Positions 1 to 49,444 of a stretch of DNA of 49,444 nt are shown here, one piece after another. Source of the stretch: Ignavibacteriaceae bacterium. Lineage in GTDB: Bacteria > Bacteroidota > Ignavibacteria > Ignavibacteriales > Ignavibacteriaceae. The stretch spans positions 1 through 49,444 of the forward strand of contig JACZKK010000017.1 in NCBI GenBank assembly GCA_014860115.1. The letters run 5' to 3'. Every line of letters begins with the position of its first letter. Position 1 is the stretch's first letter. A program made the translations under genes and the position numbers. The notes under the pieces were generated by a model. That model was not told where the DNA came from. It saw only the letters and a list, made by a program, of their open reading frames with translations, and did not search any database.

Positions 1-273
1 CATTAATGTTGAGACTTCATCCTTGGGTCTTTTCCAGTTTTCAGTTGAGAAAGTATAAAGAGTGAGATACTTTACACCGACTTCGGCGCAAACCTCCACT
101 ATCTCGCGAACAGTTTCTACTCCTCTTCTATGCCCTGCAACACGAGGCAAACCTCTTCTTTTAGCCCATCTGCCGTTTCCATCCATAATTATTGCAATAT
201 GAGAGGGGATATCGCCGCTCTTCTTAAGGTCCTCCTGAAGAGCTTTATCAGATTGTGTACTTTTTCTGGCCAA
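1..273 (-). CDS. uppS: Isoprenyl transferase (undecaprenyl diphosphate synthase), 3' part beyond the window
   Basis: N-terminal 91 codons of a cis-prenyltransferase; the gene runs off the left edge. The enzyme condenses isopentenyl diphosphate onto farnesyl diphosphate to make the undecaprenyl carrier lipid for cell-wall synthesis. Visible are the family hallmark [20 protein letters not shown], with the catalytic Asp at about residue 31, then GHRRGVE and the [14 protein letters not shown] block. The start is uncertain: an in-frame stop lies just upstream and the only plausible initiator before the conserved core is TTG at 273, with a poor ribosome site. It lies downstream of lexA and the two small genes on the same strand, but after a 159-bp gap, so co-transcription is not certain. 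The family assignment is very secure. Confidence 0.93.
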
Positions 274-432
274 TCCTATACTTTTATTTTGATGAAGCCC
301 GTAAAATTATATCCGTGCGCCTATAAAATCAAGGTGAACTATGCTATTGCAATTAAATTATTATATTCAAATGAATATTATCTTGATTACAGCAAGCAAG
401 AAAGGTAAAAATAGAGCGTGGATAGTAAAGAT

Positions 433-861
433 TTATGAGAAAATCATCTGTTGTGAATGTCTGATGCTACGGCGGCTTTCAAAATCCTCCTCAAGAATCC
501 GGGTAAGTTTTATATTCTTTTTTACTTTTTCATCGACACTAAACAAAAGCTCTTTTACTTGTTTGAAGTAAATATTTGGTACACCGATGAGAAGTAAAAT
601 AGGTTTATCTGATAATCTGGTTTTTCTTGAAGCCAGGTAATTAATCTTTTCGATAAGATCAGGATTAAATATATCCTCTTTATTTAACGCTATCCCTATT
701 GCATATTTTTCCTTCTGCCTTCCGATTACATCAACCTTAAATTTTCCTATATCTTCAGGTTCAGGTAAATATGTACCAAGTCTTCGACTGACAGTGAAAA
801 AACCAAGCCGCCAGAATTCATTAACTAATAGATCTATAGCTTTTCTTTCTGAAATGTTCAT
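433..861 (-). CDS. Hypothetical protein, possible degenerate PD-(D/E)xK-like fold
   Basis: A 142-residue soluble protein that I do not recognise with confidence. An N-terminal helix (SERKAIDLLVNEFWRLGF) is followed by a strand pair, FKVDVIGRQKEKYAIGIALNK, then helix and strand (KPILLLIGVP). This order resembles the restriction-endonuclease-like fold, where an Asp on one strand precedes an E-x-K on the next. Here the second motif is lacking (IGIAL), so if the fold is right the protein is probably not an active nuclease. The C-terminus is basic and charged. It starts 14 nt after the WYL-like gene, which itself starts 14 nt after lexA, so the three probably form one transcript. That placement hints at a DNA-damage role, which is inference only. 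Confidence 0.7.
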   Translation of the reverse strand: MNISERKAIDLLVNEFWRLGFFTVSRRLGTYLPEPEDIGKFKVDVIGRQKEKYAIGIALNKEDIFNPDLIEKINYLASRKTRLSDKPILLLIGVPNIYFKQVKELLFSVDEKVKKNIKLTRILEEDFESRRSIRHSQQMIFS

Positions 862-875
862 AACACTATCCTATT

Positions 876-1124
876 CTATACCGCAAAAGAATTAATTGGA
901 ATAAGTGGAGAAAATCTGAGTGATTGAAGTATCCTGATATTGGCAATCTTGTTGTATTCAAATTTCTTTATCTCGTTTGTACTTCTGAGTCGTCCGTAAA
1001 TAACTTTTCTGCCAGAAGTATTTTTTGAAATATAATATGGTTCAAGATTTACTTCCTGTAAACCATAAAGGAATTGAAGGTTATTCCGGTTACGAATGGC
1101 TTGAATAAAAATATCTGTTTTCAT
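876..1124 (-). CDS. Small WYL-domain-like protein
   Basis: An 82-residue protein. The start is set at the internal ATG (1124), because a ribosome site (AAAAAGGAAC) lies just upstream and the longer frame would run into lexA. The sequence IQAIRNRNNLQFLYG, then LEPYYISKNTSGRKVIYGRL, then IKKFEYNKIANIRIL follows the pattern of WYL domains: a strand with an aromatic Tyr, a PYY turn, a YGR strand and a closing strand that meets the conserved helix. WYL domains usually sit behind a winged helix and sense ligands or nucleic acid; here the domain stands alone. It lies directly behind lexA and ahead of another small gene, so it should share LexA control. The domain call is by eye and moderately sure. 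Confidence 0.72.
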   Translation of the reverse strand: MKTDIFIQAIRNRNNLQFLYGLQEVNLEPYYISKNTSGRKVIYGRLRSTNEIKKFEYNKIANIRILQSLRFSPLIPINSFAV

Positions 1125-1138
1125 TGTATTGTTCCTTT

Positions 1139-1786
1139 TTAATTTAACCATCGCACAACCCCTTTAACTTTACCAATAACTTTGAAGTCATCTTCTCTTT
1201 TGACTTCAATCGGCAAGTAGGCGTTGTTCTCAGCAATGAGTCTTATTTTATTGTTTATGAATTCAAATTTTTTAACCGTTGCTTCATCGTTCAGCATAGC
1301 AACGACAATGTCCCCATTCTTAGCTTGTTCTCTGGGTGAAACTATTACAAGATCTTTATCATTAATCCCTGCGTTAATCATACTATCCCCTTTTACACGT
1401 AGAGCAAATGCATCTTCTGCTTTTTTAAGAAACGAAGGATCAACAACCAACGAACCTTCTAAATTTTCCACAGCATTTATTGGAATACCCGCAGCAACCC
1501 GACCAATTACCGGAATTTTTACAAACGCATCATCGTCTCTGATTGATCTATCAATAAAATCTTCTGAATTTTTTCTGATGAGGGAGATTCCCCTGCTGGC
1601 ATTACTTTCAATGTTAATAAAACCTTTTTTAACTAATGCCTCAAGATGTCTTTTAACACCGAAAGTGGAGGAAATTTGGAAATGTTTTCCTATTTCACGA
1701 AGAGTAGGCGGATATCCACTTTCTAAAGTGAATTGCTTTATAAAAGTTAGAATATCCTCTTGTCTGTCTGTTAATTTGTCTTTCAT
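1139..1786 (-). CDS. lexA: LexA repressor, SOS regulator and self-cleaving serine protease
   Basis: A 215-residue LexA. Residues 1-70 form the winged-helix DNA-binding domain (TDRQEDILTFIKQF, then GYPPTLREIG). The C-terminal S24 peptidase domain shows the cleavage pair A99-G100 (GRVAAGIP), nucleophile S135 (KGDSM) and general base K172 (DEATVKKF); the 37-residue Ser-Lys distance equals that of E. coli LexA. RecA filaments would stimulate autocleavage and release the SOS regulon. A frame open 12 codons further upstream overlaps the promoter and operators, so ATG at 1786 is preferred, giving the usual family N-terminus. The gene is preceded by a strong promoter with two matching operators and followed at 14-nt spacings by two small genes likely to be co-regulated. 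Confidence 0.97.
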   Translation of the reverse strand: MKDKLTDRQEDILTFIKQFTLESGYPPTLREIGKHFQISSTFGVKRHLEALVKKGFINIESNASRGISLIRKNSEDFIDRSIRDDDAFVKIPVIGRVAAGIPINAVENLEGSLVVDPSFLKKAEDAFALRVKGDSMINAGINDKDLVIVSPREQAKNGDIVVAMLNDEATVKKFEFINNKIRLIAENNAYLPIEVKREDDFKVIGKVKGVVRWLN

Positions 1787-1789
1787 AGT

Positions 1790-1807
1790 AGTGCTCAATT
1801 GTTCACT
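1790..1807. promoter_or_regulatory. LexA operator B (over the transcription start)
   Basis: An 18-bp palindrome, on the plus strand AGTGCTCAATTGTTCACT, with the same AGTG-NN-CAWWTG-NN-CACT outline as operator A. It lies between the -10 box and the start codon. The centre-to-centre distance to operator A is 26 bp, about 2.5 helical turns. Confidence 0.75.
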
Positions 1808-1810
1808 GCA

Positions 1811-1839
1811 AATATAGTGCACATATGAACACTTGTCAA
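1811..1839 (-). promoter_or_regulatory. lexA promoter (sigma-70 type)
   Basis: Read on the minus strand, a perfect TTGACA (-35, 1839-1834) is followed after exactly 17 nt by TATATT (-10, 1816-1811). Transcription should begin near 1804, giving a leader of about 18 nt before the lexA ATG. Operator A fills the spacer and operator B covers the start site, so repressor binding would block both RNA polymerase entry and escape. Confidence 0.85.
1816..1833. promoter_or_regulatory. LexA operator A (between -35 and -10)
   Basis: An 18-bp imperfect palindrome, on the plus strand AGTGCACATATGAACACT. It shares the form AGTG-NN-CAWWTG-NN-CACT with operator B, 26 bp away. It occupies the promoter spacer exactly. 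The match between two independent sites in front of lexA is the evidence for operator function. Confidence 0.75.
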
Positions 1840-1891
1840 GAGATTTTTAATTTTTTTATGGGAAAGGTTAGTTTATTAGAATTCGGAGCTG

Positions 1892-1924
1892 AAAAGGGGT
1901 AGAAGCCTCTAAAGATTCTACCCC
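1892..1924 (-). terminator. Rho-independent terminator of ilvE
   Basis: A 9-bp perfect stem (GGGGTAGAA / TTCTACCCC) with an 11-nt loop. Read on the minus strand it begins 8 nt after the ilvE stop and is followed by TTTT. It also separates ilvE from the lexA promoter. Confidence 0.8.
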
Positions 1925-1932
1925 GTTAAAAT

Positions 1933-3021
1933 TTAAGAGATGACAACTTCTTTCTGCTCGACCGGCATTAACCAGCCGTGGGTATCTTCCTTTAATCCAT
2001 AATGAATTGAAGTAAGTTCATTGAAAAGTTTGAGATCCAGTTCTCCCGGTTTTCCATCGTTAAAAATCATTTGCTTGTTCTTATAAGTCAACCAGCCCAC
2101 TGATGAAATTATGGCTGCTGTGCCCGTTCCAAAAACACCTATAAGATTTCCATTATCGTAAGCATCAACTAATTCATTTATCGTTATATCTCTCTCAACA
2201 ACATTCATCTTCCACTCTTTTAAAATTTCAATTACAGATCTTCTTGTAACGCCCGGTAAAATGCTGCCATTTAACTTTGGAGTAACAATTTCATTTTTGA
2301 GATTGATGAATATATTCATAGTCCCAACTTCTTCAATGTACTTCTGTTCCACACCATCAAGCCACAATACCTGTGTAAAACCTTTTTTAACTGCTTCCTG
2401 CCCGGCTAAAAGACTGGCTGCATAATTAGCAGCGGTTTTACAATCACCTAATCCTTTTCTAACAGCTCTAACATATTCGTCTGTAACTAAAATCTTCACT
2501 GGCTTGAAACCCTCAGGATAGTATGCACCAACCGGAGATAAGAGTAAAATGAATTTATATTCTTTCGCTGGTTTAACTCCTAGAAAAGCATCGGATCCAT
2601 AGATAAAAGGTCGAATGTATAAAGAATCCCCTCGATTGGTTGGAATCCATTCTTTATCGATGTTAATCAATTCTTTTAATGCTTCGAGGACAAAATCAAC
2701 ATCTATCTCAGGAATACAAACCCGTCTTGAAGAATTATTCAATCGTTCAAAATGTTTATCGGGTCTGAACATTACAACTTCCCCAGACTCCTGTCTGAAT
2801 GCTTTTAATCCTTCGAATACTGTCTGACCATAATGAATAAACATTGAAGCCGGGTGAACTTGTAAATCGTCCACCGGACGGATTGCCGGATTATGCCATC
2901 CAAGCTTTTCATTGTAATCCATTTCGAACATATGGTCGGTAAAAATCTTTCCGAAGCCAAGAGATTCAGGCAGGGTAACTTTGGTTTTTCTTTCTTTTAA
3001 ATTGAATTGGATTGCTTCCAT
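1933..3021 (-). CDS. ilvE: Branched-chain amino acid aminotransferase
   Basis: A 362-residue class IV PLP-dependent aminotransferase of the BCAT2-like branch. It moves the amino group between glutamate and the 2-oxo acids of leucine, isoleucine and valine, the last step of their synthesis and the first of their breakdown. Seen are YGQTVFEGLKAFR, the Arg-rich RPFIYGSD strand, the PLP lysine in GDCKTAANYAASLLAG (about K195), EVGTMNIFI and the phosphate-binding SILPGVTRRSV. A GGAG ribosome site precedes the ATG. It stands alone between its own terminator and mlaE, 110 bp away. The length is normal for this branch and the call is secure. Confidence 0.96.
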   Translation of the reverse strand: MEAIQFNLKERKTKVTLPESLGFGKIFTDHMFEMDYNEKLGWHNPAIRPVDDLQVHPASMFIHYGQTVFEGLKAFRQESGEVVMFRPDKHFERLNNSSRRVCIPEIDVDFVLEALKELINIDKEWIPTNRGDSLYIRPFIYGSDAFLGVKPAKEYKFILLLSPVGAYYPEGFKPVKILVTDEYVRAVRKGLGDCKTAANYAASLLAGQEAVKKGFTQVLWLDGVEQKYIEEVGTMNIFINLKNEIVTPKLNGSILPGVTRRSVIEILKEWKMNVVERDITINELVDAYDNGNLIGVFGTGTAAIISSVGWLTYKNKQMIFNDGKPGELDLKLFNELTSIHYGLKEDTHGWLMPVEQKEVVIS

Positions 3022-3131
3022 TGTTTGCTCCAGAATTTTGTTAAAAATAAATCCATGGTACTGAATTTTATAGAGAATTTAAACTATTGGATGATAAATA
3101 TCACAAAATGATTTACAGTAGTTAAGTCAAA

Positions 3132-3905
3132 TTAAAAAAGGAATGTCCATAAGAAATAATCAAGAATTAAAATCAGTGCAGCCGATAACACAAAAGAACG
3201 AATAGTTGAAAGTCCTACGCCCTCTGCACCGCCTGATGTTCTAAAACCGATGTGACAACCTAATAATGAGGTAACCCCACCAAATACAACTGTTTTTATT
3301 AAACCTCCTGTAAGATCAGAGAATTCGAAAAACTGCCTTACTGAACCAAAGAAAACATTATACGGTACCTGTAGAAAATAATCTGAAACTACGTATGCAC
3401 CGGCCACTGCGATTGTATTTGCAAATATCACTAAAACCGGCATCATCAAAAGAGCAGCTAGAAATCTGGGCATCGCTAAATATCTTACAGGATCGATAGC
3501 CATAATTTCAAGTGCATCAATTTGTTCAGTGACTTTCATAGTTCCAAGCTCGGCAGCTATTGAAGCACCGACTCTGCCCGCTATTACTATTCCAGTTAAC
3601 ACGGGACCGAGCTCGGTTATTATTGCTCTGCTTGTTGTCCCACCTAATAATGAAAGTGGAGCGATACCTTTTAACTGATAAGCTGCCTGCCAGGCTGCAA
3701 CCGCACCTGTAAATATTGAAATGATAATTACCAATGGAAGTGAATCAACACCGATATGCTCCATTTGAAATAGAATCTGCTTGCGGGTTCGGTGAATGTT
3801 TTTGAAATTTTTTATCATTCTGAATAGCAGGAGAAAAATTTGTCCAAACTCTTCAAGAAATGATGAGGACCTCTTACCCAGTATTTGAAAAATATCTTTG
3901 TTCAC
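3132..3905 (-). CDS. mlaE: MlaE-type ABC transporter permease (lipid transport)
   Basis: A 257-residue inner-membrane permease of the MlaE/YrbE family, part of MCE systems that move phospholipids between inner and outer membranes. Family features: an N-terminal amphipathic stretch, five or so hydrophobic segments, and the signature block TELGPVLTGIVIAGRVGASIAAELGTMKVTEQIDALE followed by DPVRYLAMPR (quoted in parts; the block spans roughly residues 95-140). The usual partners (MlaF ATPase, MlaD substrate-binding MCE protein) are not adjacent in the window, because the next gene upstream is on the other strand and ilvE is unrelated. An isolated mlaE is not rare in this group. The exact lipid substrate is unknown. 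Confidence 0.92.
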   Translation of the reverse strand: MNKDIFQILGKRSSSFLEEFGQIFLLLFRMIKNFKNIHRTRKQILFQMEHIGVDSLPLVIIISIFTGAVAAWQAAYQLKGIAPLSLLGGTTSRAIITELGPVLTGIVIAGRVGASIAAELGTMKVTEQIDALEIMAIDPVRYLAMPRFLAALLMMPVLVIFANTIAVAGAYVVSDYFLQVPYNVFFGSVRQFFEFSDLTGGLIKTVVFGGVTSLLGCHIGFRTSGGAEGVGLSTIRSFVLSAALILILDYFLWTFLF

Positions 3906-4299
3906 GGGAATGTTTATTGTTTAATACTAAAATTTACAAATTTTTTTAGCTTGATTGCTTATTTATCTAAATCCGAATAGCAACTGTAAATTGTTACATT
4001 ATTATTAAGATGAGAGTTAGAGTTACCAGAATGAGACGTGAAAGTCAGTTTAGTACTTCAAATTGTCGCCTTTGAACAGCGGCCAAGGATCAATTAATTA
4101 GCTGAAAAGAGCTTATTTCTAAAGAATTTCTAATAATAACTAAAAATAATTCAGATCGAAATCCATTAAATGACATTAGGCGATAAATAATAAAAATATG
4201 CAATCTGATAGCATTATTATTGCTGTTAGATTCTGTTAAAGCTTCTTTTAGGGCGCAGCATAAATAATAAATTAATCCCAAGCAGAAAAAATTTTCTAA
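3906..4299. other. 394-bp gene-free spacer between mlaE and the hybrid kinase
   Basis: AT-rich divergent spacer that must hold the promoters of mlaE and the kinase gene. I see no convincing RNA structure or repeat. A 63-codon minus-strand frame (4090-4281) has low-complexity composition and no ribosome site and is not accepted as a gene. Confidence 0.5.
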
Positions 4300-7200
4300 A
4301 TGGAAGAAAGCCTTTCAATACTTATCGATCAAATTCCACTGGGAATTATTACTTATTCTCGTGATGGTTTCGTTGAGTATATAAATAAAAATTTTAGCAA
4401 GTTTGGAATTTTATATCAGTTCAAACACCCTGCGCCAGGCTTTAACTTATTCGAATTTAAGCTATTTAATTCTACAGATCTGACCCAGGATCTTACAAAT
4501 ATATTTAAAGGTATTTCTTTTGAAAAAGAAATAAAAAGAGTTGAAACTCAAAATGGTGGCCATATTTCTTTATTCATAAAAGGATTTCCTATATACGAAG
4601 AAGAAAATATATCCGGGGGTATGCTGATTGTTGAAGACTTAAAAATTCTTGCTTCAACTGATACTGAACTAAAGCTAAAATCAAAATTAACTGAAGATTA
4701 TCTTGAAAGAAGTGAGGACTTTATTGTTGTTACAGATACTTCAGGAGATATAAAGTTTTCAGCAGGAAAAGAAAATTCAAAACTGAATCTATTCAGGAAG
4801 GAAATTACGGGGAAAAATATTGGCGAGGTTTTTAATTCCACAACTAAACAGAAAATACTTGAGAGCTTTAGCAACGCTGTCAGACAAAGAAAATCCCAAT
4901 CAGTTCGGTTAGAAATCACGACTGAAGAAAATAATACATCTACTGATTGTAAAATTGATCCTGTGATTGGAGACAATGGGTACGTTCAATTCTTATATTT
5001 AGTATTTAAAGAAATTCCTGAAGCCAAACCTGAAATCATTTCCAAATCCCCATACTCCGATGAATTGAATTTTTATAAAGAGTTAGCAAGGTTAACTGAT
5101 ATTGCTGTATTACTTGTTTCCAAAAGTGGAGAAGTAATTTATCGGGATGATTTGTTCCAAAGACTCACCGGATTTAAAAAAGAGGAAAGCGGAATTCAAC
5201 AAATCACAACTCTTTTCCCTGAAGTAACCCCAAGTGAATTCCAGGACATTATCAAAGGATTGGATAATAAGAGTCAGCTTGAATACAAAACCATAATAGA
5301 AAATCGTATTGAAGGAAAAATACCAGTAGATCTAACTTTCTTTAATAGTGAGATAGATAGTTCGCTTGTGATAATAGTTTGTAAGAAAAGCAAAGTTGAA
5401 CCAATTAAGCATGAACAGGAGAAGAAGCGAGCTGTTGAATCTAGAACGAAATCTGACAAAACCGCTGAACCGATTATTAAAATTGATAGAACGGGTTCTA
5501 TTTTACTGGCTAATCAATCACTTAAGTTATTATTGAACTTTCCTGACGTTGAACTTTATAGTAAGAACTTTTTTGAATTGATTAAGTCTGATGATCCGCT
5601 CAATTTAAAAGATGAAATAGCTTTTCTTAAAGTTGAAGACGAAAAATCTCTTCCGATAAAAATAAAAAATTATGCCGGTGATGAAATTCAAACCAATTTA
5701 ATACTAAAAGTTGAACAGACTGTGGACGGTTTACCGCATACAATTTACTGCACTCTTAGCAGCTCTTATAAAATTGAAAGAAAAGTTCTTCCAGAATCCG
5801 TTCACAAATCCCTTTTTACCGCATCACAGGATGGTATTGCAGTTGAGCGTGATGGTAAATTAATACTGGCAAATGACTCATTCGCTAAAATCTTTCAGTA
5901 TAAGGATGCTCTCGAAATCCAAAGTAAAAATATTCTTGAATTAGTTTCAAAAGATGATGTAGCCAGGGTAAAAGAATATTTGATTTCGAAAAAATCAGGT
6001 TTAAAAACTCAGGAAAGAATTGAGTTTCTGGCTAAGAAGAAAGACGGTTCAACCTTTTATTCAGAGTTCTCCGCTGCTGGATTTGAACAAGAGAACAAAA
6101 TATTCCTTGTTGTATTAGCAATGGATGTAACCGAGCGAAAGCGAACGCAAAAAGTGCTCAGAGAATCAGAACAGAAATACAGAAGTATTACTGAAAATAT
6201 TGATGATTTTCTTTATACTTTCGAAAGGGCCGGTAATTTTTTTAAACCGCTATTTTTCACAACGGCTGTCCAAAAAGTTACCGGATATTCACAGGATGAA
6301 TTCCTCAGTGATTCGAGATTCCTGCTTAAAATAATTCATCCGGATGATTTCACTGATGTAAAAAAGAAATTAAAAATTCTTTGGGGAAAAAGCTCAGACG
6401 CAGCCGGTGAACTCGAATTAAGAATAATTAATAAGGAAGGTAATGTAGTTTGGGTAAGAAACAAACTTAATATTATCAGAGATCCTGAAAACAGAGTGCA
6501 AAAAATCTACGGGCTTGTTAGCGATATCACCTTTAACAAGCGTGCTGAAGAAGAACTTAAAGTATCTGCTGCAAATCTTAAAAAACTAAATGAAGCTAAA
6601 GACAGATTTCTTTCAATCATTTCTCACGACCTGCGAACACCTTTCAGTTCAATTCTTGGTTTCACTGATTTGCTTATCGATGATGACACTCTTTCTGAAT
6701 TTGAGAAAAAGCAATATATATCCTACATTCAGGAATCCTCGAAATCAATGCTGGCTCTTGTAAATTCATTACTGGATTGGACACGTCTGCAAACCGGAAG
6801 AATCAAATTTGAACCGGAAAAAATTAATGCTCAGGAGCTGATCAACAATTCAATAAGCACAGTTTCGGGTAATGCTGTGAAGAAAGGTATTAAGATTCAA
6901 AACCTTGTGGAAGCAAGCCACTACCTTTTCGTTGATAAGAGTCTGACGTTGCAAGTATTTAACAATCTTCTTTCAAATGCTGTAAAATTTACTAAAAGAG
7001 GTGACAGCATAACAATCTCAGCAACACCATCATCAGCTTTAAGATTCATGCAGTTTTCAGTTAAAGATACAGGAAAGGGTATAAAGCCCGATAATCTAGC
7101 TAAACTTTTTAACATTGAAACAAAGTTCTCTTCAGAAGGTACTGCCGGTGAGAAAGGAAGCGGTCTTGGTCTATCTTTGGTAAAGGAAATAGTACTTAAG

Positions 7201-7671
7201 CACGGAGGTAAAATTGATGTAAAAAGTGAATTTGAGAAAGGTTCTGAGTTTATTTTTTCACTTCCTGTAGCCTCTGCCAAAATACTTCTGGTTGAGCCAA
7301 ACAAGAGAGACAAGATTTTATATTCTAAAATTCTGATGAACATCGCATCTGATTATGCAGTGAGTATTGTTGCTAATGGAAATGAAGCATTGGAAAGAAT
7401 AATCAGTTCACCTCCAGCCCTGGTTATTACCGAACACCAGATGCCGGTTATGAACGGATACAATTTAGTGCGGGAATTAATTAAGAGTGGTTTGAAATCT
7501 ATAACTCCTGTCATTGTTTTAACCAGCAAAATTGAAAGAGCCGCTGTTCAGCAATATGTGGAACTTGGCATTGAGCATGTATTCACAAAACCCGTTAACC
7601 TGAGAAGCTTCAAAGAAGCGATTGAGAAGTCAATTAGAAAAGCAATATCTAACAACAACCATTCTAAATAG
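4300..7671 (+). CDS. Multi-PAS hybrid sensor histidine kinase with degenerate receiver domain
   Basis: A 1123-residue cytoplasmic kinase without membrane segments. Residues 1-770 hold several PAS modules: QIPLGIITYSRDGFVEYINKN near the start, later TDIAVLLVSKSGEVIY, and a typical PAS-PAC around 630-760 ending VRNKLNIIRDPENRVQKIYG. The HisKA box FLSIISHDLRTPFSS puts the phospho-acceptor at about H776; the ATPase domain follows with NNLLSNAVKF, DTGKGI and GSGLGLSLVKEI. The last 125 residues are receiver-like, but the phosphorylated Asp is Glu (about E1045, ITEHQMPVMNG) and the acidic pair near the N-terminus of the domain is also lost (LLVEPNKRD), while the switch Thr and Lys (LTSK, TKPVN) remain. 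No response regulator is adjacent. The 3' end overlaps the convergent next gene by 8 bp. The signal is unknown. Confidence 0.93.
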   Translation: MEESLSILIDQIPLGIITYSRDGFVEYINKNFSKFGILYQFKHPAPGFNLFEFKLFNSTDLTQDLTNIFKGISFEKEIKRVETQNGGHISLFIKGFPIYEEENISGGMLIVEDLKILASTDTELKLKSKLTEDYLERSEDFIVVTDTSGDIKFSAGKENSKLNLFRKEITGKNIGEVFNSTTKQKILESFSNAVRQRKSQSVRLEITTEENNTSTDCKIDPVIGDNGYVQFLYLVFKEIPEAKPEIISKSPYSDELNFYKELARLTDIAVLLVSKSGEVIYRDDLFQRLTGFKKEESGIQQITTLFPEVTPSEFQDIIKGLDNKSQLEYKTIIENRIEGKIPVDLTFFNSEIDSSLVIIVCKKSKVEPIKHEQEKKRAVESRTKSDKTAEPIIKIDRTGSILLANQSLKLLLNFPDVELYSKNFFELIKSDDPLNLKDEIAFLKVEDEKSLPIKIKNYAGDEIQTNLILKVEQTVDGLPHTIYCTLSSSYKIERKVLPESVHKSLFTASQDGIAVERDGKLILANDSFAKIFQYKDALEIQSKNILELVSKDDVARVKEYLISKKSGLKTQERIEFLAKKKDGSTFYSEFSAAGFEQENKIFLVVLAMDVTERKRTQKVLRESEQKYRSITENIDDFLYTFERAGNFFKPLFFTTAVQKVTGYSQDEFLSDSRFLLKIIHPDDFTDVKKKLKILWGKSSDAAGELELRIINKEGNVVWVRNKLNIIRDPENRVQKIYGLVSDITFNKRAEEELKVSAANLKKLNEAKDRFLSIISHDLRTPFSSILGFTDLLIDDDTLSEFEKKQYISYIQESSKSMLALVNSLLDWTRLQTGRIKFEPEKINAQELINNSISTVSGNAVKKGIKIQNLVEASHYLFVDKSLTLQVFNNLLSNAVKFTKRGDSITISATPSSALRFMQFSVKDTGKGIKPDNLAKLFNIETKFSSEGTAGEKGSGLGLSLVKEIVLKHGGKIDVKSEFEKGSEFIFSLPVASAKILLVEPNKRDKILYSKILMNIASDYAVSIVANGNEALERIISSPPALVITEHQMPVMNGYNLVRELIKSGLKSITPVIVLTSKIERAAVQQYVELGIEHVFTKPVNLRSFKEAIEKSIRKAISNNNHSK

Positions 7672-8425
7672 TCCGAAAAATAAACCAGCCGGGAGATACC
7701 TCTTCAATATAAATGTAACCTTGAAATGAGATTTGCGGAAGCAGTATTGCATCCGCGGCTTGAATAAATCCAGTTTCCAATGTTTCAAATGTTAAGATTT
7801 GTATGAATACGCAGCCGGGATATTTTTTATCGGTGTAAATAGCATTGCAACCAACCGATCCAAGAAGTTTATCAGCTTTATCTTTCAAATTATTATTGAA
7901 AGCAACAATGAGTTCCTGAAATTTATTGAGATTGCTATTGAAGTAGTTTTTCAAATCAGCATCGGCCATTGTGAAAAGTTTTAAGGACAAATAAAAGCTG
8001 GAGTCATTTGAAGAAAAAGATTTTAGATTTGCGAGTGAATCACGAATCGTGTAAACAAAAGCTGGTAATAAAAATCTTCGAACTGAAGTTATTTTCCAGT
8101 TGTCATTATCTTTAACAAGATAGATGTAGAAATCTATTGTTTTGCTTTCTGTTTGCACTTCAACCGCAAAGACACAGGTGCTGTTTGTAGCTTTTATCTG
8201 ATGAAATGAAACTTCCCCTTCTCCATTTAACTCTTCGCCGATTGTTTTTTGATCTGGTTCCTCCATCATTTCACCTGAAATATAATATGCTTTATCGGGG
8301 AAATTGCTTTTAACGAAAAACATATCAACCAGCCATTCAGGTGAACCAGTGGCAAATTGCTGCGAATTTATTTGGCCAGAAAAGAGAAGAGTGAAGACAA
8401 AAATATTTAATGCCACTTTCTTCAT
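7664..8425 (-). CDS. Hypothetical exported protein
   Basis: A 253-residue protein with a clear Sec signal peptide (MKKVALNIFVFTLLFSGQINSQ), so it is exported. The first half (about residues 25-130) looks like a small alpha/beta domain with the run CVFAVEVQTESKTIDFYIYL and then DNDNWKITSVRR, reminiscent of NTF2-like/DUF4878 lipoprotein domains where a WKI strand closes the sheet. The second half, with GCNAIYTDKKYPGCVFIQIL and a final PGWFIFRTI strand, is unfamiliar. It directly follows the glycosidase gene (start 8425, glycosidase stop 8426), so the two form one transcript; a role with polysaccharide use is possible but unproven. The 3' end overlaps the kinase gene tail-to-tail. Confidence 0.75.
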   Translation of the reverse strand: MKKVALNIFVFTLLFSGQINSQQFATGSPEWLVDMFFVKSNFPDKAYYISGEMMEEPDQKTIGEELNGEGEVSFHQIKATNSTCVFAVEVQTESKTIDFYIYLVKDNDNWKITSVRRFLLPAFVYTIRDSLANLKSFSSNDSSFYLSLKLFTMADADLKNYFNSNLNKFQELIVAFNNNLKDKADKLLGSVGCNAIYTDKKYPGCVFIQILTFETLETGFIQAADAILLPQISFQGYIYIEEVSPGWFIFRTI

Positions 8426-10519
8426 TTATTTTTTCTTCAATACTATCCCGGTTGAACTATTTACTGTAACTTTTTTCTGATTTGTTTTGATTGAATTGAT
8501 GCCAGCCGTGTGTTCATCAACCATAACCTCCCATTCACCTTCAGGCAGTTCAGCTTCTAAGAAAGTTTTTGGATCAGCATTAAACAAAACTGCAAATTCT
8601 TCATCGTCATACTTAACCGAATAACCCATCGCAAATGGATTGTCTTTGAAATTAAAATATTTGACATCATTGTAATGCGCTCTTCGGAATGCTTTATAGG
8701 TTTTTCTTAATTCAATCAATCCTTTATAATAATTAAAAAGTTCTTCATTAATTTTTGCGTGATTAAAGTTTATGTAATTTGTTTCATTGTCTTTATCGTA
8801 GCTGTTATGGTCAATCATTCCTTTGTGTGAATCCTGTTCAGGAATATTTAACGGAATCACTTTGCTTCTCGCAAACTCCTGTCCTGAATGTATCATCGTT
8901 ATTCCTCTGGAAGTAAAAAGAAATAAAGCCGCAAGCTTGTTCAGCTTTAATTGCTGCGGAGTAAGTTTAACATTTTTATCAATGTCTTTAATTATTTCAT
9001 CCCGCTTAACATCTCCTAATCCAAGTCGAATAAAATCCCCGAGAGTATAGCCATCGTGAGACTCAAGGTAATTAACTGAGTGATCAGGTTTCTGAAATAA
9101 TCCAAGTGTGTCCTTTGTTAATGTCCCATTAACATAACTTCTGATTCTGGCTGGACTATTATTTCCGTACCATTTACCAAAAATCCATCCATGACCATCA
9201 AAAGGATTTTCTCCTTTAATCCCGTTTCTTATCTGATCATTCCATGCACCCCAACCACGAACAGAAAATCCTGCAGGATCGTAACCTCCGCCCCAGGGCT
9301 CACAGACAAAAATTACATTTGGATTAATTTTCTTGGCTTCATAAATAATAAGTTCGAGTGTTTCCCAATCAATTAATTTCCCAAGATCAAATCTGAAACC
9401 GTCAACGTGATATTCTTTCATCCAGTAAAGAACGCTTTCAACTATCATTCGTCTTGCCATCGGTGCTTCAGTTCTGAAATCATTTCCGCACCCGCTTTGT
9501 GCAATGTAGTTTCCTTTTTCATCCAGCCTGAAATAATATTCTTTATCAATCTGCTTCAGGTTTCCAATTTCATATTCTGAAATGTGATTGTAAACCACAT
9601 CCATTATCACAGCTATTCCTTCATTGTGGAAAGCTTTCACCATATCTTTAAAATCTGTGACAGCCTTTGCATCTTTCCCACTCCATTTTTCCCATTCTAG
9701 CTCACGAACATTTTCACTGTAATAACTTTCTGGGCCAAAGAATGCTGCTGTCATATATCCCCAGTGATTTCTTTCATATGGATTCCAGTGATTAAATTTT
9801 CCGTTAAGTGAATCCTGAAAAGGAATTTCTACATTAGCAAATTCCTGAGCGGGTAGAAGTTCAACTGCATTAACTCCGAGATTTTTTATGTAGTCAATCC
9901 CACCAACTTTTCCTTTTTCAATCAGTCCATGGTAAGTTCCTCTTTCAGTTACGCCAGAAGAAGAATGTTCCGTCATATCACGAATGTGCATTTCATAGAT
10001 TATTAAATCTCTCCAATCTCTTTGAATCCATTCATCGCCTTCCCAATCATAATCATCTTCCTTAATAACAATACTTCTGCGCGGATTGAAGTAAGTATTA
10101 AAAGTCGTAACTGCTTTCGCATAAGGATCGATGCAAACAATATCTTCTATGCACGGAGTTCCGGGATGACAAACTTTGAAGCCATAAAACAATCCGTAAA
10201 GCTCTCCATCGAGCGATGTTTCCCAAACACCATTTTCATCTCTTATCATCGGGTGTTCATTTCCCACTGTCTGTTCAGGCTGTTCAAATGTCAGCAAAGA
10301 AACTTTTTCTGCATTTGGAGTGAATAATCTGAAATAAGTTTTTCCTTTCTCTACAAATGAACCGAGCCTTTTATCTGAATATAACTTATCAAGTTCTTTT
10401 TGTTTTTTTTGAATTGAGGTGAGAGGCGTTTTTGATTGGTCAGATACGTACAATTTACTTCCCATAATTGTGAAAAGAATTATTATTGTGATAATTACAT
10501 TTTGATATTTTAAATTCAT
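8426..10519 (-). CDS. Exported GH13 alpha-glucan debranching enzyme (pullulanase/isoamylase type)
   Basis: A 697-residue glycoside hydrolase family 13 enzyme. An N-terminal hydrophobic segment (VIITIIILFTIMGSKLYVS) signals export or membrane anchoring. Residues about 55-150 form a CBM48-like domain (FRLFTPNAEKVSLLTF), followed by the TIM barrel. Conserved regions: DVVYNH (I), GFRFDLGKL with nucleophile D378 (II), VCEPWGGG with acid/base E407 (III) and ESHDGYTL with D489 (IV). A beta-sandwich domain closes the chain. The pattern fits cleavage of alpha-1,6 links in glycogen, starch or pullulan. The pullulanase YNWGYDP box is replaced by NHWGYMTAAFF, so the strict EC class is uncertain. It is followed without a gap by the exported protein at 7664-8425. 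Confidence 0.9.
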   Translation of the reverse strand: MNLKYQNVIITIIILFTIMGSKLYVSDQSKTPLTSIQKKQKELDKLYSDKRLGSFVEKGKTYFRLFTPNAEKVSLLTFEQPEQTVGNEHPMIRDENGVWETSLDGELYGLFYGFKVCHPGTPCIEDIVCIDPYAKAVTTFNTYFNPRRSIVIKEDDYDWEGDEWIQRDWRDLIIYEMHIRDMTEHSSSGVTERGTYHGLIEKGKVGGIDYIKNLGVNAVELLPAQEFANVEIPFQDSLNGKFNHWNPYERNHWGYMTAAFFGPESYYSENVRELEWEKWSGKDAKAVTDFKDMVKAFHNEGIAVIMDVVYNHISEYEIGNLKQIDKEYYFRLDEKGNYIAQSGCGNDFRTEAPMARRMIVESVLYWMKEYHVDGFRFDLGKLIDWETLELIIYEAKKINPNVIFVCEPWGGGYDPAGFSVRGWGAWNDQIRNGIKGENPFDGHGWIFGKWYGNNSPARIRSYVNGTLTKDTLGLFQKPDHSVNYLESHDGYTLGDFIRLGLGDVKRDEIIKDIDKNVKLTPQQLKLNKLAALFLFTSRGITMIHSGQEFARSKVIPLNIPEQDSHKGMIDHNSYDKDNETNYINFNHAKINEELFNYYKGLIELRKTYKAFRRAHYNDVKYFNFKDNPFAMGYSVKYDDEEFAVLFNADPKTFLEAELPEGEWEVMVDEHTAGINSIKTNQKKVTVNSSTGIVLKKK

Positions 10520-10530
10520 TTTAATTCCTC

Positions 10531-10629
10531 ATGCTGAACCCGTCTGCCGACAGACAGGCTTGTTTCAGCATCTTAATGTTTTATGTTTAAGATCCCGAAA
10601 AATTACAGATCCTGAAATAAATTCAGGAT
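10531..10629. repeat. Two palindromic repeat units upstream of the glycosidase
   Basis: The first unit (10531-10571) has outer arms ATGCTGAA / TTCAGCAT around a CGTCTGCCGACAGACAGG core, a variant of the CCTGCCTGCCGG family seen at 36239, 38975 and 42281. The second (10609-10629) is ATCCTGAA / TTCAGGAT with a 5-nt loop. Both can fold into hairpins in RNA. Confidence 0.8.
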
Positions 10630-10657
10630 GACCTTTGGTCAGTTCAGGATTTTGCAA

Positions 10658-10987
10658 TCAACTACTATAAATCTCTCCATCCACAACCGGAGTAACACAA
10701 ACTAAAGGATGCTCTGGAACCTTAAAGCTGGAGAAAATTTCTTCAAACAACTGGAAATGCATTCCACGTTTTTCAAATTTATGAAAACGGTTGTAGCTCA
10801 TAAATTTTCCCTGCTTATCTGTTGGTGCATCAAACTTATAAGCTTTGTCAAAGTCTTCTCTTGCTTTGCTTTTAAGAAAATCAATTTTCCTGTCGTCACC
10901 GCCTTCCATTTCATAAGCCATCGCTCGGAACTCGGCTACAAGTCCGTTATTTATAACCAGATAAATATTTAAAATAGTTTCGTTCAT
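10658..10987 (-). CDS. Hypothetical protein
   Basis: A 109-residue soluble protein that I do not recognise, rich in Phe and charged residues (DFDKAYKFDAP, KFMSYNRFHKFEKRGMHFQLFEEIF). It has no signal peptide, membrane segment or known motif. A longer frame opens at 11017, but that start would overlap the upstream membrane-protein gene by 71 bp; ATG at 10987 (overlap 41 bp) gives a typical N-terminus and is preferred without a clear ribosome site to decide. The overlap with the gene at 10947-11669 suggests translational coupling, so the two products may act together. The C-terminal VCVTPVVDGEIY could be a strand pair. Real-gene status rests on length, coupling and composition. Confidence 0.6.
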   Translation of the reverse strand: MNETILNIYLVINNGLVAEFRAMAYEMEGGDDRKIDFLKSKAREDFDKAYKFDAPTDKQGKFMSYNRFHKFEKRGMHFQLFEEIFSSFKVPEHPLVCVTPVVDGEIYSS

Positions 10988-11669
10988 CTTTAAATGGAGA
11001 ATTGTAAATACAAACAAAAGCTAAACACAGAGCATATACAAATGCAAACTTGCACATTACACTTTCCATTGCAGCGATCAGCGAATAAGATCCGGCAAAC
11101 ATTAAACTAAATCCAAGCACAGGAGGAATACTGATAAATATTCCTCCAAATAACAAAACTTTTCCAACTAATCTTTTCTTCTTTTCATTCTCTTTTTTTA
11201 CAAATAATACAAGCAGGATAATTGAAATCAATATTGGTAGGTAGTAGAAGAATCCGTACAAATCACCAAGCGGATAATGATAAGTTGCGTAAAGAACAGT
11301 GCAGCTTGTTACTGCAAACTCGGGAATTATAAATGTATAGTAAATTGTGAATAATATTGCTGGGATGAATACTGCATATCTAAAATAAGAAAGCTTGTCC
11401 GCCGAAACCTTAGTGAAGGCGGAAGTAAGACTTAAGTTTAATGGAGGAAGAAAAGAAATAATTATAAAAGCAAAGTATGGGAAGAATGAACTTTGCAATC
11501 CAACCTGACACATCAGGAATTCCATCGTCTGGTACGCCGCAAGCAATACTATCATTGTTATTGCAATTTTATTGAGTCTGTTCTTTTCCGCAAATACCAA
11601 AAGATTGAACAGAAGATGAAACTCAATACAGGCAATAAGCAGAGATACTGTTCCGTTCCAGTGTTCCAT
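10947..11669 (-). CDS. Hypothetical multi-pass membrane protein
   Basis: A 240-residue integral membrane protein with about seven hydrophobic helices (for example LLIACIEFHLLFNLLVFA, ILISIILLVLFV and a helix near residues 170-190). The layout resembles the 7TM sensor modules found in front of kinases and cyclases, but here no output domain follows; the chain ends with NSPFKDERNYFKYLSGYK. The second helix region carries YQTMEFLMCQVGLQ. Its 3' end overlaps the small gene at 10658-10987, and a repeat of another family separates it from fumC. The function is unknown; a role as a small membrane sensor or transporter cannot be told from the sequence. Confidence 0.75.
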   Translation of the reverse strand: MEHWNGTVSLLIACIEFHLLFNLLVFAEKNRLNKIAITMIVLLAAYQTMEFLMCQVGLQSSFFPYFAFIIISFLPPLNLSLTSAFTKVSADKLSYFRYAVFIPAILFTIYYTFIIPEFAVTSCTVLYATYHYPLGDLYGFFYYLPILISIILLVLFVKKENEKKKRLVGKVLLFGGIFISIPPVLGFSLMFAGSYSLIAAMESVMCKFAFVYALCLAFVCIYNSPFKDERNYFKYLSGYK

Positions 11670-11679
11670 TCAATTTACT

Positions 11680-11773
11680 CCGTGGTTCTCTGTGCTTGCT
11701 CAGTGGTTCTCGGTGTAACTTCCTTTTTTTTACACAGAGTCACACAGAGAAGGCACAGAGTTGCACAGAGACT
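11680..11773. repeat. Dispersed intergenic repeat of the GGTTCTC / CACAGAG type
   Basis: Iterated short motifs, GTGGTTCTCTGTG on one side and repeated CACAGAG on the other, with a T8 stretch in the middle, so the two halves are roughly complementary. It fills the whole spacer between fumC and the membrane-protein gene. I have seen similar repeats in many environmental genomes; no protein frame. Confidence 0.7.
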
Positions 11774-11775
11774 CT

Positions 11776-13167
11776 TTACGCTTTTGGTCCAATCATCTTT
11801 TCAGGTCTTACGACTTCATCAAACTTTTCTGCCGTAAGTAATCCCAACTCAACGACTGCCTCTTTCAAAGTTTTATTTTCTGCGTGTGCTTTCTTTGCAA
11901 CTTTTGCTGCGTTATCATAACCGATATGCGGATTCAAAGCTGTAACAAGCATCAAAGAATTTTCAAGATGCTTTTTGATGTTAGTTTTAATTGCTTCCAT
12001 CCCATCCACACAATGATCAGTAAAGCTTTCACAAGCATCGGAAATTAATCTGATTGAGTTGAGAACATTATAAATGATGACGGGTTTGAAAACGTTCAGT
12101 TCAAAATGACCTGTGGCTCCCCCAATATTTACAGCAACATCATTTCCAAAAACCTGTGCACAAACCATTGTCATTGCTTCGCTTTGAGTTGGATTCACTT
12201 TGCCGGGCATAATTGAAGATCCCGGTTCATTCTCGGGAAGATGAAGTTCTCCTAAACCGCAGCGAGGACCGGAACCAAGAAATCTAATATCATTTGCAAT
12301 CTTCATTAATGATGCTGCGAGAGTTTTCAATACACCACTGAATTCAACAAGAGCATCGTGAGTTGCAAGTGCTTCAAATTTATTTCTTGCAGTAACAAAT
12401 TTTAATCCTGTAATCATCGCGATGTGATCAGCAGATTTAACTGCAAATTGCGGATGCGTATTTAATCCAGTTCCAACCGCTGTTCCACCAAGAGCAAGTT
12501 CATACAATCTCGGTAAAGCTGCATTAATTCTTTCTAATCCGTTTGTTAGTTGTTGAGCATAACCACCAAATTCTTGTCCAAGCGTTAATGGAACTGCATC
12601 CATTAAATGAGTTCTTCCAATTTTTATAATATCTTTATACTCATCAGCTTTTTTCTGAAGAGCATCACGCAACTTTGTTACCATAGGAATTAATCTTCTA
12701 TGGATTTCCTCAACTGCGGCAATGTGCATTGCTGTCGGGAAAGTATCGTTTGATGATTGTGCTTTGTTCACATCGTCATTTGGATGAATTGGTTTCTTGC
12801 TTCCCATTTCACCACCGGCAAGTTCAATGGCACGGTTGGAAATAACTTCGTTAGCATTCATATTAGTTTGTGTTCCGCTTCCTGTCTGCCAAACGACGAG
12901 TGGAAAATGTTCATCAAGTTTTCCTTCAATTACTTCATCTGCTGCTTTGACAATCAAATCAGCTTTTTCTGCGGGCAGAGTTCCTAATTCTTTATTAGTA
13001 AGAGCTGCTGCCTTTTTCAGAATTCCAAGTGCTCTAATTAATTCACGTGGAAATCGATCTCCTCCAATCTTAAAATTCATTAATGATCTGGCTGTTTGTG
13101 CACCGAAATACCTATCGGAAGGAACTTTAATTTCTCCCATTGTGTCTTTTTCAATTCTGTAATTCAT
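11776..13167 (-). CDS. fumC: Class II fumarate hydratase (fumarase C)
   Basis: A 463-residue homotetrameric, iron-independent fumarase interconverting fumarate and L-malate in the TCA cycle. Family marks: N-terminal [22 protein letters not shown], the [11 protein letters not shown] block, [24 protein letters not shown] and the superfamily signature [16 protein letters not shown] with the catalytic Ser loop. The full length matches the family. A GGGAGAA ribosome site precedes the ATG. It is a single gene: palindromic repeats lie on both sides and the neighbour on the far side reads the other way. Very secure. Confidence 0.97.
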
Positions 13168-13194
13168 TTTTTCTCCCTGTTAATATTAAAAGTT

Positions 13195-13224
13195 TGAGCC
13201 ATAGGCTCATCAGCCTCTGGCTGA
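13195..13224. repeat. Tandem hairpin pair upstream of fumC
   Basis: Two adjoining perfect small palindromes: TGAGCC-ATA-GGCTCA and TCAGCC-TCT-GGCTGA. They lie 28 bp upstream of the fumC start in the divergent spacer (13168-13456). The remainder of that 289-bp spacer holds no gene; the perfect ribosome site for the cytochrome gene is at its right end. Confidence 0.75.
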
Positions 13225-13456
13225 AGTAATCTTGATAATTGTTACCTGAAATTTAATACAATTTTATTTTACTATTGCTCATTAAGAATAATTGTGAGAT
13301 AGTTATGAAATTTTATACTCTATAAATGCATTTCAATTTTAAATAATACCGCTCATCATCAATTTAGTTGCTGTTCGGCAAATGTCATCCTAAGTTTGTG
13401 CCCGTTCATTTACAATAATTTTTTCATCATACATAAACTAAGGAGGTTTATTTTTT

Positions 13457-14056
13457 ATGAGATCTAAAGGGCTCATTCTTGTTTATCTGCTTGTAATGAT
13501 TGCATCAGCATCTTTACTATTTATCAGCTGTGAAAGTCAATCTGCCAAAACTGAAATGACTGAACAGGAAATGATTAAACGTGGCGAATTTTTAGTAATG
13601 GTCGGAGATTGCGATGCTTGTCATTCACCAAAGAAATTTGGACCGGAAGGACCCATGCTTGATATGAGCAAAAGACTGTCCGGTCATCCTGAAGGTTCGC
13701 AATTAGCTCCTGTTGATACTTCATTGATTGGACCATATGTTTACTTTTCAAGCGATCTTACTGCGGCTATCGGACCATGGGGTATAACTTACTCGGCTAA
13801 TTTGACTCCTGAAATGTCAACAGGAATCGGAAGCTGGCAGCCGGAAATGTTTATCAATGCAATGCGAACGGGAAAACATCTTGGCGTAAAGGAAGGAAGA
13901 CCAATTATGCCACCGATGCCCTGGGAAAATTTAAACAGATTATCTGATGAAGATTTAAAAGCAATCTTTGCTTATCTAAAATCACTGCCGGCAATTAAGA
14001 ATAAAGTTCCCGATCCAATGCCGCCAACAGCAATAGTAGCTGTAAACAAAAATTGA
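13457..14056 (+). CDS. Lipoprotein c-type cytochrome
   Basis: A 199-residue exported mono-heme cytochrome c. The signal peptide ends in a lipobox (LLFISC, C25), so the protein is probably lipid-anchored. The heme site is C52-D-A-C55-H56; PIMPPMPW around residue 155 likely gives the axial Met, and SDEDLKAIFAYLKSLP is the usual C-terminal helix of class I cytochromes. The wide spacing between heme site and Met ligand recalls cytochrome subunits of periplasmic dehydrogenases. It probably carries electrons between a periplasmic or membrane complex and an oxidase or reductase, but no partner enzyme is adjacent. A perfect AAGGAGGT (13440-13447) precedes the ATG and a terminator follows directly. 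Confidence 0.88.
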   Translation: MRSKGLILVYLLVMIASASLLFISCESQSAKTEMTEQEMIKRGEFLVMVGDCDACHSPKKFGPEGPMLDMSKRLSGHPEGSQLAPVDTSLIGPYVYFSSDLTAAIGPWGITYSANLTPEMSTGIGSWQPEMFINAMRTGKHLGVKEGRPIMPPMPWENLNRLSDEDLKAIFAYLKSLPAIKNKVPDPMPPTAIVAVNKN

Positions 14057-14082
14057 AGCGGAGTTTACCTCCGCTTTTTTAT
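14057..14082 (+). terminator. Rho-independent terminator after the cytochrome gene
   Basis: A 7-bp stem, AGCGGAG / CTCCGCT, with a TTTAC loop, followed by six T, A and five more T. It begins right after the TGA stop and its T-run covers the last codons of the convergent peptidase gene. Confidence 0.9.
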
Positions 14083-15821
14083 TTTTCTACTCTTAGTATC
14101 GGATATACATTTAATTGTTTATCCGGATAAGGTGATTTTTCGTAAAAGAAGTCCAGTCTGGCTTTAGAACTGTTTCTGAATGATTCATCTGTATTCAGTT
14201 TCTCTTCAAATTCTTTTTTCAGTTCAGGATCATTAGCTAGCATTTCCTCTGCTAATTTTTCCATCACATAATCTTCATAATATTCCTTCTGTTCAAAGAT
14301 CTGGTTCATAAATCCCCAACGAACAAATGAATCAGCTGATTTTGGTTCGAGCAGATGAGTTATAATTTTTATTGTTCTCTGATTAGATGGAACATAAAAA
14401 CTTCCAGCAGTCAGATTTACTTTCTCCTCATAATTTTCATAATTAAATGTTACAGTTTGTCTTCCCTCGTAGGGAGTCTCAGAAAATTTGACACCACTAA
14501 ATTTATATCTTATCGCCTGGATAGATGTATCCTTCATTAATCTGATCGGGTGAATACCGTGCAGTTCTAGTTTATTTATTAGGAAAGAATATTCAGCAGG
14601 TATGTAGTAACCTTTTGCAGCTTTAATTGAATCGGTTATAATCACATCATCATAATATTTTACATCAAAATTTTTTTCAGTATTTGTATATACAAGCTTT
14701 TTAGTTCCTGAAACTTCAGATGAATCCCAGTAGTATTCATATCCTTTAAAATTTCTCATTTCAAATTTTTCAGTATTTGAATATGATATCGGCAGATATT
14801 TACCTTCAAGCTGAAGTGATTCATTGTCCGCTTTTCTGTTTAATTCTTTAAGCTCGGCGGAATTCTGATAAATAAATTCAATTGTTGTTTCGAGGACAGC
14901 TTTCGTTGAATAAACGCGCTCCTTGTAAGGTTTGAGCATATGGGTTTCAACTAAAAGCATAGGTCTGTTCTGAATTGTAAAGTAACCCGACGAAAACCTT
15001 GGTGTTGAAGGCCAGTAAATTAATCCTTCATCAAGACCTTTATCCCAATTTTTCAAATAGACATATGGATAGATAAGAAATCCTTTCTCCTCAACACGAT
15101 TTTCAAGAAAAGGAGCAAACTTTTTACCACTCCAATCTGCAGTTTGCGGATACATATTTTTTGACCATTCAACTGAGTATGTAATGGTGTACTGGTAATC
15201 AGCACCATCTGTTGTATGAGTATCGACAATAAAATCCGGGTTGTAACGACTTACTAATTTGAGCATCGCCTGCATTTCCGGTGTATCAGCTTTCATCCAA
15301 TCACGGTTGAGGTTTAAATTTTGTGCTGTTGTTCTCCAGCCCATTTCTTCAGGTCCGTTCTGATTTATCCGGTTGTATTTACTTTTTCTTTCATGGCCAT
15401 CCACACTGAATATCGGAACAATAATTATGTTCAGACTATCAAGTAAATATTCTTTCTCTTTTGTTACTAGAATTTCTCTCAGCAAAATCATTGAAGCATC
15501 TTTACCTTCAATTTCACCTGAATGAATTCCATTGATTATTAATATTAAAGGTTTATTCCCTGCTATTTCAGATAAATTATCACTCGACGACACAAACAAA
15601 TAACCCATATCTCTCCCTTGAGGAGAAGTATAGTTTGATAAGAAAAAAGCTTTATCAGAGTGATCAGCTATTTGTCGAAAGTAATTCATTGTCTGGTTAT
15701 AATCTGCTGTCGAAGTAAATCCAGATTTTTCAAATACTGTTTCCCACTCTTTTTCCTGTTGTTGAGATAGAATTTGATCTGACAGTATTAGAATGATGAC
15801 TGATATTAAAAGTTTTAGCAT
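14079..15821 (-). CDS. Exported M14-family zinc carboxypeptidase
   Basis: A 580-residue peptidase with an N-terminal signal peptide (LLISVIILILSDQILSQ). The M14 zinc site is intact: H100 and E103 in GIHSGEIEGKD, and H202 in VDTHTTDG; the catalytic Glu is probably E292 in MLLVETHML. NLNRDWMKADTPE supplies the substrate-binding Asn-Arg pair of the family. Residues after about 330 form a beta-rich extra part of unknown role. It should remove C-terminal residues from peptides outside the cytoplasm and so serve protein feeding or wall processing. It has no T9SS sorting domain. It is monocistronic, tail-to-tail with the cytochrome gene. Confidence 0.92.
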   Translation of the reverse strand: MLKLLISVIILILSDQILSQQQEKEWETVFEKSGFTSTADYNQTMNYFRQIADHSDKAFFLSNYTSPQGRDMGYLFVSSSDNLSEIAGNKPLILIINGIHSGEIEGKDASMILLREILVTKEKEYLLDSLNIIIVPIFSVDGHERKSKYNRINQNGPEEMGWRTTAQNLNLNRDWMKADTPEMQAMLKLVSRYNPDFIVDTHTTDGADYQYTITYSVEWSKNMYPQTADWSGKKFAPFLENRVEEKGFLIYPYVYLKNWDKGLDEGLIYWPSTPRFSSGYFTIQNRPMLLVETHMLKPYKERVYSTKAVLETTIEFIYQNSAELKELNRKADNESLQLEGKYLPISYSNTEKFEMRNFKGYEYYWDSSEVSGTKKLVYTNTEKNFDVKYYDDVIITDSIKAAKGYYIPAEYSFLINKLELHGIHPIRLMKDTSIQAIRYKFSGVKFSETPYEGRQTVTFNYENYEEKVNLTAGSFYVPSNQRTIKIITHLLEPKSADSFVRWGFMNQIFEQKEYYEDYVMEKLAEEMLANDPELKKEFEEKLNTDESFRNSSKARLDFFYEKSPYPDKQLNVYPILRVEK

Positions 15822-16176
15822 TGTGATTTATTATTTCTGTTTAATTAAAATAAAAATTCAATAAATGAAAAATAAAAAATCCAATTGAGTTTCAGACGTC
15901 AAAACCGGAAAAGATTATCCTTCTTATCTGAATTTATGTAAAATTGAATGGTTAATCGGTAATAAAAACTTGGAATCACATTTGTAATCAAGTTATCAAA
16001 ATGTTAAATCGTTAAAAACGACCTGTTGCGACCACTTATCACTTTGAATTTCAAATCTTCATTAATTAAATTTCAATAAGGCGTTATGGTATTATCTTTG
16101 ACTGCACTTGTAAAAGCATTTTTTGATCGGTTCAATTTAATTAGCTTTGTAACAATCAAACCAAAGTGAGGTTATC
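15822..16176. other. 355-bp gene-free divergent spacer
   Basis: AT-rich region between the peptidase and TerB-like genes, which diverge here. It must contain both promoters. I see no clear palindrome, repeat or RNA structure; a GTGAGG ribosome site for the next gene is at its right end. Confidence 0.5.
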
Positions 16177-16590
16177 TTGGAAATTCCCCAACTCGATCGC
16201 AGCAACTACCTGAAAGGTTTGCTGATCACAGCACGAAAAGACAATCAATTGAGCGAAGCTGAAATAGCTATTATCAATAAGTTCGCAACAAGACTGGGTT
16301 TTTCTTCCGACTTTTTTAAAGAGACTATTTCCAACCTTCTCGATAACAAGTATATAACAGAAGAGCCAATCAAATTCTCAAGTCAGAATATAGCTAAATC
16401 ATTTATTGAAGATGGATTGAAGCTTGCGTTGTCTGATGATGCAATCAGCTCTGCCGAAACAGCGTGGTTAAAGGAAACTGCAAAAGTAAACGGTATCGCT
16501 GAAGAGTGGGTAGATAAAAAAAAGAAGGAAATTCAAAGTAAACCACATCTGATTGGCAAAACTGAATTTGCTTTGTTTTCTTTGATCTGA
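16177..16590 (+). CDS. TerB-like helical protein
   Basis: A 137-residue all-helical cytoplasmic protein starting with TTG at 16177, six bases after AAGTGAGG. The N-terminal half, YLKGLLITARKDNQLSEAEI followed by FATRLGFSSDFF, and the second half, IAKSFIEDGLKLALSDDAIS then LKETAKVNGIAEEWV, repeat one pattern: helix, a D-x-x-(L/I)-S-x-x-E turn, helix. That is the TerB/DUF533-like fold, known from tellurite-resistance and stress loci, in which acidic residues can bind metal. No other ter gene is near, so the role is open. The TTG start is supported because no ATG lies between it and the first conserved helix. Confidence 0.75.
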   Translation: MEIPQLDRSNYLKGLLITARKDNQLSEAEIAIINKFATRLGFSSDFFKETISNLLDNKYITEEPIKFSSQNIAKSFIEDGLKLALSDDAISSAETAWLKETAKVNGIAEEWVDKKKKEIQSKPHLIGKTEFALFSLI

Positions 16591-16737
16591 CTTAGTGTTC
16601 TGAAGCATAATCTTAATCCTCCCCTATTCAATTTATTGTTGTTTACTCTCCTTATATCTAATTTTAAAGTGTAATTAATTTTTAATTAGAATACTAAGTA
16701 ATCAGCCTGCTAATCTCACATTCCGAAAGGTACTAAG

Positions 16738-17772
16738 ATGAAAAAAATGAAAGCCCTCGTAAAAAAATATGCTAAACCAGGAATCTGGATGGACGAAGTT
16801 CCTGTTCCAGAATATGGACCAAACGATGTGCTAATTAAAATCCATAAAACTTCTATCTGCGGAACAGATATTCACATTTACAACTGGGACGAATGGGCTC
16901 AAAAAACTATTCCTGTTCCTATGCACGTTGGTCACGAATATGTTGGAACAGTTGAAGCATTTGGAGCAAACGTTCACGATGTAAAAGTTGGCGAGCTGGT
17001 AAGTGGTGAAGGTCATATTGTCTGTGGTACTTGCAGAAACTGCCGCGAAGGAAGAGGTCATCTTTGTCCTAATACAAAAGGAGTTGGTGTAAATCGTCCC
17101 GGTGCATTTGCTGAGTATCTTGTGATTCCTGTTTCGAACATCTGGCATTGCGATCCAAAAATTCCGAAAGAGATATTCTCGATTTTTGATCCACTTGGAA
17201 ATGCAGTTCACACTGCTCTTTCATTTAATGTATTAGGTGAAGATGTTCTTATCACAGGTGCTGGACCAATTGGAATTATGGCAGCAGCAATTGTTAAACA
17301 TTCAGGCGCAAGAAATGTTGTAATAACTGATATGAATCCCTATAGATTAGAGCTTGCAAATAAACTTGGAGTAACAAGAGCTGTTGATATCACAAAGGAA
17401 AAGCTTCCGGATGTGATGAAGGAGCTTGGTATGGTCAGCGGTTTCGATGTTGGATTGGAGATGAGTGGAAGTATTCATGCTTTTAATGATATGATCGATG
17501 TGATGTATCATGGTGGAAAAATGGCATTACTTGGAATTCTTCCAGAAAAGGCTGCAGTAAATTGGAACAAAGTAATTTTCAACGGACTAACAATCCGCGG
17601 CATTTATGGAAGAATGATGTTTGAAACCTGGTTCAAGATGCAGGCAATGGTTCAAAGCGGTTTGCCAATTCAGCCAATTATCACTCACCGGTTTAAGATT
17701 GATGATTACTCAGAAGGATTTGAAATAATGAAGTCGGGCAATTCGGGCAAGGTGATATTGGATTGGGAATGA
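16738..17772 (+). CDS. tdh: L-threonine 3-dehydrogenase
   Basis: A 344-residue zinc-dependent medium-chain dehydrogenase that oxidises L-threonine to 2-amino-3-oxobutyrate with NAD. Catalytic zinc ligands: C41 (SICGTDIH) and H66-E67 (GHEY). The structural zinc lobe is complete: C96, C99, C102 and C110 in [15 protein letters not shown]. The Rossmann motif is [10 protein letters not shown]. The unstable product is split by Kbl (18251-19516), encoded on the opposite strand just downstream, so the pair gives glycine plus acetyl-CoA. In most bacteria the two genes are in one operon; here they converge, with a mobile-looking four-helix-bundle unit between them. Very secure call. Confidence 0.97.
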
Positions 17773-17780
17773 GTCTGGTA

Positions 17781-18243
17781 GCTGGATACTTGATTCTGGA
17801 TACTGGATAAAAAATCTTAGGAATTAATTATGAGTTATAAAAATCTCGAAATTTGGCAACTTGCAAGAGAATTAGTAATCGAAATTCATAAAATGACTTT
17901 AACTCTTCCTAAATTCGAGATGTATGAAGAAGGAAGTCAAATAAGGAGATCTTCAAAATCGGTTAAATCTACTATTGTTGAAGGATACGGAAGAAGAAAT
18001 TATAAAAGTGATTATGAACGATATATCACAATAGCTTTGGCATCGAATGATGAAACTATTGACCATCTGGAAAATCTCTTTGAGACAGGTTCTCTTACTG
18101 ATGAAAAATTATTCACAGAATTACATTCCAAAATAGAAAAGCTTGGAAAGAAGATAAACAGATTTTTACAATCAGTACACAACGAACACATTAGCAATAA
18201 ATAAAAATTTCCAACATCCAGTATCCAGAATCAAGTATCTAGC
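17781..18243 (+). mobile_element. Putative mobile unit: four-helix-bundle gene within a 27-bp inverted repeat
   Basis: The left arm 17781-17807 (GCTGGATACTTGATTCTGGA and seven more bases) and the right arm 18217-18243 are inverted copies that match at 26 of 27 positions. Between them lies only the gene at 17830-18204. The unit begins 8 bp after the tdh stop and ends 7 bp before the kbl stop, filling the spacer of two convergent genes. A relative of the same arm is found inside hypF (45499-45531). There is no transposase, so any movement would need help in trans or copying through RNA. Confidence 0.6.
17830..18204 (+). CDS. Four-helix bundle protein (23S rRNA intervening-sequence protein family)
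   Basis: A 124-residue protein of the four-helix-bundle family first described from intervening sequences in 23S rRNA genes and related to the accessory protein Avd of diversity-generating retroelements. Marks: [20 protein letters not shown] at the N-terminus, the basic [22 protein letters not shown] turn (shown here as an outline, roughly residues 38-58), and [21 protein letters not shown]. Family members form pentameric, positively charged barrels that bind nucleic acid. This copy is not within an rRNA gene; it lies between near-perfect inverted repeats in a protein-coding region. The ribosome site is weak (TTAGGAATTA). The family is sure, the function is not. Confidence 0.92.
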
Positions 18244-18250
18244 ATCAACG

Positions 18251-19516
18251 TCAGTTAATCACGCGGTGCTTTCTTCCAACTTTTTCAAACGCACTTATAC
18301 ACGCATCAATATTTTCTTTTGAATGTGCTGCGGAAATTTGCACGCGTATTCTCGCCTGTCCTTTTGGAACTACCGGATAAGAAAATCCCACTACATAAAT
18401 TCCTTCGTCATAGAGTTCTTTTGAAATTTGCTGCGCAAGCTGAGCATCGTTGTCAAACTTTCGGAATAAGACAGGAACGATTGGATGAATACTTTCAATC
18501 AGATCGAAGCCGAGTGCTTTCATCTTTTCGCGGAAGTACTTTGTGTTCTCTCTTAATTTTTCCCGCAGGTCATCTGATTTTTCAAGCAGATCAAATGCTG
18601 CGATAGAAGCTCCAACAATTGCCGGTGCTAATGTGTTGGAAAACAAATACGGACGTGATCTTTGTCTAAGCATATCAACAATTTCCTGTCTTGCTGCTGT
18701 AAATCCGCCCGAAGCTCCTCCCATTGCTTTTCCTAAAGTGGAAGTAATTATATCGACCTCTCCGAGTGCATTGCAATACTCAATTGCACCGCGACCAGTT
18801 TTACCAAAAAATCCTGTTGCGTGTGAGTCATCAACCATAACGAGGGCATCGAATTCATCTGCCAGTTTTACAATTTCATCAATCCTGGCTATATCACCAT
18901 CCATTGAGAAAACACCATCTGTGGCTATAATGATATTTTTTGCTGGATGTGGTTCCTGTGCAAGCCCTGTATGTTCCCATATATCCGCACCTTCACGAGC
19001 AAGTGCTAATTTTTGTTCAAGAGATTTCATATCTGAGTGCTCATAAATTAATCTTCTTGCTTTGCACAATCTTATTCCATCAATAATGCTTGCGTGGTTT
19101 AGCTGATCAGTGATTATCACATCATCCTGACCGAGAATACTTTCAAACAATCCGCCGTTTGCATCGAAGCAGGAAGAATAAAGTACTGCATCATCCATCT
19201 GGTAGAAATCTGCAATACGTTTCTCGAGCTCTTTGTGAATATTCTGTGTGCCGCAAATAAACCTAACCGATGACAAACCGAATCCGTGAGTTTCGAGAGT
19301 TTTTTGAGCCGCTTTAATTACATCCGGATGATTTGCCAATCCCAGATAATTATTTGAGCAGAAGTTTAGAACTTCTTTTGGCTTTGAGTTTGCCGGATAA
19401 GAAACTTTTATTTTAGCTTTTTGGTCAGATAGAATTATTCTTTCATCTTTATAAAGATTTGCTTCTTTAATTGATGTTAATTCCTGCTTTAAATCGTATT
19501 TGGTTCTGCGGTACAT
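18251..19516 (-). CDS. kbl: 2-amino-3-ketobutyrate CoA ligase (glycine C-acetyltransferase)
   Basis: A 421-residue PLP enzyme of the alpha-oxoamine synthase family. It cleaves 2-amino-3-oxobutyrate, made by Tdh, with CoA to glycine and acetyl-CoA. The start is set at ATG 19516 because the N-terminus (LTSIKEANLYKDERII) then aligns with E. coli Kbl; a frame open 17 codons upstream carries an unrelated extension. Kbl marks: FCSNNYLGLANHPDVI, SVRFICGTQNIHKELE, YSSCFDANGGLFE, LNHASIIDGIRLCKA and the PLP lysine in TSTLGKAMGGASGGF. A second family member is immediately upstream at 19688-20935; this one is closer to true Kbl at the diagnostic YSSCFDANGG and LNHAS positions and is the partner of tdh. 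Confidence 0.95.
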   Translation of the reverse strand: MYRRTKYDLKQELTSIKEANLYKDERIILSDQKAKIKVSYPANSKPKEVLNFCSNNYLGLANHPDVIKAAQKTLETHGFGLSSVRFICGTQNIHKELEKRIADFYQMDDAVLYSSCFDANGGLFESILGQDDVIITDQLNHASIIDGIRLCKARRLIYEHSDMKSLEQKLALAREGADIWEHTGLAQEPHPAKNIIIATDGVFSMDGDIARIDEIVKLADEFDALVMVDDSHATGFFGKTGRGAIEYCNALGEVDIITSTLGKAMGGASGGFTAARQEIVDMLRQRSRPYLFSNTLAPAIVGASIAAFDLLEKSDDLREKLRENTKYFREKMKALGFDLIESIHPIVPVLFRKFDNDAQLAQQISKELYDEGIYVVGFSYPVVPKGQARIRVQISAAHSKENIDACISAFEKVGRKHRVIN

Positions 19517-19687
19517 AGTATCACTTAAAGATTGTTGTTGAAAATTATTATCGGCTTCACTACACATAAAGTTTCGTGAAGCTAGTTTAAAAATATTGAA
19601 ATTGAAAGAGAAGTGAAATTAGAAATGATATTAAAAAAGTCAGAGATGATTCTAATCACCTCTGAACCTGTAAATTATTTTGATTTT

Positions 19688-20935
19688 CTACATCCCGTAC
19701 TTATCGATAATCTCCTGCTTTGTCTTTCCAAGGATATCGTATTTCTTTCCAACTTTAATAAAAGCAGCGAGAGCTTTTTCAAGATGATGTCTTTCGTGAG
19801 CAGCAGATAACTGCGTTCTTATTCTCGCCTGTCCTTTCGGCACTACCGGGAAGAAGAAACCAACTGCATAAATTCTTTCAGCATAAAGATCTTTCGCAAC
19901 ATCCTGCGAGAGTTTTGCATTAAAAAGCATAACGGGAACAATTGCTGTTTCGCCCTCTTTAATAATAAAGCCGGCATCCGTTAAACCTTTTCTCCAAAAA
20001 GTTGAGTTCTCTTCAAGCTTATCCCGCCTTTCAGTTGATCTGGAAATAATTTCGAGAACTCTCAAAGCACCTTCAACTATTACCGGTGCAACTGTATTTG
20101 AAAAAAGATAAGGACGGGCTTTCTGTCTGCACATTTCCACAATTTCTTTTCTTCCGGAAACACATCCGCCGCTTGCACCGCCGAGAGCTTTGCCCAAAGT
20201 AGTTGTGATTATATCAATCCTGCCGAGAACTCCACAATGTTCCTGCGTTCCTCTTCCTGTTCTTCCGATGTAACCGCTTGCGTGCGAGTCGTCTATAAAA
20301 ACCATCGCATTATATTTTTCAGCAAGCTCAACAATTTTATCCAACTTAGCCAGGTCACCGTCCATTGAAAACGCACCGTCAGTTATTACCATTCTCAATC
20401 TTTTATTTTGATGAAGCTGAAGCTTCTCTTCAAGGTGAGCCATATCGGAATGTTTGAATGAATCGTTCTGTGCTTTGCACAAACGCATTCCGTCAATAAT
20501 TGAAGCGTGAACCAGTCTGTCTGCGATCATCACATCCTGCTCAGTTAATATTGCTTCAAAGACACCTGCATTTGCATCCATACAGGAAGGAAAGAGAATT
20601 GTATCTTCAGTACCAAGAAACTCTGTTAGTTTTCTTTCAAGCTCTTTGTGAATATCCTGTGTTCCGCAAATAAATCTTACCGAGGACATTCCATAACCTC
20701 TAACATCCAGACCATCGTGTGCAGCTTTTACGACTTCAGGGTGAGATGAAAGTCCGAGATAATTATTTGCGCACATATTAATTACTTTTTTCTTTTCCGA
20801 GCCGATCGGGAATTCAACTTCAATCTCAGAATCCTGCGGAGCGCAAATTGCTCTTTCTTCTTTGAAGATGCCCTGGGATTTTAAATCTTCAAGCTGATCG
20901 AAATAAACTTTTCGAACGTCTGCACTGTATGCCAT
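19688..20935 (-). CDS. Kbl-like alpha-oxoamine synthase paired with an acyl carrier protein
   Basis: A 415-residue PLP enzyme of the same family as the kbl product next door, with the active-site lysine in TTTLGKALGGASGG and the HASIIDGMRLCKA and FIDDSHASGYIGRTGRG blocks. It differs from Kbl at several usually fixed places (PSCMDANAGVFE for SSCFDANGGLFE, RLVHAS for LNHAS). The gene follows an acyl carrier protein by 5 bp and has an AAGGAG ribosome site. Family members that use ACP-bound acyl groups include some serine palmitoyltransferases and pyrrole-forming synthases, so this enzyme may join an acyl-ACP to an amino acid to give an aminoketone. A plain second Kbl cannot be excluded. Substrate unknown. 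Confidence 0.88.
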   Translation of the reverse strand: MAYSADVRKVYFDQLEDLKSQGIFKEERAICAPQDSEIEVEFPIGSEKKKVINMCANNYLGLSSHPEVVKAAHDGLDVRGYGMSSVRFICGTQDIHKELERKLTEFLGTEDTILFPSCMDANAGVFEAILTEQDVMIADRLVHASIIDGMRLCKAQNDSFKHSDMAHLEEKLQLHQNKRLRMVITDGAFSMDGDLAKLDKIVELAEKYNAMVFIDDSHASGYIGRTGRGTQEHCGVLGRIDIITTTLGKALGGASGGCVSGRKEIVEMCRQKARPYLFSNTVAPVIVEGALRVLEIISRSTERRDKLEENSTFWRKGLTDAGFIIKEGETAIVPVMLFNAKLSQDVAKDLYAERIYAVGFFFPVVPKGQARIRTQLSAAHERHHLEKALAAFIKVGKKYDILGKTKQEIIDKYGM

Positions 20936-20940
20936 CTTAA

Positions 20941-21195
20941 TTACTCCTTAATATTTAATTCTTTAAGAAGATTGACAATGTTGTTTACACTGTCGAATGC
21001 TTCTGGTGAAGCTTTTGCATCTGGGATTTGGATTTTGTATTGAGTTTCCAGAAATACTTTCAGGGAAACCATTGAGAAAGAATCAACTATTCCTCCTGAG
21101 ATCAGTGGTGTGTCATAAGTAATTTCCCTGTCATCGTCAGATTCCAGGTATTCGTTCTTTACATACTGAAGAACTGTGTCTTTAATTGATGCCAT
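20941..21195 (-). CDS. Acyl carrier protein
   Basis: An 84-residue acidic four-helix ACP. The phosphopantetheine site is S39 in GGIVDSFSMVSL, the D-S-(F/L) motif that the 4'-phosphopantetheinyl transferase modifies. The N-terminal MASIKDTVLQYVKNEYLES and C-terminal VNNIVNLLKEL helices are typical. It is not the fatty-acid-synthase ACP by context: it has no fab genes around it, the DSL of AcpP is DSF, and it sits 5 bp ahead of the oxoamine synthase, most likely as its dedicated acyl donor. Its ribosome site is CGGAG. Confidence 0.93.
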   Translation of the reverse strand: MASIKDTVLQYVKNEYLESDDDREITYDTPLISGGIVDSFSMVSLKVFLETQYKIQIPDAKASPEAFDSVNNIVNLLKELNIKE

Positions 21196-21281
21196 AGTTT
21201 TTTACTCCGTTTATTTTGTTATTAATTTCTTTTTTGGTCATGCCGAATTTATTTCTGCATCTTTACTTATTCTTATATCAT

Positions 21282-21755
21282 TTATCTTAAATAAGCAAAT
21301 TTCTTAACAAATTTTTCATTTCCAACATTCATCACTACGGAATAAATACCATCGTTAATTTGAGTGTCAACAAATTTCATTAAGTAACGACCTTCTGATA
21401 AATAATCTTTTAATAATATACTAATGATTTTTCCATTCAAGTCTTGTAGAGATATTTCAAATGAGTCTGGTTTAATTACAAACCATGAATAAAAATAAGG
21501 TGAGGGGGAGAAAGGGCTCGGATAATCTTCTTCCAATGATTTTTTAACAGTATCGGTTTGTTCATTTTTACTATTATAGTTCCAACTGTAGTTAATACTC
21601 CTAAAGGAAATATCATCTATTTTTTCAACCTTTACCTTTGCATATTGATCTATGAAAGTTTCATAATTTTGTTCGTATTGCTGTTTGGAAGATGAACAAT
21701 TATAAATCATTGTTGCGAGTAAACAACAAGAAAGTGTGATTATTTTGTAAATCAT
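21282..21755 (-). CDS. Lipoprotein with a C-terminal sorting-domain-like fold
   Basis: A 157-residue exported protein. The signal peptide ends in a lipobox-like ATMIYNC followed by Ser-rich SSSK, so it is probably lipid-anchored. The C-terminal 60 residues, SFEISLQDLNGKIISILLKD, then GRYLMKFVDTQINDGIYSVVM and KFVKKFAYLR, follow the outline of T9SS type A sorting or FlgD-like Ig domains: a strand with D-L-x-G-K, a G-x-Y turn and a final basic strand. The N-terminal PNPFNP hallmark is altered to PSPFSPSPYFYSW. It lies between the ACP and the acyl-CoA synthetase on the same strand. The function is unknown. Confidence 0.75.
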   Translation of the reverse strand: MIYKIITLSCCLLATMIYNCSSSKQQYEQNYETFIDQYAKVKVEKIDDISFRSINYSWNYNSKNEQTDTVKKSLEEDYPSPFSPSPYFYSWFVIKPDSFEISLQDLNGKIISILLKDYLSEGRYLMKFVDTQINDGIYSVVMNVGNEKFVKKFAYLR

Positions 21756-21786
21756 TTTTTCACCTCTTTATTTTTTGATTTAATCC

Positions 21787-23508
21787 TCACATATCATTTT
21801 CTAAAGTCGAAATATCCCCAATCTCTTCTCCCCACTCTCTTGCACGAAGAACTCTACGCATAATTTTTCCGCTTCTTGTTTTGGGAAGTGAATCCACAAA
21901 CTCAATTTCCTGGGGCATTGCAAGAGCAGAAAGTTTTTTCCTAACGAAATTCATAATCTCAAGCTCAAGCATTTTAGTTTTTTCATTTCCCGGCTTAAGT
22001 GCAATGAATGCTTTAACTACTTCCATATTCATCGGATCAGGTTTTCCAACAACAGCAGATTCTGCAACTGAAGGATGTTCTAGTAAAGCAGATTCAATTT
22101 CAAAAGGACCTACGAGATGTCCGGCTGTATTAATTACATCATCATCTCTTCCGACAAACCAGTAGTAACCTTCTTCATCAATACTTGCCCTGTCACCGCA
22201 AAGATACCAGCCATTCTGAAATTTTTTATCATAAATTTCTTTATTATTCCAGTAGGTGCGAAACATCGCTGGCCAGCCGGGTTTGAGTGCAATCATCCCG
22301 ACAATTCCATTTTTCTCTATTGGCAGATGTGTTTTCAAATCAACAACCGTTGCAGTGATACCGGGAAAAGGTTTTCCCATTGAGCCGGGTTTTATTTTCA
22401 TCCCCGGATAATTGCTGATTACCATACTGCCGGTTTCTGTCTGCCAGTAAGTATCGAGGAAAGGAAGTCCGAATGCTTCCTTCGACCAGATCACTGCTTC
22501 TGCATTCAATGGTTCACCAACACTTGCAAGATGACGAAGTGAAGAAAGGTTAAACTTCTTTACAATTTCATTTCCTTCTTTCATCAATGCACGAATTGCA
22601 GTCGGTGCAGAATACCAGATTGTGATTTTATATTTCTCAATGAACTTGTACCACGTATCAGCTTTAAATCCGGCATCGAGCACACACTGAGTTGCAGCAT
22701 TCGCCCACGCACCGATAATTCCGTATGAAGTTCCGGTAACCCAACCGGGATCTGCTGTGCACCAGTAAATATCTTCATCTTTAATATCGAGAACATACTT
22801 TGCAGTTATGTATTGAGAGATTAAAGAGTAATGAACGTGCTGAGCACCTTTTGGTTTTCCGGTTGTTCCAGAAGTGTAATGAAGAACGGATGGTGTTTCT
22901 GCTTTTGAAGGATAGATTTTAAACTCATTTACTCTCTCCGCTTTATCCATATGAAAAGCAATTTCTTTATCTCTGAGTGCTTTGCTTCCGTCATCATCAA
23001 CCACAATAATATGTTTTAAAGAAGGAAGCTGTTCAACAATGTTTCTAACTTTAGCAAGATGTTTTTTCTGGGTGAAGATCGCGGATGTTCCGGCATCTTC
23101 AAGTCTGGTAAGAAGTGATTCAGAACCGAATGCAGAGAATAATGGTTGTGCAATTGCACCCATTTTAAGAATGCCAAGAAATCCAAAATAGAGTTCAGGA
23201 ACTTTATCCATGAATAAACAAACTCGGTCGCCGGGATTTATTCCCAGCTTTTGCAAAAATACTGCGATGGTATTTGTAAGCATACGCATATCATCAAAGG
23301 TGTATTTCTTTTCTTCGCCGTCAAAACCTTCCCAGATAAGAGCAAGCTTTTTTGCTTTTCCCATTCGGCAAATTCTGTCTGTGCAGTATTCACCAATATT
23401 AATTACGTCTCCGTCTTTGTAACCAAGTTCATTTAGGGATATTTCCCATGAAAAATTTTTATATTCTTGTTCGTAAGATTTCATATTTGACTGGTTGTTG
23501 GGCATAGA
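21787..23508 (-). CDS. acsA: AMP-forming acetyl-CoA/acyl-CoA synthetase (AcsA-like)
   Basis: A 573-residue ANL-superfamily ligase that activates acetate or a related short-chain acid to its CoA thioester through an acyl-AMP. The start is ATG 23508, preceded by CCGGAG; a frame open 19 codons further upstream adds an odd extension. Motifs: the P-loop LHYTSGTTGKPKGAQ, TYWQTETGSM, CGDRASIDEEGYYWFVGRDDD and the regulatory catalytic lysine in LPKTRSGKIMRRVLRA. Its length and DTYWQTETG match the AcsA of Bacillus rather than the longer Acs of enterics. It lies upstream of the ACP and oxoamine synthase genes on the same strand and might feed them; equally it could re-use acetate on its own. Confidence 0.9.
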   Translation of the reverse strand, partial: SMPNNQSNMKSYEQEYKNFSWEISLNELGYKDGDVINIGEYCTDRICRMGKAKKLALIWEGFDGEEKKYTFDDMRMLTNTIAVFLQKLGINPGDRVCLFMDKVPELYFGFLGILKMGAIAQPLFSAFGSESLLTRLEDAGTSAIFTQKKHLAKVRNIVEQLPSLKHIIVVDDDGSKALRDKEIAFHMDKAERVNEFKIYPSKAETPSVLHYTSGTTGKPKGAQHVHYSLISQYITAKYVLDIKDEDIYWCTADPGWVTGTSYGIIGAWANAATQCVLDAGFKADTWYKFIEKYKITIWYSAPTAIRALMKEGNEIVKKFNLSSLRHLASVGEPLNAEAVIWSKEAFGLPFLDTYWQTETGSMVISNYPGMKIKPGSMGKPFPGITATVVDLKTHLPIEKNGIVGMIALKPGWPAMFRTYWNNKEIYDKKFQNGWYLCGDRASIDEEGYYWFVGRDDDVINTAGHLVGPFEIESALLEHPSVAESAVVGKPDPMNMEVVKAFIALKPGNEKTKMLELEIMNFVRKKLSALAMPQEIEFVDSLPKTRSGKIMRRVLRAREWGEEIGDISTLENDM

Positions 23509-23666
23509 GTTTTCTCCGGAATTAGATTGCTGAATGTTTAATAAACAGAAAATTTGCCGCCTCAAATTTAAGGAAAATTAGTCAATGCATTGGGATATTA
23601 AATTGAATAAATATCAATATCAATGTTTATTTTTTCTTTAAGGATCATCTTCATTTTTACAATTAT

Positions 23667-23773
23667 GAAAACCGTTGAAACGGTTATTGCAGTAAAAATT
23701 GGTTTCCTTAACCCACGACTTAAGTCGTGGGTTAATACGAAAGAGTCTGATTATTTAACCGTTTTAACGGTTT
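23667..23773. repeat. Triple-hairpin palindromic repeat
   Basis: Three palindromes in a row: AACCGTT-GA-AACGGTT (23670-23685), a perfect 28-bp palindrome centred on GACTTAAGTC (23708-23735, arms TTAACCCACGAC), and AACCGTT-TT-AACGGTT (23757-23772). The two outer hairpins share the same arms, so the whole can also fold as one large cruciform-like structure. It fills the divergent spacer before the macrodomain gene. Confidence 0.85.
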
Positions 23774-23831
23774 ACCAAAACTTGTGTGATTTTAAAAGTA
23801 AACTCGCATTAACTTTGCAAAAGAATTTTAA

Positions 23832-24338
23832 ATGAAAACTAGAATTGAAATCTACAAAGGCGATATCACCAAATTAAAAGTTGATGCTATTGTTAATACT
23901 GCCAATACTTCGTTGCTCGGCGGTGGAGGAGTGGATGGAGCTATTCATCGTGCTGCAGGATATGAATTACTGGATTTTAACAGAAAGCTGGATGGCTGTG
24001 CAACAGGAGAAGCAAAGATATCTCCTGGTTTCAAACTTCCTGCAAAATATATTATTCACACGGTGGGTCCCGTTTGGAATGGAGAAAATAATAATGAAGA
24101 AAAACTTCTTGTAAGCTGCTATAAGAATTCGATGAAGTTAGCAGTTGAAAATAAAATTAAAACAATTGCATTTCCTTCTATAAGTACGGGAGTTTATCAT
24201 TTCCCGCTTGAAAGAGCAACGAAGATTGCAATTACGGAAGTGAAGAAATTTTTAGAAAAGAATGAATCGATTGAGAAAGTAATTTTTGTTTGTTTTGATG
24301 AAGAGACTTATTCTGCTTATCAAAAAATGCTGAAGTGA
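23832..24338 (+). CDS. Macrodomain protein, probable O-acetyl-ADP-ribose deacetylase
   Basis: A 168-residue stand-alone macrodomain of the YmdB/MacroD type. These enzymes hydrolyse O-acetyl-ADP-ribose and can remove mono-ADP-ribose from proteins or nucleic acids. Marks: GDITKLKVDAIVNTANTSLLGGGGVDGAIHRAAG (spread over residues about 9-42, with the catalytic-loop Asn and Asp), TGEAKISPGFKLPAKYIIHTVGPVW and the FPSISTGVYHFP loop. It is a single gene between two palindromic repeat blocks, so no partner is suggested by context. Confidence 0.94.
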   Translation: MKTRIEIYKGDITKLKVDAIVNTANTSLLGGGGVDGAIHRAAGYELLDFNRKLDGCATGEAKISPGFKLPAKYIIHTVGPVWNGENNNEEKLLVSCYKNSMKLAVENKIKTIAFPSISTGVYHFPLERATKIAITEVKKFLEKNESIEKVIFVCFDEETYSAYQKMLK

Positions 24339-24382
24339 ATATACATTGCATCTGATATTGGCATTCAAAAAAAGACCAGGGT

Positions 24383-24474
24383 TGTCATTCCGTGCTTGAC
24401 ACGGAATCCAGGGCAGCCAATATTTCCTAGATTCCGGATTTTCTCCCTATAAATCGGGATCGACCGGAATGACA
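24383..24474. repeat. Palindromic repeat with TGTCATTCCG ends
   Basis: A 92-bp unit beginning TGTCATTCCG and ending CGGAATGACA, with an inner stem (CCGTG..CACGG). A shorter member is found at 43707-43773, between hypC and hypD. Similar units are common in many bacterial genomes; here they mark spacers between genes. Confidence 0.85.
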
Positions 24475-24524
24475 TAAAGCCAGAATAAGATTATTGATAA
24501 CTATAAAAACTTTTATAACTTCTT

Positions 24525-25415
24525 TTATCTCATAAAAATTATCGCCGCACCAACTACAGCCACAAATGCACCAATAATAGCTTTCCAGTCCAGCTTTTCT
24601 TTAAAATAGAATCTTGAAATCGGCAGCATAATAATCGGCATAGTTGCCATAAGTGTGGAAGCTATTCCGACTTTTGCGTAAGCAATAGCAATTAAGCTTC
24701 CTGTAATTCCCAGCACAGGTCCGAAGACAGTTCCGATTAAAATCACTTTTGCTGAATATCTGTCTTTGGAATAAATGCTAAAAGGATTTTTATATCTTCT
24801 GAAAATTGCAGCCAAAGGAAGAATAATGAGAGAAGCAGAAAACAATCTGATGAAGCTAGCAGCGAATCCATTCAGTTCCCCACCTTGAAATGCGTACTTG
24901 GCAAAGATCAATCCAGTTGCCTGACCAAATGCACCAAGAAATCCATAAAATATTCCGAGTCTGTTAAAAGGAATATTATTCTGCTCAGCAGATTTTTTCT
25001 CCAGGACAACGATTAGTATTCCAGCAATTGTGAGCACCATCCCAAACATTCCCAGATAAGAGATTATTTCATTCAGAAAAAAATAAGCCAGTATCGTGCT
25101 GAGAACGGGCACTGCTGCCATAATAATTATTCCAAGCCTTGCCCCTATCATTTGAAATGACTTGAATAGAAATGAATCACCAAGAACTAATCCCAGTATT
25201 CCACTAATTACGAGATTAGAAATCTGATTGAATGTTAAAGTCAGGTTTATTCCGAAGACAGAGATAATAACAAAGAGCAGAATACTTGCAAATGCCATCC
25301 TATCTATGTTTACCTGAATTGCACCAACTCTCCTTGAGGCATTTGTAAATGCGTACGAAGTAATTGACCAGCAGAAAGCCGTTGCAAGCGCGCTTATTTC
25401 ACCTATGTATTGCAA
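24525..25415 (-). CDS. EamA-family (DMT) transporter
   Basis: A 296-residue inner-membrane protein with ten predicted helices in two repeated halves of five, as in the drug/metabolite transporter superfamily. Marks: an N-terminal AFCWSITSYAFTNASRRVG, the helix pair around GLVLGDSFLFKSFQMIGARLG, and the second half ending VGIASTLMATMPIIMLPISRFYFKEKLDWKAIIGAFV (taken from residues about 245-285). It exports or imports a small metabolite that the sequence does not reveal. It is a lone gene between a palindromic repeat and a 376-bp spacer. It is unrelated at the residue level to the EamA gene at 31368-32267. Confidence 0.9.
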   Translation of the reverse strand: MQYIGEISALATAFCWSITSYAFTNASRRVGAIQVNIDRMAFASILLFVIISVFGINLTLTFNQISNLVISGILGLVLGDSFLFKSFQMIGARLGIIIMAAVPVLSTILAYFFLNEIISYLGMFGMVLTIAGILIVVLEKKSAEQNNIPFNRLGIFYGFLGAFGQATGLIFAKYAFQGGELNGFAASFIRLFSASLIILPLAAIFRRYKNPFSIYSKDRYSAKVILIGTVFGPVLGITGSLIAIAYAKVGIASTLMATMPIIMLPISRFYFKEKLDWKAIIGAFVAVVGAAIIFMR

Positions 25416-25733
25416 TACTAGAAATTTTAATTTTAATGAATAAAGTTATGATTATGTATTAAGAATAAACATACTTCATAATTTTTATACTCTTAAAAAC
25501 ACAATCTGGAATTATGACTTTTATTTACACTCCATTTTAAGCCAAAAGTATTTGGGATTTGCATTGTGTCTTATATTAATACCAAATCTCTAATAGAGCG
25601 CTCAAAACAAGAATATTTCTTCATTTTACTATTTTTTTTCAATGGCATTATGATTGTCATACTCTATATCGAAATAAACATTTAAGACTATTTCTTTAAT
25701 AAATCTCGTTTGAATACTAAATTAATCTAAAAT

Positions 25734-25787
25734 GGTTATAGGCATCCGGATCTTTGGGGCAAGGTAACCTGAATCCCGTAAGGAGGG
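25734..25787 (+). promoter_or_regulatory. Possible structured leader and strong ribosome site of the T9SS protein
   Basis: The right end of the 376-bp spacer 25416-25791, GC-richer than the rest. GGTTA (25734-25738) can pair with TAACC (25765-25769) around an inner ATCCGGAT palindrome; a perfect AGGAGGG (25781-25787) then stands five bases before the TTG start. It does not match a riboswitch class that I know. The remainder of the spacer shows nothing. Confidence 0.35.
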
Positions 25788-25791
25788 AAAC

Positions 25792-28266
25792 TTGAAAATT
25801 TTATCACCATTTTTTATTTCATTCATACTTTTCTCTGCAACAATTAGTCCCCAGTGGACAAACCAAAATCTTGTGCCTGAAGGCAATCACCTTTGGTCAA
25901 CATTTTTTGTTGATGATAATACCGGCTGGATTGTTGGGTCGGATGGATTTATTAAGAAAACTTCAAATGGCGGAATAGACTGGATTGAACAAGTTAGTGG
26001 AACAACCTCCACTTTAAAATCAGTTCAGTTTATTAATCAAAATATCGGTTGGATTTGTGGTGAAACAGGTTTAGTAATTAAAACCACTGATGGCGGGCAA
26101 AACTGGATTGAACTTACAACCGGAACAACTGAACTTCTTACAGATTTACATTTTGCAGATCAGAACATTGGTTATGTTGTTGGACATAATGAAACCATTT
26201 TGAAAACTACTGATGGAGGAGCTAATTGGATTTCACAGTCTTCCGGTTCTTCTTTCGATTTATTTTCCGTTGACTTTGTGAATACTCTTATTGGATATGC
26301 AGTTGGGGGCAAAGATTCAAGTAACTTTCTTAAGACTACTGATGGAGGATCAAACTGGGCTCAAAAAACTATCAACCTTGGCTCTTTGAGTACACCAATT
26401 TTGAATTGTGTTGAATTTGTCGATGCAAATATCGGATATATCGGTTCAGAAGGCCAGTTCCTAAATCACTCTGGAAATATCAGTAAAACCACTGATGGAG
26501 GAGAAACCTGGAACTCAAGTACTCTTTGGAGACCAACTCAAATTGAACTATCTGAACATTCTGCTGAAGATAATACATTTGATGTTCAAAGAGGTATTCG
26601 ATCAATTTATTTCAGAGATGCAAATAATGGATATGCTGTAGGTGGAACTCGCGATGGATGGTGGAGAAGCATCTTTGCAACGACTGATGCTGGTGCTACA
26701 TGGCAAAAAAAATATGGGTACTCTGAACAAACCGGATTACTTTCCGTCTTTGTTAATAGCTCCGGACAAGGATTGGCTGTTGGTTACAGTGGAGTGATTT
26801 ACAAAACTGAAATAAATGAATCCTCCTGGTCTCAAATTTTGAGCGGTAATAATAATTTATATTATAGCGGCGATTGGATAACTTCAGTATTTATGGTTAA
26901 TGACACTGTTGGCTGGGCAGCCGGATACAGAAAAGGTATCTGGTATTATCCTATCATTCTAAAAACAACTAACGGCGGAAAAATCTGGGAAACAAATTCA
27001 GAATTTGGCAATTCATTTATTATTTCCCCGGCAAGTATTTTCTTCCTGAATGAAAATATCGGTTGGGTAAACTTTTATGATAAGAGTGCCTATAAAACCA
27101 CTGATGGAGGGGAAACCTGGTTACCTACAGGAAATGCAGGCAATCAAAAACTATTTATAAATCAGGATACAGGCTGGGCAGTTTATGAACCGCTTGGTGT
27201 ATTCAAATCAACTGACGGCGGAAATAATTGGGTGCAAAAGAGTTCTGTAAGCAGCAGGAGTATATTTTTTTCTGATAATAATAATGGCTGGGCCGTAGGA
27301 TCGAGTGGAAGCATTATCAAATCAATAGATGGTGGTGAAAGCTGGTTTAGTAAGTCAAGTGGTACTTCATTAAAATTAAATTCTGTTCATTTCTTTGATA
27401 ACAATCTTGGAGTGTGTGCAGGAAATTCAGGAATAGTATTATTAACAGCAGATGGCGGTGAGAATTGGATAACCAAAAGCACTGGTGCTTCAGCAAATCT
27501 GAATACTGTGCTCTTTACAAATGCATGTACTATCTGGATGGCCGGATCGAACGGTGCTATTATTAATTCAACTGATCTGGGAAATACCTGGACTTCTTAT
27601 AGTGGAATTACGGAAGAGAATTTATTCTCCGCTTCTTTTATAAATGAATACACTGGCTGGTTTGCCGGCTGGAATGGAACTATAATTAAATATTTGAGTG
27701 ATATCACTCCGGTTGAGCTAGTTTCATTTACTGCTAATGTTCAAAATAATAAAGTAACATTGAACTGGCAGACTGCAACGGAGTTGAATAATTCTGGTTA
27801 CCAGATAGAACGCAACACAGTGAATGACAACTGGATAAACTTGGGTTTTGTCCCCGGATATGGAAACAGCAGTTCACCAAAATTATATTCATTCGTTGAT
27901 GATAATATTTCTGCAGGAACCAGGTTTCAATACAGGCTAAAACAAATAGACAATGATGGGAAGTTTGATTATTCAAACATAGTTGAAGTTGAAATCTTCC
28001 CGTCAAACTTTGAGCTATTTCAAAATTATCCGAACCCTTTTAACCCGAGTACAACAATAGGATTCTCTTTACCAAAAGCTTCACAGATAAAAATAAATAT
28101 CTACAACATGATCGGCGAACTGGTTGAAACGCTTGCGGATGGTACGTTTGAGCAAGGTTATCACAACATATCTTTTAATGCAGCAAATATTCCTAGCGGA
28201 ACTTATATCTATCGCCTGGAGAGTAGCGAGTTCGTACAGATTAAAAAGATGGTGCTGATAAAATAA
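25792..28266 (+). CDS. Secreted Ycf48/BNR-like repeat protein with T9SS sorting domain
   Basis: An 824-residue secreted protein starting with TTG behind a perfect AGGAGGG. After a signal peptide (SPFFISFILFSATISPQW) come about twelve blade-like repeats of the Ycf48/BNR type, each with K-T-(T/S)-D-G-G-x-N-W and a following I-G-(W/Y) strand; these should form one or two beta-propellers. From about residue 640 a fibronectin-like module (TPVELVSFTANVQNNKVTLNW) follows, then the type A T9SS sorting domain: NYPNPFNPSTTIGFSLPKAS, YNMIGELVETL and a final KKMVLIK. It will cross the outer membrane by the type IX system and be anchored or released there. The ligand is unknown. Confidence 0.93.
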   Translation: MKILSPFFISFILFSATISPQWTNQNLVPEGNHLWSTFFVDDNTGWIVGSDGFIKKTSNGGIDWIEQVSGTTSTLKSVQFINQNIGWICGETGLVIKTTDGGQNWIELTTGTTELLTDLHFADQNIGYVVGHNETILKTTDGGANWISQSSGSSFDLFSVDFVNTLIGYAVGGKDSSNFLKTTDGGSNWAQKTINLGSLSTPILNCVEFVDANIGYIGSEGQFLNHSGNISKTTDGGETWNSSTLWRPTQIELSEHSAEDNTFDVQRGIRSIYFRDANNGYAVGGTRDGWWRSIFATTDAGATWQKKYGYSEQTGLLSVFVNSSGQGLAVGYSGVIYKTEINESSWSQILSGNNNLYYSGDWITSVFMVNDTVGWAAGYRKGIWYYPIILKTTNGGKIWETNSEFGNSFIISPASIFFLNENIGWVNFYDKSAYKTTDGGETWLPTGNAGNQKLFINQDTGWAVYEPLGVFKSTDGGNNWVQKSSVSSRSIFFSDNNNGWAVGSSGSIIKSIDGGESWFSKSSGTSLKLNSVHFFDNNLGVCAGNSGIVLLTADGGENWITKSTGASANLNTVLFTNACTIWMAGSNGAIINSTDLGNTWTSYSGITEENLFSASFINEYTGWFAGWNGTIIKYLSDITPVELVSFTANVQNNKVTLNWQTATELNNSGYQIERNTVNDNWINLGFVPGYGNSSSPKLYSFVDDNISAGTRFQYRLKQIDNDGKFDYSNIVEVEIFPSNFELFQNYPNPFNPSTTIGFSLPKASQIKINIYNMIGELVETLADGTFEQGYHNISFNAANIPSGTYIYRLESSEFVQIKKMVLIK

Positions 28267-28287
28267 AATTTTGGCATTTCTTTATAA

Positions 28288-28318
28288 GAAAACCCCCAGA
28301 TTCAAATGGGGGTTTTTT
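28288..28318. terminator. Bidirectional terminator between the T9SS protein and glnA genes
   Basis: Stem AACCCCC / GGGGGTT with a 10-nt loop; T6 follows on the plus strand and TTTTCTT on the minus strand. It serves both convergent genes. Confidence 0.9.
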
Positions 28319-28343
28319 AATATAAATATTTAAGTTATCAAAC

Positions 28344-29726
28344 TCAGAGGTTAAAATACATCTTGTACTCAAACGGATGAGGCATTGTGCCGATAGATAG
28401 AACTTCTTCTCTCTTCACTTTTACCCATTGTTCAAGAAGCTCATCGGAAAAAATATTTCCCTGCTTCAAAAATTTATTATCGGCTTCCAATGCATCCATT
28501 GCTTCTTCAAGATTTCTTGGAAGGAATTGTATATTCTTAATTGAATCATCTTCCAAAAAGTTTTTATCGTACGGTCCGAATCCTTCTTTCACAGGATCAA
28601 TCTTTTTAATAACACCATCGATACCAGCCAGCAGGATTGCAATCATTCCGAAATAAGGATTCATTGTAGCGTCTGGCGGACGATATTCAAATCTGGTTTC
28701 ATCGGGATTGATTACATACTTTGGAATTCTAACCGCTGAAGCCCTGTTTCCCTGTCCGAATGTTAAAGCAACCGGTGCTTCAAATCCGGGGACTAATCTT
28801 TTATATGAATTAGTGCTAGGATTAGTAAACGCCGAAATTGCGGGTCCGTGTTTCAATAATCCGCCAATGAAATATTTACCTGTTTCACTAAAATTTGCAT
28901 AAGCACTTTTTTTATAGAAAATATTTTTTCCGTTTTTAGTTAAATAAAGGTGAAGGTGCAAACCGTTGCCTGCCTGCTGATACATTGGTTTCGGCATTAA
29001 AGTAATGTGCAGCCCGTTTTTCTCCGCGAAGTTGAACAGGATATATTTTGTCATTACTATATTATCGCCAGAAGTTAGTAAGTCAGAAAAATATGTTTCA
29101 ATTTCCTGCTGTCCTCTTTCACCAACTTCGTGATGATGGTATTTTACTTTCACACCTTGTTTAATTAAAAGTTTTGTAAGCTGATCTCGGAAATCATCAT
29201 ACTCATCGAATGGATTTACTGCGTGGTATGCTTTTTTATAAAATTCTTCAACGTGCTCAACCTTATAGAAAGAAGAAGATGTGCGTGTATCATATTCAAC
29301 ATTTGAGAAAATATAAAATTCAAATTCAGGACCCCACCAGGATTTATCCGCTCCTGTGATTTTCTTTAATAAGGATTCGGCCTTCTTTGCCAGAAATCTT
29401 CCATCCTGATTGAATGGAGTACGTTTCTCATCCGTCAACAAAATGTGTGAGAAAAAACTTAGTGTTGGTGCTTCGCGGAATGGATCTATTGAAGCCGTTT
29501 CAAGATCAGGCATCAACACCATATCACTATTCTCAACTTTTCTAAAGCCATAGCTCGAGCCATCAAACCCAACTCCTTCGCTCATTATTTTTTCCAGTAC
29601 TTTATCGTAGTATGGAAGAGTAATATGATGTAGTCTTCCAACCAGATCGATTGCTTTCAGATCAATAAATTCTACTTTGTTTTGTTTTATTATTTTGTTG
29701 CAGTTTTGGAGATGATTGTTTTTCAT
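28344..29726 (-). CDS. glnA: Glutamine synthetase, type I, without adenylylation loop
   Basis: A 460-residue GSI that makes glutamine from glutamate, ammonia and ATP. Marks: GVGFDGSSYGFR, the metal-binding EFEFYIF and HEVGERGQQEIE, GNGLHLHLYL (the ammonia and metal site, usually GSGMHxHxSL), NPSTNSYKRLVPGFEAPV, NRASAVRIP and EYRPPDATMNPYFG. The tyrosine loop that carries the AMP group in enteric enzymes is absent, so activity is probably not controlled by adenylylation, and the length is typical of the GSI-alpha side. Single gene with a shared terminator. The GNGLHLHLYL variation is within what GS-like enzymes show, but a related gamma-glutamyl ligase activity is a small possibility. Confidence 0.93.
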   Translation of the reverse strand: MKNNHLQNCNKIIKQNKVEFIDLKAIDLVGRLHHITLPYYDKVLEKIMSEGVGFDGSSYGFRKVENSDMVLMPDLETASIDPFREAPTLSFFSHILLTDEKRTPFNQDGRFLAKKAESLLKKITGADKSWWGPEFEFYIFSNVEYDTRTSSSFYKVEHVEEFYKKAYHAVNPFDEYDDFRDQLTKLLIKQGVKVKYHHHEVGERGQQEIETYFSDLLTSGDNIVMTKYILFNFAEKNGLHITLMPKPMYQQAGNGLHLHLYLTKNGKNIFYKKSAYANFSETGKYFIGGLLKHGPAISAFTNPSTNSYKRLVPGFEAPVALTFGQGNRASAVRIPKYVINPDETRFEYRPPDATMNPYFGMIAILLAGIDGVIKKIDPVKEGFGPYDKNFLEDDSIKNIQFLPRNLEEAMDALEADNKFLKQGNIFSDELLEQWVKVKREEVLSIGTMPHPFEYKMYFNL

Positions 29727-29779
29727 AAGTCTGCCTGTATATAGAGGATAAATTAATCAACTTTATTTCTATTAAAGAT

Positions 29780-29813
29780 AAAAATGCCCGGAAGACTAAC
29801 GAATCAGCCGGGC
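29780..29813 (-). terminator. Rho-independent terminator of enolase
   Basis: On the minus strand GCCCGG, a 16-nt loop, then CCGGGC followed by ATTTTTATC, starting 7 nt after the eno stop. Confidence 0.85.
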
Positions 29814-29820
29814 TTAATAA

Positions 29821-31143
<1,323 letters not shown>

Positions 31144-31367
31144 TTATAGAATTTGTAATTGGAAAATTACCGAACTCGTCTTGGCTAAGCAAGCCGAAGC
31201 AAGAGGAGGAAGGGAAATGAAAGATTGATCGAGATTAAGCAAGCGCTATTTTTATCATTAATAATGTGATAAGGATAACAATTAAGCTACCATCCATCAA
31301 ATGAGCGTTGCTGCTTGTTGTTATTAAACTATTTTTATACTCAATAAAAAAAATTAAAATTTATAAG

Positions 31368-32267
31368 ATGCACGAGAAGTACGGATTAAAAGCATATCTT
31401 GCCTGGATTACAATTTGCGTAGTCTGGGGAACAACTTACCTGGCAATAAGAATCGGAGTTACAGATTTACCTCCAATGTTATTTGCAGGATTACGGTGGA
31501 TAATTGCCGGTGTGTTGATGACAATTCTTTTGAATCTTCGGCAGTACAAATTACCTGCATTTAAAGATTTAAAACACCTTGCTATAGTTGGAATATTGCT
31601 TCTTGGTATCGCAAACGGATTAGTAGTAGTTGCAGAACAATGGTTACCAAGCGGATTAACTGCATTGATTTTAAGCACTCTTCCTTTCTGGGTTGTTGGT
31701 ATAGAATATTTTCTTCCTCAAAGACCAAAAATCAATCTGTTAATCATTGCGGGATTGCTGCTCGGCACAGTTGGTGTTGTATTAATTTTTGCAAGAGATT
31801 TAAACATTGCATTGGATGTTAACGTTTTGCTTGGTGGATTATGTTTACTTGGAGCTGTAATTGCCTGGTCTGCCGGAAGCATATATTGGAAATACAAAAA
31901 AACCGATGTAAGACCATTGATGGGTGCATCAATCCAAATGCTCATTGCTGGAATACTCCAAACTGCACTTGGAATAATTCTTGGCGAACACATCGGTTTT
32001 CATCTTACTCAAAACGGAGCACTTGCCCTTGGGTATCTGATTGTTTTCGGGTCAATACTCGGCTACGCTTCATATATTTATTCAGTTACCAATCTTCCGC
32101 TTTCGCTTGTTTCCACTTATGCGTATGTAAATCCCATTATCGCAATTTTACTTGGATGGTATATTCTTGATGAACCGTTAACGATAACTGTCTTTGTGGC
32201 TTCCGGGTTAATTCTAATTGGGGTTGCACTCGTTAAACGCGGAAACACCTTAGCTTTGAGAAAGTAA
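31368..32267 (+). CDS. EamA-family (DMT) transporter
   Basis: A 299-residue inner-membrane transporter of the EamA/RhaT type with ten helices. The start is ATG 31368; a longer frame from TTG 31308 would add a basic stretch without a ribosome site. Marks: ITICVVWGTTYLAIRIGV, PPMLFAGLRWIIAGVLM (typical of this clade), and the second-half LVSTYAYVNPIIAILLGWYILDEPLT, split here by its helices. Related proteins export amino acids or other metabolites, including the YdcZ/YedA-like group, but the substrate cannot be read. It differs from the other EamA protein at 24525-25415. It is followed by a 96-bp spacer and the small GCGCK gene. Confidence 0.92.
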   Translation: MHEKYGLKAYLAWITICVVWGTTYLAIRIGVTDLPPMLFAGLRWIIAGVLMTILLNLRQYKLPAFKDLKHLAIVGILLLGIANGLVVVAEQWLPSGLTALILSTLPFWVVGIEYFLPQRPKINLLIIAGLLLGTVGVVLIFARDLNIALDVNVLLGGLCLLGAVIAWSAGSIYWKYKKTDVRPLMGASIQMLIAGILQTALGIILGEHIGFHLTQNGALALGYLIVFGSILGYASYIYSVTNLPLSLVSTYAYVNPIIAILLGWYILDEPLTITVFVASGLILIGVALVKRGNTLALRK

Positions 32268-32363
32268 ATAAGCTAATATGTTTTCTTTATTCTGCTTAAG
32301 GGATTAGTTATTATAACTAATGCACATCTTCAACATCTAACTTATCAAAATAAAAAAACTATT

Positions 32364-32669
32364 ATGAATCTCGAAAGAATTATATCATCTGTTAAAAAGA
32401 ATAAGTATTTGATAATTAGTGAGCCTGAATTGAATGAGCTGCTGTCACATTCGAAAATGATTATTGAAGAGAATACTTACATATCAGATAAAATCCGACT
32501 GCTCAAATTCCACGATAATCTAATAATGCAAGAAAAAACTACAAAGGATGAATATCTGATCAGGGTAATGAAATCAAAAAAAGAAACAGAGCAATTAATT
32601 AAACAACGATTGGAAATCTACAATCGTATGTGGGATGGATGCGGCTGCAAAGTTGATTATTATAAATAG
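32364..32669 (+). CDS. Small protein with C-terminal GCGCK motif
   Basis: A 101-residue, mostly helical, strongly charged protein that I cannot assign to a described family. It ends in MWDGCGCKVDYYK, with C93 and C95 in a Cys-Gly-Cys pair, which could bind metal or be modified. The helix before it (KKETEQLIKQRLEIYNRM) may form a coiled coil. A decayed second copy of the last 30 residues lies at 34914-35021 and aligns without gaps, which supports this as a real, conserved gene. It is alone on the plus strand between the EamA gene and the convergent epimerase. The ribosome site is poor (AAAAAAACT before the ATG). Confidence 0.75.
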   Translation: MNLERIISSVKKNKYLIISEPELNELLSHSKMIIEENTYISDKIRLLKFHDNLIMQEKTTKDEYLIRVMKSKKETEQLIKQRLEIYNRMWDGCGCKVDYYK

Positions 32670-32708
32670 AATTAAATCTCCCCCATCATTATCTATTCCT
32701 AATAAAAA

Positions 32709-34361
32709 TCATCGTAAATCCTGCAGTCTCTGAGGCGATAAGCTGAAATCTTCCGGTGCAACCTGATAGAATGCGCTAAGCTGATGAATCATCTTTTGTA
32801 GCTCCTTGCAGTCGGGCAAAAGTGAAGATCCTGCAATCAATTCCATGGGCATTTTCTTTACCAGGTTATCATACAGGTCTTCGATTTCATCCTGGGCAAT
32901 TTGTAATGATAAACCAATGTTATCATATAGTTCCTGTTTAATCTTGCTCAATTCTTTATAGGCGCTAAGATGATTTATGATAACATCACTAAATATTTTG
33001 AGTGTCCCGCATAATATGGATGGTTCAAATCCTTCAGCAAACCTTCTTATTGCAATATCGTCAATATATTTTAGAAGAAGACTTCGGTCGCTGCTTTTTA
33101 TTGTTGCTAGTAAAAGATGATATACTGTACTTGTATAACATTGAAATTCATTCAGAGGCATTTCCTTATATTTAGTAAAGAACTCTTTAGGATTTTCAAC
33201 CAATAATATTTCATTAATCCTGGCGAGCAGGACATCTTTCTGGTCAACCATTTTTTCATAGATCATCAGATTTGCTCTATGAGTAATTCTCTTTAATGTT
33301 GCTTCATTCTTTAAACGCCACTCATCAGGATGACTTTTCATTTTTTCCAACAGGAATAATAATCTTCTTTTTAAATGATATCTCGCTGTTGGCTGCCAAC
33401 CCAAAATTGATTGTGTATAAGAGGAATCAACATTCAATTTCTTATCAATATACTGTATCATCCAGAACTGCTCGAATGGCTCCTTAGTTGTGAGCCTAAA
33501 AATCTTTAGAAACCTTCTCACGACAAGCGCAGGATAAACTAAATATTTTGGCAAATGAAACGGTTTTATAGCTTCACCAAAATAATAGCGTGTTGAAATC
33601 TGAAATAATTCCTTGTGAGATGTTGAACCATTTGGACTTGCATTGAAAATATTGAACTTAGAAAGTGTTTTCGTTTTCGCCATAATGATTTGCAGCATCT
33701 GACAAAGATCCCGGATATGAATGTAAGGTATTGCAGATTCGCCCCTTCCACCGATAACTCGTGATTCAATTTTCTTTGATAGCCAGCAGCATAAGAATTT
33801 ATAAAGCGGTGCAAACTCACACCAATCACTATAAACTGCTGCAAACCTGATAACGGAACAAGGGAATTGATCAGAATATTTTTCAACCAACATCTCACCA
33901 GCTTTCTTACTAACCGCGTAATTATAGTTAGCATCAGGAGACGTTTTTTCGGTTATCAAATTCCCGTTTGTAGGAAACTTGCATGCTGCAAGTGAGCTCG
34001 CGAAGATAAAGCGTTTTGGATTCAACCTGGAAGCAAACTCCAGCATATTTTTCGTACCATCAACATTGACAATTTGATAGGCAAGATTGTCCTTGTACGT
34101 AAAATCATAAAAAGCAGCAAGGTGCAGAATAAAATCCGCACCACCATTTTTATTTATATATTCAGCAGCTTCATTAACCGTTGACCAATTAGAAATATCG
34201 CACTGAAGCCAATGAAGATTTGGATGATACGGTATATTTGCTTCTTTTCTTGAACGCCGGGCAACTGCAAAAATTAAGAAGTCTTCTTTCAGATAATCCA
34301 AAACATAACTTCCGATAAATCCGCTTGCACCCGTTATAACTATTGAAGGCAACTCTTTCAT
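32709..34361 (-). CDS. NAD-dependent epimerase/dehydratase fused to an RsbRD-like helical domain
   Basis: A 550-residue two-part protein. Residues 1-330 are an extended short-chain dehydrogenase: NAD site VITGASGFIGSYVL, the Y-x-x-x-K pair in NYAVSKKAGEMLVEKY, and FIFASSLAACKFP supplying the catalytic Ser. These enzymes act on nucleotide sugars or related alcohols and ketones. Residues about 370-500 (FFTKYKEMPLNEFQCYTSTV, then YIDDIAIRRFAEGFEPSILC and LKIFSDVIINHLSA) match the outline of the RsbRD/RsbR N-terminal globin-like sensory bundle with its R-x-x-x-G-F turn. Fusion of such a domain to an epimerase is not one I know. The start overlaps the upstream membrane-protein gene by 4 bp, so they are translationally coupled. 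Confidence 0.85.
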   Translation of the reverse strand: MKELPSIVITGASGFIGSYVLDYLKEDFLIFAVARRSRKEANIPYHPNLHWLQCDISNWSTVNEAAEYINKNGGADFILHLAAFYDFTYKDNLAYQIVNVDGTKNMLEFASRLNPKRFIFASSLAACKFPTNGNLITEKTSPDANYNYAVSKKAGEMLVEKYSDQFPCSVIRFAAVYSDWCEFAPLYKFLCCWLSKKIESRVIGGRGESAIPYIHIRDLCQMLQIIMAKTKTLSKFNIFNASPNGSTSHKELFQISTRYYFGEAIKPFHLPKYLVYPALVVRRFLKIFRLTTKEPFEQFWMIQYIDKKLNVDSSYTQSILGWQPTARYHLKRRLLFLLEKMKSHPDEWRLKNEATLKRITHRANLMIYEKMVDQKDVLLARINEILLVENPKEFFTKYKEMPLNEFQCYTSTVYHLLLATIKSSDRSLLLKYIDDIAIRRFAEGFEPSILCGTLKIFSDVIINHLSAYKELSKIKQELYDNIGLSLQIAQDEIEDLYDNLVKKMPMELIAGSSLLPDCKELQKMIHQLSAFYQVAPEDFSLSPQRLQDLR

Positions 34362-34768
34362 CTGGATCCCCTATCAAAATAAGATTCTTTAATCAGTGTC
34401 TTGAACAAATACATTACGATAACACCCATTAGCAAATCAGATATACCCGATAATATTATCATCCAATGAGAACTTATGAATACGAAATAGGCAATCAAAA
34501 ATATTGTTGCAATAAATTTTACAACGATCGTAAATACTATGAGCTGCTCATATTTAATCTTATCATAACCAGCCATTGCATATCCAACAGACATAGCAAT
34601 ATGAAAGACACCACCCTGGGTTGAAAAAAATCTATCAAAGGTTGGATCAAATCCCAGAAATTCAAATGCTGATGAGGGTAAAACGATAAGACCAATCCCC
34701 ACAAGAAAAGAATGAATAGCAACAAGCCACAAAAAAATTGAAAGTATTTTATCTGCTTTAATGTTCAT
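34358..34768 (-). CDS. Small four-helix membrane protein
   Basis: A 136-residue integral membrane protein with four hydrophobic segments (ILSIFLWLVAIHSFLVGIG; VFHIAMSVGYAMAG; QLIVFTIVVKFIATIFLIAY; MIILSGISDLLMGVIVMYLF). The start is taken at ATG 34768 (MNIKADKIL); a frame open 15 codons further upstream has no better ribosome site. The arrangement, with F-E-F-L-G-F-D-P and a T-Q-G-G-V-F-H loop, resembles small membrane proteins often found beside sugar epimerases, but I do not recognise a named family. The stop overlaps the epimerase start (ATGA), so the two products are probably made together and may act together at the membrane. Confidence 0.78.
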   Translation of the reverse strand: MNIKADKILSIFLWLVAIHSFLVGIGLIVLPSSAFEFLGFDPTFDRFFSTQGGVFHIAMSVGYAMAGYDKIKYEQLIVFTIVVKFIATIFLIAYFVFISSHWMIILSGISDLLMGVIVMYLFKTLIKESYFDRGSR

Positions 34769-34913
34769 CTGCACAACCATATAAGAAATGGCAAGAGATT
34801 TATATTTACACATCTAAATGTAATGACTAGAAAATTTGCCTAATAGCATCAATGTACTTTTGTAAACATCAGGAATAGGCAGTGAGTTGAAAAGGCAACT
34901 TTAAAATAATTAA

Positions 34914-35021
34914 ATAGATTTTTTAGAAAGTAAAAAAATGGGGATGGAAAATTTTCTAAAAATAAATTTAGTTTTACAACGGAATTTGAATGGCTGCGGA
35001 TGTAAACTGAAGTATTATTAA
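34914..35021 (+). pseudogene. Decayed copy of the GCGCK small-protein gene
   Basis: An open stretch without upstream gene body reads IDFLESKKMGMENFLKINLV and goes on to LNGCGCKLKYY before a TAA stop. From SKK to the end it aligns without gaps to the C-terminus of the gene at 32364-32669: in both, 18 residues separate SKK from GCGCK, and K-x-x-YY follows. Upstream the frame meets a stop (34911-34913), so the first two thirds are lost. A short translated peptide from ATG 34938 (27 residues) is also possible. The 3' end overlaps the convergent ccdA gene by 4 bp. Confidence 0.6.
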
Positions 35022-35719
35022 TGAGTTGTATAAATCAAATAAATTCCCCCTAGAATAACCAGCACACCACATATTCTTTTTATCCACAAAATTGTTTTTG
35101 AGTCTTCAGACCAGTCCAAATATTTCTGTACTTTTCCTGTTAATGTTCCTGCACCAATTATAACTCCACAATGACCAACTCCGAATGCAGCAAGTAGAAT
35201 TATTGAAAAGATGTAGTCTGTCTGTGCCGTTTGAAAAACCACTCCAAGCACCGGAGCCATATACGCAAATGTGCAGGGACCAAGTGCTAAACCAAATAGC
35301 AAACCCAGAATCAGTGCCGCAAGTGGTCCTTTTGTTTTTGTCTGCTTCAGAGCAGAACTGTTCCAATCAATTTTTATTATATCGAGAAGATACAAGCCTA
35401 CAATAAAAAAGATGACAGCAACAAAATAATTTCCGAAAGATCCGAGGTCTCCCATCAATCTTCCAAGGGATGCAGTGATAACTCCAATCAATGCTATAGT
35501 TATTAATATTCCCAAAGAAAAAACAAGAGAAATATTAAATGTTCTTCCGACTGTCATTTTTCCCTGCGAACTTATAAAGCCAACAATCAATGGAATGCTT
35601 GAAAGATGGCAGGGTGAAAGAATGATGCTGAGAACTCCCCATCCGAGAGATGCAAGTACTGCAATCCACGCAGCACCCATCATTGCTTCGTAAAGTGTTA
35701 TGAATATACTATCTAACAT
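35018..35719 (-). CDS. ccdA: CcdA-type thiol-disulfide membrane transporter
   Basis: A 233-residue membrane protein of the CcdA/DsbD-beta family, six helices. It carries reducing equivalents from cytoplasmic thioredoxin to thioredoxin-like proteins outside. The redox pair is visible: C37 in LSPCHLSSIP (helix 1) and C149 in LALGPCTFAYMAP (helix 4), each in the usual Pro-Cys or Gly-Pro-Cys setting. It is the last gene of the ars operon, after the exported thioredoxin at 35792-36169, its probable electron acceptor. A palindromic repeat lies in the 72-bp gap between them. CcdA is best known from cytochrome c maturation; the company here points to arsenic or heavy-metal stress instead. Confidence 0.93.
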   Translation of the reverse strand: MLDSIFITLYEAMMGAAWIAVLASLGWGVLSIILSPCHLSSIPLIVGFISSQGKMTVGRTFNISLVFSLGILITIALIGVITASLGRLMGDLGSFGNYFVAVIFFIVGLYLLDIIKIDWNSSALKQTKTKGPLAALILGLLFGLALGPCTFAYMAPVLGVVFQTAQTDYIFSIILLAAFGVGHCGVIIGAGTLTGKVQKYLDWSEDSKTILWIKRICGVLVILGGIYLIYTTH

Positions 35720-35732
35720 AAAGTCCTTTCGG

Positions 35733-35788
35733 TGATTAGTAATCGGTAACCGGTAATCAGTGAAAACCGATCACTGATAACTGATTAC
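35733..35788. repeat. Palindromic repeat between ccdA and the exported thioredoxin gene
   Basis: Interleaved inverted motifs: GTAATCAGT (35753-35761) with ACTGATTAC (35780-35788), and ATCAGTG with CACTGAT inside; AATCGGTAACCGGT lies in front. The unit fills the spacer within the presumed operon, so it would form a hairpin in the mRNA. Confidence 0.75.
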
Positions 35789-35791
35789 ATG

Positions 35792-36169
35792 TTACTGCTT
35801 CTTCGGTTTCAATCCTTTGCCTTGTAATATTTTGTCTATCTCTGCTTCTGGATAAAATCCTTCGTGACGATGAAACTCCTTTCCGTTCTCATCAAGAAAA
35901 ACCTGAGTTGGGATTAATTTGATTTTATATTGCTGTGCATATTTTTTCTGTTCCTGTGTCCATACATCATAAAAAACTACTTTGACCTGCTCGCCGTATT
36001 TTTCTTCAATCGCTTTCATTACCGGCTGCATCATTTTACAAGGCACACAGTTCACTGAACCAAGTTCGATGAATGTTATTTTGGGTTTTACTTCTTTTGA
36101 CTGAGCATTAAGACTAATTCCGATAATAAATATCAGAACAAATGTCAGTATTAGATCTTTTGTTTTCAT
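35792..36169 (-). CDS. Exported thioredoxin-fold protein (CVPC)
   Basis: A 125-residue exported thioredoxin. The signal peptide (LILTFVLIFIIGISLNAQS) is followed by a single thioredoxin domain with the active site C41-V-P-C44 (GSVNCVPCKMMQPVM), YDVWTQEQ and the cis-proline IKLIPTQVFLD. The protein should act outside the cytoplasm, kept reduced by CcdA encoded just downstream. Thioredoxins of this shape (TlpA-like in place, but shorter) reduce disulfides in secreted proteins or donate electrons to peroxidases or reductases. In this operon it may protect exported thiols attacked by arsenite; that part is inference. Confidence 0.92.
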   Translation of the reverse strand: MKTKDLILTFVLIFIIGISLNAQSKEVKPKITFIELGSVNCVPCKMMQPVMKAIEEKYGEQVKVVFYDVWTQEQKKYAQQYKIKLIPTQVFLDENGKEFHRHEGFYPEAEIDKILQGKGLKPKKQ

Positions 36170-36238
36170 ATTAACTCCTCTTTAATTGTCAAATTGCATA
36201 ATTGCTATATTGTTTTCAGTAATTGAACAATTCAACAG

Positions 36239-36258
36239 CCTGCTTGACTGCAGGCAGG
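36239..36258. repeat. Short palindrome of the CCTGC family
   Basis: CCTGCTTGACTGCAGGCAGG, an imperfect palindrome related to the cores at 10541, 38975 and 42281. It lies in the 101-bp gap between two thioredoxin genes of the ars operon. Confidence 0.65.
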
Positions 36259-36270
36259 TTTAATAATAAG

Positions 36271-36510
36271 TCAGTTTTCCTTTAACCAATTAATTATCTG
36301 ATCGTCTTTTGGAATGATTCCAAAACTTTTTACTTTTTCATTTATAATAAGTCCCGGTGTCATCATTATACCATACTTCACCATCTGCTGGATATCTGTT
36401 ACTTTTTCAACTGCTGCATCAATGTTATTTACTGCAATTAAATCTCTAACCTTTGCTTCAAGCGTCTGACATTTTTTGCAGCCAGATCCGAGTATTTTTA
36501 CTGAAATCAT
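36271..36510 (-). CDS. Small thioredoxin-like redox-active disulfide protein (CKKC)
   Basis: A 79-residue cytoplasmic glutaredoxin-sized protein: MISVKILGSGCKKCQTLEAK with C11-K-K-C14, then KYGIMMTPGLIIN with the cis-proline. This is the Thioredoxin_3 family (archaeal and bacterial 'redox-active disulfide protein 2'). Members are commonly encoded beside ArsP/YraQ permeases, which is also true here: the permease gene is in the same operon at 39527-40822. It may hand a thiol-bound metalloid or electrons to the permease, but direct evidence for this is lacking. A good GGAG ribosome site (AAAAGGAGAACG) precedes the ATG. Confidence 0.92.
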   Translation of the reverse strand: MISVKILGSGCKKCQTLEAKVRDLIAVNNIDAAVEKVTDIQQMVKYGIMMTPGLIINEKVKSFGIIPKDDQIINWLKEN

Positions 36511-36565
36511 TTTTCGTTCTCCTTTTAAAATTATTTTTTTTCATTATCATTTAGACATTATCGAT

Positions 36566-37120
36566 TTATTCATCCCAGAAATACATTTTAGCTTCAGTTG
36601 ATTCGGGATATTTATTTTGAATTTCTTTTAACATTTTTTTCAACTGAGAGTTGTCTTTTTTCTTTATGTAATGTGCTGTTTCTCTGGCAACTAAAAGTTT
36701 CGGATAGAAAGATGTATCAGCTAGTTCATTAAGATCTTTTTCAATGATTTTGATTATATCATCGTATCTTCCGCGCGACATAATTGTTTCTGCAATTCCG
36801 AGTCGTATCATTGCTCTGAATTCTGTTGCAGGCAGGTAACCATTGAAATGGTAGTACGAATTTCCGTTTTGATCGAGAAAATAAATTGAGGGAGTCCAGT
36901 ACGCACCGAGTGATTTTCTAACTTCTCTGTCTTTTATCAGATCAAGTTTAAGCAGGACAAACCATTCATTTATTTCATCAATTACTATTTGATCTTTATA
37001 AGTTGTGGTTTCTAGTTTTTTGCAGCCGCTGCAGCCATCCATTTCAAATTGAAGAAGAATAAATTTTTTTGTTTTTACTGCTTCTTCTTTTGCCTGTTCG
37101 AGATTTGTTAACCAATCCAT
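36566..37120 (-). CDS. Cytoplasmic thioredoxin-fold protein (CSGC) with helical tail
   Basis: A 184-residue protein without signal peptide. Residues 1-115 are a thioredoxin domain of the YbbN/DUF255-like kind: KKFILLQFEMDGCSGCKKLE with C30-S-G-C33, YKDQIVIDEINEWFVLLKLD and the cis-proline in AYWTPSIYFLDQNG. The remaining 70 residues form two or three helices resembling a short TPR segment (DIIKIIEKDLNELA, then AHYIKKKDN). The family often reduces or traps metals in stress operons. It is coupled to the exported gene just upstream (its start at 37120, that gene's stop at 37123) in the ars operon. Confidence 0.9.
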   Translation of the reverse strand: MDWLTNLEQAKEEAVKTKKFILLQFEMDGCSGCKKLETTTYKDQIVIDEINEWFVLLKLDLIKDREVRKSLGAYWTPSIYFLDQNGNSYYHFNGYLPATEFRAMIRLGIAETIMSRGRYDDIIKIIEKDLNELADTSFYPKLLVARETAHYIKKKDNSQLKKMLKEIQNKYPESTEAKMYFWDE

Positions 37121-37122
37121 TT

Positions 37123-37785
37123 TTATTTACTGTTATTATTGAAAAAATCTGTTAGCTGGACAAGCATCTTTTCTTCATACTCAATTTTGTAAAGTGCCTC
37201 GTTGCTGCTGTTGAATACTATCACTGATGGCGCGAATAGTGTTTCATATTCGATTTGCAATTCATTGAACCAGTAAGAGTCAATAATCCAGTAATCGTAA
37301 TTATCATTATTATCTCCGATAAATTTCAGAAGTTCAACTGTTTGCTCTCTGCTCATTTTAAGAGTGCAGTAGCAGGACATTGATGTGCTGAATAAAAGAA
37401 TTTTTTGTTTTGATGAAGAAAAGAATTTTTGCTTCGAATAATCGTAAAATATGTTTTGAAGGTGCAGATACCAGTTGTTGAATAGTACGAAAGCAGAATC
37501 AGTTGAAATGATTTTCATTTCAGATTCAAATTCGTTTAAGTGATTTATCAAACTATCAATGCTTTTCTGGTTGACAGCAGGAAATGATTTGGATAATTCA
37601 TTATCAATTTTAGAATCAAGAAAATTTTTTAACCCGGTGAGGTCTGATGAATTTAGAGAATCCCCATCTGAAAGTGATATTAAAATTCTTTCGGTTTCTT
37701 GGTTGATTAACTCGAAATACTGGGCATCAGCGAGCTCTGTATTAAATATCATCAGTATTATAGGAAATGTTATTTTTATTAACAT
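37123..37785 (-). CDS. Exported thioredoxin-like protein with a C-Y-C motif
   Basis: A 220-residue exported protein (signal peptide ITFPIILMIFNTELADAQ). The N-terminal 110 residues are helical and unfamiliar. The rest looks like a thioredoxin fold: KQKILLFSTSMSCYCTLKMS, where the usual C-x-x-C is shortened to C138-Y-C140, then YDYWIIDSYWFNELQIEYE and a cis-proline-like APSVIVFN strand. A C-x-C pair has a less stable disulfide than C-x-x-C and fits an isomerase or a metal-binding role. It lies between acr3 and the CSGC protein in the ars operon, on the outside of the membrane like the CVPC protein. The fold is inferred by eye. Confidence 0.75.
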   Translation of the reverse strand: MLIKITFPIILMIFNTELADAQYFELINQETERILISLSDGDSLNSSDLTGLKNFLDSKIDNELSKSFPAVNQKSIDSLINHLNEFESEMKIISTDSAFVLFNNWYLHLQNIFYDYSKQKFFSSSKQKILLFSTSMSCYCTLKMSREQTVELLKFIGDNNDNYDYWIIDSYWFNELQIEYETLFAPSVIVFNSSNEALYKIEYEEKMLVQLTDFFNNNSK

Positions 37786-37822
37786 AATCTCCCTTCAGAG
37801 ACAAATAATTATTTGGACCTAT

Positions 37823-38905
37823 TTATGGGCAAACATCAGGAGCCTTTAAAGTTCCTTCTTCAACCTTTACGAAATATTTCCTTTGAAAAAACAATGCGAC
37901 ATTTACAAGTGCTATGAGAACCGGCACTTCAACCAGTGGACCGATTACAGCGGCGAAAGCTTCACCGCTATTGATTCCGAATACTGCGATTGCAACTGCA
38001 ATGGCAAGTTCGAAATTGTTGCTCGCTGCAGTAAACGACAATGTGGCTGTCTTGCTGTAATCCGCACCAACCTTTCTTCCCATATAAAACGAAACCAGGA
38101 ACATTATCACAAAGTAAAGAAGCAGAGGTATTGCAATTCTTACAACATCCAATGGGAGCTGAACTATGTATTCACCTTTGAGTGAGAACATAACAAGTAT
38201 CGTAAAGAGCAATGCAATTAAAGTTATCGGACTGATCCTTGGAATAAATTTCTTTTCGTACCACTCTTTGCTTTTAAGTCTTAATAAAGTAAAGCGTGTA
38301 ATCATTCCTGCAATGAAAGGAATTCCGAGATAGATAAAAACGCTTTCCGCAATCTGACCAATGGTTATATCGACAGCGAAAGTCTGCAAGCCTAACCAAT
38401 TTGGTAAAACAGTTAAGAACACATAAGCATAAATAGAGAAAAATAAAACCTGGAAGATTGAATTGAATGCAACAAGTCCTGCTGCATATTCTGTGTCACC
38501 TTTTGCAAGTTCGTTCCATACGATTACCATTGCGATACAGCGTGCGAGTCCAATTAGGATCAGTCCAGCCATATATTCAGGATAATCCTGAAGAAAGATT
38601 ATTGCAAGAACGAACATCAGTACAGGACCAACAATCCAGTTTTGAATTAGAGAAAGTGAAAGTACTTTCACATTTCTGAAAACATCGGGCAACTCCTCAT
38701 ACTTAACTTTTGCAAGTGGTGGATACATCATTAAAATCAGACCTATTGCAATCGGAATATTTGTAGTGCCTACCTGGAATTGATTCCAGAAATCAACAAC
38801 TTTCGGGAACAAATATCCTGAAAACACTCCAATGAGCATTGCAGAAAAAATCCACAATGTTAAATAGCGATCAAGGAATGAAAGTTTTTTTGTGAGTGTG
38901 CTCAT
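37823..38905 (-). CDS. acr3: Arsenite efflux transporter ACR3
   Basis: A 360-residue inner-membrane protein with ten helices that exports arsenite As(OH)3. The start is ATG 38905 ([16 protein letters not shown]), behind an AGGGA ribosome site; a frame open eight codons upstream is less likely. Family marks: [22 protein letters not shown], the conserved Cys in helix 4 ([19 protein letters not shown]), and [20 protein letters not shown] in helix 9. It exports the product of ArsC, encoded just upstream at 39006-39434. ACR3 is unrelated to ArsB and works without an ATPase; no arsA is present here. A palindromic repeat separates it from arsC. Confidence 0.97.
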
Positions 38906-38924
38906 AATTTCCCTAAAATAATGG

Positions 38925-38998
38925 AACACGGATCAGACTGATGTAAATCAGTGAAAATCCTTTCGATCCGTTAAACCTGCCTGCCGGCAAAGGCAGGT
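38925..38998. repeat. Composite repeat between arsC and acr3
   Basis: Left part 38925-38972 with AACACGGATCAGA and an inverted GATCCGTT end; right part 38975-38998 is the CCTGC palindrome, arms ACCTGCCT / AGGCAGGT around GCCGGC. Apart from an 8-bp insertion, the right part is nearly the same sequence that is found inside hypE. Confidence 0.8.
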
Positions 38999-39005
38999 CC
39001 GAGTT

Positions 39006-39434
39006 CTATTGTATTTTTAATTCTTTAAGAAAAAACTCATAAAAATCTCTTTTAATTTCGTCTCTTACTCTGCGATAAACCGGCATTACTTCTTCTTCTG
39101 ATCCTACTGCATCTGCAGGATCATCAAAGCCGATGTGTAAACGATGCATTACATCTCCTATAAAAGCAGGACAGGTTTCTTTTGCGTTATCACAAACTGT
39201 AATTACATAATCAAAAGACTGCGATAAATATTTATCAACATCTTCTGCAATGCCATTGCTGATATCTATACCAATTTCTTTCATTGCTTTAACAGCAAAA
39301 GGATTTACTCTTTCCGCTGGTCTCGTTCCAGCAGAATACACTTCAAGATTCATATCAAACGATTTGAGAAATCCTTCTGCCATCTGACTGCGACAACTAT
39401 TTCCTGTACATAATATTAAGATTCTCTTTTTCAT
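39006..39434 (-). CDS. arsC: Arsenate reductase, thioredoxin-coupled (low-molecular-weight phosphatase fold)
   Basis: A 142-residue ArsC that reduces arsenate to arsenite. It belongs to the class with the tyrosine-phosphatase loop: C9-T-G-N-S-C-R15 (CX5R), R15 and S16 holding the oxyanion, plus the relay cysteines C81 and C88 (VITVCDNAKETCPAF), which are then reset by thioredoxin. This fits an operon with several thioredoxin-fold proteins. It is not the glutaredoxin-dependent ArsC of enterics. GDVMHRLHIGFDDPAD gives the catalytic Asp. Its arsenite product leaves by ACR3. Confidence 0.97.
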   Translation of the reverse strand: MKKRILILCTGNSCRSQMAEGFLKSFDMNLEVYSAGTRPAERVNPFAVKAMKEIGIDISNGIAEDVDKYLSQSFDYVITVCDNAKETCPAFIGDVMHRLHIGFDDPADAVGSEEEVMPVYRRVRDEIKRDFYEFFLKELKIQ

Positions 39435-39465
39435 TTATTTCCCTTTTTATAAAAAAAGTAATAGA

Positions 39466-39511
39466 ACGCAGATTACTCAGATTTAAACTGATCTGCGCAG
39501 ATCTGCGTCAT
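39466..39511. repeat. Dispersed repeat of the ACGCAGAT type between permease and arsC
   Basis: ACGCAGATTACTCAGATTTA followed by CTGATCTGCGCAGATCTGCGT. Several ways to pair (ACGCAGAT with ATCTGCGT; CTGCGCAG). It fills the gap between the permease and arsC genes. Confidence 0.75.
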
Positions 39512-39526
39512 CAGAGTGATATTTTT

Positions 39527-40822
39527 TTAAAATAAAGATCCATAAATCAATCCGCTGATTGTTGCCATTAAAATAACGAGTGAAACATAAACCACAGTTT
39601 TTTGGGTTCCGATAACTTCACGAATAACAAACATATTAGGTAAAGATAATGCAGGACCTGCAAGCAGCAACGCAAGTGCAGGACCTTTTCCCATTCCGCT
39701 GCTTATCAATCCCTGAAGAATTGGTATCTCAGTTAAAGTTGCGAAATACATAAATGCACCTGTAATAGATGCAAAGAAGTTTGAGAACAACGAATTGCCT
39801 CCGACCAGATTTGCAATCCATTGGTTGGGAATAATTCCGTTGTTACCATTTTGTGAACCGAGTAAAAATCCGGCAACCAAAATACCAGCACCAAGCAGCG
39901 GCATTATTTGTTTTGTGAATCCCCACGTTTCTCCAAGCCACTGGTTTGGTTCGTATTCAGAGAAAGTTAAAACCAATGTTGTTGCAACTACCGCAACTAT
40001 AAAAGGTATTGTTGGATTGCTAAAAAAGAAAATCGCAGAGACGATTACTGCAAAGGTTCCGAGTATCACATATAAATTTTTCACCTTAATTATATAAACC
40101 ATCGAAAGTGCAAAACCAATTCCAAAGATTGAAGTAATAAACCATTTATTTGCAAACATAAAATACCAGAGGCCCTCAGCAGTCTCTGGTTTGCCCCAAT
40201 TGACAAACACAAGAATTGCAACAAGAATGAAAAAGTGAATTGCAGTTTGCCACATTGGTCTTTCTTCCGGCATTTCAGGAATTGCAATTTGTGCATCAGC
40301 TTTTTCTTCTTTGCGGTATATAAATGACATTATCAAACCGATGACGATACTGAATGAGACAGCACCGATAATTCTTGCTATGCCAAGTTCAATTCCGAGT
40401 ATTCGTGCTGTAAGTATGATTGCAAGAATATTTATTGCAGGACCCGAATAAAGAAAAGCTATTGCAGGACCTAACCCAGCCCCGCGTTTATGAATGCTTG
40501 AAAACAAAGGGAGAATCGTGCACGAACAAACGGCAAGAACAGTTCCTGAAACAGATGCTACTGAATAGGCAACCCATTTTTTAGCATTAGCTCCGAAGTA
40601 TTTTACTACTGCTGATTGACTGACAAATACTGCTATAACACCCGCAATAAAAAAAGCAGGAATCAAACAAAGCAGAACATGTTCCTGTGCATACCATTTT
40701 GCAAGATCGAAAGCTGCGAGAATGGCCCCTGTGAAAGTTGCATTCTCAAGCGGCATGAAGTAAGCGAAGAGAAAGAAACCCAATATCCACAGAAATATTT
40801 TATATTCTTTTTTCCAGTTCAT
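39527..40822 (-). CDS. arsP: ArsP/YraQ-family permease
   Basis: A 431-residue membrane protein with eight to ten helices from the ArsP_1 (YraQ) permease family. The start is ATG 40822 (MNWKKEYKIFLWIL); a longer frame to 40891 would overlap arsR. Marks: VFVSQSAVVKYFGANAKKWV, the conserved VLAVCSCTILPLFSSIHKRG with paired cysteines, and the internal repeat AFMYFATLTEIPILQGLISSG in the second half. Some members export trivalent methylated or aromatic arsenicals; others are linked to copper or zinc. Its location as the first gene after arsR, with arsC and acr3 behind, supports an arsenical substrate. The symbol is by family and context. Confidence 0.85.
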   Translation of the reverse strand: MNWKKEYKIFLWILGFFLFAYFMPLENATFTGAILAAFDLAKWYAQEHVLLCLIPAFFIAGVIAVFVSQSAVVKYFGANAKKWVAYSVASVSGTVLAVCSCTILPLFSSIHKRGAGLGPAIAFLYSGPAINILAIILTARILGIELGIARIIGAVSFSIVIGLIMSFIYRKEEKADAQIAIPEMPEERPMWQTAIHFFILVAILVFVNWGKPETAEGLWYFMFANKWFITSIFGIGFALSMVYIIKVKNLYVILGTFAVIVSAIFFFSNPTIPFIVAVVATTLVLTFSEYEPNQWLGETWGFTKQIMPLLGAGILVAGFLLGSQNGNNGIIPNQWIANLVGGNSLFSNFFASITGAFMYFATLTEIPILQGLISSGMGKGPALALLLAGPALSLPNMFVIREVIGTQKTVVYVSLVILMATISGLIYGSLF

Positions 40823-40874
40823 AATATCTTCATCAACCTGTTTCGATAATCTTCGAAATGACTTCGGTAAAAAT

Positions 40875-41234
40875 TTATTTCGAACAAACAAAGTGTCTGT
40901 CGACTTTAATCACCTTCGATTTGTCTTCGTTGATTATTTTTTGATCAGCGATCCAGAAATCCAATGTTGAAATAATAGATGATATCCTGGGGTCAACCGG
41001 ATGTGAATTTATCATATAATTCACCCACTTTCCATCCTTTTCCTCAATAATGAAGCCTGTTTCCCTGAGTATGCTCAAATGCCTTGATACAGTTGATGTA
41101 GCAAGCTGAAGAACATCTGTTATTTCACAAACACAAAGCGGTTTTACCTGAAGCATTTTTAATATTCGCAGCCGGTTTGAATCAGAAAGGGACTTGAACA
41201 GTTTTGTTTTTTCTTCAATCATACAAAAATTCAT
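40875..41234 (-). CDS. arsR: ArsR-family metalloid-responsive repressor
   Basis: A 119-residue winged-helix repressor. Metalloid ligands are in LCVCEITDVL (C34 and C36, the ELCVCDL motif of As(III) sensors); the recognition helix is ATSTVSRHLSIL and the wing is GFIIEEKDGKWVNYMI. C117 in the tail (HFVCSK) might be a third ligand. Binding of As(III) should release the DNA and turn on the whole operon down to ccdA. Two ATG codons are possible, 41234 and 41222. The first overlaps the 20-bp operator and the second is four codons in; neither has a clear ribosome site. Confidence 0.95.
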   Translation of the reverse strand: MNFCMIEEKTKLFKSLSDSNRLRILKMLQVKPLCVCEITDVLQLATSTVSRHLSILRETGFIIEEKDGKWVNYMINSHPVDPRISSIISTLDFWIADQKIINEDKSKVIKVDRHFVCSK

Positions 41235-41252
41235 TTCGTTAACTAACGAAAT
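41233..41252. promoter_or_regulatory. ArsR operator
   Basis: A perfect inverted repeat, ATTTCGTTA, two bases (AC), TAACGAAAT, at the very start of arsR, just downstream of an AT-rich TATATA stretch (41251-41256) that could be the -10 region. Its size and position fit the binding site of the repressor encoded behind it. This is the only such palindrome I noticed in the operon, consistent with a single promoter. Confidence 0.7.
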
Positions 41253-41395
41253 ATATAATTGTAAAATTGAAAATCAAAGAGTTATTTCTATGATTGAAAA
41301 AAGCGTGATTTATATACCTGCGAGTGGGACAAAAAGATATGAACCGATTAATCATCCAGTTAATAATAACAGGTTGATTCAACATTTTTCATGTG

Positions 41396-42499
41396 TTAAC
41401 ATATCCTAGGCAGTTGTTCTCCTGATATCATATCAACTATCCTTTTACTTCCAATTGTTGTTTTCATTACTACGGTTCCAGAATTCTCTGAAGTTACTTC
41501 CCCGATTATTTCTGCTTCTTTTCCCAATTCTTTGTCGCGCCATTCTTTTAATAGATCATCAGCGATATCATTAGCAACAATAGCGATCATTTTTCCTTCG
41601 TTTGCAATGTATAATGGATCAAGTCCTAAAATTTCGCAAGCACCTTTTACTTCGTCGAGTATCGATATTTTCTCTTCGTCTATTAACATTCCAACATTAG
41701 CAATTTCAGCAATTTCATTCAAGCTGCTGGCTAATCCACCGCGAGTTGGGTCGCGCATAACGTGAATTTTATCTCCAAACTTTTCGATGCAATCCAGTAA
41801 ATCAATCAAGGGCGCCGTGTCACTTACAATTGCTGTTTCAAACTCAAGCCCTTCACGAGCGGACATAATTGCAATTCCGTGGTCAGCAATTCTTCCGCTT
41901 AGAATTATTTTATCTCCGGGCTTACATCTCTTGGGAGAAATATTTATTCCTTCTTTAATAACACCTATACCAGAAGTGTTTATAAATATTTTATCGCCCT
42001 TTCCTTTATCAACAACCTTTGTATCGCCTGTAACAATTTTAACTCCGGATTTTCTTGCTGCTTCTTTCATTGAAAGAACAATTTTCCAAAGATCTTCGAT
42101 CAGTAAGCCTTCTTCAATTATAAATCCAACAGAAATATAAACTGGTTTTGCACCTGCTACGACCAAATCATTTACCGTTCCATTAACTGCAAGCTCACCA
42201 ATGTTTCCACCGGGAAAAAATATTGGCTGTACAACATATGAATCTGTAGTGAATGCGAGTTTCGATTTATCAACATTGAAGCCTGCCTGCCGGAGTGATA
42301 ACAAAGGCAGGATAGCGCTGTCGTGCTGTTCATTTAGAAATTCATTATCAAACTGGGAGAAGAATAATTTACTTATCAATTGATGCGAAAGCGTACCTCC
42401 ACCACCGTGAGCAAGTAGAACATGTTCGTAATCGCTTTTTGGTATTGGGCAGCTAAGCCCTGATGAAAAATCTATTTCGTCTTTTTGTTTCATATTCAT
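41396..42499 (-). CDS. hypE: Hydrogenase maturation protein HypE
   Basis: A 367-residue HypE, which dehydrates the S-carbamoyl group on its C-terminal cysteine to a thiocyanate, the source of the CN ligands of NiFe hydrogenase. The terminal PRIC cysteine is present. Marks: LLAHGGGGTLSHQLI, LAFTTDSYVVQPIFFPGGNIGELAVNGTVND (in pieces from residue 81), SGRIADHGIAIM, RDPTRGGLASSLNEIA and CEILGLDPLYIANEGK. The N-terminal 25 residues are longer than usual. Residues 63-73 (ILPLLSLRQAG) are encoded by a palindromic repeat inserted in frame (42281-42312), at a place where HypE proteins vary in length. Last gene of the hyp operon. Confidence 0.95.
   Translation of the reverse strand: MNMKQKDEIDFSSGLSCPIPKSDYEHVLLAHGGGGTLSHQLISKLFFSQFDNEFLNEQHDSAILPLLSLRQAGFNVDKSKLAFTTDSYVVQPIFFPGGNIGELAVNGTVNDLVVAGAKPVYISVGFIIEEGLLIEDLWKIVLSMKEAARKSGVKIVTGDTKVVDKGKGDKIFINTSGIGVIKEGINISPKRCKPGDKIILSGRIADHGIAIMSAREGLEFETAIVSDTAPLIDLLDCIEKFGDKIHVMRDPTRGGLASSLNEIAEIANVGMLIDEEKISILDEVKGACEILGLDPLYIANEGKMIAIVANDIADDLLKEWRDKELGKEAEIIGEVTSENSGTVVMKTTIGSKRIVDMISGEQLPRIC
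42281..42312. repeat. Palindromic repeat inside hypE
   Basis: GCCTGCCTGCCGG, eight bases (AGTGATAA), then CAAAGGCAGGA. Without the eight bases it is the sequence of the intergenic unit at 38975-38998 with only the two end bases changed. It encodes part of residues 63-73 of HypE in frame. Confidence 0.75.
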
Positions 42500-42506
42500 T
42501 CTAAAC

Positions 42507-42582
42507 TGTCATTGCGAGGAGTGGAGCGACGAAGCAATCCTTAATTAAGTTTTAAGATTGCTTCGCTTCGCTCGCAATTACG
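42507..42582. repeat. GTCATTGCGAGGAG-type palindromic repeat over the hypD stop
   Basis: A 76-bp unit starting TGTCATTGCGAGGAG and ending CGCTCGCAATTACG, with inner arms GAAGCAATC / GATTGCTTC. This type is widespread in bacterial genomes. It fills the gap between hypE and hypD and runs into hypD, giving its last codons. Confidence 0.9.
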
Positions 42583-43679
42583 TGTTTTTCCTTCTTGACT
42601 TTTCCATAATGAAAATAAGCAGCGCAAGCTCCTTCGGTCGAAACCATTGGTGCACCAAGCGGATGCTCGGGTGTGCACTCTTTTCCGAAAGCAGAGCACT
42701 CAATTGGTTTTTTAATTCCCTGCAATACCTCTCCTGCAATGCACAAAGGAGATTCTTCTGTTTCTATATTTTCAACTTTAAATATTTTCTCGGCATCATA
42801 ATCAGAATATTCATCTTTCAATTTAAAACCACTTGAAGGAATATTGCCAATACCTCGCCACTTTCTGTCTGTTCTTTCAAAAACTTCTTCAAGTAACTTT
42901 TGTGCAGAAATATTTCCTTCGCTTGTAACAACCCTGCTGTATTGATTTTGGACTTCAAACTTTCCAACTTCAAGTTGTTTTACAGTTAAAAGAATACCCT
43001 GTAAAATATCTATTGGCTCAAAGCCGGTAACGACAATCGGCACATTATATTTTTCTGCAATCGGAAAATATTCATTATAGCCCATAACAGCGCATACATG
43101 TCCCGCTGCAAGAAAGCCTTGTATGTTGTTATTCTTAGATGAAAGAAGAGCTTCGATGGCAGGCGGAACAAGAACGTGCGAACAGAGAATAGAATAATTC
43201 TTTATTCCTCTTCTTTTTGCTTCGATGACTGACATTGCATTTGCAGGTGCGGTTGTTTCGAATCCGACTGCAAAGAAGACAACATTTTTTTCAGGATTAT
43301 TCTCGGCGATCTTAACCGCATCAAGCGGAGAGTAAACCATTTTGACATTCCCACCTTTTGCTTTAACACTTAATAAATCGTGCTTTGAACCCGGCACACG
43401 AAGCATATCGCCAAACGATGTAAAAATAACGTCTTCTCTCTGTGCAATTGAAATAGCTTTATCAATAAGTTCCAAAGGCGTTACACATACCGGACAGCCC
43501 GGACCATGAATGAGAGTAATCTCTTCAGGCAATAATTCTTCTATACTATACTTTAAAATAGAATGTGTTTGTCCTCCGCAAATTTCCATTATCTGCCAGG
43601 GTTTTGTCACAACGGACTTTATCTCTGCGGATAATTTCCTTGCAGCTTTTCCATCTCTGAATTCATCCAGGTATTTCAT
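42552..43679 (-). CDS. hypD: Hydrogenase maturation protein HypD
   Basis: A 375-residue iron-sulfur protein that, with HypC, assembles the Fe(CN)2CO unit. The start is set at ATG 43679 ([16 protein letters not shown]), which aligns with other HypD proteins; a frame open to 43712 begins within a repeat. Marks: [53 protein letters not shown] and the CxxxxxCx-type cysteines near the end ([20 protein letters not shown]). After the conserved [11 protein letters not shown] the last residues, VIASEAKQS, come from a palindromic repeat that also supplies the stop, so the original stop has been lost. This tail should be harmless but is a sign of repeat insertion. Confidence 0.95.
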
Positions 43680-43706
43680 TTGAGTATCTTCATTAAAAAT
43701 GCATTT

Positions 43707-43773
43707 TGTCATTCCGGCGAAAGCCGGAATCTAACAAAAGACAAATAGATTCCGTGTCAAGCACGGAATGACA
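43707..43773. repeat. TGTCATTCCG-type palindromic repeat between hypC and hypD
   Basis: A 67-bp unit starting TGTCATTCCGG and ending CGGAATGACA, with an inner CCGGCGAAAGCCGG hairpin. Related to 24383-24474. Inside the operon it would form an intercistronic hairpin in the mRNA. Confidence 0.88.
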
Positions 43774-43789
43774 ATTACTTCCAGATTGA

Positions 43790-44032
43790 TTAATTCTCTT
43801 CTTCAATGTCGCCCATTTCTCTTAAAATTCTCAATGTTTCCTCAGCATCTTTTTCGTCAACTTTATTTAGAGCAAAACCAACGTGAACAAGGACATAGTC
43901 TCCAATATTTACATCATCCAACCATTGAATGCAGACATCCTTCGACACTCCGCCAAAATTTACTTTCGCCATTCTTAAATCGGGATTGCTTTCATCAATT
44001 GAAACTATTTTTCCTGGAACAGCAAGACACAT
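43790..44032 (-). CDS. hypC: Hydrogenase maturation chaperone HypC
   Basis: An 80-residue chaperone that holds the iron unit together with HypD and then docks on the hydrogenase large-subunit precursor. The essential N-terminal cysteine is present (MCLAVPGKIVSID), followed by the OB-like VNFGGVSKDVCIQWLDDVNIGDYVLVHVGFALNKVDEKDAEETL in the usual order. The first base of the ATG is shared with the last base of the hypF stop (TAATG), so translation is coupled. Very secure. Confidence 0.96.
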   Translation of the reverse strand: MCLAVPGKIVSIDESNPDLRMAKVNFGGVSKDVCIQWLDDVNIGDYVLVHVGFALNKVDEKDAEETLRILREMGDIEEEN

Positions 44033-46392
44033 TAGCTAATCTCCTTAGTTAATTGGTTTTCTTTTTCAGTTTCAGAGCGTTGATTGTGTTTTCCAACAGC
44101 GTCGGACTTTGATAGCATCATATAAGCAGCTATCTGCCCAAGAGAAATTCCTCCGTCGTTAGGAGGAATGCGCTGATGCCAGTAAACTTTATATTTATTC
44201 TCTTGCAACAAATTTATTGTTCTTTCCGTTAATAATGCATTCTGAAAGCATCCCCCACTTAAAACCACCTTATTCAACTCAGATCTTTTTACGATTTCAA
44301 GAATTACTTTCGCAAGTGTGTTGTGAAATTTTGTTGAGATGGCTGAAGAATTTATATCCTTCCTCAAATCATTAATCATTGAGATTATAATTGGCTGCCA
44401 ATCAATAATTAATTTATCTGACTCTTTTATTTCAAACGGATAACATCCCTTCTCATTCAAATCCGCTGCAAACTCAAGCATCATTGCTGCTTGTCCTTCG
44501 TAGTTTGTCCGGTCACAAATTCCAAGCAGTGATGAAACAGCATCAAATAGTCTTCCTGCACTTGAAGTAACCGGAGAATTAATTTTTTTCGATAACATAT
44601 TCAGCAATATGCCAATCTCGGCTAAAGTGAATTTATTTTCAATTAAATCACTAAACTCATTTACAAAAGATACGCCTCCAATTTCAAATAGAATTCCTGT
44701 AAGAGATCGTCTTGGTTCTTTTATTGCTTTTTCTCCGCCGGGAAGTACAAACTTTCTAAACTGAGCAAAATGTTTGTATGAATTATCATCGGTTAAAAAA
44801 AACTCTCCACCCCAAACTGTTCCATCCAGACCATAACCGGTACCATCCCAGGAAACACCAAGTGCCTCACCTTCAACCTGGTTTTCAAATCTGCACGCCG
44901 CAACATGTGCAAAATGGTGCTGAACTTGTTCTATCTTTTCATTCAACTGCTTTGCATACTTTGTTGAAATGTATTCGGGATGAAGATCACTTATTATTTC
45001 ATTGGGCTCAGCATTATAAAGGAGTTTAAAATCGTTAATCACTTTTTTAAATGTTTTGTTAGATTCCTCAGTTGAAAGATCACCAATGTGCTGGCTGATA
45101 AAAATATTATTTCCTTTTTTCAGAGCAACTGTATTCTTCAGGTGCCCACCAACAGCAAGTATAGTTTTTTCTTTCAATGAAGAATATATCTCAGTTACCA
45201 TTACAGGTAAAGGTGCATATCCGCGAGCACGCCTAATAACAAGTTCACGATTCATAATTACCTGGACTATAGAATCATCAACGTGACGAATAATTGGCCT
45301 GTTATGAATCAAATAATAATCAGCAATTCCTCTCAGTCTTTCCAAAGCTTCCTGCTCATCGATACAAATTGGTTCCTCAGATAAGTTTGCACTGGTTGCA
45401 ACAACTGGAAGATTTAGTTCTCTCATTAATAAATGATGAATCGGAGTGTATGGAAGCATTGCTCCAAGATAAGGATTATTTGGTGCAACAAATTCCGAGA
45501 TGCTGGTTATTGGATGCTGGATTCTGGATGCTTTTTTGACAAGAACTATTGGAGACTCAGTAGAACAGAGAACTCTTTCTTCTATTTCGAAAACTTCACA
45601 TACATTGTTAATTGACTCTATTGAGGGAAACATCAATGCAAAAGGTTTTTCTTCGCGATGTTTTCTTTTTCTTAATTCTCTTACGGCTTCATCGTTAGTT
45701 GCATCAACAATTAGCTGAAAGCCACCCAATCCTTTTAACGCAATTATTTTTCCCTGGCGAATTAACTCAACTGTTTGCTTTAAGGCAGATTGTTTTTCAG
45801 AAATAATATTTCCGTTTTCATCCCAAAGGAATAGTTGAGGACCACAATCCTGGCAGGCAGTGGGTTGTGCATGGAATCTTCGGTCGGAAGGATTTTCATA
45901 TTCTTCTCTGCACTTATCGCACATCTTAAAGTTTTTCATCGATGTGTTAGGACGATCGTAAGGCAGCGATTCGATAATAGAAAATCTTGGTCCGCAATTA
46001 GTACAGTTAATAAAAGGATATAAATATCTGCGGTCATCAGGATCCAACATTTCATTCAAACAATCATCACACACAGCAAAGTCCGGGAGAATTAGCACAG
46101 AAACATCATCACTCTCCTCACTTTCTTTTATTTCAAATTTTGAATAACCAACTGGATCAAGAAAAGAATGTTCAAGACTTGTAATTACAGAAAGTTTCGG
46201 TTTATCTGTTTCAATCCTTGCAAGAAAATTCCTCAGAAGAAGTTCATCACCTTCTGCTTCAATAAAAACTCCACTTGAATTATTTAGGACGTAACCATTC
46301 AGGTTCAATTCATTAGCAAGTTTGAAGATGAACGGACGGAAACCAACACCCTGAACTGCACCCCTGATTGCTATGTGGATTCGTGTGCTCAA
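44032..46392 (-). CDS. hypF: Carbamoyltransferase HypF
   Basis: A 786-residue protein that takes the carbamoyl group from carbamoyl phosphate through carbamoyl-AMP and gives it to HypE. TTG start directly behind the hypB stop. Domains: acylphosphatase (1-90, VQGVGFRPFIF), two zinc fingers (about 105-185, CDDCLNEML, CTNCGPRF, CDKCREEY, CQDCGP), YrdC-like (200-390, KRKHREEKPFALMFP) and Kae1-like carbamoyltransferase (400-760, HHFAHVAACRFE, WDGTGYGLDGTVWGGE, LSGGCFQNALL). Residues about 288-298 (ASRIQHPITSI) are encoded by a repeat inserted in frame. The last 27 residues after GQIAAYMM are a charged tail not usual in the family. Confidence 0.95.
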   Translation of the reverse strand: MSTRIHIAIRGAVQGVGFRPFIFKLANELNLNGYVLNNSSGVFIEAEGDELLLRNFLARIETDKPKLSVITSLEHSFLDPVGYSKFEIKESEESDDVSVLILPDFAVCDDCLNEMLDPDDRRYLYPFINCTNCGPRFSIIESLPYDRPNTSMKNFKMCDKCREEYENPSDRRFHAQPTACQDCGPQLFLWDENGNIISEKQSALKQTVELIRQGKIIALKGLGGFQLIVDATNDEAVRELRKRKHREEKPFALMFPSIESINNVCEVFEIEERVLCSTESPIVLVKKASRIQHPITSISEFVAPNNPYLGAMLPYTPIHHLLMRELNLPVVATSANLSEEPICIDEQEALERLRGIADYYLIHNRPIIRHVDDSIVQVIMNRELVIRRARGYAPLPVMVTEIYSSLKEKTILAVGGHLKNTVALKKGNNIFISQHIGDLSTEESNKTFKKVINDFKLLYNAEPNEIISDLHPEYISTKYAKQLNEKIEQVQHHFAHVAACRFENQVEGEALGVSWDGTGYGLDGTVWGGEFFLTDDNSYKHFAQFRKFVLPGGEKAIKEPRRSLTGILFEIGGVSFVNEFSDLIENKFTLAEIGILLNMLSKKINSPVTSSAGRLFDAVSSLLGICDRTNYEGQAAMMLEFAADLNEKGCYPFEIKESDKLIIDWQPIIISMINDLRKDINSSAISTKFHNTLAKVILEIVKRSELNKVVLSGGCFQNALLTERTINLLQENKYKVYWHQRIPPNDGGISLGQIAAYMMLSKSDAVGKHNQRSETEKENQLTKEIS
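45499..45531. repeat. Repeat inside hypF, related to the inverted repeat at 17781/18217
   Basis: GATGCTGGTTATTGGATGCT followed by GGATTCTGGATGC. Over the 22 positions starting TGGATGCTGGATTC it matches the arm at 17783 at 19 of 22 positions. It reads through hypF in frame without a stop. Confidence 0.7.
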
Positions 46393-47043
46393 TTATCTTT
46401 TAATTTTAGATTCGATCCATCCGCACCATTCTGCAATTCCTTCATCATTAGTGCAGGAAGTTTTAAATATTTTTAATGAGGGATTAATTGATAAAGCATT
46501 TTTCTCAATCAATGCAGTCGAACAATTTACGTACGGGACAAGATCGATTTTATTAATAATCAATGCCGAAGCATTCCTGAACATTGCCGGGTACTTTAAC
46601 GGTTTATCATCTCCTTCAGTTGTGCTTACAATTACAACTTTAAGATCTTCACCGAGATCATATCCGGCAGGACAAACAAGGTTACCAACATTCTCTATGA
46701 AAAGTACTTCGAAGTTATTTGTCTCGATTTGCCCAAAAGCATCTCTTACTAATCCGGCCTCGAGATGACAAGCTCCCTGTGTTATTATTTGAACAACAGG
46801 AACACCGTAAGCAGCTACTCTTTCCGCATCAAGACTTGTCTGCACATCACCTTCGATCACAGCAATGTCAAATTTATTTTTAGTATGATGGATTGTTCTT
46901 TCAATAAGGCTTGTTTTTCCAGAACCCGGTGAGCTGACAAGATTCATCGTGAAGAGATTTTTTTTCTTGAACACTTCCCTGTTCTGCTGAGCAATGGCGT
47001 CATTCTTTTCTAAAACTTTTCGTTCAACTGTAATTACACTCAT
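46393..47043 (-). CDS. hypB: Hydrogenase nickel-incorporation GTPase HypB
   Basis: A 216-residue SIMIBI-class GTPase that drives nickel insertion together with HypA. Marks: P-loop NLVSSPGSGKTSLIERT, GDVQTSLDAERV, ENVGNLVCPAGYDLGED (metal-binding region between switches) and the guanine-binding NKIDLVPYVNC. The His-rich N-terminal nickel store and the CXXCGC motif of some HypB proteins are lacking, so it holds only the G-domain metal site. It overlaps hypA by 4 bp and is followed without gap by the hypF TTG. Confidence 0.96.
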   Translation of the reverse strand: MSVITVERKVLEKNDAIAQQNREVFKKKNLFTMNLVSSPGSGKTSLIERTIHHTKNKFDIAVIEGDVQTSLDAERVAAYGVPVVQIITQGACHLEAGLVRDAFGQIETNNFEVLFIENVGNLVCPAGYDLGEDLKVVIVSTTEGDDKPLKYPAMFRNASALIINKIDLVPYVNCSTALIEKNALSINPSLKIFKTSCTNDEGIAEWCGWIESKIKR

Positions 47044-47402
47044 TGTTGCTCCTTAATTTCGTCAAAAAGTTCTATCTCATCTACTTTTAATTCTGTACCA
47101 GAAATAATATTTATTTTATTATCACCACAATTCGGGCAGGCAAAAACAGGATCATCAATCTCTGATACTTTGTTGCAGTTAGAACATTGAATTTTTACAG
47201 GTAATTCAATTATTTCAAGCTTTGTACCATTTAGGGGAGTATCACCAGTGATAGCTTCAAAACAGAAAGTAAGCGAGTCTACCAAAATATTACTCAATTT
47301 TCCAACACTTACCTTTACTGATTTCACAGTATTCGGTTTGGGATCGGGAACGTATTGATGTACAATCCCTAAAATTTCCTGTGCGACAGATAATTCGTGC
47401 AT
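47040..47402 (-). CDS. hypA: Nickel chaperone HypA
   Basis: A 120-residue metallochaperone that brings Ni to the hydrogenase large subunit. The nickel-binding N-terminus MHELSVAQEIL (His2, Glu3) and the structural zinc site CSNC-CPNC (CSNCNKVSEIDDPVFACPNCG, residues about 76-96) are both present. First gene of the hypABFCDE operon; its promoter must lie in the 130-bp divergent spacer 47403-47532 shared with the permease gene, where I see no clear NikR-like operator. Confidence 0.96.
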   Translation of the reverse strand: MHELSVAQEILGIVHQYVPDPKPNTVKSVKVSVGKLSNILVDSLTFCFEAITGDTPLNGTKLEIIELPVKIQCSNCNKVSEIDDPVFACPNCGDNKINIISGTELKVDEIELFDEIKEQQ

Positions 47403-47532
47403 ATAACGTGAATTTATTATTAAAAAATCTTGCCAATCACAAAATAATATACGAATTTTGAATGAAGAAAAGCTATTAAATCTGGCACTGATGGCTTCTT
47501 AAACAAATTTTTTCACTCGCTGAGGTATTGCA

Positions 47533-48243
47533 ATGTCTCAGGAAATTACTCTCTTAACAATAACTGCTGCAACGCTCGGATTCGTTCACACTATCCTTGG
47601 CCCTGATCACTATATTCCTTTTATTGCAATGGCAAAAGCCAAAGATTGGTCAGTTCGCAAAACTGCACTTATTACATCCGCCTGCGGTGTGGGGCACGTA
47701 TTGAGTTCCGTAATTATTGGTTTAATCGGAATTGGTTTCGGAGTTGCAGTTAGCGAGCTTGAGTTAATTGAATCAACGCGCGGAGAAATCGCAGGCTGGC
47801 TGCTGATTGGTTTTGGTCTGGCTTACTTAATCTGGGGAATAAAGCGAGCTATTAAACACAAACCACACTCTCATATTCACATGCACGAAAACGGAACAAT
47901 GCACTCGCATGAACATGCTCATCAGAAAGAACATGCTCATCCCCACAAGGAAGAAAAGAAGAGTATAACTCCCTGGGTGCTCTTTACAATTTTCATTTTT
48001 GGTCCTTGTGAAGCTCTGATACCTATATTAATGTATCCTGCTGCAACAAAAAGTGTTTCGGGCTTAATTTTAGTAACATCTGTATTTGGAATTACAACTA
48101 TTCTAACTATGCTTTCGATAGTTATAATTTCTCTTCGGGGAATAAATCTTTTTAATGTTGGCAAACTTGAAAAGTATACTCACGCTCTTGCAGGCGGAAT
48201 GATTTTAATTTGCGGGATTGCAATTAATTTTTTGGGATTATAG
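47533..48243 (+). CDS. Nickel/cobalt permease-like membrane protein with His-rich loop
   Basis: A 236-residue membrane protein with six helices. Helix 1 bears H-T-I-L-G-P-D-H (HX4DH), the metal signature of NiCoT-type nickel permeases, followed by GVGHVLSSVI in helix 2. A His-rich loop (HKPHSHIHMHENGTMHSHEH and on, residues about 113-138) should gather metal ions. Helix 4 has FIFGPCEALIPILMYPA. It is divergent from hypA, so nickel supply for the hydrogenase maturation pathway is the likely role; export of nickel or cobalt (as in RcnA) is the alternative. TGAGGT ribosome site before the ATG. Its end overlaps the kinase gene tail-to-tail by 6 bp. Confidence 0.85.
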   Translation: MSQEITLLTITAATLGFVHTILGPDHYIPFIAMAKAKDWSVRKTALITSACGVGHVLSSVIIGLIGIGFGVAVSELELIESTRGEIAGWLLIGFGLAYLIWGIKRAIKHKPHSHIHMHENGTMHSHEHAHQKEHAHPHKEEKKSITPWVLFTIFIFGPCEALIPILMYPAATKSVSGLILVTSVFGITTILTMLSIVIISLRGINLFNVGKLEKYTHALAGGMILICGIAINFLGL

Positions 48244-49444
48244 AAAAACCGATTTTTTGAGTTCTTCTGATTGTTCAAAACTGTTTTGGTTTTCTTCCAG
48301 CAAAAACTCAACTTTAAACTCACTGCCTTTACCTAATTCACTTTTAACGGAGATTTCTCCATTATAATGCTGCACAATTTCTTTCACAAGATTTAGTCCA
48401 AGCCCTGTTCCTATTTGCTCTGCCTCGCGGGCATTTTTACTGCGGTAAAATTCTTCAAATATTTTTTCGATATCCTCTTTAGGGATTCCTATTCCGCTAT
48501 CTTTCACAATCAAACCATATGAGTGATCAGACACAAAAGGTTCAACAATTACTTTCCCTCCGGATGGAGTGTATCTTAAAGCATTACTGACAAGATTGCT
48601 TACAACCTTCTCAAATCCATTGGTATCAACTGTAACATTCAAAGTGATTGATAAGTGATTATAAATTAATTCCAGGTTTTTGTTGTTTGCATATGCTTTG
48701 TGATGACTAACAATGCTGAATAACCACTCATCGAAAACAATATTTTCAAAAATAGGTTTTTCCATTCCAAGATTATACTGAGTTACTGTAATCATCTCTT
48801 TAACCATATCAATCACCTGGGATGACCGTCTTTCTGCTTTTAACACCATATCTTTAACTTCGGGACGAAGGTCACTTGAAAATAAACTTTTTACTACCTC
48901 AAGCGTGCTTTGTATTGCAATCAATGGTGATTTCAGTTCATGTGCCGCAAAGCGAAAAGTTCTGCTTCTATCTTTAATTGCCTGCTCAAGCTGAACATTT
49001 TTCTGATCAATTATTTTTTTGAGCGACCGATAGCCGATCATAAAATTGTTTATAATGTAAATACCGGCAAAATTGATTATATAGAAAGCTAAAAGTGACG
49101 TTATAATTAATGCTAATGTAGCAGGTTCATCGCGGAGCAGATATCTATCTACCATAATCAGGTGTTCAAGCATAGTCCAGATTGTTAGCAGAAGTGCCGC
49201 AGCAATCGCATTAAAGTATGGAAGGGCTTTTCCGGGAAATATTATTCCCGAAAGAATAACCTGAACCATATAAAGAAAGTAGAATGGATTTCCGATTCCG
49301 CCAGAGTAATGAATTACAAATGATATTATTAAAAGATCAGTAATTATCTGCAATTCAAGAAATGCAAGCTCCTGGTATTCATTTTTGAAAGGGAAATGTC
49401 TGGCAATAAAAAAATATAGAATATTTATTGCGAGAAGAATAACT
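48238..49444 (-). CDS. Membrane sensor histidine kinase, 5' end beyond the window
   Basis: At least 402 codons; the reading frame stays open to the right edge, so the gene is truncated there and the apparent TTG start at 49353 is not real. The N-terminal part has several helices (NILYFFIARHFPF; LLIISFVIHYSGGIGNPFYFLYMV; more to about residue 130), a multi-helix membrane sensor module with the S-G-G-I-x-N-P-F-Y-x-x-Y motif found in RegB/PrrB-type redox kinases. The kinase core has HisKA FRFAAHELKSPLIAIQ and the ATPase boxes NLVSNALRYTP, DSGIGIPKEDIEKIFEEFYR and GTGLGLNLVKEIVQ. The cognate regulator is not visible. The RegB-like motif suggests redox or quinone sensing; moderately sure. Confidence 0.9.
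   Translation of the reverse strand, partial: VILLAINILYFFIARHFPFKNEYQELAFLELQIITDLLIISFVIHYSGGIGNPFYFLYMVQVILSGIIFPGKALPYFNAIAAALLLTIWTMLEHLIMVDRYLLRDEPATLALIITSLLAFYIINFAGIYIINNFMIGYRSLKKIIDQKNVQLEQAIKDRSRTFRFAAHELKSPLIAIQSTLEVVKSLFSSDLRPEVKDMVLKAERRSSQVIDMVKEMITVTQYNLGMEKPIFENIVFDEWLFSIVSHHKAYANNKNLELIYNHLSITLNVTVDTNGFEKVVSNLVSNALRYTPSGGKVIVEPFVSDHSYGLIVKDSGIGIPKEDIEKIFEEFYRSKNAREAEQIGTGLGLNLVKEIVQHYNGEISVKSELGKGSEFKVEFLLEENQNSFEQSEELKKSVFL

Follow-up and report, generated by a model that had tools for sequence, protein, structure and literature searches.

The window, by which we mean the whole 49,444-nucleotide stretch analysed here, carries a hypF gene with a short repeat array inside it and, elsewhere, a four-helix-bundle gene framed by two arms of the same repeat (Table 1). 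An earlier note on this DNA had placed an in-frame 33-bp repeat arm in the part of hypF that codes for the YrdC-like domain. Translation bears out the position and the peptide, and the hypF frame runs uninterrupted through 786 codons, array included.

Table 1. Positions of the hypF array and of the IVP element in the window
Feature	Position	Strand	Remarks
IVP left arm, GGATACT TGATTCT GGATACT GGAT array	17775..17811	+	pattern and repeat scan
Four-helix-bundle gene, Pfam PF05635 (23S_rRNA_IVP), 124 aa	17830..18204	+	nearest solved structure XCC0516 (2gsc)
IVP right arm, inverted copy of left arm	18206..18247	-	28 nt at 96% complementarity
hypF, 786 aa	44032..46392	-	acylphosphatase, HypF zinc-finger, YrdC-like and Kae1-like Pfam domains present
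Heptanucleotide array	45499..45531	-	codes HypF residues 288-298, ASRIQHPITSI

On the plus strand the array reads GATGCT GGTTATT GGATGCT GGATTCT GGATGC, with GGATNCT as its unit. Nowhere in hypF is the lag-7 agreement higher than in this array, at 18 of 26 positions, a score that 3 of 500 codon-shuffled hypF genes reached. The pattern GGATNCTGGATNCTGGATNCT fits 45512-45532 exactly. If up to three mismatches are allowed, it has 10 matches in the window against 0.05 expected, and these are confined to three places: the hypF array and both arms of the PF05635 gene. Thus the array has the 7-nt periodicity of an IVP-element arm, and its unit is common to the PF05635 arms of the same genome, as the earlier note had supposed in assigning it to their family. 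In ungapped comparison, the array scores 20 with the IVP locus of the window, which ranks third among 111 IVP loci, two loci of Ignavibacterium sp. CROMO_A_100 (G015) being ahead or equal.

The hypF array is solo. The pattern scan finds no second arm near hypF in the window, and hypF has no inverted pair around a PF05635 gene, as the PF05635 search places the only such gene of the window at 17839-18159. No RNA family reaches its Rfam gathering score at 43000-47100. In the whole genome to which the window belongs (G000), the pattern has 33 matches and a reversed control pattern has none; because many of the matches overlap at 7-nt shifts, they correspond to 17 distinct places by our own count. 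Some of the single three-mismatch matches in long ordinary frames (L022, L025, L030, L032) may be chance.

The position of the array in the protein was taken from an AlphaFold2 model built from 56 aligned HypF sequences (mean pLDDT 93.8). Within the YrdC-like domain, residues 288-307 connect the strands formed by 282-287 and 308-312, so the repeat lies in a loop between two beta-strands. The mean pLDDT is 70 for residues 291-300 versus 92-98 in the adjoining blocks, and it is lower only near the C-terminus. The modelled location and this low confidence fit a loop in which additional residues are tolerated. The corresponding stretch of the solved structure 3vth is six residues shorter. Alignment columns scored as invariant in the set of 56 are intact in the HypF of the window by definition.

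Two other repeats lie near hypF or in the window. A palindromic repeat of another family occupies 42505-42580 between hypD and hypE, and its first arm codes for the last residues of HypD. Hence neither hypD nor hypE is another case of the hypF repeat: hypD ends in an arm of a different palindrome, and hypE starts past the other arm. Another dispersed repeat, an exact 27-nt inverted repeat pair, TTGTCATTCCGTGCTTGACACGGAATC, is found at 24382-24408 and 43748-43774, one copy being just upstream of hypD.

The HypF loop in relatives and across the class

HypF loops were first compared across 67 HypF loci, 60 of them taken from named genomes and 7 from relatives; the 64 that span the loop were aligned. 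A class-wide search then found HypF at E <= 1e-50 in 150 of 391 genomes, many of the genomes compared being metagenome assemblies. The resulting 222 loci gave 208 distinct sequences spanning the loop, after 14 were dropped as duplicates or as not spanning it. Measured from PIVLV to the G of LGxML in these 208 sequences, the loop is mostly 19-21 residues long, with a maximum of 63.

The nearest relative, BMS3Abin03 (G325), is 73% identical in the region and has a loop of 24 residues like that of the window, with differing residues (KDGNDNRATTISKF). Its loop has no 7-nt periodicity and shares 14 of 33 bases with the insert, 9.5 being the chance expectation (p = 0.056). Loop lengths in other relatives are 20 (G007), 21 (G058), 19 (G038), 25 (L071) and 28 (G368). 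Compared with the HypF of the window, the loops of relatives without a recognisable array therefore lack up to about 5 residues or have up to 4 more, and the clean 11-residue gap at about residues 288-298 that the earlier note expected of them is absent. Given this range, the repeat either added fewer residues than it encodes or replaced an older loop, and the simple reading of 11 inserted residues is ruled out. A clean empty-site comparison also fails, demonstrating neither an empty site nor a target-site duplication, the nearest HypF being equally long in the loop and, at 73% identity, too divergent; on this pair of sequences, a gain in the window and a decay in G325 would both fit.

The genome G015 has the GGATNCT unit at the same place as the window (SFIRHQASSIQHPASSIS). 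Among the relatives aligned, none lacks the repeat and yet has the same residues, which would have spoken against an insertion; the sole similar loop is that of G015, which carries the same repeat. The loop of G209 (L226:904-993) reads HCEEHPPDRRSRTGSDAAIS. We take it to resemble yet another dispersed palindromic repeat.

Recurrence was counted in a class set of 153 HypF sequences, which leaves out L282 (the L277 gene again) and two class members that had been found by name, L072 and L077; two genes are present twice, once as a fragment (L043/L174 and L046/L251, none periodic). A loop was called periodic if a 35-nt window had lag-7 agreement of at least 0.55 with a shuffle p of at most 0.01, thresholds that were chosen in this analysis. 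A lag-7 array was present in the loop of 17 of the 153. By the same rule the loop gave 0, 0, 0, 1, 0 and 0 at lags 5, 6, 8, 9, 10 and 11, and equally long control segments from other parts of these hypF genes gave 2 of 918 at lag 7 (Fisher p = 2.6e-13 versus the loop) and 1, 1, 9, 9, 5 and 2 at those other lags. Of 45 loops picked by hand from the longer ones, 12 had z > 3 at lag 7, compared with 0 of 90 flank pieces.

A coarser scan of whole genes (155 class sequences) had 18 lag-7 hits at residues 285-299 and 4 at 300-314, and the next highest lag-7 bin had 5. Its peaks at other lags, 16 at residues 510-524 for lag 5 and 13 at 45-59 for lag 13, are taken for conserved sequence. Among 50 HypF sequences from other groups, the coarser scan found none in the loop bins at lag 7.

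The array units differ among genomes: GGATNCT in G000 and G015, AAATCCG in G326, ACATCTC-like in G255, TTCATTC in G262 and ACTCCCC in G096. In G112 the unit is CGGAATT, with an inverse copy about 50 nt further on. On a FastTree tree made without the loop, at least 14 changes are required for the 17 positives, gains and losses being pooled (Treekit).

The 17 positive loops are 22, 23 (three), 24 (four), 31 (three), 38 (two), 39, 40, 51 and 59 residues long. Ten of them equal 3 modulo 7 (24, 31, 38 and 59 residues; p 2e-4 to 5e-4), whereas moduli 4-6 and 8-12 gave p >= 0.02. The lengths thus cluster at 24, 31 and 38 residues, in steps of 21 nt or three units, and 7 residues (21 nt) is the smallest change that keeps the frame with 7-nt units. 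In 15 of the 17 arrays the coding strand is the C-rich strand (two-sided sign test by hand, 0.002). Explaining this orientation by hydropathy alone was unconvincing, several arrays not being on the more hydrophilic strand; hydropathy and stops are only a rough guide because they were taken over all three frames.

Loops of at least 24 residues occur in 47 of the 153 class sequences and, among further HypF mostly from other groups, in 8 of 54. The strict 7-nt test is passed by 13 of the 47 and failed by 34, so other causes of loop growth exist, and the idea that all long loops are heptanucleotide arrays is ruled out. Exact stems of at least 10 bp are present in 3 of 153 loops and in 0 of 306 controls, one of the three (L254) being periodic too. 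Hairpin stems of 13 and 15 bp take the place of arrays in the long loops L256:874-996 and L221:868-951 (CCTTGCGAAGGTT; AACGTTGTCAAGGTT). In the remaining non-periodic long loops we recognised no repeat type.

Arrays in other genes and beside PF05635 genes

The claim that such repeats can become protein-coding is upheld by hypF and by in-frame arrays in other reading frames of G000. In L013, which we take to be a DacB-like frame, the array follows a putative signal peptide, both names being presumed from sequence motifs. In L017 and L033 the arrays are in C-terminal tails, presumably of the NPFNP type, again judging by motif. The tail of L033:613-1615 (G000:C168) contains PESRIEHLPAGRQGPASGIYFY, where a heptamer-like stretch adjoins a TGCCTACCGGCAGGCAGG-type stretch, both in frame.

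One match of the G255 insert is in frame within another gene, of which L289:885-1796 and L444 carry perfect ACATCTC arrays in one loop in two genomes. From the alignment, we assume that this gene codes for ATP synthase gamma. In a sample made of the G255 query and the best 30 loci (114 genomes had a match), perfect ACATCTC arrays are present in the loop of this putative ATP synthase gamma in 2 of 31, G255 included, and a weaker array in 1 of 31; the sample leans to close relatives of G255 because the best-matching loci were taken. The three genomes concerned, G255, G155 and G120, are all of family f20.

PF05635 genes are present in all 17 array-positive genomes, 2-15 in each and 9 in G000. In total 136 places were found and 110 fetched, which with that of the window makes 111; 105 of these have flanks of at least 150 nt on both sides. 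With gene ends defined by HMM, a distance of at most 220 nt from the gene and a lag agreement of at least 0.6, a lag-7 array flanks the gene at 83 of 105 loci. Lags 5, 6, 8, 9 and 10 gave 2, 10, 22, 13 and 8 of 105, and inside the gene lag 7 gave 1 of 105, the control pieces there being 160 nt and the flanks up to 220 nt. Of the intergenic control pieces close to hypF, 8 of 62 were positive at lag 7 and 7 of 62 at lag 10; close to the ATP synthase gene, the lag-7 count was 0 of 11. The 0.6 cut can let AT-rich stretches through, against which the lag comparison and the test of inverted units are the safeguards. An earlier flank count (22 of 30 loci, 15 with arrays on both sides, 17 inverted, controls 5.6% of 178) was superseded by this one because its gene ends were approximate and four loci were short. 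In the same phylum beyond the class, flank arrays were found at 16 of 21 loci (6 at lag 8), at least two of the 16 being merely AT-rich; 28 of the 29 loci of the phylum sample were counted.

At a stricter cut of 0.64, a unit was obtained for 98 of 140 PF05635 loci. Of the 64 loci with an array on both sides, 61 have units inverted relative to each other, the downstream one agreeing with the reverse complement of its upstream partner at no fewer than 5 of 7 positions; random pairs of units average 3.8. The units vary from gene to gene, and their likeness rises with protein identity: between 10 and 50% identity the bin means are 3.6-3.8 of 7 positions, at 50-60% the mean is 4.35, and beyond that 4.92. 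Shared descent of whole loci may explain part of this trend. This framing of PF05635 genes by inverted arrays may outweigh the hypF case in importance.

Origin of the hypF arrays

Three of the 45 inserts (from G255, G112 and G134) were searched for in 12 genomes. Apart from itself, the G255 insert is matched at 11 places in G255; there are 13 matches in G326, among them the hypF loop of G326 itself, 3 in G181, which has no hypF array, and a single one in G000, and 8 of the 12 genomes have no match. The G112 insert has 4 non-self places in G112, 3 in G068, 1 in G255 and none in 9 of the 12. For the hairpin-type insert of G134, three non-self matches were found in its own genome and one in G110, and 10 of the 12 genomes had none. 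We also compared 16 of the 17 positives (L152 being left out) with the flanks of the 111 IVP loci. The hypF arrays match the IVP flanks of their own genomes with a score of 16.4, compared with 12.9 for permuted pairings (sd 0.75, p = 0.0005). The single best flank comes from another genome for 11 of the 16 inserts, including that of the window, whose best flank is in G015 (24, versus 20 with its own IVP arms), and the best own flank ranks 17th-56th of 111 in G299, G392, G313, G120 and G068.

We consider it probable that the 33 bp in hypF are a solo GGATNCT array of the IVP-arm kind, which was captured in the HypF loop after spreading from dispersed arms. Arrays would be copied or recombined from dispersed IVP arms to many places, and selection would remove nearly all coding insertions. 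Those kept would lie in loops that tolerate extra residues, with a stop-free frame and a net length change of 21 nt, or three units. Later slippage would then alter the loop by 7 residues per step. We think that HypF gains no new function from the array.

The arrays could instead have been born locally, arising de novo in a loop that is both slippage-prone and unconstrained, with no relation to the dispersed arms. The loop is indeed unconstrained across HypF, and 21-nt length steps are what 7-nt slippage under a frame filter is expected to give. Slippage should, however, give other unit lengths as well, and the loop has no excess at other lags. Moreover, the units match dispersed copies in the three genomes whose inserts were searched for and in G000, and the inserts fit their own IVP arms better than permuted ones, so that we regard local birth as unlikely. 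Another reading is selection for function, a longer loop helping HypF, for example as a binding surface, and the repeats being mere raw material. That the loop is long in many lineages speaks for such a benefit, but 106 of the 153 class sequences stay below 24 residues, the inserts have no obvious peptide in common and the loop has low model confidence; we judge this very unlikely.

Hardly any weight is left for the view that all the arrays descend, with divergence, from one repeat already present in an ancestral HypF loop. Some positives are related, G255, G326, G120 and G392 sharing a family, and G000 and G015, which belong to one family, have the same unit at the same site. However, the number of changes on the HypF tree, the differing units (GGATNCT, CGGAATT, AAATCCG, TTCATTC, ACTCCCC and others) and the non-periodic loops of the nearest neighbours of both G000 and G015 argue against common descent.

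Capture of dispersed arrays, which we prefer, could be part of something wider that we put forward as no more than a tentative possibility. PF05635 proteins might confer specificity on small selfish elements that form a large and so far unrecognised class, each protein recognising its own heptanucleotide in the inverted arrays that flank its gene and promoting the spread of the arrays. Solo arrays would enter tolerant loops and tails (HypF, ATP synthase gamma, secretion tails) as peptides of 7-residue period, and the intervening sequences (IVSs) of 23S rRNA would be the subset residing in tolerant rRNA loops.

Comparison with known systems

Repeats that code for protein are mostly described as isolated curiosities, and the HypF loop is a recurrent case. 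The HypF tree suggests that one loop has acted as a natural trap for different repeats in about a dozen lineages, which makes insertion, frame filtering and tolerance measurable. The S23/IVP family, said in PMC4990558 to have no known function, gains a concrete and testable partner in the heptanucleotide arrays, specific to each gene, that accompany most of its members. Among the literature matches listed, mostly open-access, none linked PF05635 genes generally to gene-specific inverted heptamer arrays and none described repeats in HypF.

For a repeat read in frame inside a conserved gene, the nearest precedent is the palindromic elements of Rickettsia, described as dispersed repeats of a selfish type, about 150 bp long and in frame at tolerant positions of conserved genes (PMC10969869). 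The likeness to them drawn in the earlier note holds for the in-frame reading and fails for the kind of repeat, the hypF array being 33 bp of tandem 7-nt repeats rather than a palindrome of about 150 bp. Unlike the elements as described there, the arrays also occupy the same HypF loop repeatedly in many genera, with lineage-specific units and the PF05635 arms as their likely source.

Dispersed heptamer arrays, some of them inside reading frames, are known from the TAACTGA direct repeats of Beggiatoaceae, Cyanobacteria and some Bacteroidetes, which in the Beggiatoaceae genome studied are mostly intergenic (PMC4679880). That paper proposed a repeat-binding factor (candidates S1, Csp and CsrA) or a mobile binding protein, and its main text has no mention of 'S23' or 'helix bundle'. 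The TAACTGA repeats differ in having a single unit, which in one of its orientations brings in-frame stops. Tandem repeats inside reading frames of Borgs likewise give peptide repeats, which are often disordered, and a conserved hotspot is reported (PMC9879509); Borgs are large archaeal extrachromosomal elements, and inverted arms flanking a gene for a four-helix bundle are absent from their abstract-level account.

As for the source of the arrays, the closest precedent is the 23S rRNA IVS of Coxiella burnetii, described as an S23p reading frame between complementary ends (a 28-bp stem, or terminal inverted repeats) with two or three tandem heptameric direct repeats just before the frame, and IVSs are said to recur at a few tolerant loop sites of 23S rRNA (PMC4990558). 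The IVP loci share with it the S23/IVP frame between complementary ends and the heptamers near the frame. IVSs are further marked by their place in 23S rRNA and by being cut out of the RNA by RNase III. In contrast to the IVS, the hypF array lies in a protein gene and comes without a reading frame of its own, with no rRNA match at 43000-47100. Compared with the Coxiella element as described, most PF05635 elements here have arrays on both sides, each with its own unit.
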